DNA from: Thermoproteota archaeon
GTDB lineage: Archaea > Korarchaeota > Korarchaeia > Korarchaeales > Korarchaeaceae
Reading direction: 5' to 3'
DNA: 34,457 bases
Assembly: GCA_027491395.1 (NCBI GenBank)
Contig: JAOZFI010000018.1
Span: forward strand, 1-34,457
Shown here: positions 1 through 34,457 of the stretch, one piece after another
Layout of the letters: the number at the start of each line of letters is the position of its first letter
Numbering within the stretch: the first letter of the stretch is position 1
Program-made: the position numbers and the translations under genes
Notes under the pieces: generated by a model
Database searches by the model: none
Told to the model about the DNA's origin: nothing
The model's input: the letters and a program-made list of their open reading frames with translations, nothing else

Positions 1-39
1 GGATTGCCAGGCTGGCTGCACGGCTCGCCCTTCTATGGG

Positions 40-468
40 TCAGATCGCCCTCTTATCCCCTAGATTGTCTCCCAGCGACTGGAGAAGTTCTATCAGATCG
101 TCTCCAACACCTACTATGGGCATCCTCCTTCCCCCACGGTCTACAAGTACGTATTTCCTGCCTAGAAAGCGCAGCGCACTCCTCTCCTCGATCACCTCCG
201 AGATGTCCCCTATCCTCATGGACATGTCTCCCCTGATGGTGCTCACCACCACCTCATCGCCAGCCACGTACACCCTGTAGAGCCGGGATTCTGCGAAGCC
301 GAAGGCGACGCCGGTGAGTCCGAACACTGCCACGTAGGGGATCTGAAAATAGAAGCCCGCAAGCGTGATCACGAGGCCGAGGATGAGGTCCCTCATCCCG
401 AAGGCCAGCCCATTAACCCTGATCCTCTTCCAGACCATTGGAGCACTCCATCCGTGGTCAAACATCAC
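40..468 (-). CDS. Small membrane protein with PH-like cytoplasmic domain
   Basis: The 142-residue product has two closely spaced hydrophobic segments at about residues 28-60. A hydrophilic beta-rich stretch follows, with alternating short strands and a closing helix (ELLQSLGDNL). This is the layout of bacterial PH-like (bPH2/YdbT-type) membrane proteins: a helical hairpin in the membrane and a pleckstrin-like fold in the cytoplasm. Family membership is inferred from layout, not from a signature motif. GTG at 468 is directly followed by ATG at 465, so either can be the start. A TTTTAA element lies about 8 bases upstream, too close for a canonical TATA box. No partner gene is visible. Confidence 0.7.
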   Translation of the reverse strand: MMFDHGWSAPMVWKRIRVNGLAFGMRDLILGLVITLAGFYFQIPYVAVFGLTGVAFGFAESRLYRVYVAGDEVVVSTIRGDMSMRIGDISEVIEERSALRFLGRKYVLVDRGGRRMPIVGVGDDLIELLQSLGDNLGDKRAI

Positions 469-727
469 TTAAAATGTTTCCAGAGTGGACGCGGCTGAGC
501 TAGAGGAGGATGGATCAAGTGCAGTGCCGGAACACCGATACCGTGCACGCGCTCTGATCTCGGTGGGCTTCAGGGCCGGGGGATCAGCGGCCCACATGGG
601 AGTTCTGGTGGGAGGTACTGGCAGGCCCCCTCCATGGAACGGATACCTCGGAGAGCCGATGGGTGGGTCATCCCCCCATCCGTCCCATCCTCGACGCATC
701 AGTCCGTGATACGTGCTTCCAGCGGGT

Positions 728-1234
728 TCAGGGTTCGCGGTGTGAGCAAGACCTCCTCTCCAGTTCTAGGAGCCTTCTCTTCACCTCCACTCCCAGGGGA
801 TAGAAACCCATCAGGGTCCCCTTCTTGGTCAACAGGCGGTGACATGGAATTAGAACCTGGAAGGGGTTCCTCATGAGAGTCTTCAGCATATCAACGTACC
901 TGACCCCGGTCCTCCTGGATAGTTCGCTGTAGGTCGTGGTCTCACCGCACCTCAGCTTGAGGAGCTCCTCGTAAACCTCCCTCATCCTGTACATCACATC
1001 AGGGAGTTCGAAGGACCCTCCCTCGATCAGGACATTCCTGAGGTTGCTCTCGAGCCACTCCTCCAAGTCCGGCGATCTCCTTAACTCACCCGAGAGGGAG
1101 TGATATTTCATTATGCTCCTCAGATGATTCATCGACTTCTCCTCTGAGTAGTGCCAAGAATAGGCTATGACCTTCCCGCCGGAGATGAGGAAGTTCACGA
1201 CCACGGGTTTACCCACAAGCGCTTGGATCGGCAT
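728..1234 (-). CDS. ogt: Methylated-DNA--protein-cysteine methyltransferase (O6-alkylguanine repair)
   Basis: This suicide repair protein transfers the alkyl group from O6-alkylguanine in DNA to its own cysteine. The active-site motif IPCHRLL is present, followed by the conserved glycine turn (GTLMGFYPLGVEVKRRLLE). It is preceded by the winged-helix DNA-binding segment (GETTTYSELSRRTGV) of the family. The frame is open up to a TTG at 1312. However, the first 26 codons of that longer version use CGC, CGA and CGG, which are rare in this window, so I prefer ATG at 1234 (MPIQALVG). The resulting 168 residues are normal for archaeal Ogt. It appears to be a single-gene unit. The active site is intact and function is likely. 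Confidence 0.9.
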   Translation of the reverse strand: MPIQALVGKPVVVNFLISGGKVIAYSWHYSEEKSMNHLRSIMKYHSLSGELRRSPDLEEWLESNLRNVLIEGGSFELPDVMYRMREVYEELLKLRCGETTTYSELSRRTGVRYVDMLKTLMRNPFQVLIPCHRLLTKKGTLMGFYPLGVEVKRRLLELERRSCSHREP

Positions 1235-1612
1235 CCCCCAACACCCCACATTCGACGGGGACTCGCGCATCTTAGTCCGTCGAATGTACCTCAGGCCCGT
1301 ATAGCGGGGCAACCTTGATTTAAGACGTTCAGAGGATGCGCGCTCTTGATGCCCGATATCTTCACTCGGAGGTCCCGTGGCCGATCTTCAGCCAGCATGA
1401 CCTAGACGCCTCATACATTAACCCAAACTACCCTAGAATCACGCGGGAAAGAGCTGTAAAATCGATAGATCCATAGATTTTCAGGTTTATTGTGCGTAAT
1501 TCGGTCCTCGCGCGGAACGTCGGTGTCCGGAACCGATCCATTGCGGGATCTTCCTGAGGAACAATGATGGGACGAGGCTCGCGCCCGGTGACGACGTGAT
1601 AGCATTCACCCT
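1235..1612. other. Intergenic stretch without a supportable gene
   Basis: Open frames here are short, use atypical codons and have no recognisable motif. Only the likely promoter side of the DNA methyltransferase gene can be placed here, with no clear TATA box. I see no RNA gene or repeat. Confidence 0.5.
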
Positions 1613-2062
1613 TTAGTGGGTGAGCATGTCCTCACCTAAATCCTCTAAAAACAGCAAATTCACATCGAAGGGCACCCTCTCCATCTCCCTGACGAGCTCC
1701 TTCTCCCTCTTGGCGAACACAGCTGCTGCATCCATGGTTCTGGCCAAAGCTATCACGTAGCAGTCCGCTAAAGAGATGGCCCTGTCGCATTTGAGTTCCC
1801 CTGCCACCTCATCCAAGCCATGGACGATCTCCACGGTCTCGCTATCCTTCAACGCCCTATTCAGCCTCTGTGCCACCTCCCTCCCCCTGAGCCTGCAAGT
1901 CACGTAGTATATCTCAGCCAGGGCGGTGCTGGGAAGGTACACCTCCCTGTCGGAGAAGAGGATGCACTCCTCGACCAGATCAGCCAAGGACTCCCCTAGA
2001 AGGTATGTCAGGACCACGCTGGAATCGATAGCTAGCCTACTCGGTAACTCCGAGCATTTCAA
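1613..2062 (-). CDS. vapC: VapC-type PIN-domain toxin (module 1)
   Basis: This is a PIN-domain endoribonuclease of about 149 residues, expected to cleave RNA when free of its antitoxin. The acidic PIN residues are visible: Asp in AIDSSV near the N terminus, Glu in ALAEIYY, and Asp in SLADCYVIA. It starts at TTG 2062, inside the 3' end of the antitoxin gene (26-base overlap). No ATG or GTG lies between that TTG and the first catalytic Asp, so TTG is the only plausible start. Translation is therefore probably coupled to the antitoxin. The gene looks intact. Confidence 0.88.
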   Translation of the reverse strand: MKCSELPSRLAIDSSVVLTYLLGESLADLVEECILFSDREVYLPSTALAEIYYVTCRLRGREVAQRLNRALKDSETVEIVHGLDEVAGELKCDRAISLADCYVIALARTMDAAAVFAKREKELVREMERVPFDVNLLFLEDLGEDMLTH

Positions 2063-2306
2063 GTCTCCTCTCCTCCTCCCTCCTCAGATCCTCCAGCAGC
2101 CTCCTCACTTCACCCTCCTCCCTAGACAGTATGCCCTTGAAGGATCTCAGCTCCCTCCTCGCAGGGTAAGATCTCTTCCTCTCCCTTAACAGCGTTAGAA
2201 TTGCTTCGTCAAAGCTCACCCTCCTCCCGAGCTTCAGTTGAAGCTCGGACACGAACTTAACGAGCTCCCTTTTTGTCCTCCTGCTCACTTGGATTGTGGT
2301 AGACAT
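2037..2306 (-). CDS. vapB: VapB-type antitoxin (module 1)
   Basis: The 89-residue basic protein begins with a short strand (TTIQVSRRTKRELV) and two helices, the ribbon-helix-helix DNA-binding pattern. A charged helical tail (SREEGEVRRLLEDLRREEERR) follows, of the kind that wraps and inhibits the partner PIN toxin. It is first in a two-gene unit and overlaps vapC by 26 bases. ATG 2306 lies about 30 bases downstream of a clear TATA box, so the message is probably leaderless or nearly so. Confidence 0.85.
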   Translation of the reverse strand: MSTTIQVSRRTKRELVKFVSELQLKLGRRVSFDEAILTLLRERKRSYPARRELRSFKGILSREEGEVRRLLEDLRREEERRLEMLGVTE

Positions 2307-2344
2307 GGTATCTATAGTATCAATAGCAATTACGGTATATATGG
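2307..2344 (-). promoter_or_regulatory. Promoter/operator of vapBC module 1
   Basis: Read on the minus strand, a TATA box (CCATATATACC, 2344-2334) lies about 28-38 bases before the vapB ATG. Between it and the start lies a near-palindrome around CTATAG (2307-2321, GATACTATAGATACC on the minus strand). This is a reasonable site for autorepression by the VapB-VapC complex; that role is inferred. Confidence 0.55.
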
Positions 2345-2597
2345 CTTAGTGTTTTGTGACGGAGAGCCCTCCATCACTAGATGAGTGATCTCCCCTATAT
2401 CAGCGAGGGGATTGAGCTCCTTTACTCGGTAACATGGAGCAAAAGATCCTGTGGTTAATTGGCCCTTTGCGGAAGGTACTCTGTCTGCTCGGCCCATCCT
2501 TATGATCGCGCGATTCCTGTGCTGAGCGCCCTAGATGCTTGGGACTGCCAAGGCTCTAGGCGATACCCGATTAATGGGATGATGGAACGTTAGTAAC

Positions 2598-2625
2598 ACT
2601 TATATTACATATATAATAAGTAATA
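2598..2625 (+). promoter_or_regulatory. TATA region with TATTAC/GTAATA inverted repeat
   Basis: An AT-rich promoter precedes the ribbon-helix-helix gene at 2636. It carries a perfect 6-bp inverted repeat, TATTAC (2603-2608) and GTAATA (2620-2625), separated by 11 bases and overlapping the likely TATA box. The spacing suits a dimeric RHH protein, probably the product of the downstream gene. The rest of the stretch from 2345 to 2597 shows no gene. Confidence 0.5.
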
Positions 2626-2635
2626 CGGTGAAAGC

Positions 2636-3130
2636 ATGTCATCCAAAGGGGAGGAGACCAAGAAGGATGTGACTATAAGGGGCGTTGACGCATTCCTCTA
2701 CAGCAGGGCGGCGGAGATAGCCAAGAGGACCGGGAAGACCATGGGAGAGGTCGTGAACGAGGCGTTAAGGCTCTTCATAGATCTCACAGAGGGACTCAGA
2801 GGCGGACTCGAGCCCGTGGCCGAGGGTCTGAGGGAGGCGGGGAGGAGGGTGGACTACACCCTGTCGGCACTAAACCCCACGATCATATCCGATCTTGGGG
2901 AGCTCGAGGTGACCAAGGAGGACTTGGAACAGCTGGGCAGGAAGGTCGTCTTTCAGAGGGTGAAGAGGCTCTCTTTCGCGGACGACGTGGATGCCGAGAC
3001 CTTCGAGAGGTACGTGGCCCTGATCAGGGAATGCGAGGAAGTTAGGCCTCCCAAGGGGGTCTCCAAGCTTCTAGTGCTGTCCAGATGCAGGAAGGTGGAC
3101 AGGCTGATCCCTCCCGACGGCGGGAAGTGA
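2636..3130 (+). CDS. Ribbon-helix-helix DNA-binding protein with unknown C-terminal domain
   Basis: Residues 10-50 (DVTIRGVDAFLYSRAAEIA, then GKTMGEVVNEALRLFI) fit the strand-helix-turn-helix of Arc/CopG/VapB proteins. The remaining 110 or so residues are charged and helical and match nothing I recognise. At 164 residues it is about twice the length of a bare antitoxin. There is no PIN, RelE or HEPN gene beside it, so it is more likely an orphan regulator than an antitoxin. ATG 2636 follows a weak GGTG and sits 25-35 bases from the TATA region, which favours leaderless translation. The inverted repeat in its promoter suggests autoregulation. Confidence 0.75.
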   Translation: MSSKGEETKKDVTIRGVDAFLYSRAAEIAKRTGKTMGEVVNEALRLFIDLTEGLRGGLEPVAEGLREAGRRVDYTLSALNPTIISDLGELEVTKEDLEQLGRKVVFQRVKRLSFADDVDAETFERYVALIRECEEVRPPKGVSKLLVLSRCRKVDRLIPPDGGK

Positions 3131-3209
3131 GGGATAACGATGAGCGTAGGAGGGTCCACTCCCGTCAATGGGCGTAGGTTCGAGGGGGCCTAGTTCGATC
3201 GAACGTCTC

Positions 3210-4094
3210 TTAGTCATGGGCCCTCTCCGGTAGGTGCTCACTCTCCCTACCACCTAGGGTGAGGCACCGGAGCACGCACCACCTCTCCTCCCGGGCCCTC
3301 AGTCCTAGACAGATGAGCAGCCCAAGCGGGAAGATCGCGCCCCAGTAGTGGTACTTGACCACCTCCCAATGCGACTCAGCTATCCTCTCCATGGCGTTAC
3401 CGAAGCTGTCCGCATCCCTCACATTCACAAAAGTGCCTCCCGTCATTTCCGCCATCTTCACATACAGGGGCCTGACCGGTATCTTCCTCCCCGTCGGAAT
3501 TCCCTCGAAAGACGGTCCTCCCTCTATTCCCCCTCCGCCTAAGACCTCCTCTATGTATAGAGGGATCATTACGGATATCACATCGATCCTCACCCTCCTG
3601 CCGCTGTGGATCCAGAGGTCCTCAGCCGCCATCAAGGCGTCTCCACCGCAGTACTCGACACCGTCGGTTATGAGCACCACATGGTACTCCCTACCCTCCA
3701 ATGTAACGTTCCGGAGCAGCTTGTCAGCGAACCTCAGGGCTCCTGCTATGGGAGCCTGGTTCTTCGGCTCCACCCTACTGACCGCGCTCATCAGCTCTTC
3801 AGGAGGACTTCCCAGTGGGAGCTCCAGTCTTATGTCGTCACAGTCGTAGAAGACGATAAGGCCGACCCTGTCTTCCCCTCCCAGGGAGCTGGAGAAGCGG
3901 GAGATCGCCAGCTTAGCGGCCTCCATTTTGGATGTATTCGTACTGATGGAGAGCGGATCCTTCATGCTGATGGATGCGTCCAAGATCAGGAGGAAAGAGC
4001 GAGGTGGTTGGAGGTAGCTGACCGTGACGACGATGAACACCCACACCACGAAGAGGATCACCAAGGTCCTCAGCAGACATTCCCTAAGCCCCAT
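3210..4094 (-). CDS. Membrane-anchored von Willebrand factor A (vWA) protein
   Basis: The 294-residue protein has a transmembrane helix at about residues 8-28, a vWA domain at 33-230 and a second helix at about 245-265. This topology puts the vWA domain outside and both short tails inside, or the reverse. The metal-site (MIDAS) signature DASIS is at 39-43 and the later ITDG aspartate is at 144. The usual MIDAS threonine position is alanine (QAPIAGAL, A114), so metal binding may be altered. The start is ATG 4094, with GGAGGG seven bases upstream. It follows the tubulin-like membrane protein gene by 81 bases on the same strand, probably in one operon. vWA proteins have been described beside divergent FtsZ-like proteins in a proposed membrane-remodelling system. 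Confidence 0.88.
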   Translation of the reverse strand: MGLRECLLRTLVILFVVWVFIVVTVSYLQPPRSFLLILDASISMKDPLSISTNTSKMEAAKLAISRFSSSLGGEDRVGLIVFYDCDDIRLELPLGSPPEELMSAVSRVEPKNQAPIAGALRFADKLLRNVTLEGREYHVVLITDGVEYCGGDALMAAEDLWIHSGRRVRIDVISVMIPLYIEEVLGGGGIEGGPSFEGIPTGRKIPVRPLYVKMAEMTGGTFVNVRDADSFGNAMERIAESHWEVVKYHYWGAIFPLGLLICLGLRAREERWCVLRCLTLGGRESEHLPERAHD

Positions 4095-4175
4095 CTTTAT
4101 CCCTCCCCGTTGGAACTGAAGGGATGGATGTCGTTCAACTCCAGTCCGGAGATGATCACGGCCATGATCAGCGGC

Positions 4176-6290
4176 CTATGCGAGGTTTGAATCGAGTAAC
4201 CAACGATCCCCCCTCCCGAGCCTCCTCTCCAGTTCACCCTTGGCCGCCCAGAGGTACATGCAATCACGAGGCCCTCTCATTAGGAGGAGTCCCCACGCCC
4301 TCTCCTCCCCATCGAATCCAGCCATGGAGTTGAGCAGCGTCATGGCGGCCATGTCTTTCAGGTTGTCAGGCGATGGCGCCTGCATGCAGGCCTCCGGATC
4401 GAGCATCGAAAGGCCGATGGTCCCGAAGGGGTCGACCCTCTCGGGATGACTTAACAGCTTCCCCAAAGTTGAGGCGGACAGCCTGAAGGAGGGATCGCCT
4501 CTCCTGTCGGAGCTGATGACGAGATCGAGTGCGATGGTCAGTTCGTCTAGAAAAGCCTCAACCGATTCCTCCATAGTCTCTCCCAGTGAAAGGGCTCTTT
4601 CCACATCTGCTAGAAGCACCACGTTGCTTCTCTTTCCCATCTCCCTAAGGGCGCCGTCTAGGCCCTCGCGCCTCGACGAGGAGAACATCACCAGTGATAT
4701 GAGGGGCACATCCAGAACCCTCACTTCATTGAGGATTGATGCAAGGGACCCCATCAGGCCGGGTCTGACGGCATCGACCAAGAGAAACGCTAGATCAGGA
4801 GGGTGTCCGCACCTCCACACCACATACTCCGCGAGAGACACGATATTTCTCCTGACTTCCCCTGCGGGGCCAGTGGTTGGATCGATTCTCAGCCTGAGCC
4901 TGCTGCCCGGTCTGAACTCCTTCAGCCCTTCCTCGAGCTGGGAGATGTTCCATGCGGAGTTGAGAGCCCTGTCCTCATGAGAGATCGCAATACCGAAGAC
5001 CTCTAGGGGCGACTGGGCCTCTCTCCGTGTTGGGATCCCTTTCCTCACCGAGAGAATGCAGAGGCAGGGTTCCTTCACCTTCCTAATCCTCCTCAGGAGT
5101 AACAGGACTATCAAGGCTCCAGTGACTGGTGAGCCGAGGTTCAAGCCCACTAACGGCTCTAGAGGGGATATTGGAAGTCCCAGAATGGGTGAGAAGCTGG
5201 ATACGAAGCTCAAGGCCGCTTGAACTACTGTGTAGGTCCCGGCAGCGGTGAACAGCGGTGCGGCCAGGTCCCACCTCCTATCCCTAGACAGGTACTCGGA
5301 TATGATGCCCGCGACCAGTCCGGCCAGCAGGGACAGAACGGGTATTGTAATTGCCGGGAGCAGCAGCGAGCTGTACCTCAGCTCGAATATGTAGGAGGTA
5401 AGGGTTGATGCTATGGCGCCTCCCGTGGCCATAGAGACCAAGAGCATCATGATGAGTCTCCTCTTCACCGAGATCCAGCTCTCCAGAATCAGAACCTCGG
5501 GTAACGCCGCCCTGAACTCCCTGAGGAGCCAGATCACTAACCCCGTCAGGGACCCGTAGCTCCCGAGGAGGAGGATTATTATCTCTTCCTCAAGCATCCC
5601 CGTCAAGGAGATGCTGAAAGGGAGCTGCAGGTGGGGAAGCATCAGGTAGAGATAGTCGAGGAGGAATGCAGCTCCCAGACCGGACACGTAAGTGAGATAT
5701 ACTCCGAGAAGGGATCTCACGACCTCGTCAGACGGCTGATCCGTGAAGTCCTTTCCGAAGAACAGGAGAGCGTGGAGGATAGAGGAGGGAACGGAGGAGA
5801 GGAGGAGGAATTTCAGGTATATGGACGGAGTTGATGGATCGAACGCCGCTAGCCTGATCGCTCCCAGAGCTAAGCCGATCATGCCGGCCAGTAGCATGAA
5901 GAGGAGGGGCTCGTACCACCTCGCCACCCTTCCCCTGGGGATCGCTCGCTGATAGACCTCTGCCACCGCCCTTATCTCCTCGTCCTCAGGCTCAACCCTA
6001 AGCTCACCCCTGACCTCTGGGAAGATAAGGCCTCTCTTCTTGGGTATCACCCTCAGCCTGTGGATTCCGGGGGCTAGTTTCTCCACTAGGGTTTCGCTCT
6101 CCCCGAGGAATGTATCGTCGAGCTCGTAGGATGCTCTGAGCCTCTCCCTCCTCCCAGAATCGTCCACGTAGTAGGTCTCTAGGATGAGCTTAGCACCCCT
6201 CTCCAATAAGGACGATCTCTTGACAGTGGATATGAGCCTCTCAGCTAGCCTCACTCCGAGATCTTCGACCCCGATAAGGATCGTCCTCAA
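4176..6290 (-). CDS. Polytopic membrane protein with degenerate FtsZ/CetZ-like domain
   Basis: The protein has 704 residues. Residues 1-22 (RTILIGVEDLGVRLAERLI) resemble strand 1-helix 1 of FtsZ/tubulins. A soluble beta-rich segment (to about 115) follows, then six to eight membrane helices (about 125-400). Residues 430-704 then track the FtsZ/CetZ order: VFGIAISHEDRALNS at the FtsZ N-T-D strand, PDLAFLLVDA where FtsZ has its glycine-rich GTP loop, and DVPLISLVMFSSSRREGLDGA like the T5 strand with the 'PFSFEG' region. Then come VVLLADVERALSLG like the 'IPNDKLL' segment, and GLLLMRGPRD like the last strand of CetZ proteins. The GGGTGTG loop is replaced by VRPGLMGS, so GTPase activity is doubtful. 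The start is TTG 6290. Homology is my inference from reading the sequence; the alternative is an unknown membrane family. Confidence 0.7.
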   Translation of the reverse strand: MRTILIGVEDLGVRLAERLISTVKRSSLLERGAKLILETYYVDDSGRRERLRASYELDDTFLGESETLVEKLAPGIHRLRVIPKKRGLIFPEVRGELRVEPEDEEIRAVAEVYQRAIPRGRVARWYEPLLFMLLAGMIGLALGAIRLAAFDPSTPSIYLKFLLLSSVPSSILHALLFFGKDFTDQPSDEVVRSLLGVYLTYVSGLGAAFLLDYLYLMLPHLQLPFSISLTGMLEEEIIILLLGSYGSLTGLVIWLLREFRAALPEVLILESWISVKRRLIMMLLVSMATGGAIASTLTSYIFELRYSSLLLPAITIPVLSLLAGLVAGIISEYLSRDRRWDLAAPLFTAAGTYTVVQAALSFVSSFSPILGLPISPLEPLVGLNLGSPVTGALIVLLLLRRIRKVKEPCLCILSVRKGIPTRREAQSPLEVFGIAISHEDRALNSAWNISQLEEGLKEFRPGSRLRLRIDPTTGPAGEVRRNIVSLAEYVVWRCGHPPDLAFLLVDAVRPGLMGSLASILNEVRVLDVPLISLVMFSSSRREGLDGALREMGKRSNVVLLADVERALSLGETMEESVEAFLDELTIALDLVISSDRRGDPSFRLSASTLGKLLSHPERVDPFGTIGLSMLDPEACMQAPSPDNLKDMAAMTLLNSMAGFDGEERAWGLLLMRGPRDCMYLWAAKGELERRLGRGDRWLLDSNLA

Positions 6291-6454
6291 TTCTTCTCTG
6301 TCTTATCGAGATCTGGGTGCTAAAAATAGGTGGAAGAGTGAAGATGTAGACCTTCGCATCTGACTTGGTGCCCGGCCAATCCCTGCATGAACGCGGTTCA
6401 CCCCGGCGTGGTGAAATTTTTGTTGGACAGGTCGGGGTTACTTAGAGGGAAAAC

Positions 6455-7906
6455 TTGAGGGTAACCCTGACGCTGGGCAAGGTCTACTTGGAACCTGAAT
6501 TCGTTCCCATCCTCCATAACCGGTCAGGCAGCGATGATGTCAGGAGGGCTGAGTGGGACGAGGAGTACGTGATAAGGGAGGGGGTGAAACTCGCCACCAA
6601 CTGCTCCACATTCCTAGGAAGGGAGCTGAGAGGCTCGGTGCCCACGGTGGAGAACCCTTGCCCGGGTTTCCTAGGGAGGAAGGTGAGAAAGGTACTGAAG
6701 GATGCGATCTGGGAGGAGAGGATCTACTCGTCAGGCCTGAGGTCCATCAGACTGTCTAAGGTGGTCGAGGTCAGCCCCGGACTCTCAAGCGATCTCTATC
6801 GCCTAGCTTCTGAGTGGCCCGATTTGGCCGGGGAGTTCAAGGGAGCCATAAATGACGAACTGAAGAGAAGGGAGATCCCGAACATCAGGGCTTCGAGGTT
6901 CTTCACCGAGGTGTACTTCCCGGCCTCTGTGGAGGATATGCCCTTGGACCTAGTCAAGGAGCTGATCTCTCCTCTGAAGCTGAAGATGAGGAAACCTGAC
7001 GTTCTAGAGCACAGGCTCTACGATACCATCTTCTCCTCGGTAGACGGTGTGCTGGTGATGATGTCCCTCGGCAGGAGCAGGCAGGTGAACAAGAAGGTCA
7101 GGAAGAGGGTCAGGGGCATGCTCAGGATGGGCATAGATCTGGTGCTCGCCCAGAAGGTGTTCTACACCAGCTCATCGCTCTGGTTCCATGGGGAGTGGAG
7201 CCTCATCAACGGCCTCATGATCCTGAATCCCGAGGTGCTCAGGAACGTCACGGGATGGCGGGACGCGACCTTCGGCTCCACGTACTCCCACCTCTTGAGG
7301 AACTTCGACGTGGAGAGGAGATTTAGGAGATACATAGAGGGTTTCTGGCTCCCCACTCTGGACCTGAAGAAGGCGGTGAGGATATCTGTTAACCTCTTCA
7401 AGCTTGGAGCGTCGCAACCCAACGTGGACGACGTGCTTGTCACGCTGGAGGAGAGGGAGTGCGCCATCTTGCAGGCCCTGGCCGCCAAGGAGTTCCTGGA
7501 CGGGAAGTTCATGGGCAGGTCCGATTACGCCAAGAGGGTGGCTGAGGTCCTGTGCCTATACTTCCATCAGGGTAACTCCAGCTCCCTGAGGAACTGCGTC
7601 AGGGGAAGGGGGAGCTTGGCTGAGAAGCTGGAGGCCCGTGAAGAGAGAGAGGGCCTCAGCCTTCCAGAGATCGTGACCCTGCTCTCACCCATCTACAGGG
7701 GGGAGAGGGCGGAGTACGAGGACGACCTGGGGAAGCTCACCAGGCTCAATCTGGTGAGGTCTAGGCGCGTCAGGAGGAGGGGGAAGGGGAGCAGGACCGT
7801 CAGGATATACGAGCTGGTCGCTCTAAGGAGGTCCCTCATGCTGCTCCTCGATCAGGTCAGGAAGGAGATCATGCTCCTTCTAGAGGGCGACTTGGACATA
7901 AGATGA
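6455..7906 (+). CDS. Uncharacterised 483-residue protein, probable C-terminal winged helix
   Basis: I do not recognise the family. The protein is soluble, mixed alpha/beta and arginine-rich. The last 120 residues (LSLPEIVTLLSPIY, LGKLTRLNLVRSRRVRRRGKGSR, VRIYELV) look like a winged helix with a strongly basic wing, consistent with nucleic-acid binding. TTG 6455 is chosen because AGAGGGA lies just upstream (6444-6450) and codon use is normal from there on. It is transcribed divergently from the tubulin-like/vWA pair, 165 bases away, and stands upstream of two HTH paralogues on its own strand. The shared intergenic region suggests coordinated control; the function is unknown. Confidence 0.7.
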   Translation: MRVTLTLGKVYLEPEFVPILHNRSGSDDVRRAEWDEEYVIREGVKLATNCSTFLGRELRGSVPTVENPCPGFLGRKVRKVLKDAIWEERIYSSGLRSIRLSKVVEVSPGLSSDLYRLASEWPDLAGEFKGAINDELKRREIPNIRASRFFTEVYFPASVEDMPLDLVKELISPLKLKMRKPDVLEHRLYDTIFSSVDGVLVMMSLGRSRQVNKKVRKRVRGMLRMGIDLVLAQKVFYTSSSLWFHGEWSLINGLMILNPEVLRNVTGWRDATFGSTYSHLLRNFDVERRFRRYIEGFWLPTLDLKKAVRISVNLFKLGASQPNVDDVLVTLEERECAILQALAAKEFLDGKFMGRSDYAKRVAEVLCLYFHQGNSSSLRNCVRGRGSLAEKLEAREEREGLSLPEIVTLLSPIYRGERAEYEDDLGKLTRLNLVRSRRVRRRGKGSRTVRIYELVALRRSLMLLLDQVRKEIMLLLEGDLDIR

Positions 7907-7950
7907 CTATTGGCAGGCTCGCGAGCGCTGCGCGGGTCCGTCGAACGCAT

Positions 7951-7962
7951 AACTTATATAAG
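7951..7962 (+). promoter_or_regulatory. Strong TATA box ahead of a non-coding region
   Basis: AACTTATATAAG contains the perfect palindrome CTTATATAAG and is among the best TATA boxes in the window. The next protein start is about 260 bases away, while a GC-rich hairpin begins about 20 bases downstream. A transcript starting near 7980 is expected. Confidence 0.6.
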
Positions 7963-7979
7963 AGGATGCTCGCTCTCTA

Positions 7980-8170
7980 TTGGAGCGATGGGGGGCGGGC
8001 ATTCGTTCGGTCCCCCTCGCTCCATCTCCTGGTTCTCCTCCCATTTAGGCAATTGCCTCCGAGATCCTTCTCGTCGGACCCCGGGCCTCTCCTCTCCTCC
8101 CTGAGCATCGCTCAAACTGCCACTATACATCGTGTGCGAGTTGGAGGAGAAAGGCTAGACAATTTCTCCT
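7980..8170 (+). ncRNA. Candidate structured non-coding RNA
   Basis: The region starts at the expected start point of the 7951-7962 TATA box and shows no convincing protein frame. It opens with a strong hairpin: GGAGCGA (7982-7988) pairs with TCGCTCC (8017-8023) and GGGGG (from 7990) with CCCCC (8012-8016), leaving one bulged U. More stems follow: CGAGA-TCCT-TCTCG (8060-8073), TGAGC-ATC-GCTCA (8102-8114) and GGAGAAA/TTTCTCC (8146-8169). A 12-base palindrome sits at 8047-8058. I see no SRP, RNase P or C/D-box signatures. It could also be a long regulatory leader for the gene at 8219, but that gene has its own TATA box. The 3' end is a guess. Confidence 0.45.
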
Positions 8171-8186
8171 TTCAGTGAGGGGAACG

Positions 8187-8196
8187 AATAAATTAA
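8187..8196 (+). promoter_or_regulatory. TATA box of first HTH paralogue
   Basis: AATAAATTAA is centred about 27 bases before ATG 8219, with a GGAACG BRE-like stretch before it. The spacing predicts a leaderless message. Confidence 0.55.
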
Positions 8197-8218
8197 TCCA
8201 GCGTTCGAAGGACTCTGA

Positions 8219-9727
8219 ATGGGCTTTATCGCTGAAGTCGAGAGGGAAGTTGAGAGGGCCTCTAGACTACTTGGCTTGGAGATTAGGAGGAGTGTCCCCA
8301 AGCGGATGAGAGTAGTCGAGGATCTTCCCAGCAATGGGTGCACTCGTAGGGAAGGCGACGCCCTCCTAGTATCCGCCAAATTGGCTGGGGACGTGCTCCC
8401 GTATGTATTGGCGAAGGAAGCTGCGATCTCTCTAATGGTGCCAGAGGTGGATGAGGTCCCCCAGGTTCATGACTTGGCGTGGATATACTCTTCAGCCCCC
8501 AGAGAACTCTGGGAGAGGTGTAGAATCCCGCCTGGGAGCCCATTTCACGATTATGATCCCTACAGGCTTTTCTCCTTGGTCCCCTCTAAGGAGAGGAACA
8601 AGGTGCTCGGAACCATCATCAGGATAGTGAACGCCTCGGCTAGGCTGGGCAACTTAGAGTTCCCGATGTACATGGCTCTCCTCTACAAGATCGTCGGTTC
8701 TAGCGTTGGTCTCTCTGACTCTGACGTGAAGCTGATCCGGATAATCTCAGAGAATCCACGCGCCACCTCTGACTACATCAGGAGGAGGGGTATGGGAGGA
8801 TCCTCCTTGACGAAGTCCATGGGGAAGTTGAGGGCTCTGAGGATGATATCCGGTCCAGAGAACGTGGATTATCTTAAACTAGGGCTGTCTACCCTTCTGA
8901 TATCGTTCTCCAACCGAAAGGAGTGCAGAAAGGCTTTATGGAGGTTTCCGTACACGCGCAGCATGCTGGTACCTGTGTCGAGCGAGATCGACGCCTATGC
9001 ATACCTCTCATACCCGTATGAAGGGATGGAGGATCTGCTCTCGCTTCGGAACCTTGGATTGGTTGTATTCCTAGTTAAGGAAACCCTCCTGAGATTCAAT
9101 TTCGACCCCGTCAGGGACCCATTCGAGGCGATAAATCTGGCCACCCCTCAAGAGTTTGGAGAAAAGGCGGAGTTCATTGCCACCTCGTCTCCACCTGTCC
9201 GAGTTGATGAGCTCGATTTGGACGTGCTTAATTTCGTCCTCGAGGAGGGAAAGGTGTCTGCCACTATCCTGACCAAGAAGGGGGTTCCGGAAGCTAGGTC
9301 CAGGCTCAGAAAGCTGAGGGGGGCCGGAATCATTACCAGTCTCTATCGGTTGACGTTTCCCATGGGCGTGGAGAAGGCGATCGTCCTAGTGGAGGGTGGG
9401 CCTAGGGAGATGGATACCCTGTTGGGGGTGCTGGGATCCGGAGGATCGGTGATGGTTCAGCACCTAGAGGGCGAGGTCTCCTACCTGATGGGCGTGCTTA
9501 TGGCCCCTCCGGAGATTAGGGGAGATATCCTCAGAGTGGTCAGGACCGTATACGGTGAAAGAGTGCTTCTGGCCGAGGATTTCGTGGACATTGAGCCGGG
9601 TTGGAGGCTCCCTACAGATCTGTGGGACGAGGGGTCGCAGAAATTCTTGTGGAGGGAACCCCTCGAGAGGTTAAAGGGTGATCTCGAGGCGTGCCTTCCT
9701 CAATCCCGGCCGATCCCACGACGATAA
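8219..9727 (+). CDS. Double Lrp-like HTH protein, paralogue A
   Basis: The 502-residue protein has three parts. Residues 1-165 are a domain of unknown fold, in which LPYVLAKEAAISLM sits where a zincin would have its HExxH helix, but no metal ligands are present. Residues 167-295 hold a helix-turn-helix (DSDVKLIRIISENPRATSDY) followed by an alpha/beta ferredoxin-like stretch. Residues 332-455 repeat that plan (ELDLDVLNFVLEEGKVSATI, then a second ferredoxin-like stretch). The tail has a conserved DIEPGWRLPTDLWDE. Two Lrp/AsnC-like HTH-plus-RAM halves in one chain suggest a pseudo-dimeric regulator. It is clearly homologous along its whole length to the next gene. Its role is unproven; control of the neighbouring membrane locus is an inference. 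Confidence 0.8.
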   Translation: MGFIAEVEREVERASRLLGLEIRRSVPKRMRVVEDLPSNGCTRREGDALLVSAKLAGDVLPYVLAKEAAISLMVPEVDEVPQVHDLAWIYSSAPRELWERCRIPPGSPFHDYDPYRLFSLVPSKERNKVLGTIIRIVNASARLGNLEFPMYMALLYKIVGSSVGLSDSDVKLIRIISENPRATSDYIRRRGMGGSSLTKSMGKLRALRMISGPENVDYLKLGLSTLLISFSNRKECRKALWRFPYTRSMLVPVSSEIDAYAYLSYPYEGMEDLLSLRNLGLVVFLVKETLLRFNFDPVRDPFEAINLATPQEFGEKAEFIATSSPPVRVDELDLDVLNFVLEEGKVSATILTKKGVPEARSRLRKLRGAGIITSLYRLTFPMGVEKAIVLVEGGPREMDTLLGVLGSGGSVMVQHLEGEVSYLMGVLMAPPEIRGDILRVVRTVYGERVLLAEDFVDIEPGWRLPTDLWDEGSQKFLWREPLERLKGDLEACLPQSRPIPRR

Positions 9728-9801
9728 GTGGTAATCACATCAGACGGGCCCGGGAACTGGTGGAGGAAAGGTAATATTGGTTGGGGAGGTTGAACAACCG
9801 A

Positions 9802-11292
9802 ATGGATCCAGTTAGTGAGCTGCACGCGAAGATCGAGGATGTCTCTAAGTCGACTGGATTGGAGATCCGCAGACCTATCCCCAAGGAGGTGAGGATCGTC
9901 GACGACGTGCCTGGGGGCAGATGCACCGGTTACGATGGAGAGGCCCTCCTCGTAGCTAGGGGAGTGGTCAAGTGGCTTCCTCAGGTCCTGAAAAAGGAGG
10001 CGGTGATCCTACATACCGTCCAGGGGGTGGATGTTGTACCTCAGGTGCACGATGTGGCTTGGTACTACTCGGGATCCCCCAAGAAGCTGTGGTTGAGGTG
10101 TAGAATTCCCCCAGAAGGTCCGTTCCATGATTACGATCCATACGAACTCCTCTCGCTCATCCAGGAGGGAGAGATGGATAGGGTCGTGGGGAACCTGCTT
10201 AAGATAGTCAACCTAGCCGCTGAGAGGGGATCCCTGGACTTCGAAACTTACGTGGCACTCCTCAACAGGATCGCTGGGATGATGGTGAGGATCACCGAGA
10301 GCGATGCCAAGATAATGGAGATCATCTCAAGGAACCCTCTGGCTACCGATAGGGAGATCAGGGGCATGGGGATAACCGGAGCCACGCTGAGCAGGTCTTT
10401 GAAGAAGCTGAGGATGCTTGGCATGATATTCGGACCCGAGAACGTGGATCACTGGAAGTTAGGTCTGACGACCCTCCTCATCACGTATCCCAACAACAGA
10501 GAGTGCAGGAAGGCCTTCTGGAGGTTTCCGTACACCTATAGCGCGTACATCCCGGTCTCATCAAAGGCGCACGTGAGGGCATATTTGTCCTACCCCTATC
10601 AGGGTCTTGATGCCCTGAGAGGCGCGCTAGATGGAAGGATCCCGCTGTATCTCGTGAAGGACGCAGCCTTCGGCCTCTCTCTCGATGCTGGGAGGAGCCC
10701 GTATGATTCGGTGGAGGAGTTGTCCAGGCCCCAGCCTAGGGGGAGGGACCTGAGCATTCTCGTGAAGAGGCCAGAGTCCAACCTCGACAGGAACGATTTG
10801 AGGATACTTAACCTAGTCTTCAAGCACGGGAAGGTCACTCACAAGCTCCTGAAGAGGGAGAGAATTCCTGATCCGAAGAAGAGGCTCGGCCGACTTAGGA
10901 AGGACGGTTACATAATCAGGATGTACTTCCACGGGATCCCCAAGGGCATGGAAAAACTCATGCTGATAGTGAGGGCCTCCCATGATGAGATGGTACCTTT
11001 CCACTCCTTCCTGAGGTCGGTTGGATCGGTACTCACCCATTACATAGAGGGGGATGACTTCGAGGGACTGCTATCTCTCCTCGTCACTAGGCCAGAAGTG
11101 AGGGGGGATCTCATTTGGGCTGTGAAGTCCGTTTACGGAGATCAACTCGTCTTGGCGGAGGATTTCTTGGATATAAGTCCCGGTTGGAGGCTCCCCATAG
11201 ATCTGTGGGACGAGGAAAGTGGGACCTTCATATGGGAGGACCCGGTCATCAGATTGGAGAGGGATCTCGAGGCCTGCTACAAAAAATTGTGA
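9802..11292 (+). CDS. Double Lrp-like HTH protein, paralogue B
   Basis: This is the tandem paralogue of the preceding gene, 496 residues long and collinear throughout. Shared blocks include GLEIRR, VPQVHD, FHDYDPY, a helix-turn-helix (ESDAKIMEIISRNPLATDRE), GPENVD, WRFPYT, YLSYPY, a second HTH (RNDLRILNLVFKHGKVTHKL) and PGWRLP.DLWDE near the end. The frame is open from TTG 9781, but ATG 9802 is chosen because it places GLEIRR exactly 18 residues from the start, as in paralogue A. A TAATATT element about 30 bases upstream (9770-9776) could be its own TATA box. The pair arose by local duplication and has diverged considerably, so it is old. Confidence 0.8.
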   Translation: MDPVSELHAKIEDVSKSTGLEIRRPIPKEVRIVDDVPGGRCTGYDGEALLVARGVVKWLPQVLKKEAVILHTVQGVDVVPQVHDVAWYYSGSPKKLWLRCRIPPEGPFHDYDPYELLSLIQEGEMDRVVGNLLKIVNLAAERGSLDFETYVALLNRIAGMMVRITESDAKIMEIISRNPLATDREIRGMGITGATLSRSLKKLRMLGMIFGPENVDHWKLGLTTLLITYPNNRECRKAFWRFPYTYSAYIPVSSKAHVRAYLSYPYQGLDALRGALDGRIPLYLVKDAAFGLSLDAGRSPYDSVEELSRPQPRGRDLSILVKRPESNLDRNDLRILNLVFKHGKVTHKLLKRERIPDPKKRLGRLRKDGYIIRMYFHGIPKGMEKLMLIVRASHDEMVPFHSFLRSVGSVLTHYIEGDDFEGLLSLLVTRPEVRGDLIWAVKSVYGDQLVLAEDFLDISPGWRLPIDLWDEESGTFIWEDPVIRLERDLEACYKKL

Positions 11293-11717
11293 AAGGGGCC
11301 TTTATGTGTTAGGCTCTGGCAGAGGAGGCACCGGAGTAGAAGGTGGCAGTCCCATTCACCTCCCGTTATACGTCTATTGACGAACTAAAATTTTTCATTA
11401 AGTGGTTCCATCTATGATGAAGCTGATGGCACCACAGATCCATTCAGGGAACCACGAGTCAGATCTTATGCGAATACCTGCTAGGAACAATTAGATTACC
11501 GAATAAGCTCTTTTTTGTATCCGCTTAGCTTGTAATACCGGATCTAATCTCGGTCGCCTGTCGGCATTGTGAAGGCCAATAGGAGCCGGAACCTGCTTGC
11601 ATTTTACAACAAACGACGTTCTATTTCCCGGCGAGCTGGCGGGGGCAACTAGCTGGCCTAACACCAACATCACCAGATCCTTTTTACGGGTCCATCGGGT
11701 GCTTTAGGAGAATGTGA
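11293..11717. other. Intergenic stretch, AT-rich, no supportable gene
   Basis: It holds T-rich runs at 11388-11393 and 11511-11516, which could end the upstream transcripts. There is also a perfect 8-bp inverted repeat GTGGTTCC (11402-11409)/GGAACCAC (11448-11455) enclosing 38 bases. A short minus-strand open frame (11491-11673) has codon use unlike real genes nearby and no motif, so it is not called. Confidence 0.45.
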
Positions 11718-13046
11718 ATGTTAGGGGGCTTCCTCAGGAAGCGTGCTGTACTGGCACTGATGAGGCTGACTGGCCGGGACTTCAGGCGGGAACTCAGGAC
11801 GATAGAGTCCATAATGCGCGGGGATATGCCATTGGAAGATTTCGTTAGAGAATCCCTGAGATCCCTCTTTGAGTACGCTAAAAAGAAGGTACCGCATTAC
11901 TCTCGGCTGTTGAGGGACTTAGAAGACCCACTAACCCATTTTGACAGGATCCCTGTCCTCAGAAGATCCTTCGTCCAGGCTCACATCGATGATCTAACCT
12001 CCACAGACATGGAAAGGATGATGGGGGTATTAACCGGGACCACTGGAGGATCAACGGCAAGGCCCATAAGGTTCTTCAGGGATGTGAGATCCTATCGCTG
12101 GAGTAAGGCCACGGAGGTCTTCTATTACAGTTGGTTCTTGGGGATAGATCTGCTGAAGGCTAAGAAAATGATCATTTGGGGCTCGGCTGCTGAACTCCTC
12201 GGTGGTATATCTCTTCTATCCAATATGACCCACATCCTTGATAGGGCAGTCTACTTCAACGCTTACCTCATAGATCAACGGTTAATTGAGAGGGTCCTGA
12301 GGAAGCTAGAGGATTACAGGCCGGACATCCTCAGGGGACTTCCTCACTTCCTAGCTGCTGTGGCTGAGTACGCCCTCAGGAGGGGGATTGGGGGTGTTCA
12401 GGCCGAAGGCTGTGATCTCGACTGGGGAAACGCTAAACAAATGGAGGAGGGAGATAATAGAGGAGGCATTCGGTAGGGTATACAATTTCTACGGGGCCAG
12501 AGAGGCCCCGTCCATAGCTGGAGAGTGCAGCGACGGGTCCCTCCACGTTTTCTCTTTCAACAACTTAGTAGAGATCCTCGACGACTCAGGTAGGAAGGCC
12601 CCGAATAGGGTGCTCGGGAACGTCGTCGTGACTCCTCTACACAACTACGCTATGCCGCTCATAAGGTACGAGATAGGCGACATGGCTAGGGCGGTTGAGA
12701 GGAGGTGCCCCTGCGGCTCCATCCTACCGAGGATGGGTAGGGTTGAGGGCAGGACCACCGAGTTCGTGGTGAGGAGGGACGGCTCCCTCTTGGGGGGCGA
12801 GTTCTTCGAGGGGGTGTTCAGGGTCGAGGGTTGGGTCAGGGAGTTCCAAGTTATCTAAGAGGATCTAGACACTCTGAGGATCCTCGTCACACCCGAGGAA
12901 GGTAAGAAAATTTCACTCTCCGCGGTTGAGGGAAGGTGAGGAAGGTACTAGGCGATGTGACCGTGAGGTGGGAGCTAGTGGACAGCGTGCCTAGACCAGC
13001 CTCGGGGAAGTTTATGTACGTGATATCGAAGGTCGATCGGACCTAG
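11718..13046 (+). pseudogene. Decayed CapK/PaaK-type AMP-forming ligase
   Basis: Pieced together, the frames give about 440 residues, the normal length for phenylacetate-CoA ligase/CapK-type adenylating enzymes. The ATP-binding loop TGTTGGSTARP, the YNFYGAREAP segment and the late IRYEIGDMA motif are all recognisable. Three lesions break it. A frameshift lies near 12386-12400, at a short G run. An in-frame TAA at 12856-12858 sits where a codon such as CAA would restore the frame (FQVI-stop-EDLDTLRI). A second frameshift lies near 12935, after which RWELVDSVPRPASGKF and the end KVDRT can be read. The native enzyme would activate a carboxylate as acyl-AMP. The start is ATG 11718. It is probably non-functional. 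Confidence 0.85.
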
Positions 13047-13847
13047 CTGGGTAAGCCGAGCTTATGGGTGGTAATGTCCCTCTAGGGTGTCTGAAGTCCC
13101 AAGGATCATTCGTCCTCTTCCTCCTGTCTAGATGAGTAGTAGGGTGACTCTGTGGACTCCTCATTCCCCCTGAGCTCCCTAGTCGTAGTACCTAATACGT
13201 CGGCTGGATCGGAGCCTCCGACTCTAGTCTCTCCGTCTGCCACTCGTCGCTTATAGATGTGTCCAGACAGCCCATCCTGTCCCTCTTGCTGTCGCAAACT
13301 TAACCGTCACCCACATAGCTAACCTCATTCCCCTCTTCGTCCCTCAATAGGCCCTCGCTGTTCATCGCGCGAAGATATCTCCTCCAGCTCAGGGGTGAGG
13401 AGGGATTGGTAGGCGATAAATCCCTAGTCAGCTGGCCCGGACATATCCTCAAGATCAGCTTTCCTGCCAGCATCCCGAGCAGTAGGAGGCCTTGGGAAGG
13501 CGGCAAAACTGTTTTCACTTCCATAAGTTCCCCCTGATCGCTCTAACGTTTGGTAGAGGAGCTCCTAGTGTGTTCCGGACTGGTTCAGGAGCTTCTCAAG
13601 GGAGAATTCGGGTCCAGCTTGGAGATGAAAACTATGGCGAGGGGACTTGGGATTGTGGGCGGGGAGGGTGTCGGTATCCGAGGCCGCTGTCCACTCCTCG
13701 GGTATACATCCCAAGACGCCTAAGAAAATGTCCCTGACCTCCACTTTATCTCCCACATCTCTACTTGGAAGCTTAATTCCTTTCCTACATTACTTCAATT
13801 CCTCTCGAAGCGAGATGGAGTTGTGCACATTTTAAGTAAATAGGAGG
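13047..13847. other. 800-base stretch without a convincing gene
   Basis: The only frame worth noting is on the minus strand from ATG 13524 to 13300 (74 residues). It has a hydrophobic stretch (GLLLLGMLAGKLILRI) and a GGGG upstream of the ATG, but no family I recognise. Another minus-strand fragment at 13565-13756 (VEVRDIFLGVLGCIPEEW) may be a relic. The stretch follows a pseudogene and probably contains further decayed sequence. I see no RNA gene or repeat. Confidence 0.35.
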
Positions 13848-13856
13848 ATGAGGCGC

Positions 13857-14531
13857 GTGTGGATCGCAGCCCTAGCCACGGCCATCGGCATGTGGGGGCT
13901 AGTAATATCGGTCTCGGCGATCGTAGCAACCTACATCGCAAGACTCGCACCTGAGAGGTCCTTTTACCCGACAATAGCCTCTGAGGCCCTTTATGGATTG
14001 ATCTCCTTGCTGCTCATCCACCTCACCGGTGGGGTTGGCGCTTATTCCGTTCTCTCAGGGGCTCCGCCCTACAAGTTGGGCCTAGCCGCCTCAATCTCCC
14101 TTCCCCTCTCACTGCTTATGAGCAGCCTCGCCTACAGAAGCGGCTACTACGAACCTCCACACCTCCCCAAGGGCATGACAGAGAGAGTGATTCTCCTCCT
14201 TCTTATAGCACCGATGGGGGAGGAGATGCTCTTCAGAGGTCTGCTGGAGGGCTACCTACTGCTGAGCTTGGGCGCGAATCTGACCTCGCTGGTAGTAGCG
14301 ATATCACTGCCCGCGGCCCTCTTCGCGGCAATCCACTACGTGCCCTACAGGGAGGCCCCCCCTCGCTGCCTTAGGTGGGTCCTGACGACAGCGCTGATTG
14401 CAGGTCTCGTGGCTGGCTTCTTTAGGGTCTACGCCGATTCCCTGCTGCCGGCCGTGCTGATCCACTCCTGCTTTAACTTGGGTGGCATGGTGGCCTCGAG
14501 GAGAAGGTCGGTACATCTAGGTAGCCTCTGA
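13857..14531 (+). CDS. CPBP/CAAX-family intramembrane metalloprotease
   Basis: The hydrophobic protein has about six to eight membrane helices. The signature of the family (CPBP, formerly Abi/CAAX) is present: EEMLFRG (EExxxR), then AIHYVP with the next metal-ligand histidine, then HSCFNLGG with the last His/Asn. All expected catalytic residues are therefore present. Members are site-2-like membrane glutamic/metallo-proteases or self-immunity factors; the substrate here is unknown. An ATG at 13848 directly abuts AGGAGG (13842-13847), leaving no spacer. GTG at 13857, nine bases downstream of that Shine-Dalgarno, is the better start. The gene stands alone between decayed sequence and a broken toxin gene. 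Confidence 0.9.
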   Translation: MWIAALATAIGMWGLVISVSAIVATYIARLAPERSFYPTIASEALYGLISLLLIHLTGGVGAYSVLSGAPPYKLGLAASISLPLSLLMSSLAYRSGYYEPPHLPKGMTERVILLLLIAPMGEEMLFRGLLEGYLLLSLGANLTSLVVAISLPAALFAAIHYVPYREAPPRCLRWVLTTALIAGLVAGFFRVYADSLLPAVLIHSCFNLGGMVASRRRSVHLGSL

Positions 14532-14532
14532 G

Positions 14533-14896
14533 TCACTCCTCGCCCTCCATTCCCTTAAGACGGAGCCCGTACATCCTAAGCCTCGCGAAGTGCCTCAGGT
14601 TGCCGGTGAGTAACTCCATCCCTTTGGATATTGCCGTTGCTGCTATGAGCAGATCCGCATCGCCTATGAGGGATCTCTCCTCCTTCAGCTCCTCGTACAG
14701 TCTGCTGTACTCAGGCAGGATGGATTATCCAGCCAGATCACCTTGTAGGTCTCCTCTAACAGTCTCTTCACTTTCCCTCTCTTCTCGCTGGGTATCTCTC
14801 TAATGAACTCCAAGAGCGTGATCACCGAGATCGCATCCCCGACCCTTTTGCCCTCCTGAAGGAATCTACCAGGACATCAGTGTCGATCAGTATCAA
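14533..14896 (-). pseudogene. vapC: Broken VapC-type PIN toxin (module 2)
   Basis: Three overlapping frames are needed to read it. LIDTDVLVDSFRRAKGSG comes first. After a shift near 14845, DAISVITLLEFIREIPSEK to IWLDN follows. After another shift near 14730, EYSRLYEELKEERSLIGDADLLIAA runs to the end, ...RMYGLRLKGMEGEE. All PIN acidic residues can be found, but not in one frame. The start would be TTG 14896, overlapping the antitoxin stop. The toxin is probably dead while the antitoxin remains open, the expected harmless outcome of decay. Confidence 0.82.
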
Positions 14897-15111
14897 GGGC
14901 GAACCCCCCTGAACCCCCTGTGGGATTTCTCCACCTCTTCCAAGTAGGGGAGCACCTCTTCCCTCAGTTTCTCGAAGGCTCTATCTCTTTTGACTCTATT
15001 GACTTCTTCAGCCAGCTCGTTCAGAAAATCGCTCCAGTCTCTGTCTCCTTTAAGGAGCTCGAGTTTCCTCTTTACCTCCTTCTTCACGGGTATCGTAGTG
15101 TATGTAATCAT
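14893..15111 (-). CDS. vapB: VapB-type antitoxin of broken module 2
   Basis: The 72-residue product starts with TYTTIPVKKEVKRKLELLKG, then DWSDFLNELAEEVN, the pattern of archaeal VapB proteins (DUF217-like). A charged helix follows (FEKLREEVLPYLEEVEKS). The stop codon overlaps the former vapC start. ATG 15111 lies about 25 bases from a TATA-like CTAATAATTA on the minus strand. The frame is intact although the partner toxin is not. Confidence 0.82.
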   Translation of the reverse strand: MITYTTIPVKKEVKRKLELLKGDRDWSDFLNELAEEVNRVKRDRAFEKLREEVLPYLEEVEKSHRGFRGVRP

Positions 15112-15118
15112 GGTGTTA

Positions 15119-15133
15119 AATTACCATGTAATT
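15119..15133 (-). promoter_or_regulatory. Operator-like AATTAC/GTAATT inverted repeat
   Basis: AATTAC-CAT-GTAATT is a perfect 6-bp inverted repeat with a 3-base centre. It lies between the likely TATA element (about 15130-15140) and the antitoxin ATG at 15111. It fits an autoregulatory site for the VapB protein. Its TTAC/GTAA half-sites recur at 2603-2625. Confidence 0.5.
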
Positions 15134-15160
15134 ATTAGTCTCGATGATGGTGAGATGGAT

Positions 15161-15544
15161 TCACCGCTTGAAGCCCTTTCTCCTCCTTACCTCCTCCAAG
15201 ACCTCGTCCAGCCTGCTTACCAAGATTGAGAGGGCCTCCTCCACGGTCTTCCTCCCGACCACGATGGGGTAGTGCCTCGACTCCCTGACCCTGAGGAAGT
15301 TGGGCCCCATCCTCCCGGCTAAGAAGACGTCTACATCACTCAGGAGCTCCACCACCGCTTTGAATTTCCTAGGGTCTCCGTGTTCTCTCTCCTCCATTGC
15401 TCTCACAGTATTCTCCCTCTTCTCAACAAGCCGGTAGTTCCCGTCCTCGTCGACCTCGTATATTAGGTAGTACTTGGCGTCGCCGAAGTGCTCCCCGCTC
15501 AACCTAGTCTCGTCGTCATCCACACCTACAGCCACTCTGATCAT
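15161..15544 (-). CDS. NifX/NafY-like (dinitrogenase iron-molybdenum cofactor family) protein
   Basis: The 127-residue protein starts IRVAVGVDDDETRLSGEHFGDAKYYLIYEVD and continues with a middle strand-helix unit (KAVVELLSDVDVFLAGRMG) and NFLRVRESRHYPIVV. This is the RNase H-like fold of the NifX/NafY/NifB C-terminal family. Stand-alone archaeal members are common outside nitrogen fixation and are thought to bind metal clusters or act in metal handling. No nif genes are nearby, so nitrogenase maturation is unlikely here. The cysteine-free sequence gives no clue to a ligand. It is a single-gene unit. Confidence 0.8.
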   Translation of the reverse strand: MIRVAVGVDDDETRLSGEHFGDAKYYLIYEVDEDGNYRLVEKRENTVRAMEEREHGDPRKFKAVVELLSDVDVFLAGRMGPNFLRVRESRHYPIVVGRKTVEEALSILVSRLDEVLEEVRRRKGFKR

Positions 15545-15621
15545 TGGGAACCCGCTGCCTAGGTTCGTGGCTCATTTATAATCCATTTGTGAAGGCCTGT
15601 TCTCCCGTCCTAACGTGCCCT

Positions 15622-16803
15622 TCACTTCAAGTAGTCTTGGAGAGAAGCTTGGATGAGGTGCCGCCTCAGGATCGCTGAGTTCTCCACCCAGACATCGAGG
15701 GGGGTTATCATTTTCCTCCCCACGTGCTGGAGGCACTCCCTCAGCTCGTCGCACTTTAGCGGATCTGATCTGAGGATGTGCCTGACCGTCTCCCTCACGT
15801 TCCACACTCCCACGGGAAGGTAGCCCGGATGGGCCTCCCTGAGTATGAGCACGGTCGCCTGCCTCTTCTCCTTCCTGAGCTTCTCGGCCACGGCCAGCCT
15901 CCCGGCATAGTAGCAGCCTCCCATGCTGGCGTATCTCCATCTTCCCTCGAAGGGCTCGTAGTCCCCGGCTAGAGCCATTTCCTCCAAAAGGGTCCCGGGG
16001 AACCAGACCTCTATGGACTCGTAGCTCCATCTCTCGGGGAACATGATAATAGACCACCTGTTCTTGAGGTACTCGCCGTAGTACAGCCTGTACTCGTTTA
16101 TCTCCGGGTAGGTCCTCACCTCCCTCAACAGGTACTTGGAGAGGGTGTCGTCCACGGCGGTTATGGACCACCTGGTAGGGACGAACTTCCTGTTTCTTCC
16201 AATGCCGAGGAGGCCAGCGCTGAGCCCCTGCTGGATCTTAGAGACGGGGACCCCCCTCTCATAGAGCTCGACCATGGCCTCCGTTGCTTTGGCGTCTCTG
16301 TCGTAGTAGGCCCTCTCCAGCCTGGAATCTGACCTCCCTGGCTCAACTCTCAGCTTCTCGAGGAGGGCGGAGGGTCCGAAGGGTTGGTGCACCTCCGATA
16401 GAATCGCTCCTCTAGGGGGATGCCTGAGCCTAGCCTCCATGTCCACCGACTCCCTGGAGAGCATGGACTCCTGCAGCTCCCTCGCATACCTGTCATCTAT
16501 CTGGGTCACCTTCAGCCTCCTCTTCCCCCTGAGAAGCTGAAGCCTCATGACCACTATCTCCTTCAGGCCCTTCCCGAACCAGAGCTCACTCATCCCCATG
16601 TATTCGGTGTCGCCCCGAACGGGAGGGATCAAGGGGCCTATGTACACCTTGGGGTAGCCGTGCCTCCCCACGAATATCTCGGGAGGCGAGGAGCCCTCCA
16701 CCAGAGTGCCCGCGCTGGGTAGGTAACCGAGCAGGGAGTTTACTTCTACTCTATCAATTCTCCTGACCTTGAAGTCCTCGGTCAGCAGCTTTAGCTTCTT
16801 CAC
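15622..16803 (-). CDS. nreA: Archaeal DNA repair protein NreA
   Basis: The Nre signature blocks are clear: PPEIFVGRHGYPKVYIGPLIPP, then DTEYMGMSELWFGKGLKEIVVMR, then SRLERAYYDRDAKATEAM and GLLGIGRNRKFVPTRWSITAVDD. The C terminus QASLQDYLK is a PCNA-interacting (PIP-box-like) motif, as known for NreA, which protects against DNA damage. The open frame reaches ATG 16926, but its first 41 codons use CGT, CGA and TTA freely and lack the zinc-finger cysteine pattern of classical NreA. GTG 16803 lies about 26 bases downstream of GATTTTATAGC (TATA), so I prefer that leaderless start (393 residues). It may thus lack the N-terminal zinc finger. Confidence 0.9.
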   Translation of the reverse strand: MKKLKLLTEDFKVRRIDRVEVNSLLGYLPSAGTLVEGSSPPEIFVGRHGYPKVYIGPLIPPVRGDTEYMGMSELWFGKGLKEIVVMRLQLLRGKRRLKVTQIDDRYARELQESMLSRESVDMEARLRHPPRGAILSEVHQPFGPSALLEKLRVEPGRSDSRLERAYYDRDAKATEAMVELYERGVPVSKIQQGLSAGLLGIGRNRKFVPTRWSITAVDDTLSKYLLREVRTYPEINEYRLYYGEYLKNRWSIIMFPERWSYESIEVWFPGTLLEEMALAGDYEPFEGRWRYASMGGCYYAGRLAVAEKLRKEKRQATVLILREAHPGYLPVGVWNVRETVRHILRSDPLKCDELRECLQHVGRKMITPLDVWVENSAILRRHLIQASLQDYLK

Positions 16804-16986
16804 CGATCTTAATGGGGAGGATCGAGCTATAAAATCTGTGAGACCCAGACAACGGGTCCCGCCCATGGGAATATAATTCGGATCGTGCTGCCCCCCATAT
16901 AATTTCAGGCACCTAGCAACCCACATCTGATTTGATTAGAACCGGCCGCGGCAATACGCACTTAAGGGACTCAAGGACAATGGCCT

Positions 16987-17763
16987 GTGATAAGGGAGGT
17001 AAGGGCTAAGTCCATCCTGAACAGGAGCTCCATCGGCGACTACGTCATAAACCCATACGTGGGATGTCAGCATGCCTGCATTTACTGCTACGCCCAATTT
17101 TACGCGAGGAGGTGGGGACGCACTGAACCTTGGGGGAGCTACGTTGAGGTAAAGGTGAACGCCCCCGAGCTCCTAGCTAGGGAGATCGAGAGGAAGAGAA
17201 AGGGTATCGTCTACCTGTCCTCCATGACCGATCCTTATCAGCCCGTCGAGATGGAGTACGAGCTCACCAGACGCCTTCTAGATATATTAAGGGAGAGGAA
17301 TTGGCCCGTCCTAGTCCAGACCAAGTCTCCTCTAGTGTTGAGGGATGCCGACATCCTAGGGGGATTCGGTCAAGCTAGAGTGGGCATGACCATCGTGACC
17401 CTTAGAGAGGAGGTGAGGAAGGTCGTGGAACCTGGAGCTCCAAGGGTGGATGAGAGGATCCAAGCCCTAGAGGGGTTGAAGGAACAGGGGATAGGAACTT
17501 TCGCCTTCATTGGACCGATATTGCCGGGCACGAGTGTTGAGGAGATCTTAGAGCTGGTCGAAGCTTTGAGGGGGAAGGCCGACGTTTTGTACTTCGACAG
17601 GTTGAATGTGAAGCCCGGACTTAAATCCAAGCTGGATACAGCCATGCGTAGACTTGGAGTCGGGAATTGGGATAGAAATTTAGATTCCTATTACAGGAGA
17701 ATGAAGGCCCGGCTGACTGAAGAGTTGGGATCCACCGGAATGAGATACGTTTTCGTGTATTGA
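16987..17763 (+). CDS. SPL-family radical SAM protein
   Basis: The 258-residue protein carries the cluster motif C27-x3-C31-x2-C34 (VGCQHACIYCYAQFYARRW), typical of the spore-photoproduct-lyase-like (SPL) radical SAM family. SSMTDPYQPVE and TKSPLVLRD are further family blocks. Archaeal members are uncharacterised and their substrate is unknown; true spore photoproduct repair is not expected in an archaeon. The C terminus ends soon after the partial barrel, as usual for the short family form. GTG 16987 lies about 23 bases after CTTAAG (16961-16966), giving a leaderless start. It is divergent from nreA; a shared DNA-damage theme is conceivable but unproven. Confidence 0.88.
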   Translation: MIREVRAKSILNRSSIGDYVINPYVGCQHACIYCYAQFYARRWGRTEPWGSYVEVKVNAPELLAREIERKRKGIVYLSSMTDPYQPVEMEYELTRRLLDILRERNWPVLVQTKSPLVLRDADILGGFGQARVGMTIVTLREEVRKVVEPGAPRVDERIQALEGLKEQGIGTFAFIGPILPGTSVEEILELVEALRGKADVLYFDRLNVKPGLKSKLDTAMRRLGVGNWDRNLDSYYRRMKARLTEELGSTGMRYVFVY

Positions 17764-17874
17764 TGGAGTGCGTCGTCAGGGGCCTCATGGCATTTGAGGA
17801 GCCCATCAGTTGATGTGTACGTGAATCGACCAGTAATCTGGCCCGGCATGCGCCATCAAATCGCCTTTTCAGAG

Positions 17875-18279
17875 TCAGGGTCTCAGCATCACCAGCTCCA
17901 AGCCCGGTTCTACCTCTTTTATCTTCTGGAAGTCCTCATCCAAGGAAACCAAGACTTCTCCAAGCCTCAAAGCGATGGAGGCTATTAATATGTCCGCGTC
18001 ATTTACGGGGACTCCCCTCTCCCTGAGCTTCGACCATAAGAGGGAGGCGATCCTTGCATCCTCATAGGTGAACGGGATCACCAGCAGTTCGGACAGCATA
18101 CGAACGATGGCCCTCAGCTCCCTCTCGCTTCCCCTCCTAGCCAGGTAGGCTGCTCCTCTGAGTAGTTCGTAGGCTGTTATCGAAGTGACAGATATCTCCT
18201 CGATCCCTGTTTCCTCCAGTTTGCTCACGAATCCCTCGTCCTTCAGGACCTGCAGGATTGTGGAGGTGTCAAAGATCAA
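17875..18279 (-). CDS. vapC: VapC-type PIN-domain toxin (module 3)
   Basis: This is an intact 134-residue PIN ribonuclease. FDTSTI carries the first Asp, AYELLRGA the Glu, and NDADILIASIA the next acidic pair, with SLDEDFQKI toward the end. The start is TTG 18279, behind GAGGGAG, and overlaps the antitoxin gene by 11 bases. It pairs with the upstream antitoxin and is expected to be held inactive by it. Confidence 0.9.
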   Translation of the reverse strand: MIFDTSTILQVLKDEGFVSKLEETGIEEISVTSITAYELLRGAAYLARRGSERELRAIVRMLSELLVIPFTYEDARIASLLWSKLRERGVPVNDADILIASIALRLGEVLVSLDEDFQKIKEVEPGLELVMLRP

Positions 18280-18490
18280 GCTCCCTCACCCTGAATCTCC
18301 TCCTCTCCCCCATAACTATGTCCTCTATATCTGAGCTTTTCAACTTTCCAGCGTATCTCTTCAGGATTTCAAGCGATCTCTCTCTGTTCCTCCTGAGGAG
18401 CCTCATTATCACGTCGGAGAAGGACTCCCCCTCTCTCTTCAACCTCGATAGCTCCTCGTACACCTCGTCTCTCAGGGATATGTTCTTCAT
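18269..18490 (-). CDS. vapB: VapB-type antitoxin (module 3)
   Basis: The product is 73 residues when read from ATG 18490 (MKNISLRDEVYEELSRLKRE, then SFSDVIMRLLRRN). This is the short beta-strand plus two-helix pattern common to archaeal VapB (VapB/DUF217 type). The frame extends upstream to 18613, but that part crosses the promoter and is not coding. A TATA box on the minus strand (CTTTTATATG, about 18511-18520) lies 21-30 bases upstream, so the message is leaderless. Confidence 0.88.
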   Translation of the reverse strand: MKNISLRDEVYEELSRLKREGESFSDVIMRLLRRNRERSLEILKRYAGKLKSSDIEDIVMGERRRFRVRELDL

Positions 18491-18495
18491 ACGTG

Positions 18496-18516
18496 TATAT
18501 GTAATGTGAACATATA
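18496..18516 (-). promoter_or_regulatory. Operator of vapBC module 3
   Basis: TATATGT (18496-18502) and ACATATA (18510-18516) form a perfect 7-bp inverted repeat around a 7-base spacer. The repeat lies just ahead of the vapB ATG and overlaps the TATA box. Binding of the VapBC complex here would block transcription (inference). Confidence 0.55.
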
Positions 18517-18957
18517 AAAGGGGTGGGCCGGGGTAAGTCACCAGCTTGAAGCTCCTTGAGGACCTGAGCTTACCCTCAAGCAATCGATCAGGGCCCCGGT
18601 CACAGGTCCTCATGGATCCGGAGAGCCTCTAAGTTTCCCTAGGAGCGCGATACTTGACATTGGAAGAGACGGATAATCATCAGAAGGCTAAAGACACTGA
18701 AACTCGGAAGGAAGGTCCTGCGGTTCCATAATCCGCTTGGGAGGAAAAAGAAATGCATCACGACATCGTGAAATGCCGCTAGTGAATGAGAGCGATCATC
18801 TCCGCTATTATACTCTCTTGATACACTCGCGGAGCCCTTAAATCGTTACCCACCCATCGATGGAATGGAAAAGCGTGCGGCGCAGTAAAAGAGCGCACCT
18901 GACTTGATGAAGGTTAAGGTATTTAGCTCCCTCCTCAGATAACTGAGGGTCAACGAG
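18517..18957. other. Intergenic stretch with hairpins, no supportable gene
   Basis: Two inverted repeats can be read: TCACGA-CA-TCGTGA around 18758-18771, flanked by GCA/TGC, and CTCCGC (18800-18805)/GCGGAG (18829-18834). A TATA-like CCCTTAAAT lies at about 18835-18843. Any short RNA from here is speculative. The 3' part is the leader of the metallophosphoesterase gene. Confidence 0.4.
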
Positions 18958-20730
18958 TTGAGATCGTGGTGGTTAGTTCTCCTAACCCTTCTACTCCTAC
19001 CTCTCTCTGCTGCAGGGGTTCGGGCGGAGCCTCCCGCCCCCTTCACTCCCTACCATGTCAAACCGCTGAACGGCATCCTCTACCCGAGGATCGGCCTACC
19101 GGCCCTCGTTATCAACGGGAGCGAGTTCGCGGTATGGGTCCATCCCGATCTGGGCGAACCCAGTGAGGTGTACCTGTCCTCGATCTTCACCGGCAGGATA
19201 CCCCTAGAGGTGACCGACAGGGGGAAGACCCCTCAGGGCTACTACGTCACAGTGAGGGGATCCGCACCCTCGGGTCTCTACAACCTGACGGTGGTGGCCG
19301 GCGGTAGGTCGTACACTGAACCCAATGCGGTGGCCTTCTTCGACTCCCACAGGGAGCTCAGGGTGGCCCACTGGACGGACACCCACTTCGGGGTCAGGGA
19401 CCTGCCAAAGCACTCCATGAACGAGCTGCTCTTCAGGACGGCAATAGGCACGTTCAACTCCATGGACATCGATCTGGTCCTCCATACCGGTGATGTGATA
19501 GATGCGATCGTCTCAAAGGATGAGGAGGAGCCGTTCAAGAGGGCCTATGAGGAGCTGGTCACCCTTAGGCATCCAATCATAATGTGCGAGGGGAACAACG
19601 ATTACACGGCGATAGAGAAGAAAGCGTATTACTGGGAGAAGTACTTCGCTCCCCTAGCAGGCTACACTTCGTTCGGGGATCTGACCTTCTTCGCAACCGA
19701 CTCAGACACGGGCAAGATATTCGGTGACCAGTTCGACTTCCTGAAGACCGCCAAGAGCAAGGCGGGGGTGGGCCTCATACACTACCCATTCGACGATAAG
19801 GACATAAGGCTGTGGCTGAAGGAGGGCAACGAGACTAAGATAGTCGACTACAACGACACCATCAAATACCTCTTGGACTTCTCCCACGAGCATGGAATTA
19901 GGCTCTGGCTCGTGGGCCACTGGCATAGCGATGGGGACTGGAAGTATGGGGATGTGGAGGTCCTACTCACTGACGCTGGCCAGTACGACCACGGAACTAG
20001 TTATGGTGGACCCGCTGAGGACTACGGTCATTACAGGCTCCTCACCCTAGCGCAGGACGGATCCTACAGGTACGAGTCAACCACGACGCTCTGGAAGCTG
20101 AATGTCACCTTCCTCAGGGTGCCTGACGCCTCCTCCGGAAGCATAGCGTTCACAGTGTCCGGCAAGTCCCCCGCTGAGTTGAAGGTACCCGTTATCCTAA
20201 GCAAGTTCAATCCGGAGCCGCAGGTCAGTGGCGCCCGGATAGTGGAGGCCAAAGAGATCGGGGGGCACGGTTACTACCTTCTCTCGGTGAAGGTCTCGCC
20301 AGACCAGAGGAAGCTCGTGATCCTCCAGGCAAAGCCCGATAAGGAACCCCCTGAACTCAGCGTGAAGATTAAGGAGAGTGGTGAGGAGATCATTCTATTT
20401 TACAGGGCCTACGATAGGGGTACCGGGGTGAAGGGGGTCAAGGCCTACACATCCACCGACAACAAGAGCTGGAATCCATTAAAGCCCGTGATAGAGACGG
20501 GCTGGCCCACCTTCAAGATGCCCGCCAACCAGAGCTTCTACTACAGGATCGAGGCGTACGATGCCGTCGGCAACAAAGCGGTGAAGTACGGTCAGTACGA
20601 GCCTAGAGTTACAGAGGGGCAGACCGAAGCCCCCGCGGGAGCTGTGGGTGATATCTGGATCTACGGAGTGGTTGTTCTGCTGTTGGTCATAATTCTGGCG
20701 TTGGGCGCCAAGAGATTGAGAAGGCCCTGA
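18958..20730 (+). CDS. Exported, membrane-anchored metallophosphoesterase
   Basis: A signal peptide (residues 1-23, ending SAAGVRAEP) is followed by an N-terminal beta domain (about 35-130) and a calcineurin-like phosphoesterase domain: TDTH (140-143), HTGDVID (176-182), GNND (212-215), H275 and GHWH (320-323). An Ig/FN3-like domain follows (about 445-550), then a C-terminal membrane helix (563-585) with a basic tail. The enzyme should therefore act outside the cell, tethered to the membrane. The usual GNH[DE] is GNND, so the histidine that normally helps protonate the leaving group is replaced. The metal ligands look complete. The start is TTG 18958, with GAGGGT eight bases upstream. Three small membrane-protein genes follow on the same strand. 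Confidence 0.88.
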   Translation: MRSWWLVLLTLLLLPLSAAGVRAEPPAPFTPYHVKPLNGILYPRIGLPALVINGSEFAVWVHPDLGEPSEVYLSSIFTGRIPLEVTDRGKTPQGYYVTVRGSAPSGLYNLTVVAGGRSYTEPNAVAFFDSHRELRVAHWTDTHFGVRDLPKHSMNELLFRTAIGTFNSMDIDLVLHTGDVIDAIVSKDEEEPFKRAYEELVTLRHPIIMCEGNNDYTAIEKKAYYWEKYFAPLAGYTSFGDLTFFATDSDTGKIFGDQFDFLKTAKSKAGVGLIHYPFDDKDIRLWLKEGNETKIVDYNDTIKYLLDFSHEHGIRLWLVGHWHSDGDWKYGDVEVLLTDAGQYDHGTSYGGPAEDYGHYRLLTLAQDGSYRYESTTTLWKLNVTFLRVPDASSGSIAFTVSGKSPAELKVPVILSKFNPEPQVSGARIVEAKEIGGHGYYLLSVKVSPDQRKLVILQAKPDKEPPELSVKIKESGEEIILFYRAYDRGTGVKGVKAYTSTDNKSWNPLKPVIETGWPTFKMPANQSFYYRIEAYDAVGNKAVKYGQYEPRVTEGQTEAPAGAVGDIWIYGVVVLLLVIILALGAKRLRRP

Positions 20731-20797
20731 GCGCGGGCGCCAGATCCGGATACACTCACATTTTTCTTTCCTTCGCCTGCAGCAGTTGGGGGATTGC

Positions 20798-21100
20798 ATG
20801 GAGGCGCTCAGCGATCCTAGGAGGAGCGGTGCTCTCCTCATGGCCTTGGGCATCGTCATGATCTCCATAGTCTTCGTGTTCTCCCTCATGGAGTACACCA
20901 AGGTCAGGGTGCGCGTGGCCGGTGAGAACATAATGGACGCGCTCACCAAGAGCAGCGGACTCCTCATCGAGCTCCTGTTCAAGGTAGCCTTCTTGGGAAT
21001 AGCACTGGCTGCTGGGGGCACTCTGGTGAGGCATGCGGTCTCCCTAATCAGGGAGGAGAGGATAAGGAGGAGCGCGCGCAAAGAGGGAGAGGAGATTTGA
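20798..21100 (+). CDS. Small membrane protein, two helices (operon gene 1)
   Basis: About 100 residues with two membrane helices (GALLMALGIVMISIVFVFSL and LIELLFKVAFLGIALAAGGTL) and a basic C-terminal tail (REERIRRSARKEGEEI). This predicts both termini in the cytoplasm. The frame is open from TTG 20786, but ATG 20798 follows a GGGGG stretch and gives the cleaner start. The family is not recognised. The next gene starts inside its stop region. Confidence 0.78.
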   Translation: MEALSDPRRSGALLMALGIVMISIVFVFSLMEYTKVRVRVAGENIMDALTKSSGLLIELLFKVAFLGIALAAGGTLVRHAVSLIREERIRRSARKEGEEI

Positions 21101-21483
21101 GGGGCCTTCAGGCCGCCATCACCGTAGTGGGCCTGCTCTTCCTGCTGGGAGTTAGCTATCCCCTTGTGACCTTCGTTGTCGATCTGATGAACTCCACTTC
21201 GGGCGTCTACCTGAGGCGGGAGGGACAGAGTATACTAGTGGACTTCGACTACCGTGGGAGGGTGAAGCTGAGGAATGTACGACTGGAGATCACCCTGATA
21301 GGTTCAAAACAGGTGTCCAGAGAGGCCATGGCCGATGAGATGGCGAAGGGGAGCCACTTGACCATCAGGCTGCCGGTGAGTGAGCTACCCTCCCATCTGA
21401 AGAGGATCAGGATGAAGCTGTATGCCGAGATAGGAGGCATCTTCCCTCTGTCCATCAGCAGGGAGGTGGAGGTGGGATCTTGA
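21097..21483 (+). CDS. Single-pass membrane protein with beta-rich domain (operon gene 2)
   Basis: The 128-residue protein has an N-terminal membrane helix (AAITVVGLLFLLGVSYPLVTFVV) and a beta-rich extracytoplasmic part (ILVDFDYRGRVKLRNVRLEITLIG). The latter resembles late-embryogenesis-like or Ig-like secreted folds, though I cannot assign a family. The start is TTG, overlapping the TGA of the previous gene (TTGA), so translation is likely coupled. It sits in the middle of a three-gene membrane operon. Confidence 0.8.
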   Translation: MRGLQAAITVVGLLFLLGVSYPLVTFVVDLMNSTSGVYLRREGQSILVDFDYRGRVKLRNVRLEITLIGSKQVSREAMADEMAKGSHLTIRLPVSELPSHLKRIRMKLYAEIGGIFPLSISREVEVGS

Positions 21484-21917
21484 GCTGGAAGGAGAGGCTT
21501 ACGGATGTGCTGGCTGAAGGAATTCTATGGGGGGTGTACTACTGGCTCCTCTTCGCTGTAATCATTCCCCTCTTGGTGAACAGGCTGCTGGGAGGGATAG
21601 TGAGCGAGGTGATCGTTCCAGAGACAGGAGAGCTTACTGGTCTCATATTCCTGTTCATGGGCCTCTCGTTGGCAGCGACCGCCTTGAGGGGGACCATATA
21701 CTCACCGTTGATCGGGGCGCTCGAGTCCATACTGGGCTTCGCAGTGGTGGTCTACTTCTTGGATGGTGGCGTCGTCAGCGTGAGCCTCGATTACGGTGGA
21801 CCCATCTCCGTCACACTCGACCTCTCTCCCATCCTTATGGAGGTCTTCCTGTTCTTCACCCTGCCGGGCGTGGTGCTGCCTTTCGTGGAGTACTTCATCA
21901 AGAGGTCAGGTGGATGA
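21480..21917 (+). CDS. Polytopic small membrane protein (operon gene 3)
   Basis: The 145-residue protein has about four membrane helices (LWGVYYWLLFAVIIPLLVN, TGLIFLFMGLSLAATAL, ALESILGFAVVVYFL, EVFLFFTLPGVVLPFVEYF). A short beta segment (VSVSLDYGGPISVTLDL) lies between the last two. The start is again TTG overlapping the upstream TGA. No family is recognised. The three proteins may form one membrane complex, perhaps with the metallophosphoesterase encoded just upstream; that is inference from context. Confidence 0.8.
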   Translation: MSWKERLTDVLAEGILWGVYYWLLFAVIIPLLVNRLLGGIVSEVIVPETGELTGLIFLFMGLSLAATALRGTIYSPLIGALESILGFAVVVYFLDGGVVSVSLDYGGPISVTLDLSPILMEVFLFFTLPGVVLPFVEYFIKRSGG

Positions 21918-21949
21918 CTTGATTTTATCGGGTTGATCAGTCGTGTAGA

Positions 21950-22588
21950 TCATGAAGGCTCCCTAGAAAGCCTGTCTACCTTCTCCATCCTCCCCACTGA
22001 TGCCTTCTCGTGTACTATGGCTTCTTCCACATACCTCAGGGCCTCGACCTCCGCGCCACTATCCACATGCACCTCGACCCCCTCGACCGTCCTAGCCTCC
22101 GCGCCTCTCCCGATGTAGACCTCCTCCCCGATCACATCCTGGACCTCAGCGTCCTTGCCGATCCTGACCTCCCTGCCCACTATAAGTCCCCTCACCTTGG
22201 ATCTCTTGCCCACCTCGACCTCATTTCCCGCTATCTCCTCAGCCTTGGCTGAGCCGTGAACCTTCACCTCTTCCCCAGTGATCCTCTTTGCCCTAACGCT
22301 ACCGGCGATCTCCACGTCTCCCCCTCTAATCTCCCCGTCCGACTCCAGACTACCTGCGATCTCAAGCTCTGATGCCTCTATACTGCCCGAGACCTTCATG
22401 CTTCCTGCTACCTTGATCTCCTCAGCCCTGACACTTCCCATTACCGTGCTGGAGCCACTTACCCTCATTTCATCACCTTCAGCGTCACCCTCGATCTTCA
22501 AGGATCCGCTCACCCTCACAACTCCGAATTTCACCGGTCCCTTGAGGCTGACGGATCCGCCAACGGCGAGCTCGTCTATCTCCTGCAT
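21950..22588 (-). CDS. Bactofilin-like beta-helix protein
   Basis: The 212-residue protein consists almost entirely of short repeats of six to eight residues, with V/I alternating with G/S and charged turns (VSGSLKIEGDAEGDEM, VAGSMKVSGSIEAS, IAGSLESDGEI). These would stack as a parallel beta-helix, as in bactofilins (DUF583) and related polymer-forming proteins. Repeats run from residue 7 to about 190 with no membrane helix. Bactofilins form filaments that scaffold cell-envelope proteins; archaeal versions are poorly studied. A Shine-Dalgarno (AGAGGTGG) lies a few bases before ATG 22588. It is convergent with the three-gene membrane operon. Confidence 0.75.
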   Translation of the reverse strand: MQEIDELAVGGSVSLKGPVKFGVVRVSGSLKIEGDAEGDEMRVSGSSTVMGSVRAEEIKVAGSMKVSGSIEASELEIAGSLESDGEIRGGDVEIAGSVRAKRITGEEVKVHGSAKAEEIAGNEVEVGKRSKVRGLIVGREVRIGKDAEVQDVIGEEVYIGRGAEARTVEGVEVHVDSGAEVEALRYVEEAIVHEKASVGRMEKVDRLSREPS

Positions 22589-22616
22589 GTACCCACCTCT
22601 AGAACTCTCGACCCCT

Positions 22617-22645
22617 GCCTTTTATTCTAACTCACAATTTGTTAG
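22617..22645 (-). promoter_or_regulatory. Promoter of the bactofilin-like gene
   Basis: The minus-strand TATA box GAATAAAAGGC (22627-22617) lies about 34 bases before ATG 22588. A 5-bp inverted repeat, CTAAC (22627-22631)/GTTAG (22641-22645), lies directly upstream and could bind a regulator. The spacing leaves a short leader that carries the Shine-Dalgarno. Confidence 0.5.
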
Positions 22646-22952
22646 TTTTGAGAACTTGGGATAGGTTACGCAGCCCCAATTTAGGCACCTGTGCGGGCAA
22701 CATAGGATCCGGCCGTCTCAATGCCTGTTTCCGGGAGGCGTTGGGTCTCACTTTAGATCCGGCTGTCCTGTGGCCGTCAGCCAGTTCCTTAAAGCGGTTC
22801 CCTCGCGCTCGAAAGATTCGATTGAGGCCGCTCCTGTGAGATTCATCCAGCTACCAAGAATCCCAGAGAGGGCTGACCGGGCCCATACCCGCAAGTGACC
22901 TCCTCCCAACGCAGGCAGCCAATCTTTTATTCCGGGCATCTCAGCCTTGATT
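22646..22952. other. Stretch without a called gene; odd arginine-rich minus-strand frame
   Basis: On the minus strand an open frame from about 22855 to the TGA at 22632-22634 reads as a very basic peptide (RSGLNRIFRARGNRFKELAD, RPNASRKQALRRPDPMLPAQ). It uses CGN arginine codons unlike the AGG-rich genes around it and has no start or known motif. It may be a relic of transferred DNA. The last 30 bases hold the TATA box (CTTTTATTCC) of the next gene. Confidence 0.35.
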
Positions 22953-23210
22953 GTGTACAGGAACAGATGCAGGCACGATATAGTGAGATCCGTGCTAGAG
23001 GCTTGCAGAGAGGAGTTGGGGATAACTGAGGTATGCAGGAGGGCTGGCCTTCCCGTAGACAGGGGCAGGAGGATGGTGAACCTGCTTCTCAGGTACGGGT
23101 TGCTGGTGGAACTGCAAAAGGGGAGGAGAAGAAGGTACAGGATAACTCCTAGGGGATACGAGTGGCTGGGCACATACGAGAGGCTGGAAGAGGTGCTTCC
23201 CCCAGTTTGA
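22953..23210 (+). CDS. Small winged-helix DNA-binding protein
   Basis: The 85-residue protein starts YRNRCRHDIVRSVLEACRE, then GITEVCRRAGLPVDRGRRMV, then LLLRYGLLVELQKGRRRRYRITPRGYEWLGTYERL. This is the classic stand-alone archaeal winged helix (HTH_45/PadR-like) with a wing (GRRRRYRIT) and a C-terminal helix. The frame opens at TTG 22947. GTG 22953 lies about 27 bases from the TATA element CTTTTATTCC, so it is the better leaderless start. The target is unknown; it is not linked to an obvious operon. Confidence 0.85.
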   Translation: MYRNRCRHDIVRSVLEACREELGITEVCRRAGLPVDRGRRMVNLLLRYGLLVELQKGRRRRYRITPRGYEWLGTYERLEEVLPPV

Positions 23211-23341
23211 GGAGGTCTCGGGAGCCCCACTATGCTAGGGGGTTGCTGAGTTAGCCTGAATCTGGCAGGTCCATTACAATCCAAGTAGTCCTACCTGAGT
23301 GTAGGTCTAACCCCTTATTATAGTCGAACTTCTTAGCAGGG

Positions 23342-23566
23342 ATGAACATGAGATCTGTTCTGAAGGTTAGGAAGAAGGGGGTCATCATCCTGCCTAAGAG
23401 AACGAGGGGGATAGCTGGCATCGGGTAGGGAGATGAGGTAATCTCTGAAGTGGATGAGGGTCTTATCATACTGAGGCCTCTTAAGTCCAAAGTGGTGGAT
23501 GTCGATCCGGAGATCGTAGAGGAGTTGCTCAGAGAGGAGTACGCCCTAGAGGGTGAGAAATACTAA
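23342..23566 (+). pseudogene. AbrB/SpoVT-type antitoxin gene with nonsense codon
   Basis: Read from ATG 23342 or 23348, the frame gives RSVLKVRKKGVIILPKRTR, GIAGIG, a TAG at 23426-23428, then GDEVISEVDEGLIILRPLKS and EEYALEGEKY. This is a complete swapped-hairpin AbrB-like antitoxin of about 74 residues, spoiled only by that TAG, most simply a GAG-to-TAG change. The partner toxin gene beginning just downstream is also broken, so both probably decayed together. Confidence 0.85.
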
Positions 23567-23588
23567 AGCATCTCTAAGGGCTAGGTCC

Positions 23589-24029
23589 GTGAGAATAGTT
23601 TTGGATACCGGTGTCTTGGTCGAGTACATCGTAAAAAGGGCTCCTTACAGGCACAAGGTCGTGGAGGTCTTCAGGAATGCGGATGAGGGAGATGTTAGGC
23701 TGTTTATGAGCCCAATTACATTGAGCGAGGCATTGTACGTAGTTTCAAGGATCTACCGAGATTTCATCCATCTCTAATCCCGATGAAGAAGCACTAAAAT
23801 ACGTTGAATGGTTGAAGGTAAGGGTATCCAGGTGAATATCACTGAGGAAATCGAGAAGAGGGCCGGTGAGCTGAAAAAGGAACTGCATTTAGCCCTGCCG
23901 GAATGTTACGTCATAGCCACCGCGGAGCTCATAAAGGGATCACCGCTGTTCAGAAGGGTTGAGAAGGAGATGGAACCGGTACTCGACAAGTTGGAAGAGC
24001 TGGGAGTCTTGTTCTTGGATTCCATCTAA
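23589..24029 (+). pseudogene. Broken VapC-type PIN toxin paired with AbrB-like antitoxin
   Basis: RIVLDTGVLVEYIVKRAPYR carries the first PIN Asp and SPITLSEALYVVSRIYRD the Glu. The frame then stops at 23777. The next piece, SNPDEEALKYVEWLKVRV, lies in another frame (shift near 23755-23775). The last piece, NITEEIEKRAGELKKELHLA to LFLDSI, is in a third frame (shift near 23838). GTG 23589 is the natural start; an upstream GTG at 23553 overlaps the antitoxin end. The central acidic position reads LALPECYVIA, where PIN proteins usually have an Asp after the leucine-rich stretch. Not functional as it stands. Confidence 0.82.
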
Positions 24030-24098
24030 TAATCGCGCGTGGATCTCTCAGGGCATGAGGAGGTGCGTTGATGAACGAGATGAGGTTGCGCTTGGGAG

Positions 24099-24761
24099 GT
24101 GCTCGTCCTGAATGTGAAGCGGGATGTCATGAGGGTGTATAACGAGATAGCAGAGGGGTTCGATCACACCCGGGGGAGGCCCTGGCCTGAGGTGGACCTA
24201 GTTGACAGGGATCCCGTCCTGGACTTGGGGTGTGGTAACGGGAGGCATGCTAGCTATCTAGAGAGTAAGGGATACCGAGTCGTTTGCGCCGACATTTCTT
24301 GGGGCATGCTCATGGTGGCCAAGAAGAGGGTCAGGGATCTTGTGCAGTGCGATGCCTCCGCACTCCCCTTCCGCGACTCCTCCTTCGGCACGGTCCTCTT
24401 CCTAGCAACGATACATCACCTGCCTAAGGAGGACCGCCTGCGTTCTCTAGAGGAGATCAGGAGGGTTCTGAAGCCGGGAGGGAGGCTAATAGTCTCAGCT
24501 TGGGCCCTCTTCCAGCCCCGTTTCTTCGGGAAGATACCTTGGATGCTGCTCAATCCCTTGAGGGGAAGGGAGTTCGGGGATCTGACCGTCCCCTGGCACA
24601 AGAAGGGCAGGGTCTACCAGCGCTATTACCACCTCTTCACCAGAAGTGAACTGGAGTCATTGGTGGAGGAGGCCGGTCTGAAGACAGTCCGCTCCTACGG
24701 AAGGAGCTTTAAATATCGCTGGTTCGCTGAGAATCACGTAGTAGTGGCGGAGAAGGTCTGA
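24099..24761 (+). CDS. Trm9-like SAM-dependent tRNA methyltransferase
   Basis: This is a class I methyltransferase of about 215 residues. Motif I is VLDLGCGNGRH (residues 40-50), CADIS follows as motif II, then CDASALPF, and IHHL in motif IV. The opening VYNEIAEGFDHTRGRPWPEV closely follows the VYxxIAxxFxxTRxxPWP pattern of Trm9/ALKBH8 enzymes, which methylate the carboxymethyl group on wobble uridine to give mcm5U. The next gene, one base away, is elp3, whose product makes cm5U; the pairing strongly supports this role. The start is uncertain: GTG 24099, GTG 24114 and ATG 24129 are all in frame, and 24114 best matches the usual N-terminal length. Confidence 0.85.
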   Translation: MLVLNVKRDVMRVYNEIAEGFDHTRGRPWPEVDLVDRDPVLDLGCGNGRHASYLESKGYRVVCADISWGMLMVAKKRVRDLVQCDASALPFRDSSFGTVLFLATIHHLPKEDRLRSLEEIRRVLKPGGRLIVSAWALFQPRFFGKIPWMLLNPLRGREFGDLTVPWHKKGRVYQRYYHLFTRSELESLVEEAGLKTVRSYGRSFKYRWFAENHVVVAEKV

Positions 24762-24762
24762 G

Positions 24763-26196
24763 ATGGCCGTGGAGGGATTGAAGCTAAGGCCCGTCAGGAG
24801 GGCTAGGGTGGCCTCAGGGGTAGCTATTGTGCCGGTTATGGCTAGACCGTACCCTTGCCCTCACGGCAGGTGCATCTACTGCCCTGGAGGCGGGCAGACA
24901 CCTCAGAGTTATGTTGACAGGAGTCCCACCGTGATGAGGGCAGCCAAGGTGAACTACGACCCCTTCAAACAGGTCTGGGTGAGGCTCCAGCAGCACCTCA
25001 TGGCCGGCTTCTTCCCCTCAAAGGTGGAGATGATCCTGATGGGCGGCACCTTCACGGCCATGCCCTTCCCTTACCAAGAGTGGTTCGTGAGGAGAGCTTT
25101 CGATGCCCTCAACTCCTTTCCCGGCGATGAGATCAGATCTGGTAGCCTGCTGGAGGCCCATGCCTTGAATGAGTCAGCTAAAGCGAGGTGCGTGGCCCTC
25201 ACCATCGAGACAAGGCCGGACTGGGCTAAGGAGGAGCATGTCGACAGGATGCTCTACCTAGGCGCTACTAGGGTGGAAATAGGGGTACAGAGCCCCTTCG
25301 ATGATGTGCTGGAGAGGGTGAGGAGGGGGCATACCGTCCATGACGTCATAGAATCTACCCGCATTCTAAAGGATGCAGGCTACAAGGTCTGCTATCACCT
25401 CATGCCCGGGCTTCCGGGGAGCGATCTGGACAGGGATATCGAGGCTTTCAGGCTCATATTCGAGGATCCAGACTTCAGGCCCGACATGCTGAAGATATAT
25501 CCCACGCTCGTCCTACCCGGCACCCCTCTCTACGAGATGTGGAGGAGAGGGGAGTACAGGGGACTTACCGAGGAGGAGGCGCTGGAATACCTGATTAAGG
25601 TTTACCGGCTCCTTCCCAGATGGGTGAGGATTCAGCACGTTCAGAGGGACATACCGGAGGAGTACATAGCGGCCGGACCAAGGAGGAGGAACCTCAGGCA
25701 GATGGTGGAGCGCTACTTCTTGGAGAGGGGAGAGAGGATAAATGAAATAAGATATAGAGAGGTGGGCCACGCTCTAGCTAGGGGAGTCGAGCCGAATTAC
25801 GACTCAATCAGGCTGGAACGCATAGACTACGAGGCTAGCAGCGGTTACGAGGTGTTCCTATCCTTGGTGGATGACAACGACGTGTTGATGGGGGTGCTCA
25901 GATTGAGGAAGCCCTCGGTCCTAGCACATCGTTGGGAGGTGGATGAGAGGACGGCCATAGTGAGGGAGATCCACGTTTACGGCCCTTTGGTTCCGGTGGG
26001 AGAGCCTCCCGGAGACAGGGCCCAGCACAGGGGGTTTGGGAGGTGGCTCATGTCGGAGGCCGAGAGGATAGCAGTGGAGGAGCTGGATGCGAGGAGGATG
26101 CTGGTCATATCCGGTGTGGGGGCGAGGAACTACTTCAGGAAGCTGGGATATGAGCTTATCGGGGGCTCCTTCTACGTGGCAAAGGAACTCTCCTGA
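24763..26196 (+). CDS. elp3: Elp3: radical SAM tRNA wobble-uridine carboxymethyltransferase
   Basis: The 477-residue protein has a radical SAM domain with C32-x4-C37-x2-C40 (YPCPHGRCIYCPGG), then EMILMGGTFTAMP, IETRPDWA and VEIGVQS. A C-terminal GNAT acetyltransferase domain follows, with QHRGFGRWL (from residue 421) and GARNYFRKLGY. Elp3 uses acetyl-CoA and SAM to build cm5U at position 34 of tRNA. All key residues appear intact. The N-terminal extension before the cluster motif is short compared with eukaryotic Elp3. The gene starts one base after the stop of the Trm9-like methyltransferase gene, forming a two-gene wobble-modification operon. Confidence 0.95.
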   Translation: MAVEGLKLRPVRRARVASGVAIVPVMARPYPCPHGRCIYCPGGGQTPQSYVDRSPTVMRAAKVNYDPFKQVWVRLQQHLMAGFFPSKVEMILMGGTFTAMPFPYQEWFVRRAFDALNSFPGDEIRSGSLLEAHALNESAKARCVALTIETRPDWAKEEHVDRMLYLGATRVEIGVQSPFDDVLERVRRGHTVHDVIESTRILKDAGYKVCYHLMPGLPGSDLDRDIEAFRLIFEDPDFRPDMLKIYPTLVLPGTPLYEMWRRGEYRGLTEEEALEYLIKVYRLLPRWVRIQHVQRDIPEEYIAAGPRRRNLRQMVERYFLERGERINEIRYREVGHALARGVEPNYDSIRLERIDYEASSGYEVFLSLVDDNDVLMGVLRLRKPSVLAHRWEVDERTAIVREIHVYGPLVPVGEPPGDRAQHRGFGRWLMSEAERIAVEELDARRMLVISGVGARNYFRKLGYELIGGSFYVAKELS

Positions 26197-26216
26197 TCTG
26201 AATATTTTATATTCTC

Positions 26217-27474
26217 ATGGGAATATTAGTTGGTAATAGATAGGTGGGAAGGTGATGAGATAAAGAGGAGGAAGGGATGGCTCCTTCTCTATGGCAGGAG
26301 GAAGGTAGGTAAACCCTTTCTGCTACGTCGTCTCACGAAATAGGATGCTTACGTGACGATCACAAGATCAAGAGCTGCGCTCGTGGAGGGGGAACTGAGG
26401 CCCATCGAGGAAGCGATCCGTCTCGTCGTGGAGACCCTATACTCTGGTGGAAAGGCCGTGATAGACGAGTTTCAGAGGCTCGATGACTCGTATTGGGAGA
26501 GACTAGCCGAGATACACCCGAGTGGGAGGCTCTACCTAGCGAGATCAAGCTCAGGGATAGTGAGGAAGGTGTTCAACAGGAGGAGCCCTCTTCTGGGGCT
26601 TGTCGAACCCTTAAGACTCGACATAATCTCTTACTCGGACATGCTGGCGAATCTCAGGCCGAAGGATAGGGAGGGCTTCGTGTGGGCCGCTCTCATGAGG
26701 GATCCATGGGTGATACCGCTCACGAGCCATGAGGACCCGGTTAGCTTCTTCGTGGATAGATCATTCGGGCTCTTCATGTCGGCTCAAGGACTCGTGGGGG
26801 AAGTCTTCAGCGAGGAGGAGAGGATGCTCACATCCCTCTACGACTCGATCCTCCTTCTAATGGGAGAGGGGGTCTGGAGCGCCAAGGAGATGGCGGGAAT
26901 CCTCAGCTCTAGAGGGCTGCTGTCTGGAGGAACGGCTGCAGTTACCGGAATCCTATCGAGACTTGAATCCATGGGATTAGCGATGAAGATACCTCTGTGG
27001 AAGAGTGGAAGGGCCAGGTACCTTTACCGGCACAGATCTCCCCTGCTATCAGTCCTCTACTACATGGAGGCCAAGTTCGGGGTGAGCGACGGTTACCAGC
27101 CTGAGGAGGGTGCGATTAAGAGCATTTTGGGCAGGGAGATCCAGCTGTCGGTGGGGGAGATGCTGGCCAGGCGGGAAGGGGCGAGGCTAGCCTACCATGT
27201 GTCGCCCGAGAGCGATGTGGATGCAGTTCTCCTGAGGAGGAAGAGGGTTATGGCTGGATATGAGATCAAGCTGGGACCAATAACTGAGAAAGAAGCCGAG
27301 AAATCGGTGATGAGGATGAGGGAACTTGGTGTACCCTACGCAGGCCTCGTCAGCTTGACTGAGAGGCCGCCTGAAGTAGGAGACGAGTCTCTAGGCCCGG
27401 ATGATCTCGTTTCCCTAGCTGAAAGGATCAGATTTGCCCCCAGAGATGGGGACCCTCTCAGCCCTCACCCTTAG
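26217..27474 (+). pseudogene. Decayed archaeal P-loop ATPase (Arch_ATPase/DUF234 type)
   Basis: Reading across the breaks gives GWLLLYGRRKVGKPFLLRRL (Walker A, with Pro where Thr/Ser is required), AVIDEFQRLDDSYWERLAEI (Walker B with the DEFQ motif) and SSSGIVRKVF (sensor). The C-terminal half then has a winged helix (WSAKEMAGILSSRGL) and a nuclease-like end (DVDAVLLRRKRVMAGYEIKLG). This is the architecture of the archaeal AAA-type ATPases with a DUF234 domain. Breaks: a frameshift about 26230-26240 after MGILV, an in-frame TAG at 26341-26343, and the substituted P-loop. From GTG 26353 the frame is open (373 residues), but without Walker A it is probably dead. A short overlap with the convergent gene ends it. 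Confidence 0.83.
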
Positions 27475-27792
27475 GTTCTCCAAGTAGAATCTAGCTCCGT
27501 CCCTGTCCACTATGTGCAGCTAGAAAGGAGACCTAGTTTCCAAGCCAGCTCCCCTCAATATCCTCTCCTTGAGATCCTCGTATTCCTCAAAGTCTTTAGG
27601 GGCTCTCTCGCACACAATGAGCAGGTCAACGTCGGAAGAGGCGGTGAGCCTTCCCTCCACAGCGCTACCGAACACATATACCTCCACATCACCCAAGAGG
27701 CTCCTAGCTGATTGGGCGATCTCTCTCACGTGCTCCCTCCATCTCTTTACCATTTCAGCTCTCTCTATCCTTTTCCTCACATAGGCCCGCAA
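27415..27792 (-). pseudogene. MNT-type nucleotidyltransferase with premature TAG
   Basis: The N-terminal 90 residues show the minimal nucleotidyltransferase motif GSAVEGRLTASSDVDLLIV, with G42-S43 and the metal-binding D54 and D56. A TAG at 27520-27522 (RSPF-stop-LHIVDRDGARFY) interrupts a frame that otherwise runs on as LENLRVRAERV to 27415. GAG at that site would restore the common FELH sequence. The full product would be about 125 residues, overlapping the 3' end of the convergent ATPase gene. MNT proteins act as antitoxins to HEPN RNases, often by adding nucleotides to them. The truncated form keeps the catalytic motif and may be partly functional. Confidence 0.8.
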
Positions 27793-28156
27793 CTCTAATC
27801 ACCTCCCGAGCCAGTTCGACGAATGAGATGGCTAACTCGCGCCTAAAGTTCCTCCCACCGTACCTAGAGCTGAAGTAGGCATCTGTGAGGTGCTCTATCC
27901 TCTCACCCCTCTCTTCCAAGAGTTTAGATACGAGATCACATTACTCGGAGAGCCAGTCACCTAAGAGCTCCATCAGATCGTGAGTCCTCGGATATGTGCC
28001 CACCACCTCAAGCAGCACTCCTTTGACGAATAGTTCGATGGCCTGATGGACGTGAAACACGGCCTTGTCATGAAACCCTCTGGATAGGCTGTACTCAGCT
28101 AGCTCTAGGAACGCCCTGCCCCTTCTCTTCAGGTTCTCGGACTCCCTGTAGCTCAA
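27755..28156 (-). pseudogene. HEPN-domain toxin with premature TAA
   Basis: Translation from TTG 28156 gives SYRESENLKRRGRAFLELAE, HDKAVFHVHQAIELFVKGVL and YPRTHDLMELLGDWLSE, the helical HEPN pattern. It then meets TAA (27941-27943) and continues in the same frame as LVSKLLEERGERIEHLTDAY, FSSRYGG and LAREVIRVAGLCEE to a TGA at 27755-27757. The downstream part is conserved HEPN sequence, so the TAA is a nonsense mutation rather than the natural end. It overlaps the MNT gene by 38 bases, the normal HEPN-MNT toxin-antitoxin arrangement. Both genes carry one stop, which suggests joint decay. Confidence 0.8.
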
Positions 28157-28157
28157 T

Positions 28158-28466
28158 TCATTCGGCCTCCTCGAACTTCCCCTCCTCCTTGTCCAGCTTC
28201 TTGGCATCCCTCAAGGTGATCGGCCTACCGCCCGTACTCGGCCTCTTCACGACCGCGTAGTAGAGGGCCCCTACTGCAGCGGCGAAGAAGCCCACAGTAG
28301 TGACGAGTACCCCGACCAGTACCAGAGCGACGAGGATAGCCAGTATGAGGGCAGCGATCAACGGGAGGTATTTGAGGACCAGCCAGAGCACTATACCTCC
28401 AGCCAGCAGCCCTATTAGGGTGAGAAGCAGGAGAGCCGCAACTTCCCTCCCACTCAAATCAATCAC
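28158..28466 (-). CDS. Small hydrophobic membrane protein
   Basis: The 102-residue protein has about three membrane helices (VAALLLLTLIGLLAGGIVLWLV, PLIAALILAILVALVLVGVLV, TVGFFAAAVGALYYAVV) and a charged cytoplasmic tail (RDAKKLDKEEGKFEEAE). It overlaps the end of the AIM24-family gene by 8 bases, so the two are likely co-translated. I recognise no family. A role as membrane partner of the AIM24 protein is inferred from context only. Confidence 0.8.
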   Translation of the reverse strand: MIDLSGREVAALLLLTLIGLLAGGIVLWLVLKYLPLIAALILAILVALVLVGVLVTTVGFFAAAVGALYYAVVKRPSTGGRPITLRDAKKLDKEEGKFEEAE

Positions 28467-29169
28467 CCAGTGTTATGGTGAATCCCCTGTTCCCAGATTG
28501 GGGTATGTGCCTCGCTATCTCCTTAGCCATGGCAGCTATGTTCAGGGACTGGAGTATCACCCTGCCCGGGCCCCTCAGCACCGCGAAGAAGAGGCCCTCC
28601 CCACTGAAAAGCATGGACTTCACGCCGCCGACCCTCTCTATGTCGAAGTCCACCGAGTCCTCCAAGGCCACCAAGTGCCCGGTGTCTACCTTGAGCACAT
28701 GATCTGGCTTCAGATCGTACTCTATAAAGTCCCCGGCCGCGTGGATGAACACCTTCCCAACGCCGCGTACCCTCTCCATTATGAGTCCCTCTCCACCGAA
28801 GAGAGCAGCTCCCAGCTTCCTGGCCATGCCGGCAGTGATCTCAACGCCATCCTCCGCAGCCAAAAAGCCGCCCCTCTGGATAAGGTACTCCTCAGTGCCG
28901 TCCAGTTCCAGCACCGCTATCTTACCAGGAGCTGTGCCGGCGAAGGAAACTACTCCCGGTCCTCCTTCGGCGGAGAACTCCGTTACGAAGAATGTTTCTC
29001 CAGCTATGGCCCTCTTCAGGCTGGCCACGAACCCTCCACGGGCCTTAACATCCATCTTTACGTTGCCGGACATGTGGTTGAGGGCCCCGGCCTCTGCGTA
29101 GATTCTCTCACCGGGAGACAGTTCTATTACGAGGACTTGAAGATTATCCCCTACTATCCGGTACTTCAT
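28459..29169 (-). CDS. AIM24-family (TIGR00266) protein
   Basis: The 236-residue, glycine-rich, all-beta protein matches the AIM24 family: PGERIYAEAGALNHMSGNVK, RAIAGETFFVTEFSAEGGPG, GVEITAGMARKLGAALFGGE, GLIMERVRGVGKVFIHAAGD and GLFFAVLRGPGRVILQSL. The fold is a double or triple beta-prism. Mitochondrial AIM24 affects inner-membrane organisation, and prokaryotic members are uncharacterised. No transmembrane segment is present. ATG 29169 has CTGAGGAGG-type sequence shortly upstream on the minus strand. It is first in a unit with a small membrane protein, which suggests a role at the membrane. Confidence 0.9.
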   Translation of the reverse strand: MKYRIVGDNLQVLVIELSPGERIYAEAGALNHMSGNVKMDVKARGGFVASLKRAIAGETFFVTEFSAEGGPGVVSFAGTAPGKIAVLELDGTEEYLIQRGGFLAAEDGVEITAGMARKLGAALFGGEGLIMERVRGVGKVFIHAAGDFIEYDLKPDHVLKVDTGHLVALEDSVDFDIERVGGVKSMLFSGEGLFFAVLRGPGRVILQSLNIAAMAKEIARHIPQSGNRGFTITLGD

Positions 29170-29255
29170 GCCTCCTCAGGGATTGTGGACAGGGGTGGCT
29201 TATTAAGATCCCGAATCAGCGGCCGTCTCGAAAACCGTATGGCGAGGAGATGCGG

Positions 29256-29750
29256 TCACGGTGGCTTGAAGATCTCCCTCAGCATGCATATAGGATTAGG
29301 TATGATCATGGGTACTCTCCTCCTGTACTCCTCGTAATCCTCCCCGAACTTCTCCAACGCCTCGGGTTCCTCTACCCTGATCAGGAATAAGATGACGCTC
29401 GCCCAGATGGTGAGGGTGAGTAGGAGGAATGTGAAGGGGCCACCGGGTAGTAGGCCGAAGGAAGTGACGAAGAGCCCGATACCGAGGTGGTGAGGGTGCC
29501 TGACGCAGGAGTATATTCCATGGGTCACCAGCTTCGTGGTCCATCCCCACTCCTCCGGCTGCCCAAACTTCCTGAGCATTCTACCTGATGTCCTCAGGAT
29601 CAGCGCTGCAACTATCATCCCGAGTAATCCGAGGACCCTCACCCATAAAGGTAGAATGAAGCCATATATAGAGTCCAGCGAGTATCCTAGTACTAGGGGG
29701 ATCAGCATCACGAATAGCCAGAGGAAGAATCTCCTCTTCACCTTCTCCAT
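29256..29750 (-). CDS. Isoprenylcysteine carboxyl methyltransferase-like membrane enzyme
   Basis: The 164-residue protein has about four membrane helices and the ICMT/PEMT core: GIYSCVRHPHHLGIGL with its RHP motif, followed after two helices by EEPEALEKFGEDYEEYRRRVPMIIP with the conserved EE and Y-x3-V-P pattern. These motifs bind SAM at the membrane face. In archaea the substrate is unknown; phospholipid or a lipidated thiol are possibilities. The length is typical. ATG 29750 lies close to the window's usual minus-strand start signals, and no operon partner is obvious. Confidence 0.9.
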   Translation of the reverse strand: MEKVKRRFFLWLFVMLIPLVLGYSLDSIYGFILPLWVRVLGLLGMIVAALILRTSGRMLRKFGQPEEWGWTTKLVTHGIYSCVRHPHHLGIGLFVTSFGLLPGGPFTFLLLTLTIWASVILFLIRVEEPEALEKFGEDYEEYRRRVPMIIPNPICMLREIFKPP

Positions 29751-30286
29751 TAAGATCGCCCAGATTAACGATTGACCAGCAGGATCTTTAAGGTTTCAGG
29801 ATGGGCAAGGGTGCTTCTACATAAGAGATACTCGTGTTAGCCAAGGATTATTGGCTTGTTCCCGTGTGAGGGCTTTTATAACCGACTTGAGCGTTTCCGA
29901 ACTCAATTATATCGTTTGTAGGAAATCTAATGGGAGAGGAGTCGAGGGATATCGGGCAGGTGCCTCTCATCGGGTTATGACGAAATCCTGAGTGAGAGTG
30001 GACAACATCTCTGAAAGAGCCCCGAAGATGAAATGTAAGCGCTTCCTTTCGCCGGTAGATCACTTCATCAAAGCAGTGGAGGTGTTGAAGATGAAAATAA
30101 CGTTCGTAGCGTGATAAGAAGCTGAGTAGAAGGCATGTGAGGTGGGATATTGTTCACCGAGGATCTTATTGAAAAGGAGCGCGGTGCAGTGGAAAAGCAC
30201 GAGTTCGATATGGGGGCCATCCCGGGGTGAGGAGGACTGCGGAGAGACCTGAAACCGGCTTGGTGATGGAAGTGGCCTGCTCTAGC
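29751..30286. other. 536-base stretch without a supportable gene
   Basis: A good TATA box (CTTTTATAACC) lies at 29873-29883 on the plus strand, but no convincing protein or RNA follows. A 6-bp hairpin, AGCCAA/TTGGCT, spans 29839-29856. Near 30091 a short frame (MKITFVA, then stops) hints at a degraded gene, but I cannot identify it. Confidence 0.4.
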
Positions 30287-30568
30287 CTACATGCTGGAGA
30301 TTCGATATAGAATGGCCGATCCCAGTGCACCCAATCCCGAGACCATCAGAAGCGGTCCCGCCACACTGACGGTGTAGCCCATCTCCGCCCAGTGGAGGAA
30401 GAATATGAACATCAATGTGGATTGTATCAGAAATATGGCCGATACTGCCACTAAGAGCCTGCCCACAGGGGTATTCCCGAGGGTAAAGTAATTCCTCAGG
30501 GTGAGCATCAGGAAGAGGATCTCCACGAGAACGAGAACCAGATCCACAATCCAGTAAACACCTATCAT
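30287..30568 (-). CDS. Three-helix membrane protein paired with winged-helix regulator
   Basis: The 93-residue protein has three membrane helices (YWIVDLVLVLVEILFLMLTL, LLVAVSAIFLIQSTLMFIFFL, AGPLLMVSGLGALGSAILY). One histidine lies near the membrane edge (FFLHWAEMGY). Its ATG is four bases downstream of the regulator's stop, so the two are co-transcribed. No family is recognised. Together with the divergent haem-type DOMON gene, it may be a redox-linked membrane component or sensor (inference). Confidence 0.8.
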   Translation of the reverse strand: MIGVYWIVDLVLVLVEILFLMLTLRNYFTLGNTPVGRLLVAVSAIFLIQSTLMFIFFLHWAEMGYTVSVAGPLLMVSGLGALGSAILYRISSM

Positions 30569-30572
30569 TAGA

Positions 30573-30854
30573 TCACCCCGTAAGGGAGTTTACAACCTCC
30601 CAATTCCTCTCCAAGACGTCGGAAAGGAAGTATGGAGCGCCGTAGCCGCTCTCCAATCTCACGATTAAACCGTGTCTCTCCAGCACAGTTAAATGATGGA
30701 TCACGGTCTTGTAGTTCAGATTCAGCACTCTTGCGAGTTGATTCGGGTTCATGGGCTTCTCCTTTAGTGCTCTTAATATCTTCAGCCTCGTGGGCCCGCC
30801 TCTCGAACCATTCAACAGCCACGTTAGTATCTTCCTGAGCCTCAGGGGATCCAT
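30573..30854 (-). CDS. ArsR-like winged-helix regulator
   Basis: The 93-residue protein reads RLRKILTWLLNGSRGGPTRL, ILRALKEKPMNPNQLARVLN, YKTVIHHLTVLERHGLIVRL and YGAPYFLSDVLERNWEVV: a winged helix of the archaeal ArsR-like class with a clear recognition helix. No metal-binding cysteines are present, so it is unlikely to be a metal sensor. The minus-strand TATA box GATTTAAGG (about 30880-30888) lies about 26 bases upstream of ATG 30854, predicting a leaderless message. It probably regulates itself and the divergent DOMON gene through the palindromes at 30984-31014. Confidence 0.88.
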   Translation of the reverse strand: MDPLRLRKILTWLLNGSRGGPTRLKILRALKEKPMNPNQLARVLNLNYKTVIHHLTVLERHGLIVRLESGYGAPYFLSDVLERNWEVVNSLTG

Positions 30855-30983
30855 TTAATACCTCAAGAGGTGACGACTTGGACCTTAAATCCCTTGGCAT
30901 AGGATATTTCGTAGATTCCTCATAAAAACATTAATACAATATCGATGTAAGAGGTAATCATCGATACTCTATAGGAGTAGTGC

Positions 30984-31014
30984 TAAATTTATGGTAAATT
31001 TATATGTAAATTTG
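30984..31014. promoter_or_regulatory. Three TAAATTTA palindromes one helical turn apart
   Basis: TAAATTTA occurs at 30984-30991 and 30995-31002, and TAAATTTG at 31007-31014. The copies start 11 and 12 bases apart, so they lie on the same face of the DNA. They sit in the divergent region between the winged-helix gene and the DOMON gene, and the middle of the array also looks like a TATA region. This is most simply an operator array for the winged-helix protein. Confidence 0.6.
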
Positions 31015-31061
31015 GGGAAAATTGGGTCTCACATTTATCATTCCGTGGTTCTGCTCTCATT

Positions 31062-31694
31062 ATGAGCAAGTCGATCCTTATAGGAGCAATCGTCGTGTTG
31101 GTCACCCTCGCTGCTGCTCTATTCTACGTAGCATCGAGGCCGGCTGAGAAGACTCCTACCGTGATGGTGACGCCCAAACAGACTGCCTTTCAGAAAGCCG
31201 TGGGATGGAAGCCCGATGGCGATGTAACTGAGGGGGAGTACGATCAAGAGCTGGAGCTGGCGGGCGGCAGATTCAAAGTATACTGGAGGGTTGATGGTGA
31301 GTATCTCTACGTGGCCCTAGTGGGTAGGACGACAGGCTGGATTGCGATAGGCTTCGAACCGACGAAGAGGATGAAGGATGCAGACATGGTGATAGGGTGG
31401 GTCAAGGACGGTAAGGCCACGGTAATTGACGCCTATTCCACGGGCGAAACTGGACCCCATCCGCCGGATGAGAAATTAGGGGGAAGGAACGATATCCTAT
31501 CGTATGGAGGATCGGAGAAGGATGGTGTGACCACTATAGAGTTCAAGAGGAAGCTTTCCACGGGAGATAAGTACGATAAGGACCTGAAGCCAGGATCGAC
31601 GATCAAGTTCATCTTCGCCATGGCGGACGAAGATATTTTCACCAAGAAGCATAATGTAGCCAAGGGATCCGGCGAGCTCAGCCTAAGGGGCTGA
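31062..31694 (+). CDS. Membrane-anchored DOMON-domain protein, probable b-haem binding
   Basis: The 210-residue protein has an N-terminal signal-anchor helix (residues 4-24), a short linker, and a DOMON domain (about 47-210) outside the cell. Family blocks are seen: GRFKVYWRVDGEYLYVALVGRTTGWIAIGF (in pieces), then DADMVIGWV with M109 and KKHNVAKGSGELSL with H197. In cytochrome-type DOMON domains (as in cellobiose dehydrogenase) a Met and a His in these positions ligate b-type haem, so haem binding is likely here; sugar binding is the alternative. It faces the winged-helix/membrane-protein pair. ATG 31062 is the only good start. Confidence 0.85.
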   Translation: MSKSILIGAIVVLVTLAAALFYVASRPAEKTPTVMVTPKQTAFQKAVGWKPDGDVTEGEYDQELELAGGRFKVYWRVDGEYLYVALVGRTTGWIAIGFEPTKRMKDADMVIGWVKDGKATVIDAYSTGETGPHPPDEKLGGRNDILSYGGSEKDGVTTIEFKRKLSTGDKYDKDLKPGSTIKFIFAMADEDIFTKKHNVAKGSGELSLRG

Positions 31695-31728
31695 CTCACT
31701 CCCCTGAGAAGGAATCGTGTTCAATTCG

Positions 31729-31742
31729 TCCTTTTTTATTTT
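31729..31742 (+). terminator. T-rich terminator after the DOMON gene
   Basis: A CCTTTTTTATTTT run lies about 35 bases downstream of the stop codon. Poly-T tracts are the usual archaeal intrinsic termination signal. There is no hairpin. Confidence 0.5.
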
Positions 31743-31804
31743 CACATGGCATTGCCCCAACTGCTCCCTTGGACCTCTAATAGCGAGAGGAGGGGAGGGA
31801 ATCC

Positions 31805-32488
31805 TCAGCTGAGGAGCACAGCAAGGACCCCTGAGAGGAATATCCCGTCGAACACTCCAGCCCCTCCTATGCTCACCAGCCCGCTCCCTATCTTCTCCAC
31901 TTCCCTGAGCCTCAACAGGTCCGCTCCGATCAAGGTTCCCAAGGTTCCGGATACATAGGCGCTAACGCCTGTGAAATGAGGGGCCAGTATGAGGGAGGAT
32001 AGGGCCGCGGCTATAGGGGCTATGTAGAAGGGCATCACTATGCCCACACCCCTCACCGGCCGGCTGAAGGCGTAGCTCACCAGCGTCACTATGATCAGAG
32101 AGGCTATGATCCCCGGCCTGGGACCCACTTTCGACAGGAGGAAGAGGGAGAATGCTGTGGGGATGAGCGCCCCTCCTAAATTAACCGCTATTATAACCCT
32201 CCTCTCTATCCTGACCGGAGGGAGTTTAATCCTGAGGAAAAGTACTTCGACCTCGTCCACGACCTCGTAGGTCCTCTTCTCCCACACAGGGATGTTCACC
32301 GCACTGCCCAACAGCGTGGAGAGTAGGAGAATCCATGTCTGCCAAGGAGTCAGACCTATCTTGGTGAATGCTCTTCCCACCATGCCCAAGAAGAGCAGGA
32401 ACATTATGGGGAGTAAGAAGAGGAAGAGGAGCATTATCAGCATCATGGCGAGGGGGTAGTATATGTAGGACCTGTCCACCTGAACCAT
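31805..32488 (-). CDS. DUF1614-family integral membrane protein
   Basis: The 227-residue protein has about seven membrane helices. Family features are the early SAVNIPVWEKRTY after helix 2, the RVIIAVNLGGALIPTAFSLF segment, and the glycine-rich end (IGADLLRLREVEKIGSGLVS, IGGAGVFDGIFLSGVLAVLL). DUF1614 proteins occur widely in archaea with no known function; the conserved polar glycine-rich C-terminal segment suggests a transport or metal-binding site. ATG-type starts are ambiguous; the longest frame from 32488 begins MVQVDRSYIYYP and is kept. It stands alone. Confidence 0.85.
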   Translation of the reverse strand: MVQVDRSYIYYPLAMMLIMLLFLFLLPIMFLLFLGMVGRAFTKIGLTPWQTWILLLSTLLGSAVNIPVWEKRTYEVVDEVEVLFLRIKLPPVRIERRVIIAVNLGGALIPTAFSLFLLSKVGPRPGIIASLIIVTLVSYAFSRPVRGVGIVMPFYIAPIAAALSSLILAPHFTGVSAYVSGTLGTLIGADLLRLREVEKIGSGLVSIGGAGVFDGIFLSGVLAVLLS

Positions 32489-32621
32489 CAGAGGGGGAGA
32501 GTAATAAAGAGCCTCCTTACCCCTCGCTGGGTAAGTTTCATGTTTCCGAGCTTGAATGAGATCTGCGGTCTATCGCCAGATTAAGGTCGCATCGCGCCCG
32601 TCTTGGCATGGTCTATACCAA

Positions 32622-32913
32622 CTACTCAACGAATCCCCTAGAGATGGCGACCAAGATTCCCCCCTCCTTATCCTCATTCAGTGCAGCTAGTCGGATGGCC
32701 ATGGCGTAGGGGACCTTCATCATTCTTTTCTCTCTCATTTCCGGTCTCAGTCTGAGCAGCTTCTTCACCCTTTCATCGAACTCCTTGACTCGCCTAGCGC
32801 TGAGTCCGGCCTTAACCTCACCTGTAACGATGATGTCGTCAGTCTCACCGTAAATGGTACTCCTCATAATCCTTCAGCGCCTTGAGGAACTTCTCCTCCA
32901 AGGAGAGGGACAT
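32622..32913 (-). pseudogene. Relic of a small PD-(D/E)XK nuclease-like protein
   Basis: From ATG 32913, MSLSLEEKFLKALKDYEEYH is read before a stop at 32845-32847. In a shifted frame the rest continues as GETDDIIVTGEVKAGLSARR, VKEFDERVKKLLRLRPE and MKVPYAMAIRLAALNEDK to 32622. The D...TGEVKAG pattern resembles the D...ExK core of archaeal PD-(D/E)XK nuclease-like proteins (DUF3782 type). A frameshift near 32850-32865 splits it. The remaining 81-residue frame could be expressed, but without its N-terminal helix it is unlikely to work. Family assignment is tentative. Confidence 0.5.
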
Positions 32914-33271
32914 CACTCATAGGTCCCAAGACGATATAGAATCTCTTTCGTGGGTTCAAGTACTTTCCCATATGGAATGAAAGTTATATGAAAAACGCTA
33001 GCTCGCGCGCTACTGAAATGCTTGAGAGGGCGCGCGAGTCAACCTACCTCACTCATAAAGGGCAGGGAAATTAGATCCCGGATCGAGCCTGATGGGCGAA
33101 ATTGAATTCTAACGGAATCTCCTGCATAAATCTCGCATACGACATGACGGGCCTCTCCATCGGGTTCTTCACCGGTCATATGACTATTCTTTATCATCCT
33201 AAACCCTCAACCTGCAGGTTTAGATTGAAATGAGGAGTGGGTGCGTCTGGATCCGGCCATGGAGGGATTCA
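32914..33271. other. Stretch without a gene; GC-rich hairpin and palindromes
   Basis: A perfect 9-bp stem, CTCGCGCGC (33002-33010)/GCGCGCGAG (33030-33038), has a 19-base loop. It lies just downstream of a TATA-like TTATATG (32984-32990), so a small RNA is possible. A second motif, CTAAACC/GGTTTAG, encloses the palindrome AACCTGCAGGTT near 33203-33225 and is followed by GATTGAAAT, which superficially resembles a CRISPR repeat end. No protein frame is convincing. Confidence 0.4.
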
Positions 33272-34183
33272 TCAAGGAACTTCAAGGAAGGAGAGGTCTT
33301 TGTCACTTAGTTCCATCTCCGCAGCTTCAGCATTTTCTTGGAGCTGCTCCAAGCTCTTAGCTCCGGGGATTGCGACCACTCCCTTCTCCCTTATCACCCA
33401 CGCCAGAGCGAGTTGGGCCGGGCCTGTCCCTCCTCCCTTCCTCTTCGCTAGTTCCTTCAGCCTCTCAACCACAGTCCAGTCGATCCTTCCGTAAAGGTGC
33501 CATATGTTCAGCCTCCTCTGCAGTCCTTTGGGTATTCTCCCCGGCCCGTATTTCCCGGTAAGCAATCCCTGCGCCAGGGGGCTATAAGCTATTATCGTGA
33601 TTCCCTCCCTCCGGCAGTGAGGGATCAGATCCCTCTCCGGATCCCTCTTCAACAGGTTATACTCAATCTGGTTGCTGGCTAGGTCGTGCCTCTGGAGATA
33701 GCTCCTAGCCTCCTCCATCTGCTTCAGGGAGAAATTGCTCACCCCTATCGCCCTTATCCTCCCTTCCTCCAGCTCCCGCTCTAGTGCCCTCAACGCGCCC
33801 TTCAGGGGAAATATGGGACTGGGCCAGTGGATCTGGTAGAGGTCCACGTAGCTGGTGTTAAGCCTCCTCAAACTGTTCCTCAGCGCCTTCAATACCCCTG
33901 AGACGGTGACCCTGTATGGAAAGACCTTCGTAGCTATTACTACTTCTTCCCTGTCCACTTGGCTCAGCGCCTTCCCTATGACCCTCTCGGATCTCCCCCA
34001 TCCGTATATCTCCGCAGTATCTATGAAGTTGATTCCAAGCTCCAAGGCCCTCCTTATTATGGAGATGGCCTCCCCTTCATCTATTTCCTTCCCCCAACCC
34101 CAATAGCTGGCGCCGAACTGCCAAGTCCCCAGCCCTATTTTGGAGACCCTTATACCCGTCCTCCCCAGCTGCTCGTACCTCAT
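33272..34183 (-). CDS. Aldo/keto reductase
   Basis: The 303-residue protein is an NAD(P)H-dependent reductase with the usual (beta/alpha)8 barrel. The catalytic tetrad is complete: D55 (FIDTAEIYG), Y60, K86 (IATKVFPY) and H119 (YQIHWPSP). Cofactor-binding blocks are IGVSNFSLKQ, NQIEYNLL, IIAYSPLAQGLLTGKYG and VVAIPGAKSLEQLQENAEA. The substrate cannot be told from sequence. The minus-strand TATA element TTTTAAA (34215-34221) lies about 35 bases upstream of ATG 34183. The C terminus ends soon after the last helix, at normal length. Confidence 0.95.
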   Translation of the reverse strand: MRYEQLGRTGIRVSKIGLGTWQFGASYWGWGKEIDEGEAISIIRRALELGINFIDTAEIYGWGRSERVIGKALSQVDREEVVIATKVFPYRVTVSGVLKALRNSLRRLNTSYVDLYQIHWPSPIFPLKGALRALERELEEGRIRAIGVSNFSLKQMEEARSYLQRHDLASNQIEYNLLKRDPERDLIPHCRREGITIIAYSPLAQGLLTGKYGPGRIPKGLQRRLNIWHLYGRIDWTVVERLKELAKRKGGGTGPAQLALAWVIREKGVVAIPGAKSLEQLQENAEAAEMELSDKDLSFLEVP

Positions 34184-34331
34184 ATGAATCCCGAGAGATC
34201 CTAGCGATACGGGATTTTAAAGCGAGCTGTCAAGGACCGGCTGGGAAGGTAGGGGCCTGAAGGTAGCCGAGAGTCATTCCGAGCCTTAGCTATCAGCTTT
34301 ACGAGTTAATTAGGGGTGGTGTTAGAGACCA

Positions 34332-34457
34332 CTACTTTATCCCCAACCTCTCCTTTATCAGCGCCACGTCCCTCTCCAAGGCCGTGAGCCTCTCATCCAG
34401 CATGGACTTGAGGTCCTTCCTGACCCCCTTGAGCTCCTCCAGCGTCTCATCCTGCTT
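34332..34457 (-). CDS. C-terminal end of a coiled-coil protein (partial)
   Basis: The frame is open from the window edge to TAG at 34332-34334 and gives 41 residues (QDETLEELKGVRKDLKSMLD, ERLTALERDVALIKERLGIK). The heptad pattern of leucines is clear, so this is a coiled coil. Codon use is normal for this genome. The rest of the gene lies outside the window; the identity is unknown. Confidence 0.6.
   Translation of the reverse strand, partial: KQDETLEELKGVRKDLKSMLDERLTALERDVALIKERLGIK

Follow-up and report, generated by a model that had tools for sequence, protein, structure and literature searches.

A probable GTPase-dead tubulin-superfamily protein split by a membrane domain in a korarchaeal genome

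The analyzed window is a stretch of 34,457 nucleotides from an archaeon with a genome of 1.7 Mb. An open reading frame (ORF) of 704 amino acids with the start codon TTG occupies positions 4179-6290 of the minus strand; the original prediction had placed it at 4176-6290 and left the strand unstated. The encoded protein, herein referred to as the pseudo-tubulin, begins with the putative strand S1 and helix H1 of a tubulin-like domain, including a degenerate T1 loop (6213..6290, residues 1-26), as located by an hhalign segment scan. These elements are followed by a small beta-rich domain inserted after H1 (5916..6212, residues 27-125), the strands of which were seen in a low-confidence structural model, and by a membrane domain with eight transmembrane helices predicted by a hydropathy scan (5091..5915, residues 126-400). 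The remainder of the tubulin-like domain, from S2/S3 to H10 and with the GTPase motifs lost, is encoded at 4179..5012 (residues 427-704). At 4208-4213 of the minus strand, the window contains a run of six G, as compared with five in a relative with 95% identity (G001), and the frame breaks here. Because of this extra G near 4208, the C-terminal tail with S9-S10 (4097..4213, also minus strand) lies in another frame, which is intact in G001 and in a further relative, G004. The conserved tail, IVGYSIQTSHRPLIMAVIISGLE, runs on past the frameshift to a TAA stop codon at 4097-4099.

A gene for a von Willebrand factor A (VWA) domain protein of 294 amino acids is located at 3210..4094 of the same strand (Pfam VWA_2, E = 2.7e-14). 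In this protein, the DxSxS MIDAS motif is intact and both ends contain a hydrophobic segment. The gene starts with an ATG 2 nt past the restored stop codon of the pseudo-tubulin gene, so the two genes probably share an operon. The VWA gene is directly downstream in three of the four genomes with the pseudo-tubulin gene, namely those of the window (G000), G001, and G004. The copy in G002 has no VWA neighbor; the product of the gene beside it (L009 874-2079) has 401 amino acids, resembles CorA weakly, and carries membrane helices in its C-terminal part. Elsewhere in the window, a pair of adjoining genes that look alike, each of about 500 codons, was found at 8219-9727 and 9781-11292, the second having a winged-helix (HTH_24) match and the first a weak one. 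The genome of the window also has two conventional FtsZ genes (FtsZ1 and FtsZ2). A tandem array of five genes for FtsZ-like GTPases was found in sister genomes (G010 L051 2592-8158, with equivalents in G005, G011, G012, and G013), and it is absent from all genomes having the pseudo-tubulin.

Outside the genome of the window, relatives of the ORF were found in only three genomes, all belonging to the same genus, most likely Korarchaeum, and no further ones were found among 394 related genomes. A search of genome contigs detected no relatives beyond G001 and G002, and a search of viral contigs detected none. The copy in G001, a metagenome-assembled genome, has 95% DNA identity to the window ORF, the copy in G002 has about 30% protein identity (33% over the membrane region), and G004 retains only a 3' fragment. 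Frameshifts were found in all three of the fuller copies but in different places: the window copy is broken at the G6 run, that of G001 by two indels, and that of G002 at a C7 tract. It is therefore uncertain whether the protein functions in these genomes. The dN/dS ratio between the window and G001 is 0.19, which is purifying selection. Over about 10 kb aligned to G001, no frame-breaking indels were found in the VWA gene or in the genes for proteins of 483, 502, and 503 amino acids. Additionally, two successive ORFs of 252 and 156 amino acids (11718-12858) together resemble one intact 477-aa gene of G001, and a single-base indel is located within a run of G at 12392.

Homology to the tubulin superfamily was analyzed with a family profile built from the window, G001, and G002 sequences, in which residues 1-26 were joined to residues 427-end and the window sequence was first entered with its tail restored across the one extra G. 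Against an archaeal tubulin/FtsZ/CetZ profile of 24 sequences, hhalign aligned 287 columns, from S1 through the final strand, with a probability of 95.7 and P = 1e-8; a combined profile of 29 sequences that was richer in CetZ gave P = 1.3e-9. For the joined construct, the values ranged from P = 1e-8 to 1e-9, with scores of 62-72 over 258-300 columns. With the fusion kept and the restored tail left off, P was 4.2e-8 and 9.3e-10, and the C-terminal halves exactly as read, with neither fusion nor restored tail, still gave P = 4.6e-7. True scores across all these inputs were 54-72. The maximal score was 26.6 among 200 column shuffles, as compared with 67 for the real profile, and 35.3 among 50 decoys made from random pairs of Rossmann-type TrkA_N or CbiA/ParA proteins, as compared with 62-72. 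The other window proteins (n = 18) reached at most 21.0, and the reversed profile 14.0.

Single sequences compared with the tubulin profile scored near background, and none above it, so the case rests on the three-sequence family, two members of which are 95% identical. A shallow, Korarchaeum-only FtsZ profile gave P = 0.04, and a more diverse one was needed. No relevant match to the protein or its halves was found by hmmscan against Pfam and NCBIfam. In a profile search of the PDB, chain 4b45 (named FtsZ), which we take to be Haloferax CetZ2, ranked first in the right register with a value that is non-significant alone (E = 0.13); with the whole-protein profile it ranked second (E = 0.059), after an unrelated transporter chain. 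In total, the profile similarity is collinear from S1 through the C-terminal domain, as expected for membership in the FtsZ/tubulin superfamily by descent. This identity is well supported, and the tubulin-superfamily homology proposed originally held up in the profile comparison and in the shuffle, decoy, and segment controls.

The peptides quoted in the original prediction are present and occupy the places assigned to them there. In the hhalign alignments, the equivalent of the NTD strand is FGIAISHEDRALNS, that of T4 is VDAVRPGLMGS, S5/T5 is VPLISLVMFSSSRREG, S6/T6 is VVLLADVERALSL, and S8 is GLLLMRGPRD. The RGP strand had been taken for the terminal one; it proved to be S8, with S9-S10 downstream in the other frame. 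A column-by-column comparison bore out the predicted loss of the GTP-loop glycines. Instead of the T4 signature GGGTG[ST]G, the aligned residues are VRPGLMG, in which the last glycine alone is kept. S-H takes the place of the N-T of T2, V takes that of the N of T6, and the catalytic acid (D) of T7 is absent, being replaced by S in the window and by R in G002; the first glycine of T1 is retained. Since the nucleotide-binding loops and the T7 acid are absent, the protein should neither bind nor hydrolyze GTP, as judged from these motifs. Because the defining GTPase motifs are absent, it was not assigned to FtsZ, CetZ, or FtsZl1. Read from sequence, the protein is very probably a split, GTPase-dead derivative of the tubulin superfamily.

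The split itself was analyzed by prepending segments to the C-terminal half. With residues 1-26, the hhalign scores for three tubulin profiles rose by 7.2, 18.0, and 19.4, while the gain never exceeded 0.6 with any of 32 other segments, each of 26 residues and drawn from the region 14-442. On their own, the first 60 residues align to residues 2-28 of CetZ (P = 1.6e-4). Residues 1-22 also resemble, more weakly, TrkA_N (P = 1.3e-3), a generic Rossmann start. The putative S1-H1 is non-specific by itself, and it is its join to the C-terminal half that appears specific. The degenerate T1 loop reads IGVEDLG in the window and IGVGELA in the G002 relative. The segment scan thus supports S1-H1, originally placed at residues 1-22, at residues 1-26 and, together with the helix prediction, it supports the insertion of a beta domain and membrane helices within the fold.

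Six to eight membrane helices had been suggested, and eight were predicted by hydropathy, at residues 129-147, 161-179, 193-211, 237-255, 279-297, 309-327, 354-372, and 380-398. The membrane region aligns with that of the 33% identical G002 relative. Loop charges agree, by the positive-inside rule, with an N-in/C-in topology, by which both tubulin-like halves are predicted to be cytoplasmic; the same reading places the beta domain (27-125) in the cytoplasm. No Pfam match was found for the first 126 residues. A template-free AlphaFold model of the whole protein was made from a four-row alignment containing no tubulin, with G002 entered as unchanged pieces, and it reached a pLDDT of 40. FtsZ chains formed 34 of the 50 top PDB matches of this model, none with E ≤ 0.001, and the two top-ranked matches were an unrelated thioesterase. 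The model of the C-terminal half from G002 (pLDDT 35) had unrelated PDB matches with no FtsZ among them, and it was set aside.

We consider it somewhat probable that the protein is a GTPase-dead, integral-membrane pseudo-tubulin that either provides a dock for a GTP-driven filament belonging to its own superfamily or acts as the scaffold of a membrane complex. In the mechanism that we infer, S1-H1 at the N-terminus and the remaining FtsZ/CetZ-type elements at the C-terminus, homologous by profile, would assemble on the cytoplasmic face, where the two halves should meet since the beta domain and the eight-helix domain lie between them. The product would be a non-cycling, membrane-fixed subunit. 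It could dock the end or the side of an FtsZ1 or FtsZ2 filament or, alternatively, scaffold a membrane complex, and the neighboring VWA protein, probably extracytoplasmic, may provide a link to the outside. A more specific version remains tentative: a multi-pass domain may have been gained between H1 and S2, giving a permanent, GTP-independent component of the membrane that docks or caps filaments and is connected to an extracellular VWA protein.

It is rather doubtful that the tubulin-derived domain acts entirely off filaments, as a cytoplasmic scaffold for a VWA-containing membrane-remodeling or surface complex only. Such a role would fit the VWA gene adjoining downstream in three genomes, the degenerate loops at the filament interface, and the precedent of the role proposed for FtsZl1 operons (PMC2875224), but G002 retains the protein without a VWA neighbor. 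Less likely still, the gene may be decaying or switched on and off by homopolymer slippage, with a protein that is non-functional in the sampled genomes. The frame-breaking indels in the window (G6, near 4208), in G001 (two), and in G002 (C7 tract) speak for this, as does their absence from four neighboring genes. Against it stand the dN/dS of 0.19 between the window and G001, the conservation of the tail past the frameshift, and the G-run indel in a neighboring gene (12392), which suggests a possible assembly error. The frameshifts may be due to assembly error, slippage, or recent decay. It is highly improbable that the protein instead combines a non-tubulin Rossmann-type domain, e.g., a TrkA_N-like regulator, with a membrane transporter. 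Although residues 1-22 resemble TrkA_N, S1-H1 agrees better with CetZ, and the C-terminal half gives P = 0.25 with TrkA and P = 0.41 with ParA/CbiA, as compared with about 1e-7 for tubulins. TrkA_N and CbiA/ParA were rejected as alternative families, as neither explains the C-terminal half.

Among known relatives, CetZ is approached in S1-H1, which fits CetZ best among the profiles, in the stretch after S6 (LADVERALSLGETMEES as compared with ILVDNGVFLNPGESLKEA), and in the RGP/AGPP strand. Unlike CetZ, the pseudo-tubulin has neither the GTP loops nor the T7 acid and is split by a membrane domain, and its C-terminal part alone is closer to mixed FtsZ profiles than to CetZ. VWA partners and membrane association have been reported for FtsZl1 operons (PMC2875224). 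Like the pseudo-tubulin, FtsZl1 is a divergent superfamily member with inserts between T1 and T4, encoded beside a VWA gene with an intact MIDAS, whereas its GGGTG(S/T)G motif is preserved and it possesses a coiled coil and a helical C-terminus (PMC2875224). The VWA partner in the operon is shared by G000, G001, and G004 and not by G002. No significant alignment was found between the window protein and one FtsZl1 protein. The window protein has no match to Pfam PF13809 (Tubulin_2) by hmmscan up to E = 1, and a Tubulin_2 search of the genome found nothing at the locus and only the genome's own FtsZ (E = 0.94).

The Sulfolobus SSO1376-like FtsZ-like protein, described in 2010, is reported to have its membrane helices at the N-terminus and to retain the GTP-binding motifs (PMC2875224). 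Compared by description only, both are divergent archaeal FtsZ-like proteins with transmembrane helices; in the window protein, the helices are predicted within the fold and the motifs are lost. The earlier statement that no such architecture is known should therefore be softened. In the open-access literature, where SSO1376 is the nearest case, no multi-pass insertion within the fold was found for any tubulin-family protein, which is weak evidence of absence. Misato/DML1 is likewise a distant superfamily member with extra stretches, which are thought to influence nucleotide binding and oligomerization (PMC4510148), but it is eukaryotic, has no reported membrane domain in the fold, and has another role (TCP-1 chaperone).

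In the pseudo-tubulin, a fold of the cytoskeleton seems to have turned into a permanent component of the cell membrane. If so, the tubulin fold tolerates the insertion of an entire membrane domain after H1 and before S2, and selection can maintain the fold when GTP chemistry is gone. FtsZ is known to be anchored by separate proteins or by short amphipathic helices, as with SepF, FtsA, ZipA, and OdinFtsZ1 (PMC12583498); anchoring by a subunit from the tubulin family itself would solve the task in another way.
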